Assembly (NCBI GenBank): GCA_035295165.1
Contig: DATGJN010000047.1
Coordinates: 1-64,000 of the forward strand
Direction of reading: 5' to 3'
Length of the DNA stretch: 64,000 nt
Source: a bacterium
Lineage (GTDB): Bacteria > Sysuimicrobiota > Sysuimicrobiia > Sysuimicrobiales > Segetimicrobiaceae
Shown here in pieces: positions 1-64,000 of the stretch; the first letter of the stretch is position 1; the number at the start of each line of letters is the position of its first letter. The translations under genes were made by a program, and so were the position numbers. The notes under the pieces were generated by a model that was not told the DNA's origin, did no database searches, and saw only the letters and a list, made by a program, of their open reading frames with translations.

Positions 1-84
1 CAACAGCGTCCGTTGCCGCAGCTGTCGGTGGATCTCCGCTCGGTGCTCATCCCGCAGCATCAGTGGCGCAGGGGGTCGGCTCAT
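1..84 (-). CDS. Probable transposase N-terminus (partial, runs off the window)
   Basis: Reading leftward from an ATG at 84-82, 28 codons stay open to the window edge and begin MSRPPAPLMLRDEHRAEIH. A short Pro-rich start followed by a charged helix with D-E-x-R-A-E resembles the N-terminal helix-turn-helix of IS630-type transposases. Only the first 28 residues are present, so the family call rests on resemblance. The sequence just upstream (96-145) is visibly AT-rich, including GTATCAATAC at about 114-123, and could be an element end. It could equally be another small DNA-binding protein. Confidence 0.35.
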   Translation of the reverse strand, partial: MSRPPAPLMLRDEHRAEIHRQLRQRTLL

Positions 85-420
85 GCATTGAGCATACACC
101 ACCCATCGTTAAGTATCAATACATTTCGGACAATGCACTAGGGACTGAACGAGATGGCCCTTGAGGCCGTGCAGGCGCTGGGGCGAAGGCGAAGAGGCTT
201 TCGGTCAAGGGGGTTAAGGCTGTGTTGGCGGCGACGAGGCACCATGATCCTGCGCGAACAACCTAGCGAGGCACTGCAGCGCGCCGAAGGATCAGACCGC
301 GTGGACCCCGGCGCGATCGGCGACTCACTCGCTCGCGTTGTGAGGAGAGGAGTCACGGCCCTGCGCTGGTAATCTTACCGTGCCTGGGCAGGCGCCGAGG
401 ACCTTTCGGAGGGGGCGCGC
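85..420. other. Non-coding stretch upstream of the leucine-dehydrogenase-like gene
   Basis: No credible gene was found on either strand. The left 60 bases are AT-rich, unlike the surroundings, with an imperfect inverted pair GTAT/ATAC near 114-123. The remainder is GC-rich without recognisable repeats. A strong ribosome binding site, CGGAGGGGG, lies just before the ATG at 421. A promoter for that gene should lie here, but no convincing -35/-10 pair was found. Confidence 0.5.
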
Positions 421-1512
421 ATGGAATCGATCCTTGGCTATATGGAGCGCTACGACTACGAGAACGTGTTCCTCTGCCAGGACCGTACAGTTGGGCTGCG
501 GGCCGTGATCGCGATTCACGACACCACGCTCGGCCCGGCGACCGGCGGGACGCGTATGTGGACATACGCGTCTGAGATGCACGCGATCGAGGACGCCCTC
601 AGGCTCGCGCGCGGCATGACCTACAAGTACGCCGCGGCAGGCATCAACCTCGGCGGGGGCAAGTGCGTGGTCATTGGGGACCCCCGGGCGGAGCGGAGCG
701 AGATGCTATTCCGCGCTCTGGGGCGGTTCATCAACCGCCTCGGCGGGCTCTACATCACCGGCGAGGACGTGGGGACGACGCTGCGCGAGATGGAGTACAT
801 GCGCATGGAGACGCCGTACGTCGTCACACTGCCGGCCTCGTGGGGCGGCGCCGGGCCGATCGGACCGGCCACGGCGTTCGGTGTCGTGCAGGGCATGAAG
901 GCGTGCGCGAACGCCGTCTTCGGCAGCGACTCGCTCGAGGGCCGGTCCGTCACAGTGCAGGGGATCGGCGCGGTCGGCTCGGAGGTGATTCCGCTGCTAG
1001 CGCAGGCCGGTGCGCACGTCACCATCGCCGACATCGACGCGGACAGGGTGAGCGCGCTCGCTGCCCGGTACCATGTCGAGGTGGCAACTCCCGAGGCCAT
1101 CGCCGGGCTCCAGGCCGACGTCTTCTGCCCGTGCGCGCTCGGGGGCATCCTGAACGCCAAGACGATCCCGCAGCTCCGCGTGCGGATCGTCTGCGGCTCG
1201 GCGAACAATCAGCTCGGGGACGAGGAGGACGGGCGCCGCCTCGAGGACCGGGGGATCATGTACGCGCCCGACTATATCGTCAACGCGGGAGGCACGATCT
1301 TCGACACCGACCGCCTGAACCCGGGCGGGTTCAACCGTGAGCGCGCGATGGGCAACGTCGCGCGCATCTACGAGACGATGTCCGCGCTGATCGGCATCGC
1401 GCGCAAGGAGCGAATCCCGACGGCGCAGGCCGCGGACGTGTTCGCGGAGCGGCGGATCGAGGCCGTACGCAAGGCCAAGCTGCTTGCCCACGAGGGTGAG
1501 CGGCGCATGTAG
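421..1512 (+). CDS. Leucine/Glu/Phe/Val-type amino acid dehydrogenase
   Basis: NAD(P)-dependent oxidative deaminase that would convert an amino acid, typically branched-chain, into its 2-oxoacid plus ammonium in the cytoplasm. The 363 residues match leucine dehydrogenases (about 360-370). The dimerisation/substrate domain carries the family's conserved lysines in MTYKYAAAG (K69) and LGGGKCVVIGD (K81). A Rossmann domain follows with VQGIGAVGSEV near residue 182. The late motif NAGGTIFDTD is also typical. The ATG is preceded by CGGAGGGGG. It stands alone, convergent with the molybdenum-hydroxylase operon, but a branched-chain-type importer and 2-oxoacid dehydrogenase E1 genes lie nearby, which would suit amino-acid oxidation. 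Exact substrate (Leu, Val, Phe or other) is not determinable. Confidence 0.88.
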   Translation: MESILGYMERYDYENVFLCQDRTVGLRAVIAIHDTTLGPATGGTRMWTYASEMHAIEDALRLARGMTYKYAAAGINLGGGKCVVIGDPRAERSEMLFRALGRFINRLGGLYITGEDVGTTLREMEYMRMETPYVVTLPASWGGAGPIGPATAFGVVQGMKACANAVFGSDSLEGRSVTVQGIGAVGSEVIPLLAQAGAHVTIADIDADRVSALAARYHVEVATPEAIAGLQADVFCPCALGGILNAKTIPQLRVRIVCGSANNQLGDEEDGRRLEDRGIMYAPDYIVNAGGTIFDTDRLNPGGFNRERAMGNVARIYETMSALIGIARKERIPTAQAADVFAERRIEAVRKAKLLAHEGERRM

Positions 1513-1594
1513 GCGCCGGGCGGAGCGATCGCCGCCGACGGCGGCCGAGACCGCGTGCGCGGGCCGCGAGCGTCGGAATAGACGCCCGGCGCCT
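1511..1594. terminator. Long inverted repeat between convergent genes, likely bidirectional terminator
   Basis: AGGCGCCGGGCG at 1511-1522 is the exact reverse complement of CGCCCGGCGCCT at 1583-1594: a 12-bp perfect stem around 60 nt. Inside it, GCCGCC (1531-1536) and GGCGGC (1540-1545) form a second hairpin. It fills the gap between two convergent genes, where a shared terminator is expected. There is no T-run, so Rho-independent termination is not certain. Confidence 0.6.
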
Positions 1595-1599
1595 TCCGT

Positions 1600-3909
1600 C
1601 TAGTCTTCGCCGAACAGTCCCAGCGCGCGCGCCACGCGCTCCGGTGTGATCGGCAGCTCCGCGATCCGGACGCCGATCGCATCTTCGATCGCGTTCGCGA
1701 CGGCCGCGGCCGGCGGGCCGATCGGCGGTTCTCCGATGCCTCGCGCGCCGAACGGGCCCTTGCCGTCCCCCGACTCGACGAGCAGCGGCTCGATGTCGGG
1801 CACGTCGAGCGAGGTCGGAATCAGGTACGCGGCGAAGCTGGTCGACAGGTTGACGCCGCGCTCGACGACGATCTCCTCCATGACCCCGTACCCCAGTCCC
1901 ATCACCGCGCCGCCCTCGATCTGTCCCTCCACGCTCTGCGGGTTGATCGCCGTGCCGACGTCGTGGCAGGCGACGTGCCGCAGCACGGTCACGGCGCCCG
2001 TCTCGGCGTCCACCTCCACCTCCACGGCGTGCGCCCCAAACGTGTAGTCGGGAAACACGCGCCCTCCGCCGCGTTCAAGGTCTACGGGATCGCCGGCTGG
2101 AGCGTGGTAGCTGCCGAGGTAGCTCCGGGGCACGCCGAGGCGGGCGCATTCCTTCATGACGTCGGCAAGCGTGACGCGCCGGCCGGACGCAGCGACGGCG
2201 CCGTTCTCCCGCAGCGCCACCCGGTCGACGGGCGTCTCGAGCATCTGGGCGGCGACCCGCACGATCTGCGTGCGCAGCTCTGTGGCCGCGGTGAGAACCG
2301 CGTTGCCGGACATGTACAGCTGGCGGGTCGCGGTCGTGGTGCCGGCGAGCGGCGTGAGCGCGCTGTCGGCGATGTGTACGGACACCCGGTCCGCGTCCAC
2401 GCCGAGGACCTCCGCCGCGATCTGGCACAGGGAGGACGCCTGCCCCCCTCCCACGTCCGGAACCCCGGTGCGGACCACCACGCTGCCGTCGGTCTCGACC
2501 CCGACCCAGGCGCTCGCCCAGTCGTGCAGCCAGACGATGCGGCCGTAGGGCTGGAGGTTGCACGCGAGTCCCCGGCCGACCCGGTGATGCGGCGTCGAAG
2601 GCGAGCGGGCGGGCCCGAGCGCCGTCCACGCGCGCCGCGCGGCCTCGGCCACGCCGACGTGATTGTCGAGCTCCTGGCCGACCGGCAGCCGGTCCCCGCG
2701 GCGCAGTGCGTTCGCGGTGCGCACCTCCAGGGGAGACAGACCCAGGCGCCGGGCGACCTGATCGATCTGCGACTCATACCCCAACACCATCTGCATCGCG
2801 CCGAAGCCGCGCATCGCGCTCGTCGGCGGGTTGTTCGTGTAGGCGACGCGCGCGTCAACCGCGACCGCGGGAGTCCGGTACGGGCCAGCGGCCGTCACGG
2901 TCGCGTACATCAGCACGAGCGCGCTGAGATAGGCGTAGGCGCCCGAGTCCGCCAGCAGCTCGACCTGCTGCGCGACGAGCGTGCCGTCCCGCATCGCGCC
3001 GGTACGGTAGTGCAACACGAACGGATGGCGCTTCGGGCGGGCGAGAAGCGACTCCTGGCGCGACCACACCATCCGCACCGGGCGGCCGGTGCGCGAGGCC
3101 AGGAGCCCGAGGAACACCTCCACGGTAACGTCTTCTTTGCCGCCGAAACCGCCGCCGACGTACGGGCCGATCACACGCACCTTGTTGTGCGGCAGCCCGA
3201 GCACGTCGGCCACGTCGCGGAAGTGCTCGATCACCTGCGTGGACGCGCGGATCACGACCACCCCGTCCGCGTCCACCCACGCGACGCCGGCCTCGGGCTC
3301 GAGGTAGGCGTGGTCGACGAGGCCGCATCGATAGGTGTGTTCGACCACGAGATCCGCCCGGGCGAAGGCCGCGGACACGTCCCCCCGCTGCACCTGCCAC
3401 CGGGCCAGCAGGTTGCCCTCGTCGTGCACGCGCGGGGCGTCCGCGCGAAGCGCGGCCTCCGGGTCGAACACCGCAGGCTGCTCCTCGTACTCGACCCGGA
3501 ACAGCTCGAGCGCCCTCGCGGCGATCTCACGCGTCTCGGCCGCCACGAGCGCCACCGGTTCCCCCTGGTAGCGGACCCGCTCGTCGGCCAGCACCTGGAT
3601 GCGCGCGCGCAGCGGGCCGACCGTGGTCGTCTGACCGGGGACGTCCGTCCACAGGGAATTGCGCGGGACGTCGCGGGCCGTGAGCACGGCCGCGACACCC
3701 GGCAGCGCGGCAGCGGCCGCCGTGTCGAGCCGCACGATGCGCGCGGACGGATACGGCGAGCGCAGGACCGCGCCGTGCAACATGCCCGGCATCTGCCAGT
3801 CCGCGGCGTAGAGCGTGCGGGCGCGGACTTTGTCGCGCGCGTCGTGACGGGGAAGCCGTTGACCGACGACGCGCAGCGCCTCCCGCGTGACGGCGGCGCC
3901 GTCAGCCAC
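1600..3909 (-). CDS. Molybdenum hydroxylase large (Mo-cofactor) subunit, xanthine dehydrogenase/CoxL family
   Basis: Catalytic subunit of a heterotrimeric xanthine-dehydrogenase-family enzyme, which hydroxylates a carbon of an N-heterocycle or aldehyde using water and molybdopterin. About 769 residues, normal for the family. Visible hallmarks: VGGGFGGKED (Mo-cofactor binding), SAMRGFGAMQ, and near the C-terminus GARGIGEPPIGPP with the conserved Glu that acts as active-site base. The motif is xanthine-dehydrogenase-like, not the AYxCSFR loop of form I CO dehydrogenase, so CO oxidation is unlikely. The GTG at 3909 was chosen because it overlaps the 2Fe-2S gene by 8 nt and gives an N-terminus alignable with the paralogue at 24813; an in-frame ATG at 3945 lacks a ribosome binding site. 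Last gene of a ten-gene leftward operon. Substrate unknown. Confidence 0.9.
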   Translation of the reverse strand: MADGAAVTREALRVVGQRLPRHDARDKVRARTLYAADWQMPGMLHGAVLRSPYPSARIVRLDTAAAAALPGVAAVLTARDVPRNSLWTDVPGQTTTVGPLRARIQVLADERVRYQGEPVALVAAETREIAARALELFRVEYEEQPAVFDPEAALRADAPRVHDEGNLLARWQVQRGDVSAAFARADLVVEHTYRCGLVDHAYLEPEAGVAWVDADGVVVIRASTQVIEHFRDVADVLGLPHNKVRVIGPYVGGGFGGKEDVTVEVFLGLLASRTGRPVRMVWSRQESLLARPKRHPFVLHYRTGAMRDGTLVAQQVELLADSGAYAYLSALVLMYATVTAAGPYRTPAVAVDARVAYTNNPPTSAMRGFGAMQMVLGYESQIDQVARRLGLSPLEVRTANALRRGDRLPVGQELDNHVGVAEAARRAWTALGPARSPSTPHHRVGRGLACNLQPYGRIVWLHDWASAWVGVETDGSVVVRTGVPDVGGGQASSLCQIAAEVLGVDADRVSVHIADSALTPLAGTTTATRQLYMSGNAVLTAATELRTQIVRVAAQMLETPVDRVALRENGAVAASGRRVTLADVMKECARLGVPRSYLGSYHAPAGDPVDLERGGGRVFPDYTFGAHAVEVEVDAETGAVTVLRHVACHDVGTAINPQSVEGQIEGGAVMGLGYGVMEEIVVERGVNLSTSFAAYLIPTSLDVPDIEPLLVESGDGKGPFGARGIGEPPIGPPAAAVANAIEDAIGVRIAELPITPERVARALGLFGED

Positions 3910-4381
3910 GCGGGGCCGCCCGCTTGGCGCACGCGGCGATCGCATCAACGATCTTGGTGTACCCGGTGCACCGGCAGAGGTTGCCGGCGATCGCGCGGCG
4001 GATCTCGGCGCGGCCGGCCTGCGGATTGTCTCTTAAAAAGGCGTACGCGGTGAGGATCATGCCGGGCGTGCAGAACCCGCACTGCGCGGCGCCGTGTTCG
4101 ACGAACGCCGCCTGGAGCGGGTGGAGCGCTTCGCCGTCGGACAGCCCGCGCAGGGTCACGATTTCCCGGCCGTCGACGCGGCCGGCGAGCACGAGGCAGC
4201 TGCTCACCGGCTCCCCGTCGAGGAGCACCGTGCACGTCCCGCAGACGCCCTCCCCGCACCCCTCCTTGACCTCGACCGCCCCGAGGTCGTCCCGCAGCAC
4301 GTCGAGCAGCGTGCGGTGCGCGGCGACGCGGTGTTCCCGGCGCTTGCCGTTCAGCGTGAACGCGATCCGGAGCTCGGTCAC
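3902..4381 (-). CDS. Molybdenum hydroxylase 2Fe-2S subunit (CoxS-like)
   Basis: Small electron-transfer subunit, 159 residues, the usual length for CoxS/XdhC-type proteins. The N-terminal plant-ferredoxin-like domain has C42, C47, C50 and C62 (GCGEGVCGTC), and the C-terminal helical domain has C101, C104, C136 and C138 (CGFCTPGMI and CRCTGY). All eight cluster ligands are therefore present. It passes electrons from the molybdenum centre to the FAD subunit. It overlaps both neighbours: ATGA with the FAD subunit gene upstream, and 8 nt with the large-subunit gene downstream, indicating tight translational coupling. Confidence 0.95.
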   Translation of the reverse strand: MTELRIAFTLNGKRREHRVAAHRTLLDVLRDDLGAVEVKEGCGEGVCGTCTVLLDGEPVSSCLVLAGRVDGREIVTLRGLSDGEALHPLQAAFVEHGAAQCGFCTPGMILTAYAFLRDNPQAGRAEIRRAIAGNLCRCTGYTKIVDAIAACAKRAAPRG

Positions 4382-5259
4382 GGGCCGACGCTCCCCGCGG
4401 CGCGGGCCGCCGCCCGGTCCAGCGCCCGCGCGGCGAGCACGCCGGCGAGGTGGCGGCGGTACGCGGCCGACGCGTGCACGTCGCCGTCCGGTTCGATCTC
4501 GAGCGGCCGCGCAGCCAGCGCCTTCCGGATCGTATCCCCCGTGGGCGTTTCGCCGGTGAGCGCTTCCTCCACGCGGGTCAACCGCTGTGGGACCGGTCCA
4601 ACCCCGGCCATCGCGACGCGGGCGCGCGCGACCCGCCCGGCCGCGTCGAGCTCCACGACCGCCGCCGCGGCGGCGATCGCGAAGTCGCCGACGCGACGGC
4701 TGAACTCCTCGATCGCGGACCCGGTCCGGGCGCCGGGGACCGGCAGGAGGATCCCGACGACCAGCTCGCCGGGCTGGAGCGCGGTGGTGAGGATCCCCAC
4801 GAAGAAATCGGCCGCCGCGATCTCCCGCCGTCCGCGCGCGCTTTGCGCGACGACGGTGCCGTCGAGCGCGCGGACGACCGCCGGGAACTCCGCAGCGGGG
4901 TCGGCGTGCGCGACGCTGCCGCCGATCGTGCCCAGCGCGCGCACGCGCACGTTGCCGATCAGCGGGGCGGCCTCCTGCAGAAGTGGGCAGGCGCCGAGCG
5001 CCCCCTCGCCGCGCTCGATCGCGCCGTGGCGCACGAGCGCGCCGATCTCGAGCATGCCGTTGTCGCGCCGGACCGTGCGCAACTCGCGGAGGCGGTCGAG
5101 GTCCACGACGATCGCCGGCCGCGCGAGGCGCAGCGTGAGCATCGGCACGAGACTCTGCCCGCCGGCGAGCGGCTTCGCGTCCTCGCCGCGGGTCGAGAGG
5201 AGCTCCAACGCCTCGGTGAGCGTGGCGGGTGCGGCGTACTCAAACGGTACGGCCGGCAT
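4378..5259 (-). CDS. Molybdenum hydroxylase FAD subunit (CoxM-like)
   Basis: Medium subunit (293 residues) carrying FAD and passing electrons to the final acceptor. Characteristic FAD contacts are AGGQSLVPML near residues 32-41 and TIGGSVAHADPAAEFP near 110-125. The ATG at 5259 is preferred over an in-frame start 30 nt upstream because GGAGGGGG lies just before it. The stop overlaps the 2Fe-2S gene start (ATGA), and the upstream SDR gene ends 17 nt before this start. Gene order FAD, 2Fe-2S, Mo is a common layout for this enzyme family. Confidence 0.93.
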   Translation of the reverse strand: MPAVPFEYAAPATLTEALELLSTRGEDAKPLAGGQSLVPMLTLRLARPAIVVDLDRLRELRTVRRDNGMLEIGALVRHGAIERGEGALGACPLLQEAAPLIGNVRVRALGTIGGSVAHADPAAEFPAVVRALDGTVVAQSARGRREIAAADFFVGILTTALQPGELVVGILLPVPGARTGSAIEEFSRRVGDFAIAAAAAVVELDAAGRVARARVAMAGVGPVPQRLTRVEEALTGETPTGDTIRKALAARPLEIEPDGDVHASAAYRRHLAGVLAARALDRAAARAAGSVGP

Positions 5260-5276
5260 CGCTCGAAGCCCCCTCC

Positions 5277-6062
5277 TCAGACGTCCCAACCGCCGTCGAC
5301 GATCAGATCGTGCCCCGTGATCTGCCGGCTGTCGTCGGACGCGAGAAACACCACAGCGCGGGCCACGTCGTCATCGGTGGAGAAGCGGCGGAGGGCGGTC
5401 TCGTCCACGTACTCTTCGAACACGTCGTCCTTCGTGGCGCCGCGCACGCGGGCTTTCTCGGCGATGATTCCGGTCATGCGTCCGCCCTCCACCACGCCCG
5501 GACAGATCGCGTTGACGTTGACGTTGAACGGACCCACCTCGAGCGCGAGCGTGCGGGTCAGCCCCCGCACCGCCCACTTCGACGACGAGTAGGCGGCGCG
5601 GTACCGGTACCCGCGCAGGCCGGACGTCCCGGCGATGTTGATGATCTTGCCGGAGCGCTGCGCGATCATCGCCGGCACGACCGCGCGGCAGCACAGGAAC
5701 ACGCCTCTCAGGTTTACGCCCAGCACGTGGTCCCACGCCGCGGGATCGATCTTGTGGAGCGGCGTCTCGATCGGCCCCGTCACCCCCGCAGCGTTGACGA
5801 GGATGTCGATGCGCCCGAACTCCTCCTGCGTCCGGAGCGCGAGCGCCGCCACCTGGTCCTCCGCGGTCACGTCCGTGGGCACCACGAGATACCGGCCGCG
5901 CTGGTCCCTGGTGCGGAGGTCCGTCACGAGCGCCTCGAGCGCCCCCGCCTCCCGCGCCGCGGCCACGACGTGTGCGCCCTCGCGCGCCAGCGACCCGCAG
6001 ATCGCGCCTCCCATGCCCTTCGCCGCGCCGGTGACGATCGCAACCCGGTCGCGCAGTTTCAC
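5277..6062 (-). CDS. SDR-family oxidoreductase
   Basis: Short-chain dehydrogenase/reductase, 261 residues, using NAD(P)H to interconvert an alcohol and a ketone. Motifs: cofactor loop TGAAKGMGG near residues 11-19, LVNAAG in the middle, and the catalytic Tyr-x-x-x-Lys in AAYSSSKWAV. The C-terminal HDLIVDGGWDV is typical of classical SDRs. The GTG start at 6062 overlaps the HyuB stop (GTGA), so it is translationally coupled. In this operon it probably oxidises a hydroxy intermediate. The SDR fold alone does not reveal the substrate. Confidence 0.9.
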   Translation of the reverse strand: MKLRDRVAIVTGAAKGMGGAICGSLAREGAHVVAAAREAGALEALVTDLRTRDQRGRYLVVPTDVTAEDQVAALALRTQEEFGRIDILVNAAGVTGPIETPLHKIDPAAWDHVLGVNLRGVFLCCRAVVPAMIAQRSGKIINIAGTSGLRGYRYRAAYSSSKWAVRGLTRTLALEVGPFNVNVNAICPGVVEGGRMTGIIAEKARVRGATKDDVFEEYVDETALRRFSTDDDVARAVVFLASDDSRQITGHDLIVDGGWDV

Positions 6063-7699
6063 GGCGCGTCCCCCCTCTGAGGGTTCGACATGTAGCCGTT
6101 CCACAGGTCGGCCTGCACGAGCTCCGTCGGCCGCTCCGCCGGGGGCCCGAACCCCCCGCCCCCGCAGCTCTCCACGACCACGAGATCGCCGCGCTGGAGG
6201 TCGCGGTTGTCCTTGCCCCGCAGCGGACTGTACCGCCCCTCCCGCTCCAAGAGTACGCGAAACGGGGCCCCGTCTCCCCCACCAAAGATTCCCCACGGCG
6301 CGACCCGCACCCGCTCGATCATCGTGGCGAGCTCCGCGTGCGGGCCGAGGAGCCGGTAGGCGCGCCGCAGGCCCAGCCCGCCGCGGTGGCGCCCGCCCCC
6401 GGCGCTGTCCGGGATCAGCTCGCACCGCTCGACGCGCAGCGGATACTCGCTCTCGATCACCTCGACCGGCGTGTTCATGACGTTGCTCATATGCACGCGC
6501 ACCGCGTTCGTGCCGTCGCGGCCCGCACTCCCACCCTCGCCGCCGCCGTGCACCTCGTACAGCAGGTAGGGCCGCCCGCTCTCGTGCCGCCCGCCGAAGA
6601 TCACCAGCCCCGACGTTCCCGGTCCGCCGGCGACGATCCGGTCGGGGAGGACCGGCGCGAGCGCACGGAGCAGGGCGTCGACGACGCGCTGAGACGTCTC
6701 GTGGTTGCCGCCGACGCGCGGCGCCTCCGGCCCGGGGTCGAGCAGCGACCCCTTGGGAATCCGCACATCGATCGGGCGGTAGCAGCCGGCGTTCGCAGGG
6801 ATGTCGGGGCCAAGCAGCGCCCGGGCCGCGTAGAAGACGGCGGACGCGGTGACGAAGCGCGTGGCGTTCAGGGGGCCGCGGGCCTCCGGTGCCGTGCCCT
6901 CGAAATCGGCGCGGAACGTGTCCCCGTCCACGGACACGCGGACGGCGATCCGGAGCGGCCCGCTCTCTCCGTCGTCGTCCAGCCAGTCCTCCCCCGCGTA
7001 CGTGCCCGTCGGCAGCTTCGCGATCTCCGCGCGCATCATCGTCTCCGATTCGTCGAGGAACCGCTCCATGCATGCGGCGACGACCTCGGCCCCGAAGCGC
7101 TCGAACACCTCCCGCAGGCGCGCGGCGGCCACGGCGTTCGCGGCGTACTGGGCGAGGATATCACCCCGCCGCTCCTCCCGGCCGCGGACGTTGCTCAGGA
7201 CCATGTCAAGCATGGGCTCGTTCGGCTCGCCCCCCAGAAACAGCGGGACCGGCGGAATGCACAGACCCTCGGCGTAGCGGTCCCGCGCCGCGGTGACGTA
7301 GCTGCCCCGGCGGGCGCCGCCCACGTCGGGCCAGTGGGCGAGGCTGATCGCAAACGCTGCCGGCTGGCGGCCGAAGAACACCGGCGTGATCGCCTTGACG
7401 TCGGGAAGGTGGTTGCCGCCGACCTCCGGGTGATTCGTGAAGTAGACATCGCCCTCGCGCAGCGCCGACGCCGGGACCCGCCGCAGAAACTCCTCCACCG
7501 TGAAGGCCATCACGCCCAGGTGGATCGGAATGTCCTGGCCCTGCGCGATCAGCCGTCCCTGCGCGTCGGTCAGTGCGCAGGACAGATCCCCGGCTTCCTT
7601 CAGCACCGGCGAACGCGCGGACCGCATCAGGACGACGCGCATCTCCTCCGCGATCGAGAGGATCGCGTGGCGCACGACTTCCACGGTAACGGGGTCCAT
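6059..7699 (-). CDS. Hydantoinase/oxoprolinase B subunit
   Basis: HyuB-family subunit, 546 residues, partner of HyuA in ATP-dependent opening of five-membered lactam or hydantoin rings (N-methylhydantoin, 5-oxoproline and related). It starts MDPVTVEVVRHAILSIAEEM, the standard N-terminus. SARSPVLKEAGDLSC, HLGVMAFTVEE and FTNHPEVGGNHLPD, followed by the C-terminal GGGGFGPP, are typical. The ATG at 7699 is 2 nt after the HyuA stop; an in-frame GTG at 7705 overlaps that stop and is an alternative. Which ring it opens is unknown. Known family members differ (hydantoinase, 5-oxoprolinase, acetone or acetophenone carboxylase). Confidence 0.9.
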   Translation of the reverse strand: MDPVTVEVVRHAILSIAEEMRVVLMRSARSPVLKEAGDLSCALTDAQGRLIAQGQDIPIHLGVMAFTVEEFLRRVPASALREGDVYFTNHPEVGGNHLPDVKAITPVFFGRQPAAFAISLAHWPDVGGARRGSYVTAARDRYAEGLCIPPVPLFLGGEPNEPMLDMVLSNVRGREERRGDILAQYAANAVAAARLREVFERFGAEVVAACMERFLDESETMMRAEIAKLPTGTYAGEDWLDDDGESGPLRIAVRVSVDGDTFRADFEGTAPEARGPLNATRFVTASAVFYAARALLGPDIPANAGCYRPIDVRIPKGSLLDPGPEAPRVGGNHETSQRVVDALLRALAPVLPDRIVAGGPGTSGLVIFGGRHESGRPYLLYEVHGGGEGGSAGRDGTNAVRVHMSNVMNTPVEVIESEYPLRVERCELIPDSAGGGRHRGGLGLRRAYRLLGPHAELATMIERVRVAPWGIFGGGDGAPFRVLLEREGRYSPLRGKDNRDLQRGDLVVVESCGGGGFGPPAERPTELVQADLWNGYMSNPQRGDAP

Positions 7700-7701
7700 C
7701 G

Positions 7702-9693
7702 TCACGTTCCTTCGATCCAGAGCAGGTCCAGCGCGTCCCGCCGCACGGTCTGTCCGGGATAGACGACGACCGTCGACCACTCGTCCTCGACGATCGCCGG
7801 CCCCGGCACGGCGGACCCGACGTCGAGCTCGTGGCGTCCGCACACCACCGCCTCGGCCCACCCTGTCTGGTAGAAGAACGCGCGCCGGATCTTCGGCCCG
7901 CGGCGCGGCGCTGAGGACGCCGCAGGGAGGATCGCCTCGGGCGACGGCGCGACCGCGGCGACGCGCACGGTGACCGCTTCGACCGGCTCCTCGGTCGCGT
8001 ACTCGTACTCCCTGCGGTGGGCCTGCGAGAACCGCCGCGCGATCGCCGCTTCGTCGAGCCCGGCGGCGACCGGCACCTCGATCTCGTAGTTCTGCCCGGA
8101 GTACCGGAGGTCCATCGAGCGCCGCAGGACCACGTCGCCCGGGGGGACGCCGTCGTCCGCGAAACGGGCCAGCAGCTCGGCTTCCAGGTCGCGCAGCGGG
8201 GCTTCCCAGACCTCCGGAGCGTCGCGCGCGAGCTGCGCGCGGACGGTCCGCGCCGCATCGTAGCGCAGGTCCGCGAGCAGGCAGCCGCAGGCGGAGAACA
8301 CGCCGGAGTGTGGGGGAACGAGCACGCGCGGCATCCCGGCGAGGACCGCCAGCCGGCCGGCGTGGACCGGCCCCGCCCCGCCGTACGCGATGAGCGTGAG
8401 GCGCCGCGGGTCGAAGCCGCGCTGCAGCGAGACCAGCCGGATCGCGCGCAGCATCGCCGCGTTCGCGATTTCCACGATACCGGCAGCGGCCTCCGGCGCG
8501 GCGAGGCCGTAGCGCGCCCCGATCGATTCGATCGCCGCCGCCGCCCGGTTCGGATCGAGCCGGAGCCCCCCGATCTCCTCCTCGGGGTTGAGGTAGCCGA
8601 GCACCACGTACGCGTCCGTGACGGTCGGCTGTGCGCCGCCGTGGCCGTAGCAGGCCGGGCCGGGATCGGCCCCGGCGCTCTGGGGTCCTACTCGCAGGGC
8701 GCCCGCGCGATCGCGCCAGGCAATCGATCCGCCGCCGGCGCCGATGCTCTCGACGGCCAGCGACCGCAGGCGCACCGGCTGCCCCTGGACGCGGCGCTGC
8801 GAGACGGTCGCCACGCCGCCGTCGCGGATCAGGCACACGTCGGCGGACGTCCCCCCCATGTCGAGCGTAACCGCGTCCGTGACGCCGGCGTGCGCGCCGA
8901 CCGCGCGCGCCGCCGCCACCCCACCCGCCGGGCCCGACATCAGCATCGCAAGCGGCGTTTGGCGCATCCGGTCGGGCGAGGCCATCCCGCCGCTCGACTG
9001 CATCACGTGGAGCGGCGCGCGCACGCCCGCCGCCGCGAGCCCGGCCACGAGGTCGTCGAGGTACCGGTCGACGAGCGGCATCAGCTGCGTGTTGACGCAC
9101 GTCGTGTGCGTACGCTCGTACTCCCGGAACTCCGGGTTCACGTCGGAGGACAGGCACACATACGGAACGTGAGGAGCGAGCAGCGCCCCCAACCGGCGCT
9201 CGTGCGCCGGGTTTGCGTACGCGTGCAGCAGGCTGACGGCGACCGCCTCGACCCCCTCGCGCCTGAGCGCGTCCGCGACGCCCGCGATGTCCGCCTCGTC
9301 GAGTGGCGTGAGCACGCGCCCCTCGTGGTCGACGCGCTCGGTCACCTCGAACCGCAGCGCGCGGGGCACGGCCGGCGGCGTCCGGCCGGGCACGTCGAGC
9401 CGGTAGAGATGATCGCGCTGCTGCCGGGCGATCTCGAGCACGTCGCGAAAGCCCCGCGTGGTCACGAGCCCGACGCGCGCCCCGCGGCCCTCCACGAGAG
9501 CGTTCGTCACGACCGTCGTGCCGTACGTCAGGCGCGCGACGTCCGCGCCGGCGCGCAGCGCGTCCAACCCGTCGAGGAGCGCGCGCGACGGGTCGCGTGT
9601 CGTCGGCACCTTGCGCACCCGAGGCGGTCCCCCGTCGCGCAGGTGCGCGATCACGTCGGTAAACGTCCCGCCGACGTCAACGCCGACGTTCAT
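7702..9693 (-). CDS. Hydantoinase/oxoprolinase A subunit
   Basis: HyuA-family ATP-binding subunit, 663 residues. The N-terminal VGVDVGGTFTDV is the phosphate-binding loop of the acetate/sugar kinase/Hsp70 fold, and LDMGGTSADVCLI is the second nucleotide loop. SIGAGGGSIAWRD and GPACYGHGGAQPTVTDA are further family signatures. It would phosphorylate the substrate so that HyuB can hydrolyse it. It lies 28 nt after the hydroxyacid dehydrogenase gene and directly before hyuB. No clear ribosome binding site precedes the ATG, so coupling to the upstream gene is likely. Confidence 0.92.
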   Translation of the reverse strand: MNVGVDVGGTFTDVIAHLRDGGPPRVRKVPTTRDPSRALLDGLDALRAGADVARLTYGTTVVTNALVEGRGARVGLVTTRGFRDVLEIARQQRDHLYRLDVPGRTPPAVPRALRFEVTERVDHEGRVLTPLDEADIAGVADALRREGVEAVAVSLLHAYANPAHERRLGALLAPHVPYVCLSSDVNPEFREYERTHTTCVNTQLMPLVDRYLDDLVAGLAAAGVRAPLHVMQSSGGMASPDRMRQTPLAMLMSGPAGGVAAARAVGAHAGVTDAVTLDMGGTSADVCLIRDGGVATVSQRRVQGQPVRLRSLAVESIGAGGGSIAWRDRAGALRVGPQSAGADPGPACYGHGGAQPTVTDAYVVLGYLNPEEEIGGLRLDPNRAAAAIESIGARYGLAAPEAAAGIVEIANAAMLRAIRLVSLQRGFDPRRLTLIAYGGAGPVHAGRLAVLAGMPRVLVPPHSGVFSACGCLLADLRYDAARTVRAQLARDAPEVWEAPLRDLEAELLARFADDGVPPGDVVLRRSMDLRYSGQNYEIEVPVAAGLDEAAIARRFSQAHRREYEYATEEPVEAVTVRVAAVAPSPEAILPAASSAPRRGPKIRRAFFYQTGWAEAVVCGRHELDVGSAVPGPAIVEDEWSTVVVYPGQTVRRDALDLLWIEGT

Positions 9694-9721
9694 CGTGGTT
9701 CGGCACGCCGCGGCGCGCCCG

Positions 9722-10729
9722 TCACGCGCCGTCGCCGCCAGCGTCCGCCGGCACGTATCCGCGCCGCTTGTCGACGACGTTCAGCAGCGGGTCGCCTCCG
9801 CGCCAGCGCGCGAAGTTCTCGCAAAACAGCTCCGCCAGTGCGTCCTGGGAACCGGCAAAGTCGCCCGACATGTGCGGCGAGACGATCACCCCCGACATGT
9901 CCCAGAACGGATGGTCCGTGGGAAGCGGTTCCTCCCTGAACACGTCCAGCGCCGCGCCGGCGATCCGCTTCGCGAGGAGAGCGGCGAGCAGCGCGTCCTC
10001 GTCGACGATCGGCCCGCGCCCCACGTTGATCAGGCGGGCGGTCGGCTTCATGCGCGCGAACGCCGCCTCGCCGAACAGACCCTTCGTCTCCGGGGTCAGC
10101 GGCACCGCGACGACGACGTAGTCCGCCTCGGGCAACACCGCCCCGAGATCGCGCGCGCCCACGATGCGCCCGAGATCGGGGTCCGACGCGCGGGCGGTCC
10201 GCGCCGCGCCGATCACGCGCATGCCGACGCAGCGCGCCAGCCGCCCGATCGCCCGCCCGATACCCCCCGCGCCGACGACGAGCGCCGTTTGCCCGCGCAG
10301 CATCTCGGTCTCGCGGAACTGCCAGGCGTGGCGCCGCTGCAGGCCGATCGTCGCGGCCGAGTCCTTCGCGAACATCAGCAGCAGGCCGAGCACGTACTCG
10401 CCCATCGCGTGATCGAACACGCCGCGTGAATTCGTGAGCGTCACGCCGCTCGACGCGAGCTCGGGGAACAGGACCGTGTCGACGCCGGCCGCGGCGACGT
10501 GGATCCACCGCAGGTGGCGTGCGTGCGCCCACGCGTCGCGCAGGATCGACGACTGGAAGTTCCACACCAGCGCGGCGTCCGCGCCGGCGAGCGCGTCCCG
10601 CAGCTCTTCCAGCGACGCCGCGTACCGAACCACCGCCGCCTCCTCCACCGGCTCGAGGCCGGGTGGCCGCTGCCCGCGCCGCACGAGCACGGCGACCACC
10701 GGGCGTTGCCCGGACGCCCGCCCAGTCAT
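9722..10729 (-). CDS. D-isomer-specific 2-hydroxyacid dehydrogenase family protein
   Basis: NAD-dependent 2-hydroxyacid dehydrogenase, 335 residues. The Rossmann loop is VVGAGGIGRAIGR. The catalytic set is visible: Arg in INVGRGPIVDED, Glu in DVFREEPLP, and His in VSPHMSGD. The ATG at 10729 was chosen; an upstream in-frame extension of 27 residues is basic and low-complexity. It would interconvert a 2-oxoacid and 2-hydroxyacid. A gap of 167 nt separates it from the E1 beta gene, larger than other gaps in this run, so an internal promoter is possible. Related enzymes include glyoxylate reductase and phosphoglycerate dehydrogenase; specificity is not readable. Confidence 0.85.
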   Translation of the reverse strand: MTGRASGQRPVVAVLVRRGQRPPGLEPVEEAAVVRYAASLEELRDALAGADAALVWNFQSSILRDAWAHARHLRWIHVAAAGVDTVLFPELASSGVTLTNSRGVFDHAMGEYVLGLLLMFAKDSAATIGLQRRHAWQFRETEMLRGQTALVVGAGGIGRAIGRLARCVGMRVIGAARTARASDPDLGRIVGARDLGAVLPEADYVVVAVPLTPETKGLFGEAAFARMKPTARLINVGRGPIVDEDALLAALLAKRIAGAALDVFREEPLPTDHPFWDMSGVIVSPHMSGDFAGSQDALAELFCENFARWRGGDPLLNVVDKRRGYVPADAGGDGA

Positions 10730-10896
10730 TGCGTGTGCGGGCCGGCCCGGCGCGGCATCAGGCCCGGCCCGCCGCCGCGACGGCACGCGATGGATGGGGA
10801 AGCGCAGCAAGAGCGCGCGAGCGCGGCGATGCCCCCGAAGGAGGGCGTGCGGCCGACCGGCGGCGGGCGTCTCATCGCCGGCGCCTCCGGCACCCG

Positions 10897-11862
10897 CTAC
10901 CAGCGCGCAAGTCGCACCATGGCGTCGCGGATGCGATCGACGCTCGGGAGGTACGCCGTCTCCAGCGGAGGCGCGTACGGCACGGGCGTGTCGGGCGCGC
11001 CGACCCTGCAGATCGGGGCGTCGAGCGACGTGAAGAGGTGCTCGCCGATGTGCGCGGCGATCTCGGCCCCGAGCCCCCCGCGCAGCCGGTCCTCGTGCAC
11101 GACCAGCGCGCGGCTGGTGCGGGCGACCGACTCCGCGATCGTGGCGAGGTCGAGCGGCAGGAGGGTGCGGAGATCGATCACCTCGGCCTCGATGCCGTCC
11201 CGCGCGGCGGCCTCGGCGGCCTCCAGGCAGCGGTGGACCATCATCCCGTACGTGATGACGCTGAGGTCGCGCCCGGGGCGCCGCACCGCGGCCGCGCCCA
11301 ACGGGACGAACGCAAGACCGCCGTCTACCTCGGCGCGCTGCGAGCGGTACAGGGCTTTATGCTCGAGGTAAAGGACCGGGTTGGGGTCGGCGATCGCCGA
11401 CAGCAGGAGCCCCTTCGCGTCCGCGGGCGTCGCGGGGAACACGATCTTCAACCCGGGCGTGTGAAAGAAGTACGCCTCCACCGACTGCGAGTGAAACGGT
11501 CCGCCGTGCGTGCCCGCGCCGCAGGGAGCGCGGATCACGAGCGGCACGCAGCCGCCGGCGCGGTACGCGGACGTCGCCGCGACGTTCACGATTTGGTTGA
11601 ACGCGTTGGAGATGAAGTCGGCGAACTGCATCTCGGCTACCGGGCGGAGCCCAACGAGCGCCGCGCCGACCGCCGCGCCGACCACCGCGGCCTCGCTGAT
11701 CGGCGTGTCGATGACGCGCCAGGCCCCGAACTCGTCCTGGAGCCCTTTTGTGAGCTTGAACGCCCCGCCGTACGCGCCCACGTCCTCGCCGAGCACGATC
11801 ACAGAGGGGTCCGCGCGCATCGCCTGGCGCAGGCCGTCTGCGATCGCTTCCAGGTACGTCAT
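10897..11862 (-). CDS. 2-oxoacid dehydrogenase E1 component, beta subunit
   Basis: Beta subunit (321 residues) of a thiamine-diphosphate-dependent pyruvate, branched-chain or acetoin-type dehydrogenase. VLGEDVGAYGGAF contains the conserved Glu that activates the cofactor. DTPISEAAVVGAAVGAAL and the C-terminal RVGAPDTPVPYAPPLE are hallmarks. The E1 alpha stop and this ATG share a base (TGATG); a GTG 9 nt upstream is possible. No E2 (lipoyl acyltransferase) or E3 gene follows in the operon, which is unusual: the E1 must borrow an E2/E3 encoded elsewhere or work without one. Confidence 0.92.
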   Translation of the reverse strand: MTYLEAIADGLRQAMRADPSVIVLGEDVGAYGGAFKLTKGLQDEFGAWRVIDTPISEAAVVGAAVGAALVGLRPVAEMQFADFISNAFNQIVNVAATSAYRAGGCVPLVIRAPCGAGTHGGPFHSQSVEAYFFHTPGLKIVFPATPADAKGLLLSAIADPNPVLYLEHKALYRSQRAEVDGGLAFVPLGAAAVRRPGRDLSVITYGMMVHRCLEAAEAAARDGIEAEVIDLRTLLPLDLATIAESVARTSRALVVHEDRLRGGLGAEIAAHIGEHLFTSLDAPICRVGAPDTPVPYAPPLETAYLPSVDRIRDAMVRLARW

Positions 11863-12884
11863 CACGGCCACGGCTGGCCCTCGCAGTACACGCCTCGCTC
11901 GAGCTCGGAGGGATCCGGAGGCGGGCTGGCTTCAGCCCACGCCTGGGCCGCCTCGACGTCCGCGAGAGCCTCGGCCCGCATGGCCTCCGCCTGCTCCGCG
12001 GTCAGCACCCGCGTCTCCACCAGGTAGGCTTCGAACCGCGCGACGGGATCCCGCGGGCGCCACTCGTCCAGAAGCGCCCTCGGGACGTAGGATGCGTCGT
12101 CGGCTTCGGAGTGCCCACGGATCCGCATCGTCCGGCACTCCAGAAACGACGGCCCGTCTCCCCGCCGCGCCCGATCCACCGCGCGCCGGGCGCCGTCGTA
12201 GACCGCGAGGACGTCGTTCCCGTCGACGGAGCACGAGGCCATGCCGTAACCCGCCATGCGCTCGGCGATCGGCCCGGCGACCTCCCGGTCCACCGGCGTA
12301 GAGAGGGCGAATTGGTTGTTCCAGCACACGAGCACGAGCGGCAACTTGAGCACCGCCGCGAGATTCGCCCCCTCGTGAAACTCCCCGGTCGCGAGCGTCC
12401 CCTCCCCGAACGACGCCATCGCCACGCGCGCTTCCCCGCGCACTCGGAACCCCAGCGCCGCGCCCGCGGCCACGGGGATGCTCGCGCCGATGTGATCGAT
12501 GTGGAGCAGGATGCGGGGCCCGAGCCCGCCGATGTGCAGGTTCCCTTCGCGGCCGCGGGTGGGCGACCCGACGCGCCCGAGGAAATTCGCGAAGTACAGC
12601 CCGAGCGGCATGCCCAGCACGAGCCTGGCGCCGAGGTCGCGGTGGAGCGTCGCCGCGACGTCGAGGGGGCCGAGCGCGTACGCCGCCCCGACGGCGATCG
12701 CCTCGTGGCCGTAGCCGGTGAAGCAGGCCCCGATCACGGCACCCTGCTGATACAGCTTGACGATGCGCTCCTCGGCCAGACGCTGCCGAAGCATCCACCG
12801 GTACAGCGCCCGGAGATCGTCCGAGGTGAGGCCCGCAGGGACCGCAGCCGGCGGGACGGCCGCCGGCTCACGCCGGTCTGTCAT
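11862..12884 (-). CDS. 2-oxoacid dehydrogenase E1 component, alpha subunit
   Basis: Alpha subunit (340 residues) of the same thiamine-diphosphate enzyme. The cofactor motif begins FGEGTLATGEFHEG and ends CWNNQF, matching the GDG(X)25-30NN pattern. MRIRGHSEADDASY is the conserved phosphorylation-loop region. It would decarboxylate a 2-oxoacid and hand the acyl group to a lipoyl domain. With leucine dehydrogenase and a branched-chain-type importer nearby, a branched-chain oxoacid is a reasonable guess, though acetoin or pyruvate cannot be excluded. It follows the SDR gene by 36 nt. Confidence 0.92.
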   Translation of the reverse strand: MTDRREPAAVPPAAVPAGLTSDDLRALYRWMLRQRLAEERIVKLYQQGAVIGACFTGYGHEAIAVGAAYALGPLDVAATLHRDLGARLVLGMPLGLYFANFLGRVGSPTRGREGNLHIGGLGPRILLHIDHIGASIPVAAGAALGFRVRGEARVAMASFGEGTLATGEFHEGANLAAVLKLPLVLVCWNNQFALSTPVDREVAGPIAERMAGYGMASCSVDGNDVLAVYDGARRAVDRARRGDGPSFLECRTMRIRGHSEADDASYVPRALLDEWRPRDPVARFEAYLVETRVLTAEQAEAMRAEALADVEAAQAWAEASPPPDPSELERGVYCEGQPWP

Positions 12885-12920
12885 GCGCCGGCCCCCGCCG
12901 CTCGCGCCCGCGGGCCGCGC

Positions 12921-13682
12921 TCACCAACCGCCATAGGCCACCCACCCGCCGTCCACCGTGACGCACGACCCGGTGATGTAGTCGGCGTCGTCCGACGCGA
13001 GGAACGTGGCGGCCCTGGCGACGTCCTCCACGGTGCCGAAGCGCCCCGCGGGGGTGCGGCGCTCGATGTCGGCGTCCGAATAGTCTCCCGTCCCCTGATC
13101 GTGCACGTCCATCGGCGTCTTGATGTACGCTGGATCGATGCTCACGACGCGGATGCCGTGACGCGCCCACTCGCTGGCCAGCACCTTCGTCAGCCCGATC
13201 AGCCCGTGCTTGCTCGCGCAGTACGCGGCGCGCTTCGGCAGGCCCACCTCCCCCAGGATCGAGGAGACGTTGAGGATAACGCCCCGCCGCTGCGGGATCA
13301 TCACGCGCGCCGCGGCCTGCGCGCAGAAGAACGCGCCGGTGAGGTTCGTGTCGATGGTAAGGCGCCACCCGTCCTCGGGCAGCGACTCGGACGGGCCGAT
13401 CATGGAGGTCCCGGCGTTGTTCACGAAGACGTCGAGGCGGTTCCACCGCTGCTGCGCGGCCGCTGCGAGCCGGTCAGCGGTCGACCGCTCGCGCACGTCG
13501 CCGTCGACCGCGATCGCGTCGTGCCCGACGTCGCGCAGCGCGCGGGCCACACCCTCGCCCCGCTCCGGCGACCGCGAGTTGACGACGATGCGTGCGCCCT
13601 CCCGCGCGTACGCCCACGCGATCGCCTCGCCGATGCCCATGCTCGATCCGGTGATCACCGCCACGCGCTCGCGGAGTCGCAT
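12921..13682 (-). CDS. SDR-family oxidoreductase, first gene of the molybdenum-hydroxylase operon
   Basis: Classical short-chain dehydrogenase, 253 residues. Cofactor loop TGSSMGIGE, FVNNAGTSM, and catalytic Tyr-x-x-x-Lys in AAYCASKHGLIG; ends with CVTVDGGWVAYGG. The ATG at 13682 follows a very good ribosome binding site, GGGAGGGG. An upstream in-frame extension lacks one. It heads a ten-gene leftward run (to 1600), and a TATAAT element lies about 190 nt upstream. Substrate unknown. Confidence 0.9.
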   Translation of the reverse strand: MRLRERVAVITGSSMGIGEAIAWAYAREGARIVVNSRSPERGEGVARALRDVGHDAIAVDGDVRERSTADRLAAAAQQRWNRLDVFVNNAGTSMIGPSESLPEDGWRLTIDTNLTGAFFCAQAAARVMIPQRRGVILNVSSILGEVGLPKRAAYCASKHGLIGLTKVLASEWARHGIRVVSIDPAYIKTPMDVHDQGTGDYSDADIERRTPAGRFGTVEDVARAATFLASDDADYITGSCVTVDGGWVAYGGW

Positions 13683-13867
13683 CGCTCCCCTCCCTTTCGC
13701 GCCGCCGGGCGCGGCGCACGCCCCTCGCGGCGCCCGGCCGGCCGCGGCCTCAGTAGCGTGAAATGACGGCGTGTCCGCCGAATTCATTCCGGGCCTGAAA
13801 AGGTCACTCCTCCGCTCGGGCTCGCCGGGTGAGCGCCCTCAGCGATCGCCGCTGACGCGCGCTTCTG

Positions 13868-13911
13868 ATTATATCCTTGACGAACCCTTTGTCTTCGCGT
13901 CGTAGTGTCAA
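13868..13911 (-). promoter_or_regulatory. Candidate promoter and inverted-repeat operator upstream of the SDR-led operon
   Basis: On the minus strand a perfect TATAAT (13873-13868) lies in a short AT-rich patch, preceded 32 nt upstream by TTGACA (13911-13906). The spacing is too long for those two to be one sigma-70 promoter. TTGAC and a later GTCAA on the same strand form an inverted pair that could be a regulator site. The position, upstream of the operon's first gene and downstream of the neighbouring operon's last gene, supports a promoter here. It would not be expected by chance in such GC-rich DNA, but this remains a sequence-only guess. Confidence 0.4.
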
Positions 13912-13927
13912 GAGCGTTGGATGCGCC

Positions 13928-16369
13928 CTAGGCCCTGACGCGGACGCCGGCGGGATCGTATGGAGGCCGGAGCCCGACCGTCGCCGGCATGCGCTCTGTG
14001 GCCACCTCGACCTCGTACGTCCCCGAGGCGAGAAAGGCGCCCGTCACGCCTTCCTCCGACTCCACGTACCCTAGTCCGACTGACCGGCCAAGCGTGTGCC
14101 CGTAGGCGCCCGACGTCACCCGTCCGGCGAGCACGCCGTTCCGGTAGATCGGCTCCTCGCCGAAGAGGAGCGGCGCCGGATCGTCGAGCGTGAGGCTGAC
14201 GATTCGACGCGTGCGCGGCCGGGCGCGCTGGGCGAGCAGCGCGTCGCGGCCGATGAACGGCGTCGCCTTGTCGAACGCGACCGCGAAGCCGAGCCCCGCG
14301 TCGAGCGGCGTGTCCCGCCCCGTAATGTCGACGCCCCAGGCCCGGTAGCCCTTCTCACAACGCAGCGAGTCCATGGCATGGTAGCCGGCGTGCCGGAGGG
14401 CGGCGCCGCCGCGGTCGAGCAGCGTGTCGTAGGCGCCGACCGCGTACTCCGCGGGAACGTACAGCTCCCACCCCAGCTCCCCGACGTACGTGATCCGCAG
14501 CGCCCACACCGGCGCGTACCCGATCGTGAGCTCCCGGCACGATCCAAACGGAGCGGCCGCGTCCGAGAGGTCGGCGTCCGTGCAGCGCGCGAGCAGGGCT
14601 CGCGCGCCGGGGCCCATCACGCCGAGCACCGCGAACGCCGACGTGACGTCGGTGACGACCGCCGGCGTTCCCGCCGATATGTGCGAGGCGATCCAGTGAT
14701 GGTCGTGGGCCCCCGCGGCCGCCCCGGTGACGACCAGATAGCGATCGTCCGCGAGCCGGGTGACCGTGAGGTCGCACTCGATGCCGCCGCGCTCGTTCAG
14801 CATCGAGGTGTAGACGACCCTGCCGGCGGGGCCGGCGACGTCGTTCGCGCAGAGACGCTGCAGCACGGCTTCGGCCGCGGATCCCTGGACCAGAAACTTG
14901 GCAAACGAGGACTGGTCGAACAGGCCGACCGAGTTCCGCACGGCGCGGTGCTCGTCGGCGGCGTACGGAAACCAGTTCTGGCGGCCGAACGAGTATGCGT
15001 AGGCCGGGTCGACGCCGTCCGGCGCGTACCAGTTCGGGCGTTCCCATCCGGCGGCAACGCCGAAGCACGCGCCGCGCGCCGCGAGCCGCTCGTGGAGCGG
15101 CGAGCGCCGGACGGGACGCGCCGTGTCCGGCTGGCGAAACGGCCAGTGCATCGCGTACAGCACCCCGAGCGATTCGACCGTGCGCTCGCGCAGATAGCGG
15201 GGCGTGCCCTGGAACCTCGAGAACCGTCGGATGTCGACGTCCCAGAGATCCAACGGCGGCGAGCCGTCTGCGATCCACTGGGCGAGCGCATGCGTCGCGC
15301 CAGGCGCGGACGCGATGCCCGTGGAGTTGAACCCCGCGGCCACGAAGAAATTCCGCAACTCGGGCGCCTCGCCGAGAATGAAGCGCGTATCGGGCGTGAA
15401 GCTCTCGGGCCCGGTGAACGTCTCCGAGGGCTCCACCGCCTCGAGCGCGGGGACGCGGGCCCGCGCGTTGTCCAGGAAGAGCCGGCACTGCTCCCAGTCC
15501 GTGTCCAGACGCCCGAACGCGAAGCCGTGCGGGATCCCGTCGAGGCCCCACGGCCTGGACGCCGGGCCGAAGCCGCCCATCAACAGACGCCCGTCGCGTT
15601 CGCGGAAGTAGATGAGCCCGTCGGGGTCGCGCAGCGCCCGGAGATCCGCGCTCACCCCGGCGAGCGGCAGCAGCAGGTACGAGTGCTCGGCGGCGCACAG
15701 CGGCACGTTGACGCCCGCGAGCCGGCCGATCTCGCGCGCCCACATGCCGGCGCAGTTCACCGCGACCTCGCAGACGATCGTGCCGCGGTCGGTGGCGACG
15801 CCCGCGACCGCGCCGCGGCGCGCGGCGATGCCCGTGACCGTGATCCCCTCGCAGATGATCGCGCCGCGCCGCCGGGCCGCCTCCCCGAGCGCAACGGCCG
15901 TGTCCCCGGGGTGGGTCACGCCGTCCCCCGGGAAGTAGGCAGCGCCGACGAGGTCGTCGGTGCGCATGAGCGGCCACAGCCCGCGGGCCTCGCGCGGTCC
16001 GATCAGCTCCGCCTGCACGCCGGCGGCCCGCGCCGTCGACACGCCTCGCTTGAGCTCTTCCATCCGCTCGCGGGTGCGCGCGACCGTGAGGCCGCCGGTC
16101 ACCCTGAACCCGGTCGGCCGCCCGGTCTCGGCCTCGAGCCGCGCGTAGAGCGGGCGGGCCGCGGCGGCGAGCTTCGTCAGCGTCTGCGTGGCCCGCAGCT
16201 GGCTCACCAGCCCGGCGGCGTGCCATGTCGTGCCGGAAGAGATGGAGTGACGCTCGAGCAGGACCACGTCTCGCCAGCCGAGTTCGGCCAGGTGATAGGC
16301 GAGGCTGCACCCCGCGATGCCGCCGCCGACGATCACGACGCGCGCGTGGCGGGGAACGGCCGCAGACAT
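13928..16369 (-). CDS. Dimethylglycine/sarcosine dehydrogenase-like flavoprotein with GcvT domain
   Basis: 813 residues, two-part architecture. The N-terminal DAO-type FAD domain starts with VVIVGGGIAGCSLAYHLAE. SGTTWHAAGL places His50 where dimethylglycine and sarcosine dehydrogenases attach FAD covalently. The C-terminal half is an aminomethyltransferase (GcvT)-like folate-binding domain. Family members remove N-methyl groups from glycine derivatives and capture the one-carbon unit on tetrahydrofolate. Length matches the family (about 810-870). It is the last gene of the importer operon, 22 nt after the DUF1989 gene, so the imported substrate or its product is plausibly an N-methylated amine. 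Other demethylases of this architecture cannot be excluded. Confidence 0.88.
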   Translation of the reverse strand: MSAAVPRHARVVIVGGGIAGCSLAYHLAELGWRDVVLLERHSISSGTTWHAAGLVSQLRATQTLTKLAAAARPLYARLEAETGRPTGFRVTGGLTVARTRERMEELKRGVSTARAAGVQAELIGPREARGLWPLMRTDDLVGAAYFPGDGVTHPGDTAVALGEAARRRGAIICEGITVTGIAARRGAVAGVATDRGTIVCEVAVNCAGMWAREIGRLAGVNVPLCAAEHSYLLLPLAGVSADLRALRDPDGLIYFRERDGRLLMGGFGPASRPWGLDGIPHGFAFGRLDTDWEQCRLFLDNARARVPALEAVEPSETFTGPESFTPDTRFILGEAPELRNFFVAAGFNSTGIASAPGATHALAQWIADGSPPLDLWDVDIRRFSRFQGTPRYLRERTVESLGVLYAMHWPFRQPDTARPVRRSPLHERLAARGACFGVAAGWERPNWYAPDGVDPAYAYSFGRQNWFPYAADEHRAVRNSVGLFDQSSFAKFLVQGSAAEAVLQRLCANDVAGPAGRVVYTSMLNERGGIECDLTVTRLADDRYLVVTGAAAGAHDHHWIASHISAGTPAVVTDVTSAFAVLGVMGPGARALLARCTDADLSDAAAPFGSCRELTIGYAPVWALRITYVGELGWELYVPAEYAVGAYDTLLDRGGAALRHAGYHAMDSLRCEKGYRAWGVDITGRDTPLDAGLGFAVAFDKATPFIGRDALLAQRARPRTRRIVSLTLDDPAPLLFGEEPIYRNGVLAGRVTSGAYGHTLGRSVGLGYVESEEGVTGAFLASGTYEVEVATERMPATVGLRPPYDPAGVRVRA

Positions 16370-16391
16370 CTTCGGGCGATCCGCTCCGCCG

Positions 16392-17225
16392 TCAGGCGGA
16401 CGGCGGCCGCAGCCCGTGCAGGCCCCGGTAGTCGGCCGGGGTCGAGGGCGACCATCCGGCGAGCAGGTCGGGCGACGGTTGGTAGACCTCCACCCCGAGC
16501 GGCCGGCAGGTTGAGAGCGGATCGCCCCGCGTCGGGCCCCACATCTGCACGGACAGGTCGCCGTGCGGGCACGTGGAAAGGGCGCAGAGCAGATCCATCT
16601 CGGCGAAGAACTCGAAGAAATCTCCCTTTCGCGCCGGGCTGGCTTTCGCGAAGTACCGCCCGTCCCGCCGAAGCCCGGTGACCATGAAGACGTTCAGCAC
16701 GTCGTGGACGTCGAACTCGGCGAGGCGGTACGGGGCGACCGCGCGCACAAGATTGGAGTGGCAGGAGTAGTCGAACTCCTCCCCGTTCAACAGCCGGTGC
16801 ACATACGGGTCGCAGCGTGTGCCGAGCAGATCGTGGCACCCGGCCCCGTCCTCGTCGATGCCGTAGTTCACGGTGTCGTTCGTGATGGTGAGCATCGGCC
16901 GCAGGTACGGCAGGCACGACCACAACCGGTGGAACGTCGTCACGTGCGTACCGTACAGCTGACGCGTGCGGGCCGCCCAGAAGCGCTCGCGCGGGTTGTG
17001 CCGGTTCCAGACGTTAAAGTCGGCCACCTGCGGCCCATCGACGATCACGATGCGGCACAGGTGCGCGGCGGGGACGGTCCACGCCCGGCCGGACCTGATC
17101 GGCACGACGAACCGGTCGACCAGGGTCCGCCGCTCCATGCCCTGAGCGAGCCGCGCGTAGAACGCGCGGTCCACGTCGAGCGGGGTCCCGGGGCCGTGAT
17201 CATAGAGCGCCCGTGGTTCTGCCAT
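16392..17225 (-). CDS. DUF1989 (urea carboxylase-associated) family protein, longer copy
   Basis: 277 residues of the DUF1989 family. CRIVIVDGPQVADFNVWN is the conserved N-terminal segment; DGAGCHDLLGTRCDPY, DVLNVFMVTG and LSTCPHGDLS follow. Some family members form the CgdA/CgdB carboxyguanidine deiminase of guanidine breakdown; others are of unknown function. AGGGAGGTG precedes the ATG at 17225. It sits between livF and the sarcosine-dehydrogenase-like gene. A shorter paralogue is divergently encoded at 22225. Whether the two proteins form a complex is inference. Confidence 0.85.
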   Translation of the reverse strand: MAEPRALYDHGPGTPLDVDRAFYARLAQGMERRTLVDRFVVPIRSGRAWTVPAAHLCRIVIVDGPQVADFNVWNRHNPRERFWAARTRQLYGTHVTTFHRLWSCLPYLRPMLTITNDTVNYGIDEDGAGCHDLLGTRCDPYVHRLLNGEEFDYSCHSNLVRAVAPYRLAEFDVHDVLNVFMVTGLRRDGRYFAKASPARKGDFFEFFAEMDLLCALSTCPHGDLSVQMWGPTRGDPLSTCRPLGVEVYQPSPDLLAGWSPSTPADYRGLHGLRPPSA

Positions 17226-17277
17226 ACGACACCTCCCTGCGATCGGGACGCGCGGACTTCCGGCGCGTCGCGCGCGG

Positions 17278-18027
17278 CTACGGCGCGCGGTCCCGGCGGG
17301 CGTCCGCGGCACCGAGGACCGCGCCCACGCCGAGGTACGCCCGCCGCACCGCCTCGTTCCGTGCGAGCTCGGCGCTCGGCCCCGCGAGCGCGATGCGCCC
17401 GTTTTCCAGCACGTACGCGCGCCGCGCCAGCCGCAGCGCGGCGTTCGCGTTCTGCTCGACGAGCAGCACCGTCGTGCCGTCCGCGTTGATCTCGGAGATC
17501 GTGGCGAAGATCGCGCGCACGAGGACCGGCGCCAGCCCCATCGACGGCTCGTCGAGCAGCAACACACGCGGTCTGGCCATGAGCGCCCGCGCCATCGCCA
17601 GCATCTGCTGCTCGCCTCCGGAGAGCGTGCCTGCGAGCTGGCCCCGGCGCTCCGCGAGCCGGGGGAACAGCGCGAACACTCGGGTCAGCGCCGCGCGGGG
17701 GAGGTGCCGCTCCGCATAGGCGCCGAGCCGAAGGTTCTCGTCGACCGTCATCAGGGTGAAGATCCACCGCCCCTCCGGCACGTGCGTCAGCCCCAACCGC
17801 ACGATCTCGTGCGCCGGCCGCGTGTCGATCCTCTCGCCGGCAAACCGCACCTCGCCCGACCGCGGACGCAGGAGCCCCGAGATCGTACGCAGCGCGGTCG
17901 TCTTCCCGGCGCCGTTCGCGCCGAGCAGCGCGACGATCTCGCCCTCCTCCACGTCCAGCGAGATGCCGTGGAGGGCCTCGATGCTCCCGTAGGCCGTGAC
18001 GAGGTCCCGCACCTCGAGCAGGCTCAC
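17278..18027 (-). CDS. livF: Branched-chain amino acid-type ABC transporter ATPase
   Basis: Cytoplasmic ATPase, 249 residues, usual for LivF. Walker A GANGAGKTT, signature LSGGEQQMLAMARAL, Walker B RVLLLDEPSMGLAP, and the LivF-type switch segment LLVEQNANAALR. The GTG at 18027 has GAGGAC about 6 nt upstream and lies 10 nt after the livG stop. Energises uptake together with LivG. Confidence 0.94.
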   Translation of the reverse strand: MSLLEVRDLVTAYGSIEALHGISLDVEEGEIVALLGANGAGKTTALRTISGLLRPRSGEVRFAGERIDTRPAHEIVRLGLTHVPEGRWIFTLMTVDENLRLGAYAERHLPRAALTRVFALFPRLAERRGQLAGTLSGGEQQMLAMARALMARPRVLLLDEPSMGLAPVLVRAIFATISEINADGTTVLLVEQNANAALRLARRAYVLENGRIALAGPSAELARNEAVRRAYLGVGAVLGAADARRDRAP

Positions 18028-18037
18028 GGGGACGTCC

Positions 18038-18841
18038 TCACACGTCGTCCTCCCGGCCGAGATACGCCTCGATGACCTTCGGGTTGCGCTGGATCTCGTC
18101 GGGGATCCCCTCCGCGATCTGGACCCCGTGGTCCAGCACAACGATGCGATCGCTGATCCCCATCACCACGCTCATGTCGTGCTCGATGAACAGCACCGTG
18201 GTGCCGGACTCGCGGATCCGGCTGACCAGCTGTACAAGCCCCGCCTTCTCCGCGGGGTTCATGCCGCTCGCCGGTTCGTCCAGGATGAGGAGCCGCGGCC
18301 CGGTCGCGAGCGCCCGGGCGATCTCCAGCCGCCGCTGGTCACCGTACGCCAGCTCGCGGGCGCGGTTGTGGGCGCGATCCTGCAGGCCGACGAACAGCAG
18401 CCACCGGTACGTCTCCTCCCGGGCCCAGGCCTCTTCCCGCCGGTGCAGGGGCGTGTGCAGGAGCGAGTCGAGCGTGCCCGCCCTGGTCCGGCCGTGCAGG
18501 CCGAGCATCACGTTTTCGTCCACGTCGAGGTCCGGGAACAGCCGGATCATCTGAAACGTGCGCGCGATTCCCCGCTTCACGACGAGGTCGGGACGCAGCC
18601 CCGTGACGCCTACCCCTTCGAACGCGATGCGGCCGGAGGTGGGCCGAAGGAAACCCGTGATGCAGTTGAACACGGTCGTCTTGCCCGCGCCGTTCGGGCC
18701 GATGATACTGAGGATCTCGCGCGGGCGCACCGCAAACGACACATCGGACACCGCGAGCAGGCCGCCGAACCGCATCATCAGGCGCTCGACCAGGAGGATG
18801 GCCTCGGCCGGCTCGACGGGAGCGGTGGAGGCTGCGGTCAT
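18038..18841 (-). CDS. livG: Branched-chain amino acid-type ABC transporter ATPase
   Basis: 267 residues. Walker A GPNGAGKTTVFNCITGF, LivG-type ARTFQMIRLFPDLDVDEN, signature region ELAYGDQRRLEIARAL (the canonical LSGGQ is replaced by the LivG-typical AYGDQR), Walker B LLILDEPASGMNP, and switch His in FIEHDMSVVMGI. It follows livM by 15 nt. Forms the LivFG ATPase pair. Confidence 0.94.
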   Translation of the reverse strand: MTAASTAPVEPAEAILLVERLMMRFGGLLAVSDVSFAVRPREILSIIGPNGAGKTTVFNCITGFLRPTSGRIAFEGVGVTGLRPDLVVKRGIARTFQMIRLFPDLDVDENVMLGLHGRTRAGTLDSLLHTPLHRREEAWAREETYRWLLFVGLQDRAHNRARELAYGDQRRLEIARALATGPRLLILDEPASGMNPAEKAGLVQLVSRIRESGTTVLFIEHDMSVVMGISDRIVVLDHGVQIAEGIPDEIQRNPKVIEAYLGREDDV

Positions 18842-18856
18842 GCCGGCGTCGCCCCG

Positions 18857-19873
18857 CTACTCCCCGGTGGGGGCGCCGCCGGCCGCGCCGCCCGCGGCGG
18901 CGCTCGCCTCCGAGAGGACGACGGTGCGCCGCACGATCTGTCCGATCCGGCTCGGCCACAACCCCTGCGGCCGCGCCAGCATCAAGACGATGAGCCCGAT
19001 TCCGAACGCGAACATCCGAATCTGGTCGAACGCCCGCAGGGCCTCGGGAAGGATGACGATCACCGCGGCGGCGAGCATCACCCCGGGCAGGCTTCCCATC
19101 CCGCCGAGGATGATGACCATCAAGATCGTGACCGATTGGATGAACGTGAAGCTGGACGGGTTGATCGCGGTCAGCTTCACGGCGAAGAACGACCCGGCGA
19201 GCCCGGCGAAGATCGCCCCGAGCACGTACGCCATCAGCTTGTAGTACACGGGGTAGATGCCGACCGCCCGGGCCGCGGCCTCGTCCTCCCGGATCGCCAG
19301 CCAGGCCCGCCCGAGGCGCGAGCGGGCGAGGTTGTAGCTGCCCACGAGGACGACGAGCACGAACGCCAGCCCGAGGACGTACAGCGCCTGCGGCGAGCGC
19401 ACCACGAAGGCACCGATCGTCGCGTGCGGGATGTCGTAGATCCCCTCCGGGCCGCCGGTGAACGTGAAGTTCGTCGCGGCGATGCGAACGATCTCGCCGA
19501 ACCCGAGCGTGACGATCGCGAGGTAGTCGCTGCGCATCCGCAGCGTGGGCGTGCCGATCACGACGCCGGACACCGCGGTGCACACCACCGCCGCCGGCAG
19601 CGTGAACCAGAACGCCACGTGGTACTGGGTCATCAAGATCGCCGTGGTGTAGGCCCCGATCGCGAAGAACGCCGCGTAGCCGAGGTCAAGCAGCCCGGCG
19701 TATCCCACGACCACGTTCAGGCCGAGGCCGAGCATGATGTACACGAGGACGAGCGTGCCGACGTCGACGAGGTACGCGGACCCGACGATCGGCAGCAGGA
19801 TCGCCGCCAGCACCACCGCAGCGACCAGCGCGAGCCGAGGCGGCGAGAACGCGCGGCCGTTGGACGCGATCAC
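18857..19873 (-). CDS. livM: Branched-chain amino acid-type ABC transporter permease
   Basis: 338 residues with multiple hydrophobic helices; the LivM-type contact segment is AIREDEAAARAVGIYPVYYK. NVVVGYAGLLDLGYAAFFAIGAY is typical. The GTG start overlaps the livH stop (ATGTGATC), so the genes are translationally coupled. Inner-membrane subunit pairing with LivH. Confidence 0.93.
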   Translation of the reverse strand: MIASNGRAFSPPRLALVAAVVLAAILLPIVGSAYLVDVGTLVLVYIMLGLGLNVVVGYAGLLDLGYAAFFAIGAYTTAILMTQYHVAFWFTLPAAVVCTAVSGVVIGTPTLRMRSDYLAIVTLGFGEIVRIAATNFTFTGGPEGIYDIPHATIGAFVVRSPQALYVLGLAFVLVVLVGSYNLARSRLGRAWLAIREDEAAARAVGIYPVYYKLMAYVLGAIFAGLAGSFFAVKLTAINPSSFTFIQSVTILMVIILGGMGSLPGVMLAAAVIVILPEALRAFDQIRMFAFGIGLIVLMLARPQGLWPSRIGQIVRRTVVLSEASAAAGGAAGGAPTGE

Positions 19874-20787
19874 ATGCGCTCGACGACGCGCTCGCCCAGC
19901 AAGCCGCGAGGGCGCACGACGAGAATGATGATCAGGATGGCGAACGCGACCACGTCCTTCCAGCGGCTGGAGAAATAGCCGGCCGCCAGGCCCTCCAGCA
20001 CGCCGAGCAGAAACCCGCCGACCACGGCGCCGGGGATGTTGCCGATGCCGCCGAGCACGGCCGCCGTGAACGCCTTGAGGCCGATGAGAAAGCCCATGAG
20101 GAAGGAGATCTGGGAGTAGTACAGCCCGGTCAGCACCCCGGCAAACGCGGCAAGCGACGACCCCAGGAAGAACGTCATGGCGATGATGCGGTTGACGTCG
20201 ATGCCCATCAGCCGGGCGGCGTCCTGGTTGATCGCCAGCGCCCGCATCGCCATGCCGATCTTCGTGCGGTGGACCAGCAGATACAGGGCGCCCATCAGCG
20301 CGACGCTGGAGACGAAGATCAGCACCTGCAACCAGGACACCTCGACGCCCCCGAGGGGCGGGCCGGCGCGGCCGAAGAGGTGCGGGTAGACGAGAAACGA
20401 CGGGCTGTAGATGAGAAAGAGGCCGTACTCCAGGGTCAGCGATGCGCCGATCGCCGAGATCAGGATCGACAGCCGGGCGTGCAGCAGGGGCCGGTACGCG
20501 ACCCGGTACAGCAGCACCCCGATCAGTCCCGTGCATCCCATCGAGACGACCAGCCCCAGCACCGTCGTCAGCACGGGGTTCGTCACGTGCAGAACGGCGA
20601 ACAGCCCGTACAGGGACAGCCCCAGGAACGCGCCGACCGCGTAGATATCTCCGTGCGCGAAGTTGATGAGGCGGATGATCCCGTACACCATGGTGTAGCC
20701 GAGAGCGATCAGCGCGTAGAACGCGCCGACGGTCAGCCCGTTGACCAGCTGCTGCAGCGCGAGGTCCATGCGATTGGGGAGAACCAT
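19870..20787 (-). CDS. livH: Branched-chain amino acid-type ABC transporter permease
   Basis: 305 residues, hydrophobic, with LQQLVNGLTVGAFYALIALG at the N-terminus and YGIIRLINFAHGDIY, both LivH signatures. ALAINQDAARLMGIDVNR is the loop that contacts the ATPase. The first ATG (20787) was chosen; a second in-frame ATG at 20769 has no visible ribosome binding site. A GC-rich hairpin lies between livK and this gene. Confidence 0.93.
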   Translation of the reverse strand: MVLPNRMDLALQQLVNGLTVGAFYALIALGYTMVYGIIRLINFAHGDIYAVGAFLGLSLYGLFAVLHVTNPVLTTVLGLVVSMGCTGLIGVLLYRVAYRPLLHARLSILISAIGASLTLEYGLFLIYSPSFLVYPHLFGRAGPPLGGVEVSWLQVLIFVSSVALMGALYLLVHRTKIGMAMRALAINQDAARLMGIDVNRIIAMTFFLGSSLAAFAGVLTGLYYSQISFLMGFLIGLKAFTAAVLGGIGNIPGAVVGGFLLGVLEGLAAGYFSSRWKDVVAFAILIIILVVRPRGLLGERVVERM

Positions 20788-20806
20788 GCCCGGGGCCGCG
20801 CCCTCA

Positions 20807-20821
20807 CCGGGGCGGCCCCGG
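20807..20821 (-). promoter_or_regulatory. Hairpin between binding-protein and permease genes
   Basis: CCGGGG (20807-20812), loop CGG, CCCCGG (20816-20821) form a perfect 6-bp stem in the 45-nt gap between livK and livH. Such hairpins in transporter operons often protect the binding-protein mRNA or cause partial termination, giving excess binding protein. No T-run follows. The function is inferred from position. Confidence 0.4.
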
Positions 20822-20832
20822 GCGGATCAGAC

Positions 20833-21960
20833 TCAGGAAGCGCCGTAGGGAACGAACTTGCCGTTCTTGATAATGTAGCTGATGTAGAGCACGCTCGTGC
20901 GGTCGCCCTTCTTGTCGAAAGAGATCGCCCCCGTCGCACCGTGATAGTTCTTCGTGGCGGCGATCATCTTGATGACCGCCGCGCGGTCGGCCTTCCCGGC
21001 CCGCCTGAGCGCGTCGATCACGACGTTCACGGCGTCGTACTCGAGCGCCGAGTACGGGCCCGGATCCTGGTTCCACCGCGCCTTGTACTGCGTGATGAAC
21101 GCCTTCGCCGTCGACTGGTCCTGGGGCAGCGGGGTGGACGTCACGAACACGCCGTCTGCCGCCGGCCCCGCCTCGCTGACGAACGTCGGGTCGTTGTTCG
21201 CGTCGCCCGCCATGAACTTCCCGGACACGCCGAGGTCCTTGAACTGCTTCGCGACGAGCCCGCCCTCGGGGTAGTACCCCGTGAAGTACGTCACGTCGGG
21301 TTTGAGGCCCTTGACCTTGGTGAGCACCGCGGAGAAGTCCTTCTCGCCGGGCGTGATGGCGTCGAAGAACACGACCTGCACGCCGGACATCTTGTCCAGC
21401 GCCGCCTTCGTCGCGTCGGCGAGCCCCTTCGCGTACACGGTGTTGTCGTGGATGATCGCGACTCGCTTCGCCTTGAGCGTCTTCGTCATGAACCCGGCCG
21501 CGTACGGACCCTGCTGGTCGTCCCGGCCGATCACGCGGAACACGTTCTCGAACCCCTGGTCCGTGAGCTTCGGGTTGCTGGACGCGTCGGCGACGAACGC
21601 GACCCCGCTGTCGTGGTACACCGCGCTCGCGGGGATTGCGGCCGAGGAGCAGTATCCGCCGGCCACGGCGACCACGCCGCCGTCGACGAGCTTGTGCGCC
21701 GCGGTCACGCTCGCCTGGGCGTCGCAGGCGTCGTCGAACGTCACGATCTCAAGCTTGCGCCCGAGGACCCCGCCCTTGGCGTTCCATTGCTCGACCGCGA
21801 GCATGGCTGCCTTCGAAATGTCGTCGCCCATCTTGGCGTTTCCGCCCGAGAGCGGGACGGGCACGCCGATCTTGATGGTCGCCCCCTGTGCACCGGCGTT
21901 GAGCGCGGCCACGGGTAACAGCAACGCGAGCATTGCAACAACCGCGAGACCTCTGCGCAT
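20833..21960 (-). CDS. livK: Branched-chain amino acid-type ABC transporter substrate-binding protein
   Basis: 375 residues, exported. A signal peptide (basic MRRG, hydrophobic core, ALNAGAQG cleavage area) precedes the mature start IKIGVPVPLSGGNA. Two Cys in DDACDAQAS and GGYCSSAAIP match the disulfide of LivJ/LivK-type proteins. Ligands may be branched-chain or other amino acids, amides or short ureido compounds; the family is promiscuous. The ATG at 21960 follows GAGGGAGGCG, preferred to an upstream in-frame start. First gene of the leftward importer operon, divergent from the DUF1989 gene at 22225. Confidence 0.92.
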   Translation of the reverse strand: MRRGLAVVAMLALLLPVAALNAGAQGATIKIGVPVPLSGGNAKMGDDISKAAMLAVEQWNAKGGVLGRKLEIVTFDDACDAQASVTAAHKLVDGGVVAVAGGYCSSAAIPASAVYHDSGVAFVADASSNPKLTDQGFENVFRVIGRDDQQGPYAAGFMTKTLKAKRVAIIHDNTVYAKGLADATKAALDKMSGVQVVFFDAITPGEKDFSAVLTKVKGLKPDVTYFTGYYPEGGLVAKQFKDLGVSGKFMAGDANNDPTFVSEAGPAADGVFVTSTPLPQDQSTAKAFITQYKARWNQDPGPYSALEYDAVNVVIDALRRAGKADRAAVIKMIAATKNYHGATGAISFDKKGDRTSVLYISYIIKNGKFVPYGAS

Positions 21961-22043
21961 GCTTCGCCTCCCTCTCCACGGCCGGGCGTCCAACCGTTCG
22001 GCTCGATCACGCCCGGGCTACGCGCGACCACGCCTTCTCCGTA

Positions 22044-22069
22044 CCCCGGGCAAGTCCTCCTTGCCGGGG
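22044..22069. promoter_or_regulatory. Strong hairpin in the divergent control region
   Basis: CCCCGGGCAAG and CTTGCCGGGG pair around a 4-5-nt loop, with one bulged G. It lies in the 264-nt gap between livK (leftward) and the DUF1989 gene (rightward). It may be an operator-like inverted repeat or an RNA leader structure. No known riboswitch consensus was recognised. The minus-strand reading contains AAGGAGGAC in the loop region, but no ORF uses it. Confidence 0.35.
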
Positions 22070-22224
22070 ACGCGCCCGGGCGGCCCTCCGGCGGCGGACG
22101 CCGGCCAGGATCGGGGCCGGGCACGCCAGCCCCGCGCGGCAGGAACCCCCGGCGGACCCATCGAACCGAAGGGCGCGGCGGCGCGGACTGCGCCGCGCAA
22201 TCGACCGACGTCAGGGTGGTGGCC

Positions 22225-22896
22225 ATGGCGCGCCCCGATACGCTCGCGCAGCCCGAGATCGCGTCCTCGCTTATCGCGTTTCAAGAGGCACTCGCGCCGC
22301 GCGCGGGCACCGCGTTCACGATGCGCGCCGGGCAGGTGTGCCGGGTGATCGACGTCGAGGGCAAGCAGGTGGCGGATTTCATCTGCTTCAACCTCCGCGA
22401 TTACGTCGACAAGCTCTCGCCTGAGAACACGCAGCTGCTGAACGGGGCGCTGTTCCTGACGACCGGTCACCACCTGTACTCTACGAAGGCCACGCAACTC
22501 ATGACGCTCGGCGCGGACACCTGCGGCGTGCACGATCTGATCAGCGGGTCCTGCAGCGAGTACACGAACGCGTTCCGCTACGGCGTGCGCGGGACGCCGA
22601 ACTGCCGCAGCAACTTCGAGCGCGCGCTCAAGCCCTACGGCATCCCGCTCGCCGAGATCCCCTATTCGTTCAACATCTTCATGAACACTCCGATCGCGCC
22701 CGACGGGAAGACCGGGATTCAGGAGCCGAAGTCGGGCCCCGGGGACTACCTCGACCTGCACGCGAACATTGACCTATTGGTTGCGATCTCCAACTGCCCC
22801 CAGGAACGCAACCCGTGCAACGGCTGGCGTCCGACCACGCTGCGGGTCCTCGTGTACGAGGTCGAGCCGACCGGCAAGGGCGCGGTGCACCAGTAG
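22225..22896 (+). CDS. DUF1989 (urea carboxylase-associated) family protein, shorter copy
   Basis: 223 residues of the DUF1989 family. CRVIDVEGKQVADFICFNL, TLGADTCGVHDLISGSCSE, SFNIFMNTPIAPDG and ERNPCNG are family motifs. Closest architectural match is the subunit type found beside urea or guanidine carboxylases. No carboxylase or allophanate hydrolase gene is in the window, so its job here may differ. First gene of the rightward operon, facing the importer operon. The ATG at 22225 was chosen; two in-frame GTG codons directly upstream are alternatives, and the ribosome binding site is weak. Confidence 0.85.
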   Translation: MARPDTLAQPEIASSLIAFQEALAPRAGTAFTMRAGQVCRVIDVEGKQVADFICFNLRDYVDKLSPENTQLLNGALFLTTGHHLYSTKATQLMTLGADTCGVHDLISGSCSEYTNAFRYGVRGTPNCRSNFERALKPYGIPLAEIPYSFNIFMNTPIAPDGKTGIQEPKSGPGDYLDLHANIDLLVAISNCPQERNPCNGWRPTTLRVLVYEVEPTGKGAVHQ

Positions 22897-22919
22897 GAAG
22901 AGGCGGGCCCTCCGAGCGA

Positions 22920-23957
22920 ATGGACTGGGAACGGCGAAAGCGCCCTGCGGCGAGCATCCTCGACACCGCGGGCCTGACTCCGCTGGTGCGCCTCGGCCGC
23001 ACGGTCGCCGAGGTCCAGGCGTCGGTGTTCGTCAAGCTCGAGTACTTCGGCCCCAGCGGCAGCGTGAAGGACCGCATCCTCCCCGCGATCGTCGAGGAAG
23101 CGGAACGGCGCGGGGACCTCCGCCCGGGCATGATCCTCATCGAAGGCACGACCGGCAACACCGGGATCGCCACGGCGATGGTCGGGGCCGCCAAAGGCTA
23201 CCGGGTGATCATCGTCATGCCCGAGGGCATGAGCGTGGAGCGCCGGCAGGTGATCGAGGCGTACGGCGCGGAGCTCGTCCTGACCCCCGGCAGCGAGAGC
23301 GACGTCGATCTCGTGCTGGAGAAGGTGCGGGAGCTCCGGGCGCGGTGGGGGTCGCAGATCTGGGAGGTGGGCCAGTTCGCGAACCCGGACAACGTGCGCG
23401 CGCACCGGCGGTCCACCGGCCCGGAGATCTGGGAGCAGACGGAAGGACGTGTGGACGCGTTCGTCGCGGCGCCCGGGACGGGCGGCACGCTGACCGGGGT
23501 GAGCGCATACTTGAAGGAACAGCGGCCGGAGGTCTTGAGCTTCGCGGTGGAGCCCGCGGAGTGCGCGATCCTTGCGGGGCGCGGATGGGGATCGCACAGG
23601 ATCGAGGGGATCGGGGACGGGTTCATCCCCGACGTCCTAGACCTGCGCTGGATCGACGGTGTCGTGACGGTCTCCTCGGAGGAGGCGATCGCGATGGCGC
23701 AGCGCCTGGCCCGGGAGGAAGGCATCTTCTGCGGGATCTCCTCCGGTTGCAACGTCGCCGCCTGCGTCAAAGTCGCCCGGCGGTACCCGGCACTCCGCAC
23801 CATCGTGTCCACGATCAACGACAACGGCCTGCGCTATCTCTCGACCGAGCTCGGGGGCGCGTCCCCGTCGCACGGCGCCTCGGCAACGCCGGCGCGCGGG
23901 ATCCGGCCCGAGGACGCGCGTAGGCTCGCCGGGAAGCACCTCGTCGTGATCGATTGA
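22920..23957 (+). CDS. Cysteine synthase family PLP-dependent enzyme
   Basis: 345 residues, fold-type II PLP enzyme. The PLP lysine is K50 in GPSGSVKDRI, the phosphate/substrate loop is EGTTGNTGIA, and the glycine-rich PLP phosphate loop is GTGGTLTGV. It aligns with O-acetylserine sulfhydrylase and cystathionine beta-synthase catalytic domains. Its position in a catabolic operon, 23 nt after the DUF1989 gene, suggests a beta-elimination or replacement on an amino-acid intermediate rather than housekeeping cysteine synthesis. That is inference. The ATG at 22920 begins MDWERRKRPA. Confidence 0.85.
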   Translation: MDWERRKRPAASILDTAGLTPLVRLGRTVAEVQASVFVKLEYFGPSGSVKDRILPAIVEEAERRGDLRPGMILIEGTTGNTGIATAMVGAAKGYRVIIVMPEGMSVERRQVIEAYGAELVLTPGSESDVDLVLEKVRELRARWGSQIWEVGQFANPDNVRAHRRSTGPEIWEQTEGRVDAFVAAPGTGGTLTGVSAYLKEQRPEVLSFAVEPAECAILAGRGWGSHRIEGIGDGFIPDVLDLRWIDGVVTVSSEEAIAMAQRLAREEGIFCGISSGCNVAACVKVARRYPALRTIVSTINDNGLRYLSTELGGASPSHGASATPARGIRPEDARRLAGKHLVVID

Positions 23958-23989
23958 GTTCTGACCTCGAACGCCCGGAGGCGGCGACA

Positions 23990-24778
23990 ATGGCACGCGC
24001 ACGCGTCTGCGTGGATATCGCAGCCGACATGGGTGAGTCGTTCGGCCCGTGGCCGATGGGGCGCGATCCCGAGATCACCCCGCACCTCACGTCCGCGCAC
24101 ATCGCCTGCGGGTTTCACGCGAGTGACCCCGGGACGATGCGGCGCACGGTCGAGCTGCTGCGCCGCCACCGCGTCGCGATCGGCGCGCACCCGGGATACC
24201 CGGACCTGGTGGGTTTCGGCCGGCGCCGGATGGATATGACCGGGCGTGAGGTGGAGGACATGGTTCTCTACCAGGTCGCGGCCGCGAAGGGCGTGGTGGA
24301 GGCCCACGGGCTCCGGCTGCAGCACGTGAAGCCTCACGGCGCGCTGTACAATGTGGCGGAGGCCGACGACGCCGTCGCGGCTGGCGTCGTGGCCGGGGTC
24401 AAACTGATCGATCCCGCGCTGATCATCGTGGCCACACCGCACTCCCGCCTGCGCGCCCAGGCGGACGCCGCGGGGATGCGCGTCGCGCGCGAGTTCTTTC
24501 TGGACCGCGGCTACAACGCCGACGGTACGCTGGTCAGCCGGCGGCTCGCGAATGCGATGCTGACGGACCCGGAGGCGATGTGCCGGCGCGCGGTCGCCGC
24601 GGTGCGGGACCACCGTCTGCCGGCCGAGGACGGCACGGTGCTCGAGATCGAGGTCGACACGATCTGCCTCCACGGGGACCACGGACCCTCGCAGCAGGCC
24701 GTGCGGATGCTGCGGGGCATGCTCGAGGCGACGGGCGTCGTCGTCCTCCCGCTCGGGCAGTGGCTCGGCGCCGCCTGA
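23990..24778 (+). CDS. pxpA: LamB/YcsF family protein, 5-oxoprolinase subunit A (PxpA)-like
   Basis: 262 residues, normal for PxpA. DIAADMGESFG, HIACGFHASDPGTM, IGAHPGYPDLVGFGRR and HVKPHGALYN are the family's conserved segments. PxpA works with PxpB and PxpC to open 5-oxoproline using ATP. No PxpB/C gene is present here, although HyuA/HyuB, an unrelated ATP-dependent lactam opener, is encoded 14 kb away. The ATG at 23990 has CGGAGGCGG upstream; an in-frame TTG overlapping the previous stop is an alternative. Confidence 0.88.
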   Translation: MARARVCVDIAADMGESFGPWPMGRDPEITPHLTSAHIACGFHASDPGTMRRTVELLRRHRVAIGAHPGYPDLVGFGRRRMDMTGREVEDMVLYQVAAAKGVVEAHGLRLQHVKPHGALYNVAEADDAVAAGVVAGVKLIDPALIIVATPHSRLRAQADAAGMRVAREFFLDRGYNADGTLVSRRLANAMLTDPEAMCRRAVAAVRDHRLPAEDGTVLEIEVDTICLHGDHGPSQQAVRMLRGMLEATGVVVLPLGQWLGAA

Positions 24779-24812
24779 CGCGAGACGACCGCCGGCACGG
24801 GGGCGAGTGACG

Positions 24813-27146
24813 ATGGCCCAGGGCACACCGGGAGCGCTCCCGCCGTCCACACCCTACCGGATCATCGGGAAGTCCCTCCCCCGCTTCGACGCCACCGACA
24901 AGGTCCGCGGCGCGACGCTGTACGCGGCCGACTGGCGGTTGCCGGGCATGCTCGTCGGCCGCATCCTCCGCGCGGTCTACCCGTCGGCGCGGATCCGCCG
25001 CATCGGGGTGGAACGGGCTCGCGCCCTCCCCGGCGTGGTGGCCGTGCTGACGGCGGAGGACGTCCCCGCAAACGCGATCCACGAGGACCCGACCGGCGTC
25101 GGCCTCGCCTTCTTCGACACGCCCGTGCTCGCGGCGGAGTGCGTGAGATACCAAGGAGAGCCCGTCGCGCTCGTGGCCGCCGAAACGGACGCCCAGGCGC
25201 AGGACGCCCTCGAGGCGCTCGAGGTGGAGTACGAACCGCTGCCCGGCGTCTTTGACGTGGAGGCGGCGCTCGCGCCGGACGCGCCGCGCATCCACCCGGA
25301 CCGGGAGAACCTCCTCATCCACTGGAAGCTGCGGCGGGGAGACGTGGACGACGGGTTCCGGCGCGCGGACGTCGTCGTCGAGCGCACGTACCGAACGCAG
25401 CGCGTCGACCACGCGTACCTAGAACCCGAGGCGGGGGTCGCGTGGGTGGACGGGGACGGCGTCGTGAACGTCCGCGCCGCGACGCAGGTGATCGAGCACT
25501 TCCGTGAGATCGCCGAGATGCTCCGCCTACCGCACAACAAGGTGCGGATGATCGCGCCGTTCGTCGGCGGCGGGTTCGGCGGCAAGGAAGACATGACGGT
25601 CGAACCCTACGTTGCCCTCCTCGCGTGGAAGACGGGACGGCCGGTGCGCATGCTGTGGACGCGCCAGGAATCCCTGCTCGCCCGGCCCAAGCGCCACCCC
25701 CTCGCGATGCGGTACCGCACGGGCGCGACCCGGGACGGCCGCCTCGTCGCGCAGCACATCGCCCTGCTGGCCGACGCGGGCCCCTACCCGCTGCTTTCCC
25801 CACGGGTGCTGTTCGCCGCGCTGGTCGCGGGGTGCGGCCCGTATCGCGTCCCCAACGTCACGATCGACGCCCGTGCCGCGTTCACGAACAACGTGCCAAC
25901 CAGCGCCATGCGCGGCTTCGGCGCGATGCAGGTCACGTTTGCGTACGAGTCGCAGATGGATCTGCTCGCGGAGGCGCTCCACATCTCGTCGGTGGAGCTA
26001 CGCTCGCGGAACTTCCTCCAAAAGGGCGACGCGCTGGCCACGGGGCAGACGATCGACACGCACGTCGCCCTGCCCCATCTGGTCCCGCTCGCCACCGCCG
26101 CGCTCGGCCCCCCGAGCCGCCCATCGGGCCCCGCGGCCAGGGTGGGCCGGGGAATCGGCTGCAACATCCAGCCCTACGGCCGCACGGTGTGGTTCCGGGA
26201 CCGCGCGCACGCGTGGGTCGGGTTCGAGGCCGACGGGTCCCTCGTGATCCGCACGGGCGTGACCGACCTCGGCGGCGGTCAAGCCGCGTCGCTGGCGCAG
26301 ATCGCGGCGGAAATCCTGGGCGTCTCGCCGGGCCGCATCGCCGTCCACATCGGCGACAGCGCGCTGACCCCGCTCGCCGGCGGGACGTTCGCCACCCGGC
26401 AACTCTACATGTCGGGCAACGCCGTAGCACAGACCGCGCGGGAGCTCCGGGCGATGATCGCGCCGGTCGCCGCCGTGGCGCTCGAGGCGGCCGAGGTAGA
26501 CGTACAGCTCGCCGACGACCACGCCAGCGTCATCGGCAGCCCGGAGCGGACGATCGCGCTCGCGCGCGTGGTCGCGGAGTGCGCCCGCCGCGGCGTCCCC
26601 GCGGCGCACCTGTCGACGTTCCACGGCGAGCAGGCCCCGCCGATCGACCTCGAGACGGGACAGGGCAAGACGTTCCCCGACTACACGTTCGGGTGCCACG
26701 CCGTCGAGGTGGAGGTCGACGTGGAGACGGGGGCTGTTACGCTGCTCAAGTACGCGGCGTGCCACGACGTCGGGCGCGCCATCCACCCGCAGAGCGTGCA
26801 GGGCCAGATCCAGGGCGGCGCCGTGATGGGAGCCGGCCAGGCGCTCATGGAGGAGATCGCGGTCGACGCCGGCACCAACCTGAGCACGCTATTCGCGGGC
26901 TATCTCATGCCCACGGCGATGGACGTGCCCGACGTCGCGCCCGTGGTGGTCGAGTCCGGCGAGGGCAAGGGACCGTTCAACGCGCGGGGAATCGGGGAAC
27001 CGCCCACCGGCCCTCCGCCGGCGGCGATCGCCAGCGCGATCTGGGACGCCGCGGGCGTTCGCCTGGTTGACCTGCCGATGACTCCGGAACGGGTGCTCGA
27101 GGCGCTCGACGCGCAACGGAAGAAGACCGCGGGCGAGCCGATCTAG
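24813..27146 (+). CDS. Second molybdenum hydroxylase large subunit (xanthine dehydrogenase family)
   Basis: 777 residues, close paralogue of the large subunit encoded at 1600-3909: both share VGGGFGGKED, ARPKRHP, SAMRGFGAMQ and RGIGEPP. Unlike that copy it has no FAD or 2Fe-2S subunit gene beside it. It may use the small subunits from the other operon, giving a second specificity. The active-site Glu in GIGEPPTGPP is present, so it appears functional. The ATG at 24813 was chosen; a GTG 6 nt upstream is possible. Confidence 0.9.
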   Translation: MAQGTPGALPPSTPYRIIGKSLPRFDATDKVRGATLYAADWRLPGMLVGRILRAVYPSARIRRIGVERARALPGVVAVLTAEDVPANAIHEDPTGVGLAFFDTPVLAAECVRYQGEPVALVAAETDAQAQDALEALEVEYEPLPGVFDVEAALAPDAPRIHPDRENLLIHWKLRRGDVDDGFRRADVVVERTYRTQRVDHAYLEPEAGVAWVDGDGVVNVRAATQVIEHFREIAEMLRLPHNKVRMIAPFVGGGFGGKEDMTVEPYVALLAWKTGRPVRMLWTRQESLLARPKRHPLAMRYRTGATRDGRLVAQHIALLADAGPYPLLSPRVLFAALVAGCGPYRVPNVTIDARAAFTNNVPTSAMRGFGAMQVTFAYESQMDLLAEALHISSVELRSRNFLQKGDALATGQTIDTHVALPHLVPLATAALGPPSRPSGPAARVGRGIGCNIQPYGRTVWFRDRAHAWVGFEADGSLVIRTGVTDLGGGQAASLAQIAAEILGVSPGRIAVHIGDSALTPLAGGTFATRQLYMSGNAVAQTARELRAMIAPVAAVALEAAEVDVQLADDHASVIGSPERTIALARVVAECARRGVPAAHLSTFHGEQAPPIDLETGQGKTFPDYTFGCHAVEVEVDVETGAVTLLKYAACHDVGRAIHPQSVQGQIQGGAVMGAGQALMEEIAVDAGTNLSTLFAGYLMPTAMDVPDVAPVVVESGEGKGPFNARGIGEPPTGPPPAAIASAIWDAAGVRLVDLPMTPERVLEALDAQRKKTAGEPI

Positions 27147-27295
27147 CGTCTCGGACGCAGGGTCCGGCAGGAGTTCGATATCCTCGTCGAAGCAACCCAA
27201 CGCGGCGCGGGGCCGCCCCGGGCACGATGCGGCAGAAGCGCCCGTGCGCGGGGCCCCGCCCGGAACAGAGACGGTCGGGCCTTAGGAGGCGCCAC

Positions 27296-28270
27296 ATGGC
27301 GGGTCGAGAGGTCCACTTCGGCGTCGCGCTCGAGAACTTCACCCCGCATCCGGACGAGCCGAACGTCGACGGGATCCTGGACTACGCGGCCAAGGCGGAG
27401 ACGTTGGGGTTCCACTCGGCGTGGGTGTGGGACCATATCCTCTTGGGAACAAAGCGCCCGTTTCCCTTTCTCGAGGCCCTCTCCACGCTCGCGGCGCTCG
27501 CCGTCCGCACGAGCCGCCTGCGGCTCGGCACCGGCGTCTGCGTCCTGCCGCTACGGAACCCCGTCGTGCTGGCGAAGGTGCTCACCAGCATCGATCATCT
27601 CTCCAAGGGCAGGCTCGTGATGGGATTCGCCGCCGGCTGGTACGCGCGCGAGTTCGAGGCGTGCGGCGTCTCCTTCAAGGACCGCGGGAAGATCTTCGTG
27701 CAGCACCTGGACATCGTCAAGCGATTTTGGACCGAGGAGCGCGTGGACGGGGCGGTCGACGGCTACGCCTTCAACGGGGCGGTGATGCTGCCGAAGCCAC
27801 TACAGCGGCCGCGGCCGCGGATCCTGATCGGCGGCTACGTCGACGCCGTCCTCCGCCGGGTCGTGCGCCACGGCGACGGCTGGCTGACGTACTTCTACAC
27901 GGCGGAGAGTTTCCGAAAGACCTGGCGCAGGCTGCACGAGATCGCCGGCGAGCAGGGGCGCGATCCGGCGGACCTCCGCAACGTGAACCAGCTCCCCATC
28001 TACGTCGCCGACACGTTCGAGGAGGCGGACCGCGGCAGCCGCGACTTCATCGCCCGGTACTTCGACGTGGCGCCGTGGAGCGAATCCTCCCCGGACAGCG
28101 CCATTCGCGGGACGCCGGCACAGTGCGCCGAGCAGCTGGCGCGTCACATCGAAGCCGGCGTGGAACACATCGTGCTGGTGCCCTTCGAGTACCGCACGGA
28201 CCAGCTCGAGATCATCGCCCGAGACGTGATCCCCCGCCTGCGCGGCATGACCGCGGGGGTCGCGCCGTGA
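27296..28270 (+). CDS. LLM-class flavin-dependent oxidoreductase
   Basis: 324 residues, luciferase-like TIM barrel that uses FMN or coenzyme F420. VHFGVALENFTPHPDEPN, SAWVWDHILLG, RLRLGTGVCVLP and VMGFAAGWYAREFEA are characteristic of the probable F420-dependent subgroup. AGGAGG precedes the ATG at 27296. The window also encodes CofG and CofH for the F420 chromophore, so F420 use is plausible. It may oxidise or open a ring intermediate. It overlaps the next gene (GTGA). Confidence 0.88.
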   Translation: MAGREVHFGVALENFTPHPDEPNVDGILDYAAKAETLGFHSAWVWDHILLGTKRPFPFLEALSTLAALAVRTSRLRLGTGVCVLPLRNPVVLAKVLTSIDHLSKGRLVMGFAAGWYAREFEACGVSFKDRGKIFVQHLDIVKRFWTEERVDGAVDGYAFNGAVMLPKPLQRPRPRILIGGYVDAVLRRVVRHGDGWLTYFYTAESFRKTWRRLHEIAGEQGRDPADLRNVNQLPIYVADTFEEADRGSRDFIARYFDVAPWSESSPDSAIRGTPAQCAEQLARHIEAGVEHIVLVPFEYRTDQLEIIARDVIPRLRGMTAGVAP

Positions 28271-29220
28271 CCGGCCTGACCTTCGTGGAAGCGCGGCGCC
28301 GCGTGGAGACGAAAGACCGGGCGCTGCGCGACAAGCGGATGTCGCTCGCGCAGGCCGCGTCGCTCGTGCGGAACGGCGATCATCTGGCGATCGGCGGGTG
28401 CCTGTACTCGCGCACGCCGATGGCGCTGCTCAGGGAGATCCTGCGCTTGCGCCGCACCGGCCTCACGCTCTCGCGCAACCTGATGTGCTACGAGAGCGAG
28501 CTGTTCCTGGTGGCCGGGGCGACGCGCGAGCTCGTCACCAGCTGGATCGGCATCGGCCTCCCGTGGGGGCTCTCGCGCGTGGTGCGGGAGCTCGTCGAAA
28601 GCGGGCAGGCCCGCCTCGAGGAGTGGAGCCACCTGGCGATGGGACTCCGGTATCGCGCGGCGGCGATGGGGATGCCGTTCTTGCCCACGCTGTCGATGCT
28701 CGGCTCGGACCTGCAAACGACCACGACGGCCAAGACGATGGCGTGCCCGTTCACCGGCGAGCGGTTGTGCCTGGTCCCCGCGCTGTTTCCGGACGTCGCG
28801 GTCATGCACGTCCACCGGGCGGACCGCTTCGGCAACGCGCAGATCGACGGGTATCCGCACATGGACGCCGACATCGGGCTCGCGGCCTCCACGGTCATCA
28901 TCAGCGCCGAGGAGATCGTGGACACCGAGGAGATCCGGCGCCGCGCCGACCGCACGGCGATCCCCTTCTTCGCGGTGGACGCGGTCGTCGAGGTGCCGTA
29001 CGGCGCGTACCCGCACGAGTGTTACGGCCTCTACGAGGCCGACATCGACCACATCGGCGCCTACGCGCGCCGCACCGGGGCGGAGGGCGTTCCGGCCGCC
29101 CGCGCGTATCTCGAGGACTACGTCTACGGAGAAGAGACCTTCGACGACTACCTCGGGCGGTTCGGCACGGACCGGCTTCTCCGCCAGCGAGAGGCCGCCC
29201 GCGAGCTGACGGGCGGATGA
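28267..29220 (+). CDS. CoA-transferase family protein, alpha subunit
   Basis: 317 residues, class I CoA-transferase alpha-type (glutaconate CoA-transferase A/IpdA-like). The oxyanion-loop region is LAIGGCLYSRTPMAL, and DRFGNAQIDGYPHMDADI is typical. Translation starts at a GTG overlapping the previous stop. It pairs with the next gene. Some relatives are true CoA-transferases, others (IpdAB) hydrolyse cyclic acyl-CoAs; the sequence does not separate these. Confidence 0.85.
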   Translation: MTGLTFVEARRRVETKDRALRDKRMSLAQAASLVRNGDHLAIGGCLYSRTPMALLREILRLRRTGLTLSRNLMCYESELFLVAGATRELVTSWIGIGLPWGLSRVVRELVESGQARLEEWSHLAMGLRYRAAAMGMPFLPTLSMLGSDLQTTTTAKTMACPFTGERLCLVPALFPDVAVMHVHRADRFGNAQIDGYPHMDADIGLAASTVIISAEEIVDTEEIRRRADRTAIPFFAVDAVVEVPYGAYPHECYGLYEADIDHIGAYARRTGAEGVPAARAYLEDYVYGEETFDDYLGRFGTDRLLRQREAARELTGG

Positions 29221-29981
29221 CGTCGTACACGGCGTCCGAGCTCCTCGCCGTGACGGCGAGCCGCCTCCTCGCCGACCACAAGATCGTGTTCGCGGGCGTG
29301 GGGACCCCGCTCCTCGCGTCGGCGCTGGCGCGCACCACGCACGCGCCGCACCTGACCATCGTCGTAGAGGGCGGGGTGATCGGCCTGGAGGCGCAGCCCG
29401 GAAAACTTCCGATCTCGACGAACGAGATGCGCGCCGGGTGTCGCGCGATGATGCTCCCTCCGATCACGCAGACCTTTCTGTACGCGCAGCGCGGCTTCTT
29501 CGACTACGGCTTCCTCGGCGGCGCGCAGATCGACGCGCACGGCAACATCAACACGTCGGTGATCGGCCCCGTCGACCGCCCACGGGTGCGCCTGCCCGGC
29601 AGTGGAGGCGCCTGCGACATCATCTCCCACTGCCGGGAGGTCTTCATCGTCACGACGCACGAGCGCCGCCGATTCGTGGAACGCCTGGACTTCGTCACCA
29701 GCCCGGGCTACCTCGCCGGGGGAACAGCGCGAACCGGCGCCGGCCTGCTCTTCGGGGGGCCGAGCAGGGTCGTCACGAACTTGGCGATGATGAGCTTCCA
29801 TCCCCGGACTCGGCGCATGCACCTCGACGCGCTGCAACCCCAGGCCGACGTCCGGCAGGTCCGCGACAACACTGGGTTCGAGATCGAGGTGCCCGCCGAA
29901 CCGGAGAGGCTCTCCCCGCCCACCGACCACGAACTCGAGTTCCTCCGGCGGCTGGATCCGGACCGCCTGTTCCTGGGCTGA
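29217..29981 (+). CDS. CoA-transferase family protein, beta subunit
   Basis: 254 residues, beta-type partner of the preceding gene, overlapping it by ATGA. VVEGGVIG places Glu51 where class I CoA-transferases carry the catalytic glutamate. FLGGAQIDAHGNINTSVIGP and LPGSGGACDI are family hallmarks. It would activate a carboxylic acid released by the upstream enzymes or transfer CoA from its thioester. Confidence 0.86.
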   Translation: MTSYTASELLAVTASRLLADHKIVFAGVGTPLLASALARTTHAPHLTIVVEGGVIGLEAQPGKLPISTNEMRAGCRAMMLPPITQTFLYAQRGFFDYGFLGGAQIDAHGNINTSVIGPVDRPRVRLPGSGGACDIISHCREVFIVTTHERRRFVERLDFVTSPGYLAGGTARTGAGLLFGGPSRVVTNLAMMSFHPRTRRMHLDALQPQADVRQVRDNTGFEIEVPAEPERLSPPTDHELEFLRRLDPDRLFLG

Positions 29982-29996
29982 GCGACCGCACCCGTT

Positions 29997-30012
29997 CGGC
30001 GGCCCGCCGCCG
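29997..30012. terminator. Small GC hairpin after the CoA-transferase pair
   Basis: CGGCGG (29997-30002), 4-nt loop, CCGCCG (30007-30012). It lies in the 89-nt gap before the M24 gene, which has its own strong ribosome binding site. No T-run follows, so partial termination or mRNA stabilisation is only a possibility. Confidence 0.25.
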
Positions 30013-30070
30013 GGGCGACCGTCAGCGACAGCCGACATCGTCAGAACAGCGCAACGCCGGGAGGCATGCG

Positions 30071-31270
30071 ATGACGATCCCAAGAGTACAGGTTCAGGAA
30101 GGCTCCGGCCCGCTGGTCGACGCGCTCCCGTTCAGCGATGCGGAGTTCCAACGCCGCCTCGACAACACCCGGCGGGAGATGGCGGCCCGCGATCTGGCGG
30201 CGTTCATCAGCTTTACGCCGGAGAACATCTACTATCTGACGGGGCACGATAGCCCGGGCTACTACTTCTATCAGGCGTCGGTGTTGACGCCGAACCGGCG
30301 TCCCGTCAACGTGCTGCGCCGGATCGAAACGACGAACACGCTGGGACGGAGCTGGTCGCGACAGACCGTAGGGTACGAGGACCGGCAAGACCCGGTCGAG
30401 GCCACGCTGGGGCTGTTGCACGAGCTGGGGGTCGCCGGCAAGACGGTCGGGGCCGAAGCGGATAGCTGGTTTATCAGTCCCAAGCGGTATCACCAGCTTC
30501 AGCGGGGCGTCGAAAGCGCGGGAGGGCAGCTCGCCGACGCCTCGCGAGTGGTGGAGGAGCAGCGGGTGACCAAGTCGGCCGAGGAACTGAACCACATCCG
30601 GGCGGCGGCGCGGGCCGCGGCGCGGGCGATGCGGGCGGCGATCGGGGCGTCGCGGGCGGGGACGACCGAGAACGAGGTCGCGGCGGCGATGTCGGCGGAA
30701 CTCATTCGGGCGGGCAGCGAGTACGCCGGGCTGCCGCCGTTCATCACGAGCGGGCCCCGGACTAGCCTCTGCCACAGCACCTGGGCGGGGCGAACCTACC
30801 TGGCGGGGGATGTGCTCAACTACGAGCTGCCAGGGGTGGTCAAGCGCTACTGTGCGGCGCTGTTCCGCAGCGGCGTCGTGGGCAAGCCCGCCGATGAGGT
30901 GGCACGGCGAGGGCGGGCCGTGCGGGAGGCTCTTGAGCACGTGATCGAGGCGATCAAGCCGGGGGCAACCTCAGGAGAAGTGCACGATGCGAGCAAATCA
31001 GTGTTCCGCAAGCACGGGATGGGGCACATGCTCGGACACCGCACCGGCTACTCCGTGGGGATCAACTACGCGCCCGACTGGGGTGAAGGGCAGATCATGT
31101 CGATTTGGGACGGCGACGAGCGCCCCCTCCGACCCGGGATGACGTTCCACTTGGTGCCGGGAATCTACGACCTCGCCCGCTACACGATCATCATCGGCGA
31201 AACGGTACTCGTCACAGACACCGGGTGCGAGGTGATCACAGACTTCCCGCGGGATCTGTTTATCGTTTAG
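30071..31270 (+). CDS. M24-fold protein, creatinase/ectoine-hydrolase-like
   Basis: 399 residues with the two-domain pita-bread architecture of M24 proteins. The metal-ligand positions of true metallopeptidases look replaced: where those have an Asp-rich DFG...SDLTRT segment, this one has NYELPGVVKRYCAALFRS. HRTGYSVGINYAPDWGE is the signature of the non-metal creatinase/DoeA branch. Creatinase splits creatine to sarcosine and urea; DoeA hydrolyses ectoine. GGGAGGC precedes the ATG at 30071. Last gene of the rightward run. Sarcosine as product would match the sarcosine-dehydrogenase-like gene at 13928, but this is inference. Confidence 0.8.
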   Translation: MTIPRVQVQEGSGPLVDALPFSDAEFQRRLDNTRREMAARDLAAFISFTPENIYYLTGHDSPGYYFYQASVLTPNRRPVNVLRRIETTNTLGRSWSRQTVGYEDRQDPVEATLGLLHELGVAGKTVGAEADSWFISPKRYHQLQRGVESAGGQLADASRVVEEQRVTKSAEELNHIRAAARAAARAMRAAIGASRAGTTENEVAAAMSAELIRAGSEYAGLPPFITSGPRTSLCHSTWAGRTYLAGDVLNYELPGVVKRYCAALFRSGVVGKPADEVARRGRAVREALEHVIEAIKPGATSGEVHDASKSVFRKHGMGHMLGHRTGYSVGINYAPDWGEGQIMSIWDGDERPLRPGMTFHLVPGIYDLARYTIIIGETVLVTDTGCEVITDFPRDLFIV

Positions 31271-31334
31271 GGGTCGTCGCAGCCGGAACGATCTACGAGC
31301 ACGGCGCCCTACCGCGTTCACAAGACGGTTCTGT

Positions 31335-31725
31335 GCGGTTTGGTTTCGTGTGGGAGCACGTCTGCCGAGCTCTCCGGTCCGCCGCGGTCGTGCTCGAGGA
31401 GTCGGAGCGGTTCGACGCGATTCACGCGGTCGTGGCGCGGATCGTAGTACACTCGAACGGTCGAGTGGATATCGATGCGGCTGTACCGTTGGCAGATGAT
31501 CCGGTGACTCCGACGTACGTGAGAAATGTGGCCGCTGCGTCTATGGCGTCGTGGAGTCGTGCACGCAACGGGCCACCACCGCGAGAAACGTCCGTGACCT
31601 CGGCCCCGCACGCTTGGTGGTGCGAGACAGTCTGGCAGCGGCACCGTCGGACCGTGGTCGAAGCGCATCCCCTGCTCGTCGCGCTCGAACTGGCCCGTGG
31701 CACGGCGTGTATCATGTTAACATGA
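31335..31725 (+). pseudogene. Possible gene remnant, recombinase-like tail
   Basis: The open frame reads VRFGFVWEHVCRALRSAAVV, then ESERFDAIHAVVARIVVHSN and VDIDAAVPLADDPVTP. The pattern of a helical linker followed by a short beta segment is like the C-terminal end of serine recombinases, but the match is by impression only. There is no ribosome binding site and no N-terminal domain, and the C-terminal third looks random. It is best read as a decayed fragment. Confidence 0.25.
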
Positions 31726-31726
31726 T
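31711..31726. promoter_or_regulatory. Perfect 16-bp AT-rich palindrome, candidate operator
   Basis: ATCATGTTAACATGAT at 31711-31726 is its own reverse complement. It stands out in GC-rich DNA, about 160 nt upstream of the CydDC-like ABC gene. Dyad sites of this kind bind dimeric repressors (GntR, LacI or MarR type). No regulator gene is adjacent. It may equally belong to the decayed element upstream. Confidence 0.45.
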
Positions 31727-31883
31727 GATGATCGTTCCTGCCTTGCCCAGCCCGACGGCACTTGCCTCATCAACAGCCGGTGACGGTGGACCTCCGCGCG
31801 CTTGATCCCGGTGCGGACGCGCGCGCCGAAGCCGTCCGTGGCGCGGAACGCAGGGATGTGGGGCCGTCGCGACAGGAGTGCGG

Positions 31884-34800
31884 ATGTATTTCGACAAACA
31901 GCTTTGGGCGTTGATGCGCGGCGCGAGGCTCCGGATCGCGGCCGCGATCGCGGTTGGACTCCTCTCCTCGTTCGTCGGAATTGCCCGCTTCGCCGCGCTC
32001 GGCTGGCTGTTGACCGTCGTGTTCCGCGGCGCGCAAGCCGGAGGGCTCGTCATTCCGGCCGCCACCGTGGCCGGGGCCGTTTTCCTGCGAGGCGCGCTCG
32101 AATACGTGCGGGCTATGATCGCGCATCAGACCTCATCGTGTATCCAGACCCAACTCCGCGCGCGCCTCTACGACAAGGTGGTCGAGCTCGGCCCCGCTTG
32201 GTTCGCCGGGGAGCGGACGGGTGGTGTAATGCTGTCGATCGTGGACGGCGTCGAACAACTCCAACCCTTCTTCGGCCAGTACCTTCCGCAACTATGCGTC
32301 ACCGCGCTGACCCCAATTGCGATCTTTGCCTTCATTGCCTGGTGGGACGTGCCGGTCGCCGCGGTGATGCTTGTCTTCGCGCTCCTCGGGCTCGTGGTGC
32401 CGGCGGTCCACGGGGGCAATCGGCACGCAAGCCTGCGCCGCTCGGCGTCACTGAAGACGTTCAGCGAAGAATTCCTCGATGCCATCCAGGGGCTGGCGAC
32501 GCTCAAAGCGTTTGGGCAGAGTACTGCGTACGGTCGGATGCTCGCGGACAAGGCACGCGCCCTGTCGCGCGATACGATCCGCGTGCTCGCCACCAGCCTG
32601 TCGAGCCGCGGGATCACCGACCTCGTTGTCGCAAGCGGCGCCGCCGCAGGGCTGACGCTCGGCGCGTACCGGGTGTCACACGGACTCATGAGCCTCCAGG
32701 CCCTGCTGATCATTCTCATGGCCGGCACCGAGATTTTCCGTCCGCTCCGCGACCTCCGGACCGTGCTGCACCAAGGACTCGTCGGACAGGCCGCGGCGAT
32801 CGGGATCACCGCCCTGCTGGACACCGCAGCGACAACGCCCAGCGGCCGCGGGGCCGCGCCGGTGACACTCCCACCCACGCTCGAATTCGAACGTGTCCGG
32901 TTCGCCTACCCCGGCCGGCGCGGCGATGCCCACGGCGGCTTGTCGTTTACAGTCGGCGCCGGGGAACGTGTCGGCATCGTGGGACCGAGCGGTGCCGGCA
33001 AGTCATCGATCACACGCCTGCTGTTGCGACTGTACGATCCTCAGGAAGGCACCGTGCGCATCGGGGGACGAGATTACCGCACGATCGACCCGGAACAGGC
33101 GCGTTCCCAGATCGCCGTGGTCCAGCAGGATACCCACCTGTTCCACGGTACGGTCGAGGAGAACCTGCGGCTCGGGAGCCCGGACGCCACGACGGAGGAA
33201 CTCGTCGCGGCGGCGCGCGCCGCAAACGCGGATGGGTTCATCCAGACCCTCCCGCAAGGATACGCTACCGTGATCGGCGAGCGCGGCGCCAAGCTCTCAG
33301 GCGGGCAGCGTCAACGTCTCGCGATCGCGCGGGCGCTGCTGCGCGACGCGCCGATCCTGATTCTCGACGAAGCGACGTCTTCGGTCGACTCAGAGAGCGA
33401 AGCCGCGATCCAGCAAGCGCTCGACCGCCTGATGGTCGGACGCACGACGCTCATCCTTGCCCATCGCCTGTCGAGCGTAATCGACGCCGACCGCATCCTC
33501 GTTCTCGACCAAGGTCGCATCGTCGAGAGCGGACGTCACGACGAACTGATGCGACGGGATGGGGCTTACCGCCGGTTGATGGGCACGCAAGCTGACGACG
33601 GAGTCCTTGTGGCAGACTCCCGCTCCGAACGTCCGCGGGTCTCTCGCGGCGGCCCCGATCTGCTCGGCGATGTTGACCTCGCCGCGGACCCCGAGGATGC
33701 GATCGTACGGGCTTTCCCACTCGGCCTAGGGAAGACCGTTGCCACGCTGTTGCAGTTTGTCCTGCCGCTGCGCGGGCAGCTCGCACTGACGATGCTGTCG
33801 GGCATCGGTCGTGTCGCCGCCTTCACCGGTGTCGCGATCGTGAGCGCCCTCATCGTCGCCGCCGTGCGGCACGGCGCGCCGTACGGCGCGTTCCTCGTGC
33901 TGCTTGCGATCACCACGCCGCTGGCCGGGATCCTGCAGTGGGTCGAAGCCTACCTCGCTCATGTGGTGGCGTACGATCTGCTGGCCGAGATGCGCATCGC
34001 GCTGTTCGCGAAACTGGATGCCTTGGCCCCGGCGTATCTGCTCCGACGGCGGTCGGGAGACCTGGTCGCGCTCGCGACGCAGGATGTCGAGACGATCGAG
34101 TACTTCTATGCGCACACCGTCACGCCCGCGGCCGTGGCGGTGTTCACGCCCGCCACTGTGCTCATCGCGCTCGCCGTCGTCGCATGGCCGGTGGGCTTGG
34201 CCTTGCTGCCGTTCCTTGCGTACGTTGGGATCGCGCCGCTGTTCTTCCGGCGGCGCATCGACCAGATCGGGGCGCGCGTTAGGGAAAGTCTGGGATTGCT
34301 CACCGCCCACGTCGGGGACACGATTCAAGGGCTCTCGGAGCTCGTGGCCTTCCAGGCGCTCGATCGGCGCCGCGCTGAGTTCATGGACGTCGTCCGCGCG
34401 TACCAGGCGACGCGCCTGGAGTTCTTCAAGGATCTCGCGTTCCAGACGGCGCAACTCGAAGTGGGTATGGGCCTGGGCGGGCTGGCGGTCGCCGGGGCCG
34501 GGGCGCTGCTCGCGGCGCACCGACGCCTGGATCCCACGGTGTTGCCGCTCCTGACGCTGCTCGCGGTCGCGGCGTTCCTCCCAGTATCGGAGATCGCAAA
34601 TGTCGGCCGGCAACTGGCCGACACCTTCGCGTCGACCCGTCGGCTGTACACGGTCAACCGCGAACCCGTAACGGTGACCGACGGCCCGGAGAATCCGCCA
34701 CCGCCGGCACGCGGCGGATCCGCGATCGCGTTCAACGGTGTGACCTTCACGTACCCGGGGACGCGCCGCGCGGCGCTCTCGTCGTTCAGCCTGGACATCC

Positions 34801-35474
34801 GGCCAGGCGCCACTGTGGCGGTGGTCGGCCCCTCGGGGGCCGGCAAGACCACGGCCGCGAACCTGCTCCTGCGGTTCTGGGATCCGTCAGACGGCACGAT
34901 CACGCTCGACGGCCGCGACGTGCGCGCCTACGCGCTCGACCAGCTACGGGGCCGCATCGCGCTCGTCGCCCAGGACACGTACTTGTTCAACAACACGCTG
35001 CGCGCGAACGTGCTGCTGGCCAAGCCGGACGCCGATGACCGCGAGCTTCGCCTCGCGATCGACCGCGCCGCGCTGGCCGAGATGGTCGAAAGCCTCCCGG
35101 ACGGGTTGGACACTCGGGTCGGCGAGCGCGGCGTGCAACTCTCGGGCGGCCAGCGCCAGCGCGTGGCGATCGCCCGCGCGTTTCTCAAGAACGCGCCCGT
35201 GCTGATCCTGGACGAGGCAACCTCGCATCTCGACGCGGTCAACGAAGCGCTAGTGCGATGCGCGCTCGATGACCTGATGCACGATCGCACGACGATCGTG
35301 ATCGCTCACCGGCTGTCAACGATCCGCGCGGCCGACCTGATCGCCGTGCTCGATGGCGGGCGCCTCGTGGACACGGGAACGCACGCGAGCCTGCTGGCGC
35401 GAGGTGGGCTCTACACCAACCTCGTCGAGCGGCAGCTCGGGCTTGTCCGCGCCGCTTCCGTGCGCAGAATTTAA
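31884..35474 (+). CDS. Fused CydDC-like ABC exporter (two membrane-ATPase units in one chain)
   Basis: 1196 residues holding two exporter halves in tandem. Half one: membrane helices, then Walker A GPSGAGKSS near 367, LSGGQRQRLAIARALL near 470, and DEATSSVDSES. Half two: Walker A GPSGAGKTTAANLLL near 981, LSGGQRQRVAIARAFL near 1082, and DEATSHLDAVNE. The first membrane domain's VEQLQPFFGQYLPQL is characteristic of CydD, which with CydC exports cysteine/glutathione for cytochrome bd assembly. CydD and CydC are usually separate proteins. No cydA or cydB is adjacent, so a general efflux role is possible. AGGAG precedes the ATG at 31884. Confidence 0.82.
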   Translation: MYFDKQLWALMRGARLRIAAAIAVGLLSSFVGIARFAALGWLLTVVFRGAQAGGLVIPAATVAGAVFLRGALEYVRAMIAHQTSSCIQTQLRARLYDKVVELGPAWFAGERTGGVMLSIVDGVEQLQPFFGQYLPQLCVTALTPIAIFAFIAWWDVPVAAVMLVFALLGLVVPAVHGGNRHASLRRSASLKTFSEEFLDAIQGLATLKAFGQSTAYGRMLADKARALSRDTIRVLATSLSSRGITDLVVASGAAAGLTLGAYRVSHGLMSLQALLIILMAGTEIFRPLRDLRTVLHQGLVGQAAAIGITALLDTAATTPSGRGAAPVTLPPTLEFERVRFAYPGRRGDAHGGLSFTVGAGERVGIVGPSGAGKSSITRLLLRLYDPQEGTVRIGGRDYRTIDPEQARSQIAVVQQDTHLFHGTVEENLRLGSPDATTEELVAAARAANADGFIQTLPQGYATVIGERGAKLSGGQRQRLAIARALLRDAPILILDEATSSVDSESEAAIQQALDRLMVGRTTLILAHRLSSVIDADRILVLDQGRIVESGRHDELMRRDGAYRRLMGTQADDGVLVADSRSERPRVSRGGPDLLGDVDLAADPEDAIVRAFPLGLGKTVATLLQFVLPLRGQLALTMLSGIGRVAAFTGVAIVSALIVAAVRHGAPYGAFLVLLAITTPLAGILQWVEAYLAHVVAYDLLAEMRIALFAKLDALAPAYLLRRRSGDLVALATQDVETIEYFYAHTVTPAAVAVFTPATVLIALAVVAWPVGLALLPFLAYVGIAPLFFRRRIDQIGARVRESLGLLTAHVGDTIQGLSELVAFQALDRRRAEFMDVVRAYQATRLEFFKDLAFQTAQLEVGMGLGGLAVAGAGALLAAHRRLDPTVLPLLTLLAVAAFLPVSEIANVGRQLADTFASTRRLYTVNREPVTVTDGPENPPPPARGGSAIAFNGVTFTYPGTRRAALSSFSLDIRPGATVAVVGPSGAGKTTAANLLLRFWDPSDGTITLDGRDVRAYALDQLRGRIALVAQDTYLFNNTLRANVLLAKPDADDRELRLAIDRAALAEMVESLPDGLDTRVGERGVQLSGGQRQRVAIARAFLKNAPVLILDEATSHLDAVNEALVRCALDDLMHDRTTIVIAHRLSTIRAADLIAVLDGGRLVDTGTHASLLARGGLYTNLVERQLGLVRAASVRRI

Positions 35475-35925
35475 TTCGCCGCGGCCCGCTCAGGACGGGC
35501 TGGCGGTGCGACGGTCTCAGCCGTTCTGTGGCGACTCACGCCGCAGAAAGACGCTGGCGGGCAGCTCGCACAATGGGCCGGTAGAGTCGCATGGCGCTCA
35601 TCGTCCACGACAGTCCGAGGACACGGGCGACGATCATCAGGTACGTGATCCCGTCCAGGGCGCGCGGATTGGGGCGGAACCAGAACCTGAAACCCTTGCA
35701 CGACCGTGGTCAGGTGTCACGCTCGAGCACGCCCGCCGGGTCGCCGCGTCACATCCGTATCTCCGCCGACAGATCCGTAAAGGAATGTCCGCTGGCGCCA
35801 AGCCCCTGGGTATTTAGGAGACGGGGGGCACCTCCTCTGCGATGCGCTGCAGCCTGTTCCTTCGACACTCTCGTCGAACCGGTGCCCCTCGACAACCGCC
35901 ACAAGGCGCACATGGGAGGGGTCAG
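35475..35925. other. Non-coding stretch with a possible minus-strand remnant
   Basis: No complete gene. A minus-strand frame at 35536-35709 looks protein-like. The right end supplies a very good ribosome binding site, GGGAGGGG, for the small gene at 35926. Nothing else was recognised. Confidence 0.45.
35536..35709 (-). pseudogene. Short C-terminal gene remnant
   Basis: This 57-codon open stretch reads FRFWFRPNPRALDGITYLM then IVARVLGLSWTMSAMRLYRP and ends AARQRLSAA. Its amphipathic, aromatic-rich composition is more like a real protein tail than a random frame. An in-frame stop lies immediately upstream, and no good start exists. It may be the end of a deleted gene. Function unknown. Confidence 0.25.
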
Positions 35926-36231
35926 ATGCGGCATTCCGATTCTGAACCGGTTCCGTTGATGCCCGGGCACGAGTACGATTGCGGGTGGGTATATCCACAG
36001 TGGCCGCAGCGACCGTATCTAGTGTTCGTCGAGCGGTCGGCGGACGCGGGGTATCGGGTGGTCCGGCACGGAACGGATGGCAGCCGCCCAATCCTGAAGG
36101 CCGGGTTTGCGACACTCACGGAGGCTAGCGCGTTCGGCAACGGGCACGTGCACGCGATGGCCAACATCGTGACATCTCGCCGGGTTCTGAATGGGACGAC
36201 ACCCCGCGCTGAGTTGGGCAAACCTGCCTAG
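35926..36231 (+). CDS. Small hypothetical protein, 101 residues
   Basis: Not recognised. The protein starts MRHSDSEPVPLMPGHEYDCG and has a globular-looking centre, YLVFVERSADAGYRVVRHG, with no signal peptide or membrane segment. An excellent ribosome binding site (GGGAGGGG, 5 nt before the ATG) is the main reason to accept it. It lies alone in the lower-GC island. A GC-rich terminator-like hairpin is found about 300 nt downstream. Confidence 0.5.
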   Translation: MRHSDSEPVPLMPGHEYDCGWVYPQWPQRPYLVFVERSADAGYRVVRHGTDGSRPILKAGFATLTEASAFGNGHVHAMANIVTSRRVLNGTTPRAELGKPA

Positions 36232-36738
36232 CTCATCGACAATCGGGGTGTGCTTCTACGACCGTGCTCAGGGAACCGTGTGAGCCTCTCCGCGCCAAGC
36301 ACCAACTGCGCCAGCGGCGATAGTTGCGAGAGACGGCCCGGAACCGCTCCGCCACACTTCATTTGGTACTGCCCATCCGAGCTTTGAACCAGCCGCGTTC
36401 GGCAGGAGCGGCACACTGAACACGAGCTGGCAAGGATGTATGCGCTGCCTTTCTGTGGCTCGTCCGATGATTGTCCCCCCTGTCGTCCTCTGCGTTCGAG
36501 ACTCGCAACAGTGCAGTCACTAGAAAACGAGAAAAGCGGCGCTGAGGGGCTGCCGCTCTTCTCGTCTTTCCCGTGGTGCACCGCGTCTTGTACATACCCA
36601 TCTCGTTGCTGCCAACGACCATCAGGTTCTCTTGGGTTGCCGGTGTCTCTCCAAGAGACCACCTTCGAGCGAACTCTAGTTGCGAACACAGGTTCGGTAT
36701 GCAATACTTCCAGCATAGAGGCCGCTGGAGGTGGTACC
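36232..36738. other. Lower-GC intergenic stretch with a strong terminator
   Basis: About 500 bases with no credible gene on either strand. G+C falls sharply (29/60 at 36661-36720). It contains the near-perfect hairpin at 36524-36570 and, at the right end, the ribosome binding site for the gene at 36739. Confidence 0.5.
36524..36570. terminator. Strong hairpin terminator
   Basis: ACGAGAAAAGCGGC (36527-36540) pairs with GCCGCTCTTCTCGT (36552-36565) with a single mismatch, around an 11-nt loop. The stem is followed by CTTTC on the plus strand and by TTTTCT on the minus strand. This is the classic shape of an intrinsic, possibly bidirectional terminator. It lies between two small forward genes. 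Confidence 0.7.
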
Positions 36739-37263
36739 GTGGCGCTGAGCGAGAAGGCTCTGCAAACCTCAACACTGTCAAACTCGCACCTGACCGCCGT
36801 CCAAGACGCCACGGTGTTGCTCTTCCGGTTCTTCTTCGATGCGGTGAACGACTTGAGCAAGGGCGTGCCGATCGAAGAGACGTGGATGGCCGAGTACCTC
36901 CCAACACGCTACCTAGAGTTGTACGACGAAGCCTTTGCGCGGCAGTTCCTCACGTGTCTCCTCACCGTGAGCGCGAAGCTATGGAGTGGGGAGGCCTACC
37001 GACCGGCCTGTGTGGCAGAGCAGCTCGCATTTCGGGCGCTGCTTGACTTCGCGCAGGCCACCCTGGAAGAGCGCGGGATAGAGCCAGACTTCGGACCCGC
37101 ATGGGAAGCGGCCTTCGACGATCTGGGCGTGACGACGCTGTTTGAGGAATCCTCCGTCGTTGATCCGCGGCTTGAGTTCGAACAGTGGTTCCGGCCAATC
37201 GCAGAAGCCGGCGTCCATCCGTCGATTCGGTTTCAGGACCGTGTGCTGACTCGGATTTCGTAA
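36739..37263 (+). CDS. Hypothetical protein coupled to the SRAP gene
   Basis: 174 residues, not recognised. Begins (GTG) ALSEKALQTSTLSNSHLTAV; the body is helical, including LLFRFFFDAVNDLSKG and LYDEAFARQFLTCLLTVSAK, and the C-terminal half is acidic with FEQWFRPIAEAG. No signal peptide or membrane helix. GGAGG lies about 7 nt before the GTG at 36739. It ends directly against the SRAP start with no gap (TAA then GTG), indicating a two-gene unit and possibly a shared function in DNA-damage handling. That link is positional only. Confidence 0.55.
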   Translation: MALSEKALQTSTLSNSHLTAVQDATVLLFRFFFDAVNDLSKGVPIEETWMAEYLPTRYLELYDEAFARQFLTCLLTVSAKLWSGEAYRPACVAEQLAFRALLDFAQATLEERGIEPDFGPAWEAAFDDLGVTTLFEESSVVDPRLEFEQWFRPIAEAGVHPSIRFQDRVLTRIS

Positions 37264-37971
37264 GTGTGCGGCCGGCTCGGCATCTATTTGATTCCTGGGC
37301 TTGTCGCGCAGTTCTTCCGGGCCGGGTATGACCCGGACCCGCGGATCGAACCCAGCTGGAACCTTGCACCCAGCCAACCCACGATGGTGATTCTGCGCAC
37401 CCCCGAGACGGGGCACCGCCGTCTGGAGCTGCTCCAATGGGGCTTCTTGCCTCGGTGGGCAACAGACCCCATGCACACGCGGCGCCCGATCAACGCCCGG
37501 GGAGAGACCGTCTCCACTTCGGGGCTATTTCGGGACGCCTTTGCCAAACGGCGATGCCTCATCCCTGCCGACAACTTCTACGAATGGAAATCACTGCCCG
37601 GCCAGAAGCAGAAACAGCCGTATGCTATTGCTCGCGCGGACGGGAACCCGATGGCCCTCGCAGGACTGTGGGAAACGTGGCACGATCCTGAGAGCGACAC
37701 GGATCGACGCACGTTTGCGATCGTGACGACAGAAGCCAACGGAGACATGGCCCGGATTCACAACCGCATGCCCGTCATCCTCGACGAAGCAGAATGGCCT
37801 GTCTGGCTGGGCGAAGTGGAGGGCGATCCCAAAGCCGTCCTGCGCCCCGCATGCGAGGGCATTCTCCGAATGTGGCCCGTGAACCGCAACGTGAATACAC
37901 CGGCGAACAACGGGCCTGACTTGCTGGAGTCGCTGGGCCAGCCGGAACAGAGCGGGCTCGCTCTATGTTAG
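37264..37971 (+). CDS. SRAP-domain protein (YedK/HMCES type abasic-site crosslinker)
   Basis: 235 residues. After removal of the initiator Met, Cys2 (MCGRLG) forms a covalent bond with abasic sites in single-stranded DNA. The remaining catalytic residues are visible: Asn77 in PINARGE, Glu107 in FYEWKS and His166 in IHNRMPVIL. WGFLPRWA is also conserved. The protein shields abasic lesions at forks. The GTG start is the only one that puts Cys at position 2. It has no ribosome binding site of its own, so it depends on translation of the upstream unknown gene. Confidence 0.9.
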   Translation: MCGRLGIYLIPGLVAQFFRAGYDPDPRIEPSWNLAPSQPTMVILRTPETGHRRLELLQWGFLPRWATDPMHTRRPINARGETVSTSGLFRDAFAKRRCLIPADNFYEWKSLPGQKQKQPYAIARADGNPMALAGLWETWHDPESDTDRRTFAIVTTEANGDMARIHNRMPVILDEAEWPVWLGEVEGDPKAVLRPACEGILRMWPVNRNVNTPANNGPDLLESLGQPEQSGLALC

Positions 37972-38023
37972 ACGCAGACTTGCCGAGATGCGACTCAACG
38001 CTAGGAGTTCCACAGGAGAACGC

Positions 38024-38212
38024 CTACGCGACAGTGACAAGCTCTCGGGTCCTGGACGAGGGTTGGACAGATACGATCTCCATGCGGACCGGATCCATCT
38101 GGTCTCGTGCGTGTGTCGTATGCCGGCCGCAGTAGACGGACACGATCTCCGTCCCGTACTTTGGGGCCACTTCGGCTTCGTGACCACACGTCGGGCAGCG
38201 GTACATTGCCAT
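38024..38212 (-). CDS. Small zinc-ribbon-like protein, 62 residues
   Basis: Starts MAMYRCPTCGHEAEVAPKYG, followed by YCGRHTTH. A CxxC knuckle followed about 20 residues later by a Cys with two nearby His could bind one zinc ion. No other domain. GAGGT lies 7 nt before the ATG. Role unknown; similar mini-proteins are common in bacterial genomes. The adjacent 52 nt to the SRAP gene hold nothing recognisable. Confidence 0.55.
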   Translation of the reverse strand: MAMYRCPTCGHEAEVAPKYGTEIVSVYCGRHTTHARDQMDPVRMEIVSVQPSSRTRELVTVA

Positions 38213-38468
38213 GACGGACCTCGCAGTTGGGATGTCTGCTCAGATTATTCCCGAGTCGCGCGTGCCCCGGACCGCAAACGGCGCGAAGGGCTGCATCGAA
38301 TCCGTTCGATCCGCGGGTCCTCCAAAAGAATCCGTCAAGACGCGTTCGGCTAGCTCGGACCCTCCAGGTGGGGTTCCCGGCCTTTTTTGGGGCATTCAGC
38401 AAGTGCACCAAGTAGAGTCGCGTGACGGCGACGAGAGGTGCACAGACTGGGAACCTTGGGGGGATGGG

Positions 38469-38702
38469 ATGCGGCGGACGCTTCTGGTGGGGTTCTTGAG
38501 CGCGATGGTCATAACAGTGCTGCCAGGATTCACCCTGCCGTACGGTGGGACTTTCGTCGGCGGCACTGGGATCGCAAGTGCGGACGACCTGAACGGCGAC
38601 TTGAACAGTAACTGTCACACTGGGGCGAAGGGTCGCGGAGCTGGCGGGAACGACAAGGTCGACGAGGGCGACTGCATTCTCGACATTCTCGGCGGTTTCT
38701 AG
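38469..38702 (+). CDS. Small secreted protein, 77 residues, unknown
   Basis: Signal-peptide-like start: MRRTLLVGFLSAMVITVLPG, then a Gly-rich stretch and probable cleavage after GIASA. The short mature part is polar with two Cys (NSNCHTGAKG and DEGDCILDILGG) that could form a disulfide. GGGGGGAT lies before the ATG at 38469. Two hairpins follow the stop. Function unknown; a secreted peptide or envelope factor is possible. Confidence 0.45.
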   Translation: MRRTLLVGFLSAMVITVLPGFTLPYGGTFVGGTGIASADDLNGDLNSNCHTGAKGRGAGGNDKVDEGDCILDILGGF

Positions 38703-38723
38703 ACAAGCACGTCACACTCAATT

Positions 38724-38783
38724 CGTGCGAGAGCCCGCACGATGGGGGGCCGGGGCATCCAACGTGACGTTCGGCCCCCCGTC
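38724..38783 (+). terminator. Tandem hairpin terminator after the secreted-protein gene
   Basis: First hairpin CGTGCG (38724-38729) with CGCACG (38736-38741). Second hairpin GGGGGGCCG (38744-38752) with CGGCCCCCC (38772-38780), extendable to 12 pairs through 38741-38743 and 38781-38783. The loop of the second is 19 nt. No T-run follows. Strength and position just after a stop codon support termination. Confidence 0.6.
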
Positions 38784-39108
38784 TAACTACGCCGAACAAC
38801 CGGCAACCTCTTGGATACTACACGAGTGGTGATTCGCCGCGAGGAAGGGGCGAAGGAAGAAAGAACTCTCCATTAGAAGCGCGAAGGCGTCTCCCCCTCC
38901 GGCTCGGAGCTGAATTGTCGTTCACCGCGATTCCTGTATCGAGATCGACGCCTGCATCCCCCTGGGGGAGCGGAGATGCTGAGCGGGCCACCATGGGTGA
39001 TAGCGTCCGCGCCTTCGTGAACTCATGACCCGCAACGGGGAATGGCCGACCGGTCAAACGGGACTTCCCGCACCACCGCCGAACGTAAGTACCCAGCGGA
39101 GGCGGGTC

Positions 39109-39136
39109 CCGGTCCCGCGCGCGGCCGCGCGACCGG
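39109..39136 (+). promoter_or_regulatory. GC-rich leader hairpin before the COG4280-type membrane gene
   Basis: CCGGT...CGCGCG pairs with CGCGCG...ACCGG in the 30 nt ending about 30 nt before the start. It may be a leader structure controlling the membrane-protein unit. The manganese (yybP-ykoY) riboswitch consensus was looked for, because that class precedes membrane proteins of this kind, and was not found. Confidence 0.3.
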
Positions 39137-39166
39137 TGCCTGTGTATTCGAGGTGATGCGCTGGTG

Positions 39167-39934
39167 ATGATGCACAACATCCTGCTCGTCCTCTCCACCT
39201 TCCTCGCCTCCGCGGTCGAGATGGTGGAGGCGTTGACGATCGTGCTCGCGGTCGGCGTGACGCGCGGCTGGCGCCCGGCGCTCGTCGGTGTTGCGGCCGG
39301 GGTGGTCGTGCTGGCCGCCGTCGTCGCGGTGTTCGGGCCCGCGCTGACGTACATCCCGATCGACGCCCTCCGGCTCGTCGTGGGAATCCTGCTGCTGGTG
39401 TTTGGCCTGCAGTGGCTGCGCAAGGCCGTGCTCAGGGCCGCCGGCTACGTGCCGCTGCACGATGAGGACGCGGCGTTCCGGCGAGAGACGGAGGCGGCCC
39501 GGGCCGCAGGGACCGAAATCCGCGCCGGGCTCGACTGGTATGGATTCACGCTGTCGTTCAAGGGCGTACTCTTGGAAGGACTGGAAGTGGCATTCATCGT
39601 CGTGACGTTCGGGAGCACCGAAGGCAATCTTCCGCTCGCGGTCCTCGGGGCGGCCGTCGCGGTGGTTCTCGTCGCGGGCACCGGCGTGCTGGTCCACCGG
39701 CCGCTCAGCACCGTCCCCGAAAACGCGATGAAGTTCGCGGTCGGCCTCATGCTCACCACGTTCGGGACCTTCTGGAGCGCCGAGGGCGCCGGCGTGACCT
39801 GGCCCGGCGGGGACGGAGCGATCCCGGCCATCCTGGCGTTTCTGATCGTGGTGTCGCTGGCGTTCGCGTCGCTCCTGCGGCAGCAGCGGCAGCGGATGGC
39901 GGCGACGCCCTCGATAGGAACCGGGGGACAGTGA
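39167..39934 (+). CDS. Predicted multi-pass membrane protein (COG4280-like)
   Basis: About 255 residues. The N-terminus has VEMVEALTIVLAVGVTRGW, a conserved acidic-in-membrane motif that suggests ion handling. The second half repeats a similar motif: LEGLEVAFIVVTFGS. Hydrophobic helices are separated by a charged cytoplasmic loop (HDEDAAFRRETEAARAAG). The internal repeat of E-x-x-E in membrane helices resembles cation transporters of the GDT1/LysE type, but identification is by pattern only. Two adjacent ATGs (39167, 39170) and a GTG (39164) are possible starts; AGGTGAT lies upstream. Confidence 0.6.
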   Translation: MMHNILLVLSTFLASAVEMVEALTIVLAVGVTRGWRPALVGVAAGVVVLAAVVAVFGPALTYIPIDALRLVVGILLLVFGLQWLRKAVLRAAGYVPLHDEDAAFRRETEAARAAGTEIRAGLDWYGFTLSFKGVLLEGLEVAFIVVTFGSTEGNLPLAVLGAAVAVVLVAGTGVLVHRPLSTVPENAMKFAVGLMLTTFGTFWSAEGAGVTWPGGDGAIPAILAFLIVVSLAFASLLRQQRQRMAATPSIGTGGQ

Positions 39935-39935
39935 C

Positions 39936-40142
39936 ATGGCGGCCGCGGTGATCGGGTTCTTCCGCTTCTGGTACGAGTTCATCGTCGGGGACGACTGGAC
40001 CGTCGCGGCCGGCGTGATCGTGGCCCTCGCCGTGACCTTTTTCTTGGCCCACCGCGCCGTCCCGGCGTGGTGGATCATGCCGCTGGCGGTGGGAGCGGTG
40101 CTGTTGAGCTCGCTCCGCCGGGCCGCCAGGCGCGCACGCTGA
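39936..40142 (+). CDS. Small membrane protein, 68 residues, partner of the preceding gene
   Basis: One nt after the preceding stop. Sequence MAAAVIGFFRFWYEFIVGDD, then two hydrophobic helices (VAAGVIVALAVTFFLAHR and WWIMPLAVGAVLLSS) and a basic tail RRAARRAR. Usually found next to COG4280-type proteins, which suggests a subunit. No catalytic motif. The next gene, cofG, starts 28 nt later, so this pair may share a transcript with F420 genes. Confidence 0.65.
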   Translation: MAAAVIGFFRFWYEFIVGDDWTVAAGVIVALAVTFFLAHRAVPAWWIMPLAVGAVLLSSLRRAARRAR

Positions 40143-40170
40143 GGCCTGTCCGGGCCCCGGATTCTCCCTC

Positions 40171-41433
40171 ATGACCTTCCGCACAACCGCACCCTCCGGA
40201 CCACTGCCCGCGGGTGACGCGCCCGGTCGGGTCCGTTCGCGGGAGATCGCGGCGGCACTCGACCGCGTCGCCGACGGGGCGGCGCTCGGCCGCGACGACG
40301 CGGTCCGCCTGCTCTCGGCTGAGCCCGCGGACGTCGGCGCGATCTGCGAGGCGGCGAGACGCCTCCGCGGCCGCGGCAAGGGCACGACGGTCAGCTTCTC
40401 TCCCAAAGTCTTCATTCCGCTGACGCGCCTGTGCCGCGACGCGTGCGGGTACTGTACGTTCCGCACCACACCGGCCTCCGACCCCGCGCTCTACATGACG
40501 GCGGAGCAGGTGCTCGACGTCGCACGGCGGGGGCAGCGGCTCGGATGTACGGAGGCGCTGTTCACGCTTGGGGAACGCCCCGAGCAGCGGTTCCCGGAGG
40601 CCCGCGCGTGGCTCCGCCGCCGCGGATACCGGAGCACGCTCGCCTACCTCAGGGAGATGGCCGCGCTGGTGCTCGCCGAGACGACACTGTGGCCGCATGT
40701 GAATCCCGGGACCCTGTCCGAATCCGAGATGACGGGGCTGCGCGACGTGAGCGCGTCGATGGGCCTCATGCTCGAGAACACGAGCGAGCGGCTGTGCGGC
40801 CCGGGCGGGCCGCACGAGCACGCGCCGAGCAAGCATCCGCGGGCACGCCTCCACACGCTCGAGACGGCCGGCCGGCTGCGCGTGGCCTTCACCACGGGCC
40901 TGCTGCTCGGGATCGGCGAGACACGGGAGGAGCGCGCGGACACGCTGCTCGCGATCCGCGACGCCCACGCGCGGTGGGGCCACGTGCAGGAAGTGATCGT
41001 GCAGAACTTCCGCGCGAAGCCCGCGACACCGATGTCCGGGGCGCCGGAGCCCGACGTGGACGACGTCGTCCGCACAGCGGCGGTCGCGCGGCTGGTGCTG
41101 GGCCCCGACATGAACATCCAGGTGCCGCCGAATCTCACCGCGGACGCCTACCACGTGTACCTGTCCGCGGGGATCAACGACTGGGGCGGGATCTCGCCGC
41201 TCACGATCGACTTCGTCAACCCGGAGGCCCGGTGGCCCGAGATCGCCGCCCTCGCGGCGCGCACCGCCGAGGCCGGACTGACCCTGCGCCCGCGCCTGCC
41301 GGTCTACCCCGAGTACCTGTTGCAGCGCTCCGAGTATGTCCCAGCCCCCCTCCGCGCCGGCCTCTGCAAGGCGGCCGACGAGGAAGGGTATGTGAAAGGG
41401 GGCCTCGCCCGCCATGGCGTCACCGCGTCCTGA
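40171..41433 (+). CDS. cofG: 7,8-didemethyl-8-hydroxy-5-deazariboflavin synthase subunit CofG
   Basis: 420 residues, radical-SAM enzyme. The 4Fe-4S ligands are C88, C92 and C95 in LCRDACGYCTF. VQNFRAKPATPMSGAPEP and NIQVPPNLTADAYHVYLSAG are CofG signatures. With CofH it makes FO, the deazaflavin chromophore of coenzyme F420, from tyrosine and the flavin precursor 5-amino-6-ribitylamino-uracil. In actinobacteria the two are fused as FbiC; here they are separate, overlapping by 20 nt. A 70-residue N-terminal extension before the core is variable. Confidence 0.95.
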   Translation: MTFRTTAPSGPLPAGDAPGRVRSREIAAALDRVADGAALGRDDAVRLLSAEPADVGAICEAARRLRGRGKGTTVSFSPKVFIPLTRLCRDACGYCTFRTTPASDPALYMTAEQVLDVARRGQRLGCTEALFTLGERPEQRFPEARAWLRRRGYRSTLAYLREMAALVLAETTLWPHVNPGTLSESEMTGLRDVSASMGLMLENTSERLCGPGGPHEHAPSKHPRARLHTLETAGRLRVAFTTGLLLGIGETREERADTLLAIRDAHARWGHVQEVIVQNFRAKPATPMSGAPEPDVDDVVRTAAVARLVLGPDMNIQVPPNLTADAYHVYLSAGINDWGGISPLTIDFVNPEARWPEIAALAARTAEAGLTLRPRLPVYPEYLLQRSEYVPAPLRAGLCKAADEEGYVKGGLARHGVTAS

Positions 41434-42727
41434 ACCCGAGTACCCGCTCCACCGCATGCTCGCCAGCGTGTCCACGGAGGTCGCGCGCACGCTCGACCGC
41501 GCGCTGTCCGGCGGCGACGTGACCGCCGAGGAGGCCGAACGGCTGCTCGCGGCAACCGGAGCGGATCTCACGGCGACGATCGCCGCGGCCGACCATCTGC
41601 GCCGTCAGACCGTCGGCGAGGTCGTCACCTACGTCGTCAACCGCAACATCAACTTCACGAACGTCTGCATCAAGGGCTGCGGCTTCTGCGCGTTCAGCCG
41701 GGACTACCGGGAGGAGGAAGGCTACTTCCTCCCCGAGGAAGAGATCCTGCGGCGCGCGCGCGAGGCGTGGGAACTCGGGGCGACCGAGGTGTGCGTCCAG
41801 GCCGGGCTGGCCCCGAAGATGGACGGCGACCTCTACATCGACCTCGCGCGGCGGATCAAGGCCGCGCTGCCGGAGATGCACATCCACGGCTTCTCGCCTG
41901 AAGAGGTGCTGTACGGCTCCGTGCGCTCCGGCCGGTCGATCCGCGAGTACCTCGTTGCGCTGCGCGACGCGGGCGTGGGGAGCCTGCCGGGCACGGCGGC
42001 GGAGATCCTGGACGACGAGGTGCGCAACCGCATCGCGCCCGGGCGGATCCGCACGGCGCAGTGGATCGAGGTGATCCGCACCGCGCACGAGCTCGGCATT
42101 CCGACGACGTCCACGATGATGTTCGGCCATGTTGAGACGGCAGGCGATCAGGCCCGGCACCTCGTGCTGCTGCGCGACCTGCAGCGCTCGTCCGGCGGCT
42201 TCACGGAGTTCGTGCCGCTCAGCTTCGTCCACACGGAGGCGCCGATGTGGAAACGCGGCCTCGTCCGGGGGCTGCGCCCGGGACCGACCGGTGTCGAGGT
42301 GTTCCGCGTGCACGCGGTCGCCCGGATCGTCCTCAACCGCGCGATCCCGAACCTGCAGGTGTCCTGGGTCAAGGAAGGGCCCCGCGTGGCGCAGTTGCTG
42401 CTCGGCGCCGGGGCAAACGACCTCGGCGGCACGCTTATCAACGAGAGCATCTCCACCGCGGCCGGCGCCGGGTACGGCCAGCTGATCTCGCCGCGCGAGA
42501 TGCGCCGGCTCGTCCGCGAGGCCGGCCGAGTCCCCGCGGAGCGCCTGACCACGTACAAGATCCACCGGCTGTTCGACGCGGCCGACGACGAGGCGCCCGA
42601 CCCGCTCGACCTGGCGGCGGCCGACCCGACACGCTTCGGCAGCTACCGGCAGCTGATCAAGATGGACACGTTCCGCTACCGGCATCCGCACCGGGCGGGC
42701 GTCGAGCCGCGGGAGACCGTCCCGTAG
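41414..42727 (+). CDS. cofH: FO synthase subunit CofH
   Basis: 437 residues, radical-SAM. Cluster ligands C85, C89 and C92 in VCIKGCGFCAF. VNRNINFTNVC, GFSPEEVLYG and LPGTAAEILDDEVR are typical. It joins a tyrosine-derived radical to 5-amino-6-ribitylamino-uracil to form the intermediate used by CofG. Its start lies inside cofG. It implies that F420-dependent enzymes, such as the LLM protein at 27296, can work in this organism. Confidence 0.95.
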   Translation: MASPRPEPEYPLHRMLASVSTEVARTLDRALSGGDVTAEEAERLLAATGADLTATIAAADHLRRQTVGEVVTYVVNRNINFTNVCIKGCGFCAFSRDYREEEGYFLPEEEILRRAREAWELGATEVCVQAGLAPKMDGDLYIDLARRIKAALPEMHIHGFSPEEVLYGSVRSGRSIREYLVALRDAGVGSLPGTAAEILDDEVRNRIAPGRIRTAQWIEVIRTAHELGIPTTSTMMFGHVETAGDQARHLVLLRDLQRSSGGFTEFVPLSFVHTEAPMWKRGLVRGLRPGPTGVEVFRVHAVARIVLNRAIPNLQVSWVKEGPRVAQLLLGAGANDLGGTLINESISTAAGAGYGQLISPREMRRLVREAGRVPAERLTTYKIHRLFDAADDEAPDPLDLAAADPTRFGSYRQLIKMDTFRYRHPHRAGVEPRETVP

Positions 42728-42764
42728 CCGCCGCCGCGAGCCAACCGCACCACAGGAGCGGTCG

Positions 42765-43868
42765 ATGACACTCCAGACATGGGCGATCGGACGCCCCAAG
42801 ACGGACCTCGACACCCCCGCCCTGCTCGTGGACTTGCCCACGATGCAGCGGAACCTGGACCGGATGGCCCGCTACATGCGCGACGCCGGGGTCGGGTGGC
42901 GACCGCACACGAAGGCGATCAAGACGCCGGCGATCGCGCACATGCTGCTGCGCGCCGGCGCCCACGGGGTCACCTGTGCGAAGCTCGGCGAGGCCGAGGT
43001 GATGGCCGCGGGCGGGATCCGCGACATCCTCATCGCGAACCAGGTCGTCGGCGACCAGAAGATCGCGCGGCTCGTCAACCTGCTCCCGCACGCCGACGTG
43101 ATCGTGGCCGTAGACAGCGAGGTCAACGTCCGCGCGCTGGACGCCGCATCACGCGAGAAGGGCGTGCGCCTGCGCGTGCTGATCGAGGTCAACACCGGCA
43201 TGAACCGCGCCGGCGTGGAGCCGGGCGACCCGGTCGTCCGTCTCGCCCGGACGATCCACGGCTGCGAGGGGCTGCGCTTCGCAGGCGTGATGGGATGGGA
43301 GGCTCACGCGATCCGAATCACCGACCCCGCCGAGAAGCGGCGCGCGATCGAGCAGGCGGTGGGCCTGCTCGCCGACAGCGCCGAGCGCTGCCGGCGGGCG
43401 GACCTTCCGGTGGATATCGTCAGCTGCGGGGGCACCGGCACCTACATGATCACGGCTCGGGTGCCTGGGATCACCGAGATCCAGGCCGGCGGCGGCATCT
43501 TCGGCGACGTGCTGTACCGCACCCGGATGGGCGTCGATCACGAGTACGCGCTCACGGTACTCGCGACCGTCACGAGCCGGCCGACGCCGACCCGGGTCAT
43601 CTGCGACGCCGGCAAGAAGACGATGAGCAGCGACGCGGCGCCGCCCGAGCCGATCGGGCTCGCGCACGTGACGTCCGTGGCGCTGTCGGCCGAGCACGCC
43701 AAGCTGGAGCTCAGCGAGCCCGACGCGTCGCTGCGGGTCGGGGACAAGCTCGAGTTCGTGGTCGGCTACTCCGACACCACCGTGTGCCTCCACGACGAGC
43801 TGTACGGCGTGCGGGACGGCCGGGTCGAGATCGTCTGGCCGCTGCTGGGACGGGGCAAGTTGCGCTAA
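42765..43868 (+). CDS. DSD1-family PLP enzyme (D-threonine aldolase/D-serine dehydratase-like)
   Basis: 367 residues, alanine-racemase fold. The PLP lysine is K50 in RPHTKAIKTP. VDIVSCGGTGTYMI and QAGGGIFGD are typical, and the C-terminal metal site is represented by CLHDELYGV. Members split D-3-hydroxyamino acids (aldolase) or dehydrate D-serine. It follows cofH by 37 nt. Substrate not determinable. Confidence 0.85.
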   Translation: MTLQTWAIGRPKTDLDTPALLVDLPTMQRNLDRMARYMRDAGVGWRPHTKAIKTPAIAHMLLRAGAHGVTCAKLGEAEVMAAGGIRDILIANQVVGDQKIARLVNLLPHADVIVAVDSEVNVRALDAASREKGVRLRVLIEVNTGMNRAGVEPGDPVVRLARTIHGCEGLRFAGVMGWEAHAIRITDPAEKRRAIEQAVGLLADSAERCRRADLPVDIVSCGGTGTYMITARVPGITEIQAGGGIFGDVLYRTRMGVDHEYALTVLATVTSRPTPTRVICDAGKKTMSSDAAPPEPIGLAHVTSVALSAEHAKLELSEPDASLRVGDKLEFVVGYSDTTVCLHDELYGVRDGRVEIVWPLLGRGKLR

Positions 43869-43877
43869 AGGCCGCCG

Positions 43878-44630
43878 ATGGCTGCTCCGACAATCGGTCC
43901 CGCCCGAGGGAAGACTGGCGCGGCCGTGCCCGCCGGCGATCGGGTCGCGGTCGTTACCGGTGCCAACCGGGGGATCGGCTGGGCGATCGCGCGCGGGCTC
44001 GCCGGCCTGGGTCTCACCGTCTACGTCACGGCGCGCGACCCGGATGCGGCCGCCACGGTCGTCGCAAACACGCGCGCCACGGAGCTGCGGTTGATCCCGC
44101 ACCAGCTCGACGTCACGGACGACCGGTCGGTGGCGGCGCTGCGGGACGACATCGAGTCGCAGCATGGGCGCCTGGACGCCCTCGTCAACAACGCCGGCGC
44201 CTACTACGACCTGGGCCAGCGCGCGGGCGAGGCGGACTTGGCGATCGCGCGGGCGGCGCTCGACGTCAATCTGCTCGGAGCGTGGCGCATGTGCGTGGCG
44301 TTCGTGCCGCTGATGCGGCGCGGGCGCTACGGACGGATCGTGAACGTCTCGAGCGGCGCGGGGAGCTTCGTGGATCCCGACCCGGACGCCCCGGCCTACA
44401 GCGTCTCGAAGGCGGCGCTCAACATGCTGACGGTCAAGCTCGCATCCGACCTAAGCGGGACGGGCATCCTCGTCAACGCCGCGTGCCCAGGCTGGGTGCG
44501 GACCACGATGGGAGGCCCCTGCGCGCCGCGTGCTCCCGAGCAGGGTGCCGACACGCCGATCTGGCTCGCCACGCTTCCGCCGGACGGCCCGACGGGCGGC
44601 TTTTTCCGGGACCGGCGCCCGATCTCCTAG
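43878..44630 (+). CDS. SDR-family oxidoreductase (carbonyl-reductase-like)
   Basis: 250 residues. Cofactor loop TGANRGIGW, ALVNNAGAYY, catalytic Tyr/Lys in AYSVSKAALNM, and CPGWVRTTMGG near the end. The C-terminal GGFFRDRRPIS resembles carbonyl reductases that use NADPH. It follows the DSD1-type gene by 9 nt, suggesting co-transcription. It converges with the next SDR. Confidence 0.87.
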   Translation: MAAPTIGPARGKTGAAVPAGDRVAVVTGANRGIGWAIARGLAGLGLTVYVTARDPDAAATVVANTRATELRLIPHQLDVTDDRSVAALRDDIESQHGRLDALVNNAGAYYDLGQRAGEADLAIARAALDVNLLGAWRMCVAFVPLMRRGRYGRIVNVSSGAGSFVDPDPDAPAYSVSKAALNMLTVKLASDLSGTGILVNAACPGWVRTTMGGPCAPRAPEQGADTPIWLATLPPDGPTGGFFRDRRPIS

Positions 44631-44696
44631 TAGGATCCCCACGCCGCACGGGGCGCCCGCACGTCTGCGCAACCCCGGCGCGGTCGGGACGATGCC

Positions 44697-45512
44697 TCAG
44701 GCCGTGCCTGGCTGATACCGCGTGGCGAGCGTCGGCTTGTTGGCGCTTCCGAAGATCGCGCCCTGCAACTCCGCCAGCCGGTCGAGCAGCGACGCATCAT
44801 CAAGCCCGGGGATGCACGTGACCTCGCCCCGCGCGAACGCGGCGAGCGACGCGGCGGCCACGTCGTCCGCCGTCATCCGCGGCCGCTGGCTGAAGTCCAT
44901 GCCCTGCACTGTGTGGAACTCCGTCGCCACAACGCCGGGGAGGCACACCTGCACGCGGACGCCGGTGCCGGCGATCTCGCCCCCGAGCGCCTGCGTGAAC
45001 GTCACGATGAACGCCTTCGCCCCGGCGTAGGTGGCGCGGTGAGGCAGCGGCCTCGGCGGCATCGAGCCGCTGAACGCAAGCAGGGAGGCGATGTTGATGA
45101 CGCCACCTGTGCCGCGACGGATCAGGCCGGGGAGCGCCGCGCGGGTGAGGCGGGCGACGGCGCGGATATGGACGTTGATCAGGCCGTCGATGACCTCCGG
45201 CTCGACCTGCGCGAACGGGCGGTACCCGCCGAAGCCGGCGTTGTTCACCAACAGAGCGAGAGACTCGTCGCCGGCAACCCGCGCTTCGACGCGGGCGAGC
45301 GCGCCCGCGTCGGCGAGGTCGGCCGCGAGCACCTCGGCGTGCGCGTGCGCCTCCCTGTGCAACCGCTCGGCCAACTGCTCCAGCCGCTCGCGCCGCCGCG
45401 CGACCAGGACCAGATCGTACCCCTCGCGCGCTAATCGCCCGGCGTACGCCTCTCCGATGCCGGCCGATGCTCCGGTGACCAGGGCGCGCGGCCGGGTGCC
45501 AGAACTCGACAT
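44697..45512 (-). CDS. SDR-family oxidoreductase
   Basis: 271 residues. TGASAGIGEAYA, LLVNNAGFGG, and catalytic Tyr-x-x-x-Lys in TYAGAKAFI. It belongs to the DltE/YbbO-like group that often reduces acyl or ketone substrates. Start choice: GGGAGG sits immediately before an ATG at 45518, too close for use, but 7 nt before the in-frame ATG at 45512, which is therefore preferred. Divergent from the methyltransferase-like gene at 45762. Confidence 0.87.
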   Translation of the reverse strand: MSSSGTRPRALVTGASAGIGEAYAGRLAREGYDLVLVARRRERLEQLAERLHREAHAHAEVLAADLADAGALARVEARVAGDESLALLVNNAGFGGYRPFAQVEPEVIDGLINVHIRAVARLTRAALPGLIRRGTGGVINIASLLAFSGSMPPRPLPHRATYAGAKAFIVTFTQALGGEIAGTGVRVQVCLPGVVATEFHTVQGMDFSQRPRMTADDVAAASLAAFARGEVTCIPGLDDASLLDRLAELQGAIFGSANKPTLATRYQPGTA

Positions 45513-45761
45513 GCTCATCCCTCCCGGATCTCAACCACCACGGTGCTGCAGAATCGCGAGGTCGAAGTTCCCGATCGGGCCCCTTCGTCTCCTCCATCGC
45601 GGCGGAACGCTGCACCACCGCCTGCGGCATGCACCCGGTCACCCCTTCGTCGGCGCTCCGCGACGCGGTACCGACGCCCGGGACATCGTTCGGAATTGCC
45701 CCATCGAGCACAGGCGGCTATGCTGAGGGCAGCACCAATCTGCGGGTCACCGTGGGGGCAC

Positions 45762-46226
45762 ATGGGGAAGCCAGATACCGCGGGTGTCGTCGCTCCACCG
45801 CCCTTGATCTATCTTGCGGCTGTCGTCGTGGGGTTGGCGCTCCGGCGGCTGGCTCCGGCGCCGGTCCTCCCGCGTCCCCTCGCCTACGAGCTCGGCGTCG
45901 CCGTCATCGTGATCGCCGTGGCGCTCGCGTTGTGGGGCGTGCGTGAGATGCGCCGCGCCGGCACGTCCGAGAGTACGGCGGTTCCGACGCGCGCGCTCGT
46001 GACGACGGGCCCCTTCCGTCTCAGCCGCAATCCCTTGTACGTGTCGCTGACGCTCTGTTATCTCGGCATCATGCTCGCCGCCCAGGCGCTGTGGGGGCTG
46101 GCGTTGGTGGTCGTCGTGCTCTTCGTGATGCGGCGCGGCGTGATCGACCGCGAGGAACGCTACATGTCGCGGAGGTTCGGCGACGCGTATCTCCGGTACA
46201 GGAAACAGGTACGGCGCTGGATGTAG
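45762..46226 (+). CDS. Isoprenylcysteine carboxyl methyltransferase-like membrane protein
   Basis: 154 residues, four to five hydrophobic helices. TTGPFRLSRNPLYVSL and RFGDAYLRYRKQVRRWM are the conserved SAM-binding motifs of the ICMT/PEMT family, which methylate lipids or other small hydrophobic molecules. An upstream in-frame ATG at 45720 is possible. Substrate unknown. Confidence 0.82.
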   Translation: MGKPDTAGVVAPPPLIYLAAVVVGLALRRLAPAPVLPRPLAYELGVAVIVIAVALALWGVREMRRAGTSESTAVPTRALVTTGPFRLSRNPLYVSLTLCYLGIMLAAQALWGLALVVVVLFVMRRGVIDREERYMSRRFGDAYLRYRKQVRRWM

Positions 46227-46385
46227 GCTCCGCGGCCCGCGTCCAGACCTCCAACCGGCGCTGCAGAACCAAACCGCTGGACCATGGTCGCGCTCGACGT
46301 CCAGCACGGGCCACACATCCGAACCGCGCGGTTCGTGCGGTCGCGCAGCGAACCGGCGGACCTCAAGATCGGGAGGCGAGCGTAC

Positions 46386-47006
46386 ATGCAGATTGAACAC
46401 CGGGGGCGTCGTCCGAGCGTGGACTCGACGGCGTGGGTCGCTCCGACGGCCGTGCTGTCCGGCGCGGTCACGATAGGCCCGCGTGTCCGCATCTTGCACG
46501 GCGCGGTCTTGACGGCGGAGGGCGGCGCGGAGTTGTTCGTCGGCGCCGAGTCCGTGATCATGGAACAGGCCGTGCTTCGGGCGGCCGGGCGGTTTCCTCT
46601 CCGCCTCGGTGAGCAGGTCCTCGTCGGCCCCCATGCGTACCTCACCGGGTGCACCGTCGGACCACGCTGCTTCATCGCAACCGGTGCCATGGTGTTCAAC
46701 GGCGCATCGCTTGGCGAGACGTGCGTCGTCGCGCTGGATGGCAAGGTGCACATCGACACAGAGCTCCCGGCGGGCGCACGCGTTCCCATTGGATATCTCG
46801 CGTTCGGGCGACCGGCGAGGCTCTACAATCCGGTGCAGTCCCCTGAGGTCCACGAAGAGCTCAACAAGACCAACTTCATGCGCTACGTGTTCGGTGTCGA
46901 TCCCGAGGGAAGGGACCGGTCCGCGATCATGGCGGAGGCACTGACGAAGTACGCGCGCGCCCTCGGAGCCCATTCCGGCGACAGGGTGCTCACGAGCGAT
47001 GAATAG
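46386..47006 (+). CDS. Left-handed beta-helix protein, gamma-carbonic-anhydrase-like
   Basis: 206 residues of hexapeptide-repeat sequence (STAWVAPTAVLSGAVTIG, then VRILHGAVL and VGPHAYLTGCTVG). His in LHGAVL and in GPHAYL could be part of the trimer's metal site. The C-terminal helix (VHEELNKTNFMRYVFGVD) is typical for YrdA/CaiE-type proteins. GGGAGG precedes the ATG at 46386; an earlier in-frame start at 46284 is possible. Enzymatic activity is uncertain because many relatives lack it. Confidence 0.8.
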   Translation: MQIEHRGRRPSVDSTAWVAPTAVLSGAVTIGPRVRILHGAVLTAEGGAELFVGAESVIMEQAVLRAAGRFPLRLGEQVLVGPHAYLTGCTVGPRCFIATGAMVFNGASLGETCVVALDGKVHIDTELPAGARVPIGYLAFGRPARLYNPVQSPEVHEELNKTNFMRYVFGVDPEGRDRSAIMAEALTKYARALGAHSGDRVLTSDE

Positions 47007-47020
47007 CCAAGGCGTCCCCT

Positions 47021-47064
47021 CGGACGACGTCGTTGGCCGGCACGGCCGCCCTCCAGATCGTCCG
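47021..47064. terminator. Nested inverted repeat between convergent genes
   Basis: CGGACGA (47021-47027) pairs with TCGTCCG (47058-47064) and encloses GGCCG (47035-47039) with CGGCC (47043-47047). It fills the gap between two converging genes and is likely a shared terminator. No T-run. Confidence 0.45.
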
Positions 47065-47088
47065 GTATGACCGTCGGATCTCCGCCCG

Positions 47089-49074
47089 TTACTCCGGCCA
47101 GACGAAGCGCTGCTTCACGGTAGCCACCACCCGCGCGACGTCCTCCGGGCTCGGTGTGACGCCGCCGGCGCGCACCGTGATCTCGTCCATCGCCTTGAGC
47201 CGGATGAGACCCTGAAACGCCGCGGGAGCATCGCGCAGTCCTGCCTCCAGCGCTTCGCGCACGGCGCCGGTCCAGACCGCGTCGTACGCATCCCGCTCTG
47301 GACCGAAGTCGAATTCGCGCTCGGGCATCGCCCCGCGCACCTCGTTCCGCCGTCGGGCCGTCACGTCGAGGTCGGGGTGTCCGCCGGCGTCGAGCACGAC
47401 CCCGTACACGCGACGCGCCGTCTCGGGTGTGACAAGTTGATTGCGGACATCCTCCGCCACCGCGTCAGGATCACGGGCTAGCGGGGATCCGTGGCCACCG
47501 CCGCCCTGCGTGAGGAACTGGATGACGTCCCCCGCTTCCATCTCGAGCACGTCGACCTTCCCGACGTTCCGTTCCTCGGGGGTGCCAGGGTTGAGGATCG
47601 CCATGCCGGGAGTCCCGGCGCGACCGCCGCGAAGACCCCACGGGCGGAAGTGGAAGCGCTCAAGACCCCGCGCCGTCAGAATCGTGTGCGGGGCCAGGCA
47701 GCGGAAGGTGAATTCGAGCCCGTTCCCGCCGCGGTGCGCTCCGGCGCCTGCGGAATCTTCACGCAGCGCGTACCGCAGAACCTCTACTGGCATCTCGGTC
47801 TCCAGCACCTCGATCGGGATGTTCCGGATGAACGAGGAGAACTCCGCCCCTTCGATCCCGTCCTTGGATGCGCGGGCTCCCGAGCCGCCCGAGAGCGGCT
47901 GCGCCACGTTCACCTTGAGGTCGCCGGTGTCCGGGTCCGCGCAGGCGATCAACACGGGCGCCGACATCCCGCCGCCTGCCGCCGGAATGTACGCGGGATC
48001 GAGACGGCTGAGCGGCCCCATGCTGACTTCCCACGCACGCCGCATCGTGGCGGCGCGAACCCCGCACGCCGCGTTCGTGCGGGGATTCACGAGCGACCCC
48101 TCGGGGGCCACGATGTGGAGGGGCCGCACGAGCCCGCTGTTGTACGGCAGATTCGGATCCTTCGTACGCAAATAGTTGACGACACCCGGCACGATCATGT
48201 AGTGCCCGGTCTGGCTGAACGTCGGCAGGTTCAGGGCCGCCCGCACCTGCGGATCGGTGCCCGTGAAATCGAGGACGATCTCGCTGCCGCGCACGCGCAG
48301 GGTGAGCTCGAGGCGAATCGGATGCCCGCCCGGCACGACGTCGCCCTCGAGGAGGTCGCCAAAGGCGTAGTCGCCGTCTGGCAGCTGCTCGATCAGGCGG
48401 CGCGCCTGCCCTTCGGCGTAGTCGAGCAGCGCCCTGCCGCCGCGCATCGCCGCGTCCGCGCCGTACCGGGTAAACAGCGCGTGCATCCGGCGTTCCGCGG
48501 TGTTGACGGAGCCGATCAGCGCCTTGAGGTCGCCCCAGTTCTGATCGGGGATGCGGGAGTTCAAGAGCAGCAACCGGAGGAGCCCCTCGTTCAGCTCGCC
48601 GCGGGCGTACAGCTTGAGCGGCGGGATCCGAAGTCCCTCCTGCCAGATATCGTAGCAGGAGGGCGAGATGCTCCCGGGCACCTTGCCGCCCACGTCGGAT
48701 GAGTGAATGAACCCCATCGCAAAACAGCACAGGCGGCCCTCGGCGAAGATCGGCTTCCAGATGAAGACGTCGCACAAGTGCGTGGACAGCCCCCCGGTCA
48801 GGTAGGGGTCGTTGGAGATGCAGACATCGCCCTCCTGATACTCCGGAATCGCCGAGAACGCGCGACCGCACCACATGCCGATCATCACGCTCACGCCCAG
48901 GTTGATCGGGGCGGCGAACAGCTCGCCCTCCGGCGTGGCGATCCCGGTGCCGAAATCCGCGGTCTCCTTGATGAACACCGTGTGCCCGGTGCGGAGCAGG
49001 TTGTACGCCATCTCGTTGGCGATGCTCTGAAACCGGTTCTTGAGGATCTCCAAGAGCACGCTCTGCGGCGGCAT
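47089..49074 (-). CDS. Hydantoinase/oxoprolinase B subunit, second copy
   Basis: 661 residues, about 115 longer than the HyuB at 6059 because of a C-terminal extension ending VARVVATVKQRFVWPE. MPPQSVLLEILKNRFQSIAN, HTVFIKETADFGTG and YQEGDVCISNDPYLTGGLS are family motifs, and the late QFLTQGGGGHGSPLARDP is the conserved Gly-rich loop. The ATG is 2 nt past the HyuA stop; an in-frame GTG at 49080 overlaps that stop. It lies last in the Dpp-type operon. Substrate unknown. Confidence 0.9.
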   Translation of the reverse strand: MPPQSVLLEILKNRFQSIANEMAYNLLRTGHTVFIKETADFGTGIATPEGELFAAPINLGVSVMIGMWCGRAFSAIPEYQEGDVCISNDPYLTGGLSTHLCDVFIWKPIFAEGRLCCFAMGFIHSSDVGGKVPGSISPSCYDIWQEGLRIPPLKLYARGELNEGLLRLLLLNSRIPDQNWGDLKALIGSVNTAERRMHALFTRYGADAAMRGGRALLDYAEGQARRLIEQLPDGDYAFGDLLEGDVVPGGHPIRLELTLRVRGSEIVLDFTGTDPQVRAALNLPTFSQTGHYMIVPGVVNYLRTKDPNLPYNSGLVRPLHIVAPEGSLVNPRTNAACGVRAATMRRAWEVSMGPLSRLDPAYIPAAGGGMSAPVLIACADPDTGDLKVNVAQPLSGGSGARASKDGIEGAEFSSFIRNIPIEVLETEMPVEVLRYALREDSAGAGAHRGGNGLEFTFRCLAPHTILTARGLERFHFRPWGLRGGRAGTPGMAILNPGTPEERNVGKVDVLEMEAGDVIQFLTQGGGGHGSPLARDPDAVAEDVRNQLVTPETARRVYGVVLDAGGHPDLDVTARRRNEVRGAMPEREFDFGPERDAYDAVWTGAVREALEAGLRDAPAAFQGLIRLKAMDEITVRAGGVTPSPEDVARVVATVKQRFVWPE

Positions 49075-49076
49075 CG

Positions 49077-51116
49077 TCACCGCGCCTCCCCGATCAGGTT
49101 CTCCCACTGATCGACGCGCACCGCGAAGCCGGGCGGGACGAACGTCGTGGTGTCGTATTGCTCGATGATTGCGGGACCGTCGAGCGTGTCCCCGGGGCGG
49201 AGCGCCGCGCGCGCGTACACGGCCGCCGGCACGCGTCCGGCCTCGAAGAAGATCGACCGTGTGCCGCACGGGCGGGCCACCGCCGGAGGTCGGCCGTCCG
49301 CGGCACCGCGCAGCGCGGGCCTCGCGGGCACGCCGATCACCGTGAGGCGCGCGTTGATGAACTCGATCGGGGTGGCCGGGTCCGCGTGCCCGTAGACGTA
49401 CTCGTGCTGCCGGTGGAACCGATCCGCCAGCGCGTCGCCCGCGTTCGGACCGAACCCGCCGTCGGGCACCGCCACCGTCAATTCGAACGACTGCCCCTTG
49501 TAGCGCAGGTCCGCCGCGTACGCGTAGTCGATCCGCGCCAGCTCCACGCCCTCCCCGGTCACCCACGCGGTCGCGGCCGACTTCAGGCCGGCAAACAAGT
49601 CCGCGAGTTGCGCGGAGGCCACGCCCAACGGGGCGTAGATCGTCCGCACGAAGTCGCGCCGGAGGTCGGCCAGAAGCGAACCGAGCGCGCAGAGCGTGCC
49701 GGGGCTCGGGGGCACGAGGACCCGCGTGATGCCGACCTCGCGCGCGATCAAGAACGCGTGGGTCGCGCCGGCCCCTCCGTACGCGAGCAGCGCGAAGTCC
49801 TGAGGATCGACGCCCCGGCGCGTCATCAGCGGCATGAACTGCGCATACATGTTCGACGTCGCGACCTGCAGGATGCTCTCCGCCGCCGCCTCCGGCTCCA
49901 TCTCCAGCGTGGCGCCGAGCGTCGCCACCGAGTCCACCGCCAGGTCGCGGCGGAGCGGCATCGTCCCGCCCAGGAACTGCGCGGGATCGATGATCCCGAG
50001 CGTCACATAGGCGTCCGTGACCGTGGGGCGGCGCCCCCCTCGACCGTAGCACGCCGGGCCCGGATCCGCGCCGGCGCTCATGGGTCCGACCTTCAGCACG
50101 CCGGCGGAGTCACACCAGGCGATCGACCCGCCGCCCGCCCCAATCGACGACACGTCCACCGCGGGAATGATGACGGGGAAGTCGCCGACCGCGTTCTCCG
50201 TGCCGTACGCGATGTCGCCGTCGATCACGCTGACGTCGGCGCTGGTGCCGCCCATATCGAGTGCGACGACCTTCGACCACCCGGCCTGGCGTGCGATCTG
50301 GAGCGCCCCCATGACGCCCGAGGCTGGGCCGGAGAGCAGGGTCTCGACCGGTGAGTGGTAGGCGCTCTCGACGCTCATTGCGCCCCCGTTGGATTTGGTC
50401 GTCAACAGCGTTGTACGGGGACTCAGCGTCTCCATCCGGGCGCGCAGGTTCGTGAAATACTGGCGCAACCGGATGCCGAGATACGCGTTGATCACGGTCA
50501 TCGACGTCCGTTCGTACTCCCGTTGCTCCGGCCACACCTCGTGCGAGGCGCACACGTAGAGGCCGGGGAAGTTCCGACGCAGGCACGCCGCGGCGGCGGC
50601 TTCGTGCGACGGATTCCGGTGGGCGTGCAGGAACGAGATCGCGACCGCCTCCACCCCCTCGTCGACCAGCCGGCGGCCCGCCTCCTCCACGGCGGCGATG
50701 GGGAGCGGCCGCACCTCGCGCCCGGTCGCGGCGATGCGCTCGTCGACTTCCACCACCCAGTGCCGCGGCACCAGCGGCGCCGGCTTGGCGGTCATGTAGT
50801 CGTTCGGATTCGGCACCCGCTGGCGCGCGATGATCAGCACGTCGCGGAACCCGCGCGTCACGAGCAGGGCTGTGCGCGCTCCGGTGCGTTCGATGAGCGT
50901 GTTCACGCCGAGCGTCGTGCCGTGCACGAGATACGCGATCTCGCGGGGGTCCATGGACGTCTTCTCGACCAGCTTCTGCAGGCCGTTCCAGACGGCCCCC
51001 GCCGGATCCGATGGCACGGAGGGTGTCTTCAGCGACACGACCGCGCCGGCGTCGTCCATCAACGAGAAGTCGGTGAAGGTGCCTCCGATATCGATGCCCA
51101 GCCGATAGTGCGCCAC
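49077..51116 (-). CDS. Hydantoinase/oxoprolinase A subunit, second copy
   Basis: 679 residues. N-terminal YRLGIDIGGTFTDFSL and later VVALDMGGTSADVSV bind ATP; SIGAGGGSIAW and GPACYGRGGRRPTVTDA are conserved. It differs clearly from the HyuA at 7702, so it is not a recent duplicate. The GTG at 51116 follows AGAGGAGC. It is 70 nt after the binding-protein gene. With the transporter and peptidase upstream it could open a lactam or pyroglutamyl ring released from an imported peptide. Confidence 0.9.
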   Translation of the reverse strand: MAHYRLGIDIGGTFTDFSLMDDAGAVVSLKTPSVPSDPAGAVWNGLQKLVEKTSMDPREIAYLVHGTTLGVNTLIERTGARTALLVTRGFRDVLIIARQRVPNPNDYMTAKPAPLVPRHWVVEVDERIAATGREVRPLPIAAVEEAGRRLVDEGVEAVAISFLHAHRNPSHEAAAAACLRRNFPGLYVCASHEVWPEQREYERTSMTVINAYLGIRLRQYFTNLRARMETLSPRTTLLTTKSNGGAMSVESAYHSPVETLLSGPASGVMGALQIARQAGWSKVVALDMGGTSADVSVIDGDIAYGTENAVGDFPVIIPAVDVSSIGAGGGSIAWCDSAGVLKVGPMSAGADPGPACYGRGGRRPTVTDAYVTLGIIDPAQFLGGTMPLRRDLAVDSVATLGATLEMEPEAAAESILQVATSNMYAQFMPLMTRRGVDPQDFALLAYGGAGATHAFLIAREVGITRVLVPPSPGTLCALGSLLADLRRDFVRTIYAPLGVASAQLADLFAGLKSAATAWVTGEGVELARIDYAYAADLRYKGQSFELTVAVPDGGFGPNAGDALADRFHRQHEYVYGHADPATPIEFINARLTVIGVPARPALRGAADGRPPAVARPCGTRSIFFEAGRVPAAVYARAALRPGDTLDGPAIIEQYDTTTFVPPGFAVRVDQWENLIGEAR

Positions 51117-51186
51117 GAACCGTGCTCCTCTCTTCCGTCACTCAATCGGGGTCCGACCGGACATCTCCCCAGGACGGCGCGAGGCC

Positions 51187-52731
51187 CTACTGGCCCGCCG
51201 TGACGCCGAGCAACTGAATCCCCTCGTCGGGCCGCGGATGCCAGCCGTGCACGCGCTTGCGCACGGCCCAGATGTTGTCCATCTGGTAGAGGTAGATGAT
51301 CGGCGGATCGTCGTGCAGCAGCGCGGAGGCCGTCTGGTACAGCTTCAGCCGGGCATCCGGATTGTCGGTGGCGAGCGCCTTCTGCACGAGCGCGTCGAAG
51401 CCGGCGTTGCAGTAGAGCGAGGCGCGATACTGGCACATGTACAACTGAAGCTGGAAGTACGCGTCGGGCTGGGTCGAGTACGCGAGAACGTTGAGCGGGG
51501 CGAGGGTCCGGCTCATCAACTGCTGGATGAACGGCGCCCACTCCACGATTTGCACCGTCGCGTTCACGCCGACCTGCTGGAGCTGGTTCGCGACGACCTG
51601 CGCGAGTTCTTCCCCCTTCGGATAGCGTCCGCGCCCGACCTCCAGCGTGAGCTGACCGCCCTTGTAGCCGGCCTCCTGCAGGAGCTGTTTCGCGCGCGCG
51701 GGGTCGTACGGATACGCCTGCACCGCGGGGTTGAAGCCCAAGTACTCGGTCGACAGCACCTGCCCCGGGAGGGCCTTCCCGTACCCGAGCAGCAACCGCG
51801 AGACGATCGTCTTCTTGTCCACGGCGTAGTTGAGCGCCTGCCGGATCCGTTTGTCGGCGAACGGCGACGTCGACCGGGAGTCGAGATAGATCCCCATGAG
51901 GCGCAAGCTCGGCCCGGCGATGACCACCACGTCGGGGTTCTGCTTAAGGCCGGCCACGTCGTTGAGGTTCACGTTCGTCACGAGATCCGCGCCGCCGCTC
52001 TCCAGCGCGGCCATCCGGCTCGCGTCGTTCGGGATCGCACGATACACCACGGTCCCGATCTGGGGCCGGCCGCCCCAGTAATCCGGGTTCGCCTGCAGGA
52101 TGATCCTGTCGTCCTTCACCCAACTGACGAACGTGTACGGCCCCGTGCCGATCGGGTGGTCGATGAACTGCTGCGCGCCGACCTTCTGGAAGTACTCGGA
52201 CGGCAGGAGCTGCAACCGCGTCAGCGCTAGCGGCAGCAGCGGAAACGGCGCCGTCGTGCGAATGTTCACCGTGCTCGCGTCGACGACGTCCGCCCCGGCG
52301 AGTTGGTTCAGTAGGGCGGCGACGTTCAGCTTGTTGGCCGGGTTGAGGAGGCGGTCGATGTTGAACTTGACGGTCTGCGCCGTCAGCGGCTCTCCGTTCG
52401 TGAACTTCACGTTCTCGCGGATCTTGAACTGCCAGGTGGTCGCGTTGAGCTGCTTCCAGCTCGTTGCGAGGACCGGCTTGATCTCGCCCTTCGTGTAGTC
52501 CCAGTCCAAGAACGGCTCGTTGATTTGCTGGGTGATGTTGAGCGTGGCCTGCGTGAGACTCCCGTGAGGGTCGAGCGTCTCGGCGTCGACTCCCTGCCCG
52601 ATCGTGAGCGCCGGACCGGTGGCGGCGCTCTGCGCCGGACCGACGCCGGCGATGAGCGCCACGGCGACGCCAACAGACAACAAGACCCCAAGGGCCCCGT
52701 GGACCCGGCGGTGCGCATCAACTCGTGTCAC
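51187..52731 (-). CDS. ABC transporter substrate-binding protein, peptide/nickel (Dpp/Opp) type
   Basis: 514 residues, family 5 extracellular solute-binding protein. Signal peptide: basic start, hydrophobic GVLLSVGVAVALIAGVG and cleavage near AQSAA. The mature protein starts LTIGQGVDAETLDP. IGTGPYTFVSWVKDD and IRQALNYAVDKKTIVSRLL are family motifs. GTG start with GGGGGAGGTGG upstream. Ligands of this family include peptides, opines and glutathione. Between the M24 peptidase and HyuA genes. Confidence 0.9.
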   Translation of the reverse strand: MTRVDAHRRVHGALGVLLSVGVAVALIAGVGPAQSAATGPALTIGQGVDAETLDPHGSLTQATLNITQQINEPFLDWDYTKGEIKPVLATSWKQLNATTWQFKIRENVKFTNGEPLTAQTVKFNIDRLLNPANKLNVAALLNQLAGADVVDASTVNIRTTAPFPLLPLALTRLQLLPSEYFQKVGAQQFIDHPIGTGPYTFVSWVKDDRIILQANPDYWGGRPQIGTVVYRAIPNDASRMAALESGGADLVTNVNLNDVAGLKQNPDVVVIAGPSLRLMGIYLDSRSTSPFADKRIRQALNYAVDKKTIVSRLLLGYGKALPGQVLSTEYLGFNPAVQAYPYDPARAKQLLQEAGYKGGQLTLEVGRGRYPKGEELAQVVANQLQQVGVNATVQIVEWAPFIQQLMSRTLAPLNVLAYSTQPDAYFQLQLYMCQYRASLYCNAGFDALVQKALATDNPDARLKLYQTASALLHDDPPIIYLYQMDNIWAVRKRVHGWHPRPDEGIQLLGVTAGQ

Positions 52732-52769
52732 CTGCTCCACCTCCCCCTGACTTCGCCCGTGCCGACTAC

Positions 52770-53864
52770 CTACGCCACCACACAGAGGTCGCGGTGCGCC
52801 TGATTGAGACGCTCGCACCCGTCCCGCGTCACGACCACGATGTCCTCGATGCGCACGCCGAACCGGCCCGGCAGATAGATGCCCGGTTCCACGCTGAAGA
52901 CCATCCCGGGGCGCACGGGGGCGGTGTTCCCGGCCACGATGTACGGGGGCTCGTGCACTTCCAGACCGAGGCCGTGCCCCGTGCGATGCGTGAAGTAGTC
53001 CCCGTAGCCCGCGCCGGCGATCACGCCCCGCGCCGCCCGGTCGATCTCCTCGGCCGGCACGCCGGGCCGCACCGCGCGGACCGCCCGCTCCTGCGCCTCC
53101 CGGACGACTCCGTAGACGCGCGCGAACTCCTCGTCTGGCGGTCCGATGTGCACGGTGCGCGTCAAGTCCGACACGTACTCCCGATACTTCCCACCGAAGT
53201 CCATGCACACGGCGTCTCCGCCGCGCAGCGGCCGCTCGCTCAACACGTGGTGCGGCGAGGCCGAATGGTCCCCGCCGGCGACGCTGCAGATGTAGCTCCA
53301 CTTCCAGGCCAGCCCCTGCGCGCGCAGATGCCGTCCGATGAGATCGGCGACCGCTACCTCGGTGCGCCCGGCAAACGTCTCCGTTCGGAGGTGCTCGAAC
53401 ACCGCGTCCGTCCGGCGCCCGGCCTCCCGGAGCGCCTCGACCTCGTCGGCGTCCTTGTACTGCCGGAGGCCCCCGATCAGCGCGCCGGCGGACCGGACGC
53501 GGGCCCTGGGAAACGCCTCCTGGATCGCCAGCACGAACCCGGCGCGCATCACATCGGAAACGGCGACGACACCGGCCGCGTCGCCGATCCGCGCGCGCAG
53601 CGCGCGCCAAGGATCCTCCTCGTCCCGCCATCCCCGCACCTCGATGCCCGGAGCGGCCGCGCGGGTCTTGTCGGCCTCGAGCTGCGGGACGAGAAAGAAC
53701 GGGTCGCCCGCCTGGGGCAGGACCAGCAGCGTCGGGCGCTCCATGTTCATCGCATCGTAGCCGGTGAGGTACACAAGGTCGGCCGATGGACTGACGATGA
53801 GATGCTCGACGCCCACACTGCCCATCTCCGCCTGCGTGCGCCGGCGGCGCGCGGCGTGCTCCAT
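52770..53864 (-). CDS. M24B metallopeptidase (Xaa-Pro peptidase-like)
   Basis: 364 residues, pita-bread fold. All five metal ligands of active M24 peptidases are visible: Asp222 in MDFGGKY, Asp233 in VSDLTRT, His in HRTGHGLGLEVHEPP, Glu in FSVEPGIYLPG and Glu in VRIEDIVVV. It would remove an N-terminal residue next to proline or act on a related peptide. This contrasts with the M24 protein at 30071. AGGGGG precedes the ATG. It sits between permease C and the binding protein. Confidence 0.9.
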   Translation of the reverse strand: MEHAARRRRTQAEMGSVGVEHLIVSPSADLVYLTGYDAMNMERPTLLVLPQAGDPFFLVPQLEADKTRAAAPGIEVRGWRDEEDPWRALRARIGDAAGVVAVSDVMRAGFVLAIQEAFPRARVRSAGALIGGLRQYKDADEVEALREAGRRTDAVFEHLRTETFAGRTEVAVADLIGRHLRAQGLAWKWSYICSVAGGDHSASPHHVLSERPLRGGDAVCMDFGGKYREYVSDLTRTVHIGPPDEEFARVYGVVREAQERAVRAVRPGVPAEEIDRAARGVIAGAGYGDYFTHRTGHGLGLEVHEPPYIVAGNTAPVRPGMVFSVEPGIYLPGRFGVRIEDIVVVTRDGCERLNQAHRDLCVVA

Positions 53865-53921
53865 CCAGCGATCCCCCTTCAGACGCTTCTCGAACGGCTC
53901 GGGCGAAACGGGCCGGCCGCG

Positions 53922-54809
53922 TCAGCGATGTCGGGTCGCAGGGTCGGCGACCTCTCGCAGGGCGTCCCCGAACAGGTTCAGGCCCAGGACGACCAGCGAG
54001 ATCGCCAGCCCTGGAAACACGCCGACCCACCAGGCCGACCGCAGGTAGGCCCAGCCGTCGGCCGACATCGCGCCCCACGACACCAGCGGCGGCTGCACGC
54101 CCACGCCGAGGAACGCCAAGGAAGCTTCGGCCAAGATCATCGTCCCCACCTGCAAGGAGGCCACGACGAGGACGGGGACCGCCACGTTGGGGACCACGTG
54201 ACGGTGAAGAATGCGCACGGGCCGCGCCCCGACGGCGCGGGACGCCTCGATGTACTCCAGCTCCCGGACCGCCAGGGTCTGCGACCGGGAGAGCCGCGCG
54301 TACGGGGCCCAGCTGGTGATCGCCAGGACCAGGATGATGTTGAAGAGCGATGGGTGGAGGACCGCCATCACCGCCAGCACCACGACTAGAAACGGCAGCG
54401 ACATCAGCGTGTCGGTGAGACGGGAGAGCGCGTCGTCGGTCAGCCCGCCGAAATAGCCCGCGCACACGCCGATCGGCACCCCGATCGCCAGGGAGACGGC
54501 CACGGCCATCGTCCCCACGACGAGCGAGACCCGGGTCCCGAAGACGACACGGCTGAGGATGTCTCTGCCAAGGGCGTCCGTGCCGAACAGGTGGAACCCC
54601 GCGTCCGTCGGCGCCACATGCGGAGGGACCAGGGCGCTCAACAGATCCTGCCGGTTGGGATCGAACGGCGCGATCAGCGGTGCGAACAGTGCCGCCCCGA
54701 CGAACACTACCGTGAGCGCGAGCCCGAACACACCCTTCGGGCTGCGCGTCAGGACGCGAAGGATGCGCATCGGCCGACTCGCCATCCCCGACGCCCCTAC
54801 TGATATCAT
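53922..54809 (-). CDS. Dpp/Opp-type ABC transporter permease, C subunit
   Basis: 295 residues with about six membrane helices. N-terminal PLIAPFDPNRQDLL and LFGTDALGRDILSRVVFG are DppC/OppC hallmarks; the ATPase-contact loop is YIEASRAVGARPVRILHRHV. Its start overlaps the DppB stop (ATGA). No ATPase gene (DppD/F) is found in this operon, so the transporter needs an ATPase from elsewhere. Confidence 0.92.
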   Translation of the reverse strand: MISVGASGMASRPMRILRVLTRSPKGVFGLALTVVFVGAALFAPLIAPFDPNRQDLLSALVPPHVAPTDAGFHLFGTDALGRDILSRVVFGTRVSLVVGTMAVAVSLAIGVPIGVCAGYFGGLTDDALSRLTDTLMSLPFLVVVLAVMAVLHPSLFNIILVLAITSWAPYARLSRSQTLAVRELEYIEASRAVGARPVRILHRHVVPNVAVPVLVVASLQVGTMILAEASLAFLGVGVQPPLVSWGAMSADGWAYLRSAWWVGVFPGLAISLVVLGLNLFGDALREVADPATRHR

Positions 54810-55726
54810 TGGTACCGGATGCGGGGGTTCAGGGCGAAGTAGAGCACGTCGACGACGAGGTTGGTCACCACCACCACCGTGGTGAACACGACGACGAACG
54901 CCTGCACGACCGGCACGTCACGGTAGCCGATCGCCTGAACCGCCAACCGCGCCATCCCCGGGTAGCTGAACACCTGCTCGGTCACGATCGCGCCGGCCAG
55001 CAGCGTCGGGATCTGAATCCCGATCACCGTCAGGATCGGCAGCGCGGCGTTCCTGAGGGCGTGCCGGTAGAGCACCAACCGCTCGCTCAACCCCTTCGCC
55101 CGCGCCGTTCGCACGTAGTCGGTCGCGAGCGCCTCGACCAATCCGGAGCGGGTGAGCCGCGCGACGATCGCCGACGAGAAGATGCCGAGCGTGACGCCTG
55201 GCATGACGAGATGGTCGAGACCCCCGCCGCCGCCGTACGGAAACCACCGCAGCCGCACGGCGAAGACCAGGATCAACAGCATCCCTACCCAGAACGTCGG
55301 CACACTCTGCCCGAGTACCGCGGCCGCCGACGCGATCGTGTCCACGAGCGAGCGCTGGCGCGCGGCCGCGACGGCGCCGAGCGGGATCCCGAGCACCAGC
55401 ATGACCACCGCGGATGCGCCCAGCAGCGCGAGGCTGGCCGGCACCCGCTCGAGGACGAGCCCGAGCGCCGGCTGCTGCTGCCGGATCGACTCCCCGAAGT
55501 CTCCGCGCGCGGCGCGCACGAGAAACCGCTCGAACTGGACGGGCAGAGGGAGGTTGAGTCCGAGCTCGGCTCGCAGCGTATCGACCTGCTGCTGGGTGGC
55601 CTCGAACGGAAGCATCAGCTGGACAGGATCGCCGGACAGGTGGATCAGGACAAACGCGACGAGGACGGTGGCAAACAGCACGATCACGCCACTGGCGAGG
55701 CGTCGCCCGATATAGATGAACGACAT
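54806..55726 (-). CDS. Dpp/Opp-type ABC transporter permease, B subunit
   Basis: 306 residues, about six helices. IYIGRRLASGVIVLFATVLV at the N-terminus, GQSVPTFWVGMLLILVFAV, and the EAA-type loop YVRTARAKGLSERLVLYRHA are DppB signatures. GAGGTAG lies 8 nt before the ATG. First gene of the leftward operon (B, C, M24, binding protein, hyuA, hyuB). The 264 nt upstream hold no gene and probably the promoter; an AT-rich patch at about 55768-55790 is the best candidate. Confidence 0.92.
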   Translation of the reverse strand: MSFIYIGRRLASGVIVLFATVLVAFVLIHLSGDPVQLMLPFEATQQQVDTLRAELGLNLPLPVQFERFLVRAARGDFGESIRQQQPALGLVLERVPASLALLGASAVVMLVLGIPLGAVAAARQRSLVDTIASAAAVLGQSVPTFWVGMLLILVFAVRLRWFPYGGGGGLDHLVMPGVTLGIFSSAIVARLTRSGLVEALATDYVRTARAKGLSERLVLYRHALRNAALPILTVIGIQIPTLLAGAIVTEQVFSYPGMARLAVQAIGYRDVPVVQAFVVVFTTVVVVTNLVVDVLYFALNPRIRYQ

Positions 55727-55990
55727 GTTTAGGCTACCTCGGGCACAGGCGAAACGCAGGGTTTGGACAACACAATAGTTACGGCTGCAGCGCGCGGTGC
55801 ACCTGCGTCCCCGGACGAGCGGTGCTGTGCGTCGTCGTTCGCGTCACGCGGGGGCGGGATCGTCGACCACGAAGCACGTCGCGCGGACCGCAACGTCGAC
55901 GCAGCGGATCGCTGTGCTGAACACGGCATGTCCGACCCGGAACATGCGGAGTGGCACCGGGAACACCGGACGGGGCCGACCCGCCGCTCG

Positions 55991-56479
55991 CTACTTCTCG
56001 TGCTTGGGCCAGTGCACCAGAAGAGCGTCGATCTTGCGCGCAACGGTGCCCACCGGGACCAGGGTCGGCCCGGCGTTGCGGACCAGCGCGACGACGTTGG
56101 CCCGCGCAAACAGCACCATCGTGTCGTCGAGCCCGAACGCCACATCACCCGGGGCGTGCTTGTCGGTGAGCCGTTCGACGGCGCCGGATTGCATGTTGCC
56201 GAGCGCGTCCAACAGTTGGGTATGCGCCGCCTTGACCGAGGCACACTCGAAGACGTCGACGGCGAGCACCTCGCTCGTCGATTCGCCGCGGCGCCACAGC
56301 GATCGAATTGTCGTCGTGTCGGCGTGCTCGGCCCGCTGCGACCGCACCAAGGTCCACCCGCGCATCTCCAACCGGTCGAGGCTCACGCCCTCAAGCACCC
56401 GCCGGCCCTGACCGCCGCGCCCGCGCCACTTGCCGGCGTCGTATCGCTTCTCGAGGAATCGCCGTTGCTCGACGCTCAT
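55991..56479 (-). CDS. Hypothetical protein, partner of the transglutaminase-like gene
   Basis: 162 residues, not recognised. The N-terminus is basic (EQRRFLEKRYDAGKWRGRGG); the remainder is alpha/beta with VLAVDVFECASVKAAH, a segment MVLFARANVVALVRNAG and a short C-terminal ALLVHWPKHEK. No signal peptide or membrane helix. AGGAGG precedes the ATG at 56479, 10 nt after the preceding gene's stop, so the two form an operon. A structural or immunity-type partner is possible but unproven. Confidence 0.55.
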   Translation of the reverse strand: MSVEQRRFLEKRYDAGKWRGRGGQGRRVLEGVSLDRLEMRGWTLVRSQRAEHADTTTIRSLWRRGESTSEVLAVDVFECASVKAAHTQLLDALGNMQSGAVERLTDKHAPGDVAFGLDDTMVLFARANVVALVRNAGPTLVPVGTVARKIDALLVHWPKHEK

Positions 56480-56489
56480 CGGAGTCCTC

Positions 56490-57602
56490 CTACACCACGG
56501 TCCGTCTCTGGCGCGTGCCGGGTTGCGGGTTGCAGTTCGGCCGGCCGGCCGGGGTGGCGAGACGGTCGCGATAGAGCAGGTCGCCCGGATTGCCGAACCG
56601 CAGATCCTGCGGGAGCAACGGGACGTGCGGAGCGGTCGTGGGATCGCTGTCGCCGTCGACCCGGAGGCACGCGTCGTACACGTCGTCGCTCGCCGTGCAG
56701 GCGCCCTCCCACGCGACCTCGTGATAGCTGAACGCTCCCCACCCGCACGCGGTCTGCCAGACGCTGCTGCCGATCGCGAGCAGTTCGTTGAGCGCGAACC
56801 CCCACCCCATCTTCGACTGCCACAAACGGCACCCGAGCGCGTTGGCAAACGTCGAGACGATGGTCGCGCAGTCGCTGCAGTTCACGTACACGCCGTTGCC
56901 GATTCCCCCGCGCAGCCGATCGACGAACGCGGTGCAGTCGAACGCGCCCCAGCTGTAGTGTGAGCTGCCGCCGCCGGGGCAATCATAGGTGACCACGCTG
57001 GGACCCAACGCGTAGACGTGCTGCGTGACGAGCGCGGCGGCCATGTCCCGGGATGTCGCACCCTCCGCCCAGCGGCACGCGTAGTCGAGCACGTCCGTCC
57101 AGGGGAGCTGCGTGTTGCCGGCGGTGTAGGGCGCCTGCTTCCACGGGTCGTCCGGCACGTCGAGCACGACGTACAATCGGTGGCGGGTCGTCGCGAAATG
57201 GTGCCACGAGCGGTGCGGCGCCGTCCGGTATTCCCACTGCCAGTCGACGTCCCAAACCCCCACGTGGCCGCGCGCGGAAGGCGGATCGATGAGTTCGAAC
57301 GTGACGAACCCCGTCTGCCCGTTGACGAAGTTCACGGGACGGGCCTTGACGTGATCCTTGACCCGCACCTCGATGAAGGCGACGCTCGGATCGGTCGAAC
57401 TCATCGAGACCTGGATCGAGATCGGGTTCCCGTGGGCCGGCCCCACCGCATACGCCGCGCGGGAATCTTCCGGATTGACGCAGACAAAGCGCCGCCACTC
57501 GGGGACCGCAATCATGCGCGTCGCGTTCTCGCGGATGTTCAGCGCGTCGTGGGTGGCGGCGTTCGCGTCATAATTGAACTTGATCGCCTCGACCGCGATC
57601 AT
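56490..57602 (-). CDS. Unknown protein with a transglutaminase-like Cys-His-Asp core
   Basis: 370 residues. The N-terminal 150 residues look beta-rich (NPISIQVSMSSTDPSVAFIE), then WTDVLDYACRWAEGA begins a helical segment. The core contains Cys242/Cys245 (YVNCSDCATIVSTFANALG), His294 (FSYHEVAW) and Asp310 (DDVYDACLRVDGD), the spacing of the transglutaminase-fold cysteine hydrolases. No signal peptide. AGGAGG is present upstream. Followed by a 162-residue unknown. It may be a protease or crosslinking enzyme; no experimentally characterised family was recognised. Confidence 0.55.
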   Translation of the reverse strand: MIAVEAIKFNYDANAATHDALNIRENATRMIAVPEWRRFVCVNPEDSRAAYAVGPAHGNPISIQVSMSSTDPSVAFIEVRVKDHVKARPVNFVNGQTGFVTFELIDPPSARGHVGVWDVDWQWEYRTAPHRSWHHFATTRHRLYVVLDVPDDPWKQAPYTAGNTQLPWTDVLDYACRWAEGATSRDMAAALVTQHVYALGPSVVTYDCPGGGSSHYSWGAFDCTAFVDRLRGGIGNGVYVNCSDCATIVSTFANALGCRLWQSKMGWGFALNELLAIGSSVWQTACGWGAFSYHEVAWEGACTASDDVYDACLRVDGDSDPTTAPHVPLLPQDLRFGNPGDLLYRDRLATPAGRPNCNPQPGTRQRRTVV

Positions 57603-57628
57603 CGGTCGCTAACCTCCTCGGTGCCCAT
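57599..57628 (-). other. Possible 9-codon leader overlapping the start of the transglutaminase-like gene
   Basis: ATG at 57628 opens MGTEEVSDR and stops at a TGA that overlaps the downstream ATG (ATGA). GGAG lies about 8 nt before it. Such overlaps can couple translation, but a 9-codon frame is common by chance. Confidence 0.2.
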
Positions 57629-57959
57629 CGTGACACTCCGGAAATCCGGTGCATGCCAAGTAGATGTCGCTCGACGAAGAATGCAGGCCTGCCAAACCAG
57701 GATCACGCGCACTGGAGAAACGCTCTCATGATACGCCGCCGGGGACGGCTCAAGCAAAGTTCAATATCCGCGACGGTGCGTGGTTTTTCTCGTCTGCCGT
57801 CCGTTCTATCGGCCAGCCTCGGGCGACCTCAGGCCAGAGCGTGTTCCGAACACCGCGGGCGCTGGTTCCATCACTCGACGGGAAGCCTGCACGCCATCGC
57901 CTGCAATCTCCCGGAAGTTTGGCGGCACCCGGCGTGAAGTCGGACGGCCCCGGCCGGGG
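57629..57959. other. Non-coding stretch upstream of the transglutaminase-like gene
   Basis: About 330 bases with no supported gene on either strand. It should hold the promoter for the 57602 operon. A short inverted pair CCGGAAATCCGG lies near 57636-57647. Otherwise nothing was recognised; it borders a truncated membrane-protein gene on the right. Confidence 0.45.
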
Positions 57960-58130
57960 TCAGAACCTCTGGCCGGCCACCGCCTTGAGACCCCGGTGCG
58001 CGTCCCCCACTAACTTGTCCAGGTGGAGGGAACGCGCGACAACGAGGAGACCCGCGAGGGTGGCGGACGCCGTGCCGACCAACATATAGAAATCGTGCCA
58101 GCGTGCGACCTCCCGAGCGAACGCGTCCAC
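57960..58130 (-). pseudogene. Truncated membrane protein gene
   Basis: 56 residues from a GTG at 58130 with AAGGAG just upstream. The sequence WHDFYMLVGTASATLAGLLV and ARSLHLDKL matches the start of a common family of small multi-helix membrane proteins (about 150-200 residues). It stops abruptly after KAVAGQRF, when the family normally continues with more helices. Likely truncated by deletion or an early stop. Function of the family is unknown. Confidence 0.5.
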
Positions 58131-58156
58131 GCTGCTCCTTCGGCCGCGTCGGACCG

Positions 58157-58906
58157 CTACCCGAACAGCCCCCGCGCAAGCAGATTGAGGCCCGCCAGGA
58201 ACACGAGCGCGAGCACGATCCGGCTGAACGTCTCCGGGCGGAGCGAGTCTTGGAGTCGCAGCCCGGCCCAGGTGCCAACGGCCATCGGGGCGCACGCCAG
58301 CACGGCCGTCCCCATCACCGGTCCTCCGTAGAGCCCGAGCCGAAGATACGATACGAACTGTGCGATGTTCCCGACGAAGAACATCATCGTCATCCAGAAC
58401 ACGAACGGGCGCTTCTCGAGCCGCAGCATGTGGAGATAACTCGCGACCACCGGCGAGAAGATCCCGGTCGAGCCCCCGAGCACCCCTGCGGCAAGACCGA
58501 CCACGGGCCCCGCCCGATGTCCGGCCGCCGGGGGGATCCGCTGGACCAACCGGAACGCCGTGGCGACGACGTACAGCGCCGATACCGCGCCCACAAGAAT
58601 CGACAACGTGCGCGGGTTCATGGCGGTGATCAGAAGCGCGCCCGCGACGACGCCCGCGGCCAGGGCGGCGAGCGTGGCGATGAACGGCCGCGCGTCGGTC
58701 GGGCCGCCCGGGCCCCGGCCCACCAGCATGAGGTTGCTGAGGAGCGTCGGGAACACCACGAGGGGAATCGCGATGTGCGGGCCGAGCACGATCGAGAGCA
58801 GCGGGATGGCGAGGAGCGGAAACCCGAACCCGATCGCGCCCTTGATCGTCGCGGCGACGCACACGATCACGGCGATGACCGCGAGGTGCGTCGCGTCGTA
58901 CGTCAC
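58157..58906 (-). CDS. TauE/SafE family membrane permease
   Basis: 249 residues, many hydrophobic helices. IKGAIGFGFPLLAIPLLSIV and GVLGGSTGIFSPVVASYLH are the two pseudo-repeat signature segments of TauE/SafE transporters, which export or import sulfonates and other small anions. The GTG overlaps the aroA stop (GTGA), so it is translated with the shikimate genes. Link to aromatic biosynthesis is unclear. Confidence 0.88.
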   Translation of the reverse strand: MTYDATHLAVIAVIVCVAATIKGAIGFGFPLLAIPLLSIVLGPHIAIPLVVFPTLLSNLMLVGRGPGGPTDARPFIATLAALAAGVVAGALLITAMNPRTLSILVGAVSALYVVATAFRLVQRIPPAAGHRAGPVVGLAAGVLGGSTGIFSPVVASYLHMLRLEKRPFVFWMTMMFFVGNIAQFVSYLRLGLYGGPVMGTAVLACAPMAVGTWAGLRLQDSLRPETFSRIVLALVFLAGLNLLARGLFG

Positions 58907-60192
58907 GTGCCGGTCACGCCGCGGAGGGTCTCCTCGAACTCCGGAAACGACGTCTGGATGCACGCCGGATCGTCGATCGTCACGGGACCGTCCGCGCACA
59001 GGCCGGCGACTGCCATCGCCATCGCGATCCGGTGATCGCCGCCGCTCGCAACACGCCCGCCCCGCAGGCGCGCCACGCCCGTGATCGCGAGCCCGTCCGG
59101 CCGCGGCTCGACCGCGGCGCCGAGCCGGCCGAGTTCCCGCGCGAGCGCGGCGATGCGGTCGACTTCCTTGACGCGCAGTTCGGCGGCGTCGCGGATCAGC
59201 GTCTCACCCTCGGCCAGGCACGCGGCCACGGCGATCACCGGCAGCTCGTCGATCGTGCGCGGGATCAGCGCGCCGCCGATCGTCACGCCGCGGAGGCGCG
59301 AGGCCCGCACGGTCACGTCGCCGACTGGCTCCCCGCCCTCGTCGCGCTCTCCCCGCACCCGCACATCGGCGCCCATCAGCCCAAGCACATCGAGCACACC
59401 GGTGCGGGTCGGGTTGAGGCCGACATCTTCAACCGTCACCTCCGAACCCGGGACGAGCGCAGCCGCGACCAGCAGGAACGCGGCCGAGGACAGGTCGCCC
59501 GGCACGCGCAACGCGGTGCCGCGGAGCGCGGCCGGCCCGCTCATGCGGACCGCGAGTCCGTCACGCCGAACCGGCACGCCGAAGGCGCCGAGCATCCGCT
59601 CCGTGTGGTCCCGGCTCTGCGACGGCTCGCGGACCTCGGTCTCGCCATCCGCGAAGAGCCCCGCCAGCAGCACCGCGGATTTGATCTGCGCACTCGCCAC
59701 CGGCGTCTCGTACGCGATGCCCCGCAGGCCCCCGCCGTCGATCGACAGCGGCGCGAGGCGCCCGCCGCTCCGCCCACTGATCCGCGCGCCCATCCGGCGG
59801 AGGGGCGTGGCGACCCGGTCCATCGGGCGGCGTCGAATGCTCGCATCGCCGGTGACGACGCTGTGAAACGGCTGGCCGGCAAGGATCCCGGACAGGAGGC
59901 GAATCGTCGTGCCGGAGTTGCCGACATCGAGGACCTGATCCGGCTCCGTGAGCGCGCCGCCGTGGATCACGAGGCGGGTGCCGTCGTCGTCCACCCGCAC
60001 GCCCATCGCCTGCATGCACGCGAGCGTGGCAAGACAGTCATCGCCACGCAGGAACCCGTCCACGGTGGTCGTGCCCGCCGCGAGGCCGCCGAGGAGCGCG
60101 GCGCGGTGGGAGATGGACTTGTCCCCGGGCACGCGCACGGCCCCGCGCAGCGACGACCGCGGGGTGACGACGAGCGACGCGGACGGGGTCAC
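58903..60192 (-). CDS. aroA: 3-phosphoshikimate 1-carboxyvinyltransferase (EPSP synthase)
   Basis: 429 residues. VPGDKSISHRAALLGGLAAG and DVGNSGTTIRLLSGILAG are the shikimate-3-phosphate and PEP binding regions. GDASIRRRPMDRVATPLRRMG and the late VKEVDRIAALARELG are also conserved. It condenses PEP with shikimate 3-phosphate. The motifs fit the Bacillus-like group rather than the enteric one. The GTG start overlaps the aroH stop. Confidence 0.96.
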   Translation of the reverse strand: MTPSASLVVTPRSSLRGAVRVPGDKSISHRAALLGGLAAGTTTVDGFLRGDDCLATLACMQAMGVRVDDDGTRLVIHGGALTEPDQVLDVGNSGTTIRLLSGILAGQPFHSVVTGDASIRRRPMDRVATPLRRMGARISGRSGGRLAPLSIDGGGLRGIAYETPVASAQIKSAVLLAGLFADGETEVREPSQSRDHTERMLGAFGVPVRRDGLAVRMSGPAALRGTALRVPGDLSSAAFLLVAAALVPGSEVTVEDVGLNPTRTGVLDVLGLMGADVRVRGERDEGGEPVGDVTVRASRLRGVTIGGALIPRTIDELPVIAVAACLAEGETLIRDAAELRVKEVDRIAALARELGRLGAAVEPRPDGLAITGVARLRGGRVASGGDHRIAMAMAVAGLCADGPVTIDDPACIQTSFPEFEETLRGVTGT

Positions 60193-60560
60193 GAGCGGGA
60201 CGCCAGATCGGGACGGAGCTGCGTCGCCCCGCCCAGGTACACGTGCCGGACCTCATCCATCGTCTTCGTCGTGTTGATGAGCATCAGCACACGCACGCAG
60301 CGCTGGAGCGCGCCGGGGACGGCGATCTCCTGCATGCACATCAGCGGCACCTGCGTCCATCCGGGAAGACGGCGGCCGGCCTCGGCCGGGAACACGGCGT
60401 TGAGATCCGGAGTCATCGTGAAGATCACGCCGGCGATGTCGTCGCTGTCGACCTCGTTCTCGCTCACGATGCGCTGGAGCAGCTCGAAGGTGGCGCTCAG
60501 GATCGCCTGCTCCGTGTTCGCGTCGACGGTGGTCGCGCCGCGAATCCCGCGGAATCGCAT
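60189..60560 (-). CDS. aroH: Chorismate mutase, AroH type
   Basis: 123 residues, the trimeric AroH (Bacillus-type) fold rather than the all-helical AroQ fold. FRGIRGATTVDANTEQAIL, DIAGVIFTMTPDLNAVFPAE and the Arg in RCVRVLMLINTT match the conserved active-site segments. Converts chorismate to prephenate. It overlaps aroA by 4 nt and lies 117 nt after aroQ. Confidence 0.93.
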   Translation of the reverse strand: MRFRGIRGATTVDANTEQAILSATFELLQRIVSENEVDSDDIAGVIFTMTPDLNAVFPAEAGRRLPGWTQVPLMCMQEIAVPGALQRCVRVLMLINTTKTMDEVRHVYLGGATQLRPDLASRS

Positions 60561-60677
60561 CGCACTCCTCCTCGCGCCGGCGCGCTCCGCCCGACTCGGC
60601 TGTTGCTTCGACCGGCGCTCCAGGCCATCCTCTGCCGGCGCGCCGCGCGACCCGGTCGCGCGAGGCCGGACCTCGCG

Positions 60678-61121
60678 TCAGGTCCGCGGATGAGCCAGCG
60701 CCGCCGCCGCCCGGAGGCCCAGCAGGTAGCTGTCCGCCCCGAATCCGGCGACCTGCCCGGTCACGACCGGCGAGATGACCGACACGCCGCGGAAGGCCTC
60801 GCGCGCGTGGATGTTCGAGACGTGCACCTCCACGACCGGAAGCGCGATCGCGGCGATCGCGTCCCGCAGCGCGATGCTGTAGTGCGTGAACCCGGCGGCG
60901 TTGAGCACTACCGCGCCGAATTCGCCGCGTGCGGCGTGCAACCGGTCGATGATCGCACCTTCGTGATTCGACTGGAACGTCTCGATGGCGACGCCCAACT
61001 CGCCGGCCAGCGCCTGGAGTCGCCGGTTCACCTCGGCGAGCGTCACGGTGCCGTAGAGGTGCGGCTCCCGGCTGCCCAGCAGGTTGAGGTTGGGCCCGTG
61101 GATCACCAGCACCTTAACCAT
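60678..61121 (-). CDS. aroQ: 3-dehydroquinate dehydratase, type II
   Basis: 147 residues. VLVIHGPNLNLLGSREPHLY, QSNHEGAIIDRLHAA, LNAAGFTHYSIALRDAI and VEVHVSNIHAREAFR are the conserved type II dehydroquinase segments, with the catalytic Tyr in HLYG and His in EVHVSN. The ATG at 61121 lies inside the aroKB stop region (overlap 8 nt), with GGAGGAGGTG upstream. Confidence 0.95.
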   Translation of the reverse strand: MVKVLVIHGPNLNLLGSREPHLYGTVTLAEVNRRLQALAGELGVAIETFQSNHEGAIIDRLHAARGEFGAVVLNAAGFTHYSIALRDAIAAIALPVVEVHVSNIHAREAFRGVSVISPVVTGQVAGFGADSYLLGLRAAAALAHPRT

Positions 61122-62763
61122 CGCCAAGCACCTCCTCCAGCAGGGGTGTCGGAACGTCGTCGCGCACCACCGTCCGGCCGATCTCGACCGGCAGCACGAA
61201 CCGCAGGCGGCCGGCGCGCGCCTTCTTGTCGAGCGTCATTGCGGCGGCGACCGCCTCTGGCGCCGGCGGCCGCCGGAGCCGCAGCTCGGCGAGGCGCACC
61301 GGCAACCCGGCACCGCGGAGGAGCGCCGCCTGCCGGTGCAACAGCGCCGGCTCGCACAACCCGAGGCGCACGGCGATCCGCGCCTCGAGCGACATACCGA
61401 CGGCGATCGCCTCGCCGTGCGTCAGCCCGCGGTATCCCGCGGCGGCTTCGACGCCGTGCCCGATCGTGTGCCCGTAGTTGAGCACGATCCGCCCGGCCTC
61501 CTCCCGCTCGTCCCCGGAGACCACGTCCGCCTTGTACGCGGCGCAGCGCCCCACCACGATCGCCAGCGCCTCGGGGTCGCGGCGGAGCACGGCGCCGAGC
61601 CGGTTCTCCAGGTACGCGAACAGGTCCGGCGCGCCGATCACGCCGGTCTTGATCACCTCGGCCAGGCCCGACCGCACCTCGCGCGCCGGCAGCGACCCGA
61701 GCAGGTCGATGTCCGCGACGACGAGCACCGGTTGGTGCACGGCGCCGATCAGGTTCTTGCCGCGGGGGTGGTTGACCGCCGTCTTCCCGCCGATCGCGGC
61801 GTCGACCTGCGCGAGCAGCGTGGTCGGCACGGCCGCCCACGCGATACCGCGCAGGAACGTCGCGGCCACGAACCCGCCGAGGTCACCCGCCACGCCGCCA
61901 CCGAGCACGATCAGGGCGGAGCCGCGGTCGAGCCGCGCCTCCAGCAGCCGGTCATAGACGCGGTTCGCGGCGCGGAGGCTCTTGCTCGCCTCGGACGCCG
62001 GGACGGTGATCGTGACCGCCTCGTACCCGGCGTCGCGCAGCGACGCCGCGAGGCGGCCGCCGTACAGCGCCTCGAGCCGGGGGTGGGTCAGCACCGCGAC
62101 GCGCCCGGCGACCCCGCAGTCACGCAAGTGGGCGCCGACGCCGCCGATTGCGCCCACGCCGATGCGCACGTCGTAGCCGCGCGACCCGGTCGCCACGCGC
62201 ACCACGCGCTCGGGCACCGGCCCGGTGTTGCGCGGATCGGTCCCGCCGTTCCGCCCCTTCCACGTGGCCGCGAACGCCTCAACGCAGCGGGCGGCCTCCT
62301 CCGCGGAGACCGACGACGTGTCCAGGACCAGGTCGGCGTCGTGATACAGTGGGCTGCGCTCGGCGAGCAGGCGCCGGACACCCGCCTCGGGGTCCACCCC
62401 GAGCAGCGGCCGATCGACACCGCCGCCCACGCGGGCGAGAATCGCCGCGGGCTCCGCGCGCAGCGCGACGATCATCCCGTTCCGGCGGAGGTGCGCCATG
62501 TTTGCGGGGTTGAGCACGACGCCGCCCCCGGTGGCGATGACCGTGCCTTCCCGCTCCCCCACGGCGGCCACGATCTCGCTCTCGATCCGGCGGAACGTCG
62601 CCTCGCCGTCCTCGGCGAAGATGCGCGGGATCGACCGGCCGGCGCGCTCCTCGATCAGCGCGTCGGTGTCCACGAACGGACGGCCGAGCCGGGTCGCGAG
62701 CGCCCGGCCGACCAGGGTCTTGCCCGTGCCCATGAAGCCGATGAGCACCACGTTGTGGCGCAC
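61114..62763 (-). CDS. aroKB: Fused shikimate kinase-3-dehydroquinate synthase
   Basis: 549 residues. Residues 1 to about 175: shikimate kinase with P-loop IGFMGTGKTLVGRAL, FVDTDALIEERAG and GGGVVLNPAN. Residues from about 190: dehydroquinate synthase with LGGGVAGDLGGFVAAT, VPTTLLAQVDAAIGGKT, LAEVIKTGVIG and NYGHTIGHGVEAA (zinc/NAD site). The two steps are not consecutive (AroB is step 2, AroK step 5), so the fusion mainly ensures co-expression. GTG start at 62763. Confidence 0.96.
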   Translation of the reverse strand: MRHNVVLIGFMGTGKTLVGRALATRLGRPFVDTDALIEERAGRSIPRIFAEDGEATFRRIESEIVAAVGEREGTVIATGGGVVLNPANMAHLRRNGMIVALRAEPAAILARVGGGVDRPLLGVDPEAGVRRLLAERSPLYHDADLVLDTSSVSAEEAARCVEAFAATWKGRNGGTDPRNTGPVPERVVRVATGSRGYDVRIGVGAIGGVGAHLRDCGVAGRVAVLTHPRLEALYGGRLAASLRDAGYEAVTITVPASEASKSLRAANRVYDRLLEARLDRGSALIVLGGGVAGDLGGFVAATFLRGIAWAAVPTTLLAQVDAAIGGKTAVNHPRGKNLIGAVHQPVLVVADIDLLGSLPAREVRSGLAEVIKTGVIGAPDLFAYLENRLGAVLRRDPEALAIVVGRCAAYKADVVSGDEREEAGRIVLNYGHTIGHGVEAAAGYRGLTHGEAIAVGMSLEARIAVRLGLCEPALLHRQAALLRGAGLPVRLAELRLRRPPAPEAVAAAMTLDKKARAGRLRFVLPVEIGRTVVRDDVPTPLLEEVLGDG

Positions 62764-62770
62764 GTCCGTC

Positions 62771-63901
62771 TCAGGCCTCCGGCCCCGTGCGCACCCAGCG
62801 CGCGTGCGCCTCGTACGCCTGCCGCATCTCCGCCAGGCTATCGCCGCCGAACTTCTCCACCATCGCGTCGGCGAGGACGATCGCGGCCATCGCTTCCCCG
62901 ATCACGCCGGCGGCCGGGACCGCGGTCACGTCGCTGCGGACCACCGCCGCCTCCACGCGCTCCTTGGTGACGATGTCCACGGACGCGAGCGGGCTGCGGA
63001 GCGTGCTGAGCGGCTTCATCGCCACGCGGACAACGAGGGGTTCGCCCGTGGTCATGCCGCCCTCGGTGCCGCCGGCCTGGTTGGTCGCGCGGTAGAAGCC
63101 TCGCTCCGGATCGTAGAAGATCTCGTCGTGCGCCGCCGACCCGGGGAGGCGCGCCTCCGTGAAGCCCTCGCCGATCTCGACGCCCTTCATCGCGTTGATG
63201 GACATCATCGCCTGCGCGAGGCGGCCGTCGAGCCGCCGGTCCCAGTGCACGTAGGTGCCGAGCCCCACCGGCACCCCGGTGACCACGACCTCGAAGACGC
63301 CGCCGAGCGTGTCGCCCTTCTCGCGCGCCTCGTCGATCGCCGCGATCATGCGGGCCTCGGCCTCCGGATCCACGCAGCGCAGGGGCGACTGCTCGGCGAT
63401 CGCGGAGATGTCCTCGGGCCGCTCGGGCCGCCGGGTCGCGGCGATGCCTCCCAACTCCACCACGTGGCTGCCCAGCGCGATCCCGAACTGCCCGAGCAGC
63501 GCCCGGCAGACGGCGCCGGCGGCCACGCGCGCCGTCGTCTCGCGCGCGCTGGAGCGTTCGAGGACGCGCCGGACATCGTTGAAATGGTATTTCAACGCGC
63601 CCGCGAGATCCGCGTGCCCGGGACGCGGCCGGGTGAGCGGCGGCTCCTCCCGCCGCCAGTCCTTGTTGCCGATCGCGAGCCCCACCGGCGCGCCGATCGT
63701 GGTACCGCCCATCACGCCGCTGTGGATCTCCGCGCGGTCTTTCTCGATCTGCATCCGGCCGCCGCGGCCGTACCCTTGCTGCCGCCGCGCGAGCTGGACA
63801 TTAATCTCGTCCTCCGACAACGGCACGCCCGCGGGCAGGCCCTCGACGATCACGAGGAGCCCCCGCCCGTGTGACTCGCCCGCCGTCAGGAATCGAACCA
63901 T
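62771..63901 (-). CDS. aroC: Chorismate synthase
   Basis: 376 residues. [61 protein letters not shown] and [15 protein letters not shown] are the FMN and substrate binding signatures. Makes chorismate from EPSP using reduced FMN. Starts 4 nt after the aroE stop and ends 7 nt before aroKB. Confidence 0.97.
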
Positions 63902-63905
63902 CGCG

Positions 63906-64000
63906 TCACCGCCCCGTCCGTTCTTCGGCCGGGACCTCGCGGGGCAGCCCCAGCGACTCCCGCATCACATCGATCGGCGCCGCGCGCCCGGTCCAGATCT
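63906..64000 (-). CDS. aroE: Shikimate dehydrogenase C-terminus (partial)
   Basis: The last 31 residues of a leftward gene entering from the window edge: [18 protein letters not shown] is like the FELWTGRPAP-V-MR end of shikimate dehydrogenases. With aroC, aroKB, aroQ and aroA following directly, aroE is the expected missing step. The call rests on about 20 residues plus gene order. Confidence 0.65.

What the first reader, a model, noticed from the sequence alone, without database searches (positions are those of the whole stretch)
55991..57602. Unrecognised pair: transglutaminase-like Cys-His-Asp protein plus a 162-residue partner
The 370-residue protein has a plausible Cys245-His294-Asp310 triad with a beta-rich N-terminal half, no signal peptide and no identified family. 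The 162-residue neighbour starts 10 nt later with a strong ribosome binding site. This may be a new enzyme-partner (effector-immunity, crosslinking or processing) system.
Basis: partly seen in the sequence, partly recalled or inferred. Interest (0 to 1): 0.55.

Follow-up and report, generated by a model that had tools for sequence, protein, structure and literature searches.

The report
Mobile transglutaminase-like enzyme with conserved partner
Two neighbouring bacterial genes encode an enzyme that looks built like animal protein-crosslinking transglutaminases and a helper protein that travels with it across distant bacterial phyla, but what the pair does is not yet known.

Summary
The two genes are real and form a conserved pair. 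The 370-aa protein (56490-57602, minus strand) has no Pfam, NCBIfam or PADLOC match, yet relatives turned up in Actinobacteria, Qipengyuania, Bacteroidetes, Planctomycetota and myxobacteria. In all 11 distinct loci a relative of the 162-aa protein follows directly downstream; in a 195-genome phylum sample both occur in the same 3 genomes. Neither was found in 42 other genomes of the window's order, so the pair is accessory and probably horizontally spread. An AlphaFold2 model from 11 sequences is usable to about residue 260. Its only Foldseek matches at E <= 0.001 are six transglutaminase chains, though with loose superposition. A motif profile from ordinary transglutaminase cores puts the nucleophile at Cys242 (1st of 349 positions), not Cys245 (145th). 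Cys242, His294 and Asp310 are invariant in 11 of 11, as is Cys245. Effector-immunity is possible but not favoured: the partner is one family everywhere, often enlarged, and in four loci (two lineages) the pair sits with a tail-collar protein and other shared genes. Catalysis, reaction and function are unproven.

The parts
56490..57602 (-). gene for the 370-aa transglutaminase-fold protein: N-terminal beta-sandwich (residues about 2-146), then catalytic core
57156..57602 (-). N-terminal beta-sandwich domain (residues 1-149)
   Evidence: strands from 2-8 to 134-146, ten-residue mean pLDDT 65-93; matches RhoGDI-type sandwiches and the N-terminal part of animal transglutaminases
56877..56879 (-). 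codon of Cys242, the predicted nucleophile, at the start of helix 242-254
   Evidence: invariant 11 of 11; rank 1 of 349 against a transglutaminase motif profile; helix start
56721..56723 (-). codon of His294, predicted catalytic His
   Evidence: invariant 11 of 11, in motif HE[VI]xW; region poorly modelled
56673..56675 (-). codon of Asp310, predicted catalytic Asp
   Evidence: invariant 11 of 11, in motif [YFW]D[AG][CA]; region poorly modelled
56480..56489 (-). 10-nt intergenic stretch with a GAGGA ribosome-binding site for the partner
   Evidence: read by eye
55991..56479 (-). gene for the 162-aa partner protein

Best explanation
The pair is a mobile two-gene module. Gene 1 makes a thiol enzyme with the transglutaminase fold, laid out like the first two domains of animal transglutaminases (beta-sandwich, then core). 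Cys242 would attack a peptide bond or glutamine amide to form a thioester, helped by His294 and Asp310, with release to water (protease or amidase) or to an amine (crosslinking). Gene 2 makes a dedicated partner that acts in the same step, as adaptor, chaperone or brake. In the larger loci the pair would process or crosslink the proteins encoded beside it. Shown: conserved pairing, conserved candidate triad residues, fold resemblance for the N-terminal domain and the first half of the core. Inferred: catalysis, the reaction, the partner's role and the substrate.
For: Partner relative directly downstream in 11 of 11 distinct loci; four of these built the profile (window, L014, L015, L016), the other seven match it independently at E 9e-18 to 5e-5, and L017's partner runs into an assembly gap. 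Same 3 of 195 genomes hold enzyme and partner. Distance matrices of the two families correlate, r 0.72, 0 of 5000 permutations as high. The six Foldseek PDB matches at E <= 0.001 are all transglutaminases, best E 4e-5. VIA aligns TG2, TG3 and FXIII over 219-273 residues of both domains, Z 5.6-8.4, rmsd 4.2-6.6. With the Cys column left out, a transglutaminase motif profile ranks Cys242 1st of 349 positions in the window protein, and the equivalent Cys 1st or 2nd in 9 of 11 members. Two distant proteins (L032, L033) link to the family by their N-terminal half (hhalign E 8e-10) and to ordinary cores by their Cys motif (E 0.0017, probability 15%). Four loci (L015, L016, L020, L021) share a ~205-aa family, a ~750-980-aa family and a tail-collar protein.
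Against: No sequence search reaches a known transglutaminase: 0 of 11 members match Pfam at E <= 1, no PDB transglutaminase by profile, and hhalign of the catalytic half with 29 ordinary cores gives only E 0.1, probability 0.6%. Foldseek superposition is loose (TM by query 0.31-0.37, rmsd 9-14 for the transglutaminases in the top nine); PAD4 and pilin chains follow at E 1e-3 to 1e-2. The VIA output warns that Z under 8 may mean only a common arrangement, and RhoGDI reaches Z 8.5 on the sandwich alone. Residues 263-272 and 280-370, with His294 and Asp310, have pLDDT under 50, so triad geometry is untested. MAFFT with L032/L033 puts their Cys on Cys245, and the profile link to L032/L033 stops before the Cys. 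In L015 and L016 neither Cys stands out (first Cys ranks 15 and 17, second 11 and 16). The matrix correlation leans on two close pairs (L015-L016, L020-L021) and does not control for relatedness. L015 and L016 are of one genus, so the larger gene set is seen in two lineages. By eye the window, L018, L019 and L022 show only the pair, so the substrate idea may not apply here.
Confidence: 0.55

Rival explanations
1. Effector-immunity pair: the enzyme is a toxin that modifies or cuts target proteins in competing cells, and the partner blocks it in the producer.
For: Adjacent small downstream gene; scattered, cross-phylum distribution; no signal-peptide-like start; partner diverges faster than the enzyme (e.g. 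window to L017 61% enzyme, 38% partner). Transglutaminase-like toxins are known: EAT14 of Chitinophaga rupis is toxic to E. coli and yeast (PMC11297309, passages read) and Tox-TGase domains occur in polymorphic toxins (PMC3482391, passages read).
Against: The partner is one family in 11 of 11 loci. It is about 236-257 aa in several members and 516 aa in L014, where it is fused to a domain that is a separate gene in L024. No DUF4157 or other named delivery domain was listed by Pfam for the proteins scanned. Four loci share further genes.
Confidence: 0.22
2. Thiol protease or amidase with its own inhibitor or activator, working inside the producing cell; crosslinking is not involved.
For: Members of this fold have been identified as proteases, and the authors of PMC11297309 leave open that EAT14 is one (passages read). 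The conserved HE[VI]xW and D[AG] motifs fit either reaction.
Against: Nothing here separates hydrolysis from transfer; no substrate is known.
Confidence: 0.18
3. Structural protein with a transglutaminase-like fold but no catalysis, like the inactive domains described in polymorphic toxins (PMC3482391, passages read).
For: LamG fusion in L014 (PF13385, PF02210) and the tail-collar company point to binding and assembly.
Against: The three predicted catalytic residues are invariant in 11 of 11; the inactive domains in that paper had lost one or more.
Confidence: 0.05

Closest known systems
Animal transglutaminases (TG2, TG3, factor XIII A)
   Same: N-terminal beta-sandwich followed by a core with the Cys at a helix start; order Cys, His, Asp (order in the animal enzymes recalled); best fold matches
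   Different: 370 aa, no room for the two C-terminal barrels of the animal enzymes (recalled); no sequence match to Pfam or to PDB transglutaminases; dedicated partner gene
Transglutaminase-like superfamily of microbes (PF01841; Makarova, Aravind and Koonin 1999, seen only in a reference list)
   Same: motif around the nucleophile: Cys, small residue at +4 (A or S in 22 of 24 cores), Gly at +15 (18 of 24)
   Different: below detection by the Pfam profile in 11 of 11 members
EAT14, transglutaminase-like toxin linked to an extracellular contractile injection system, Chitinophaga rupis (PMC11297309, passages read)
   Same: transglutaminase-like domain in a soil bacterium
   Different: EAT14 has an N-terminal DUF4157 domain; none was found here, and the passages read name no such partner
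TgpA of Pseudomonas aeruginosa (PMC3507681, search listing with title and start of abstract only)
   Same: bacterial protein with a eukaryotic-like transglutaminase domain
   Different: no comparison was made

Membership tests
Transglutaminase fold / superfamily | core with the nucleophilic Cys at the start of a helix, then His and Asp on strands | tested here: inconclusive
   helix 242-254 starts at Cys242 and the top Foldseek matches are transglutaminases, but superposition is loose, the His/Asp half has pLDDT under 50 and no coordinates were measured
Transglutaminase fold / superfamily | conserved Cys-His-Asp triad in sequence | tested here: met
   C242, H294 and D310 invariant in 11 of 11; Cys register supported, contradicted by the alignment
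Pfam Transglut_core PF01841 | match above the family's cut-off | tested here: not met
   0 of 11 members match any Pfam family at E <= 1
Animal-type transglutaminase | N-terminal beta-sandwich ahead of the core | tested here: met
   well-modelled sandwich at residues 2-146; VIA matches to TG2/TG3/FXIII run from residue 1 or 4 to 287 or further, Z 5.6-8.4
Animal-type transglutaminase | two C-terminal beta-barrels (feature recalled) | tested here: not met
   the protein ends at residue 370, 60 residues after Asp310
Transglutaminase | forms isopeptide bonds | not testable with these tools
   needs an assay
Toxin-immunity pair | enzyme toxic alone, neutralised by the partner | not testable with these tools
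   needs an assay
Toxin-immunity pair | adjacent, co-inherited genes | tested here: met
   also true of many non-toxin pairs
eCIS effector | eCIS structural genes near the effector gene | tested here: inconclusive
   by-eye reading of ORF starts in 4 of the 8 stretches fetched (L034, L035, L036, L039) showed no obvious sheath or tube gene; no family search was run on them

The most novel reading that the evidence does not exclude
A horizontally spread bacterial system in which an animal-type, two-domain transglutaminase with an obligatory partner crosslinks or matures a self-assembling, collar-bearing protein structure; the window carries the minimal enzyme-partner form. The family would be a candidate prokaryotic relative of the sandwich-plus-core layout of animal transglutaminases.
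Probability: 0.2. Interest if true: 0.75.

Novelty: new variant of a known kind. Interest (0 to 1): 0.5.

Why it matters
The enzyme, its partner and most of the genes seen beside it have no Pfam or NCBIfam name in the scans made here; the exceptions are the collar and LamG domains. If active, it would add a partner-dependent branch of transglutaminase-fold enzymes with the domain order of the animal enzymes. Bacterial transglutaminases are used in food processing (titles and abstracts listed), so a new branch with a dedicated partner could be of practical interest. It also gives a handle on an uncharacterised gene set shared by myxobacteria and Bacteroidetes.

Tried and rejected
Single-sequence AlphaFold2 failed (mean pLDDT 38). 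Single-sequence scans found no relative in genome contigs (7 stretches matched a pattern) or viral contigs (1 stretch). A degenerate motif pattern gave 5 viral stretches, none encoding a relative (tblastn best E 0.15). With the alignment, 93 viral stretches matched a pattern and 0 were relatives. Plasmid collection: no match with three enzyme queries.

Weak halovirus match: P0003 resembles residues 7-70 of the window protein, but of 11 family members only the window protein scores (E 1.4e-6 in a small database; the other ten 1.5 to 37). I treat it as chance. The family profile, which holds the window protein, did score P0003 above 200 shuffles (E 0.0029 against 1.3), so this is not certain.

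One search listed two further weak matches in 386 genomes (E 0.005 and 0.007): the frame at L004's match is a threonine-synthase-like protein by eye; for L005 only the open frames were listed.

One search was meant to find the empty site in related genomes, but the ABC permease used belongs to a large family and has no clear ortholog there (best 54%), so the insertion site stays unknown.

The window's own genome has 0 matches to PF01841, so it gave no ordinary transglutaminase to compare with; those were used.

The peptidase-like gene beside L017 (by eye) is on the other strand and I did not see it in the other loci read; left out. A longest-ORF gene list gave false genes in GC-rich loci; one search corrected part of this.

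Papers: five searches listed nothing that describes this family or pair. They cover only an open-licence library and the words named there.

It also gave the VIA range as 7.1-8.4; one further transglutaminase row is 5.6.

Full report
Observation. The 370-aa and 162-aa reading frames are at the stated places on the minus strand. The stop of the first is followed after 10 nt by the start of the second, with GAGGA in between. Codon-position composition of the first fits coding DNA.

Known families. The 370-aa protein matched nothing in Pfam, NCBIfam or PADLOC at E <= 1; the partner had only a Pfam match at E 0.23, under its cut-off. One PHROGs match (E 0.0017) and a tblastn match to haloviruses (E 0.04) involve one short stretch that ten of the eleven family members do not share. 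A PDB sequence search gave nothing.

Distribution. The enzyme gene was found in 1 of 100 genomes, the window's own; the other 42 of its order (2 of the same genus, 9 more of the family; some incomplete) had none. The partner was likewise found in 1 of 46. A draw of 386 genomes gave the own genome and two weak matches. In the phylum of G070, 3 of 195 genomes hold a relative. An alignment of these four found 8 loci in genome contigs out of 45 stretches that matched either of two peptide patterns, so the number is a lower bound: two Actinobacteria MAGs, Qipengyuania, Chitinophaga, Mucilaginibacter, a Planctomycetota MAG, Archangium violaceum and a Bacteroidetes MAG. Draws from the families of the Chitinophaga and Mucilaginibacter genomes (244 and 251 genomes, those two included) gave no further close relative and two distant ones. 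The family is thus rare, scattered and cross-phylum. In the enzyme tree a myxobacterial and a Bacteroidetes sequence are sisters (L014 with L024, 96/97) and the partner tree agrees (97/95, with L014 flagged as a long branch), which fits joint horizontal transfer.

Pairing. A partner relative lies directly downstream in 11 of 11 loci (alignments). Four of them built the profile; the other seven match at E 9e-18 to 5e-5. In L017 its 3' part meets an assembly gap. In the 195-genome sample the partner profile finds exactly the 3 genomes that hold the enzyme. Distance matrices correlate (r 0.72, 0 of 5000 permutations), though two close pairs weigh in this.

Fold and active site. With 11 sequences AlphaFold2 gives mean pLDDT 67 and pTM 0.71; ten-residue means are 54-93 up to residue 260 and under 55 beyond. 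All six Foldseek matches at E <= 0.001 are transglutaminases, with low TM-scores and large rmsd. The structural re-alignment spans sandwich and core at Z 5.6-8.4, but RhoGDI sandwiches reach 8.5 for the N-terminal domain alone, and such Z values can be commonplace. In sequence, profile comparison with 29 ordinary cores from eight genomes (30 loci, L043 dropped because its frame was misread) is not significant (E 0.1), but its best local match is the motif with Cys242 on the catalytic Cys. A motif profile from the 24 cores whose Cys aligned, with the Cys column left out, ranks Cys242 1st of 349 positions and Cys245 145th. The equivalent first Cys ranks 1st or 2nd in 9 of 11 members; in L015 and L016 it ranks 15th and 17th and the second Cys 11th and 16th. 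L032 and L033, two proteins from the Chitinophaga family draw with signal-peptide-like starts (by eye), share the N-terminal half (hhalign E 8e-10) and carry a transglutaminase-like Cys motif (E 0.0017, probability 15%). A MAFFT alignment with them prefers Cys245, which I weigh less than the motif test.

Surroundings. In the window only the pair is seen, between a TauE/SafE-like exporter gene and a peptide-ABC operon (names by eye). In L015, L016 (one genus), L020 and L021 the pair has shared company: a ~205-aa family (weak across phyla, best E 2e-5), a ~750-980-aa family (E 6e-38 to 5e-33 across phyla) and a tail-collar protein (PF07484 in L016 and L020). The content is shared, but the order of blocks differs: 205s, large, collar, enzyme, partner in the myxobacteria; 205s, another gene, enzyme, partner, large, collar in the Bacteroidetes. 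In L014 and L024 the enzyme is the C-terminal part of a 1075- or 1086-aa protein; L014's carries LamG domains, L024's was not scanned.

Reading. The best reading is a thiol enzyme of the transglutaminase fold with a dedicated partner, spread as a module. Whether it crosslinks, cuts or poisons is open. I favour a role with a co-encoded partner or substrate over effector-immunity because the partner family is constant, often enlarged, and accompanied by shared genes in two lineages. The probability of the exact mechanism is moderate.

Literature. Passages of PMC11297309 and PMC3482391 were read; other papers were seen only in listings. No description of this pair was listed in five searches.

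Noticed in passing
L017, L018, L019, L022 (enzyme homologs), around residues 89-121: An insert with a fairly hydrophobic stretch sits in the N-terminal sandwich of four homologs (best 19-residue mean hydropathy 1.86 in L022, 1.49 in L019, 1.27 in L017, 1.13 in L018); the window copy lacks it. It could be a membrane-touching loop.
   Followed up: partly
L015, L016, L020, L021; plasmid loci L089-L093: The ~750-980-aa neighbour family recurs in 13 plasmid records, one of them haloarchaeal, beside a patatin-like phospholipase in two of the five neighbourhoods read, one of these with an M15 peptidase as well. No enzyme or partner relative lies in those five. It may be a scaffold that works with varied enzymes.
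   Followed up: partly
L014 and L024: A ~330-aa protein is a separate gene upstream of the enzyme in L024 but its relative is fused to the partner in L014 (E 8e-27), which is further support for one system.
   Followed up: partly
L017 3254-6738: The partner frame continues past an assembly gap into an unrelated-looking stretch, and a papain-like peptidase gene (by eye) lies just beyond on the other strand.
   Followed up: no
window 58903-63901: Minus-strand run of shikimate-pathway genes read by eye: aroA, a chorismate-mutase-like gene, aroQ, a fused aroK-aroB and aroC.
   Followed up: no
L032 and L033: Distant homologs from the Chitinophaga family draw share the sandwich and a transglutaminase-like Cys motif; each is followed by a ~280-300-aa frame, and the two frames look alike by eye.
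   Followed up: partly
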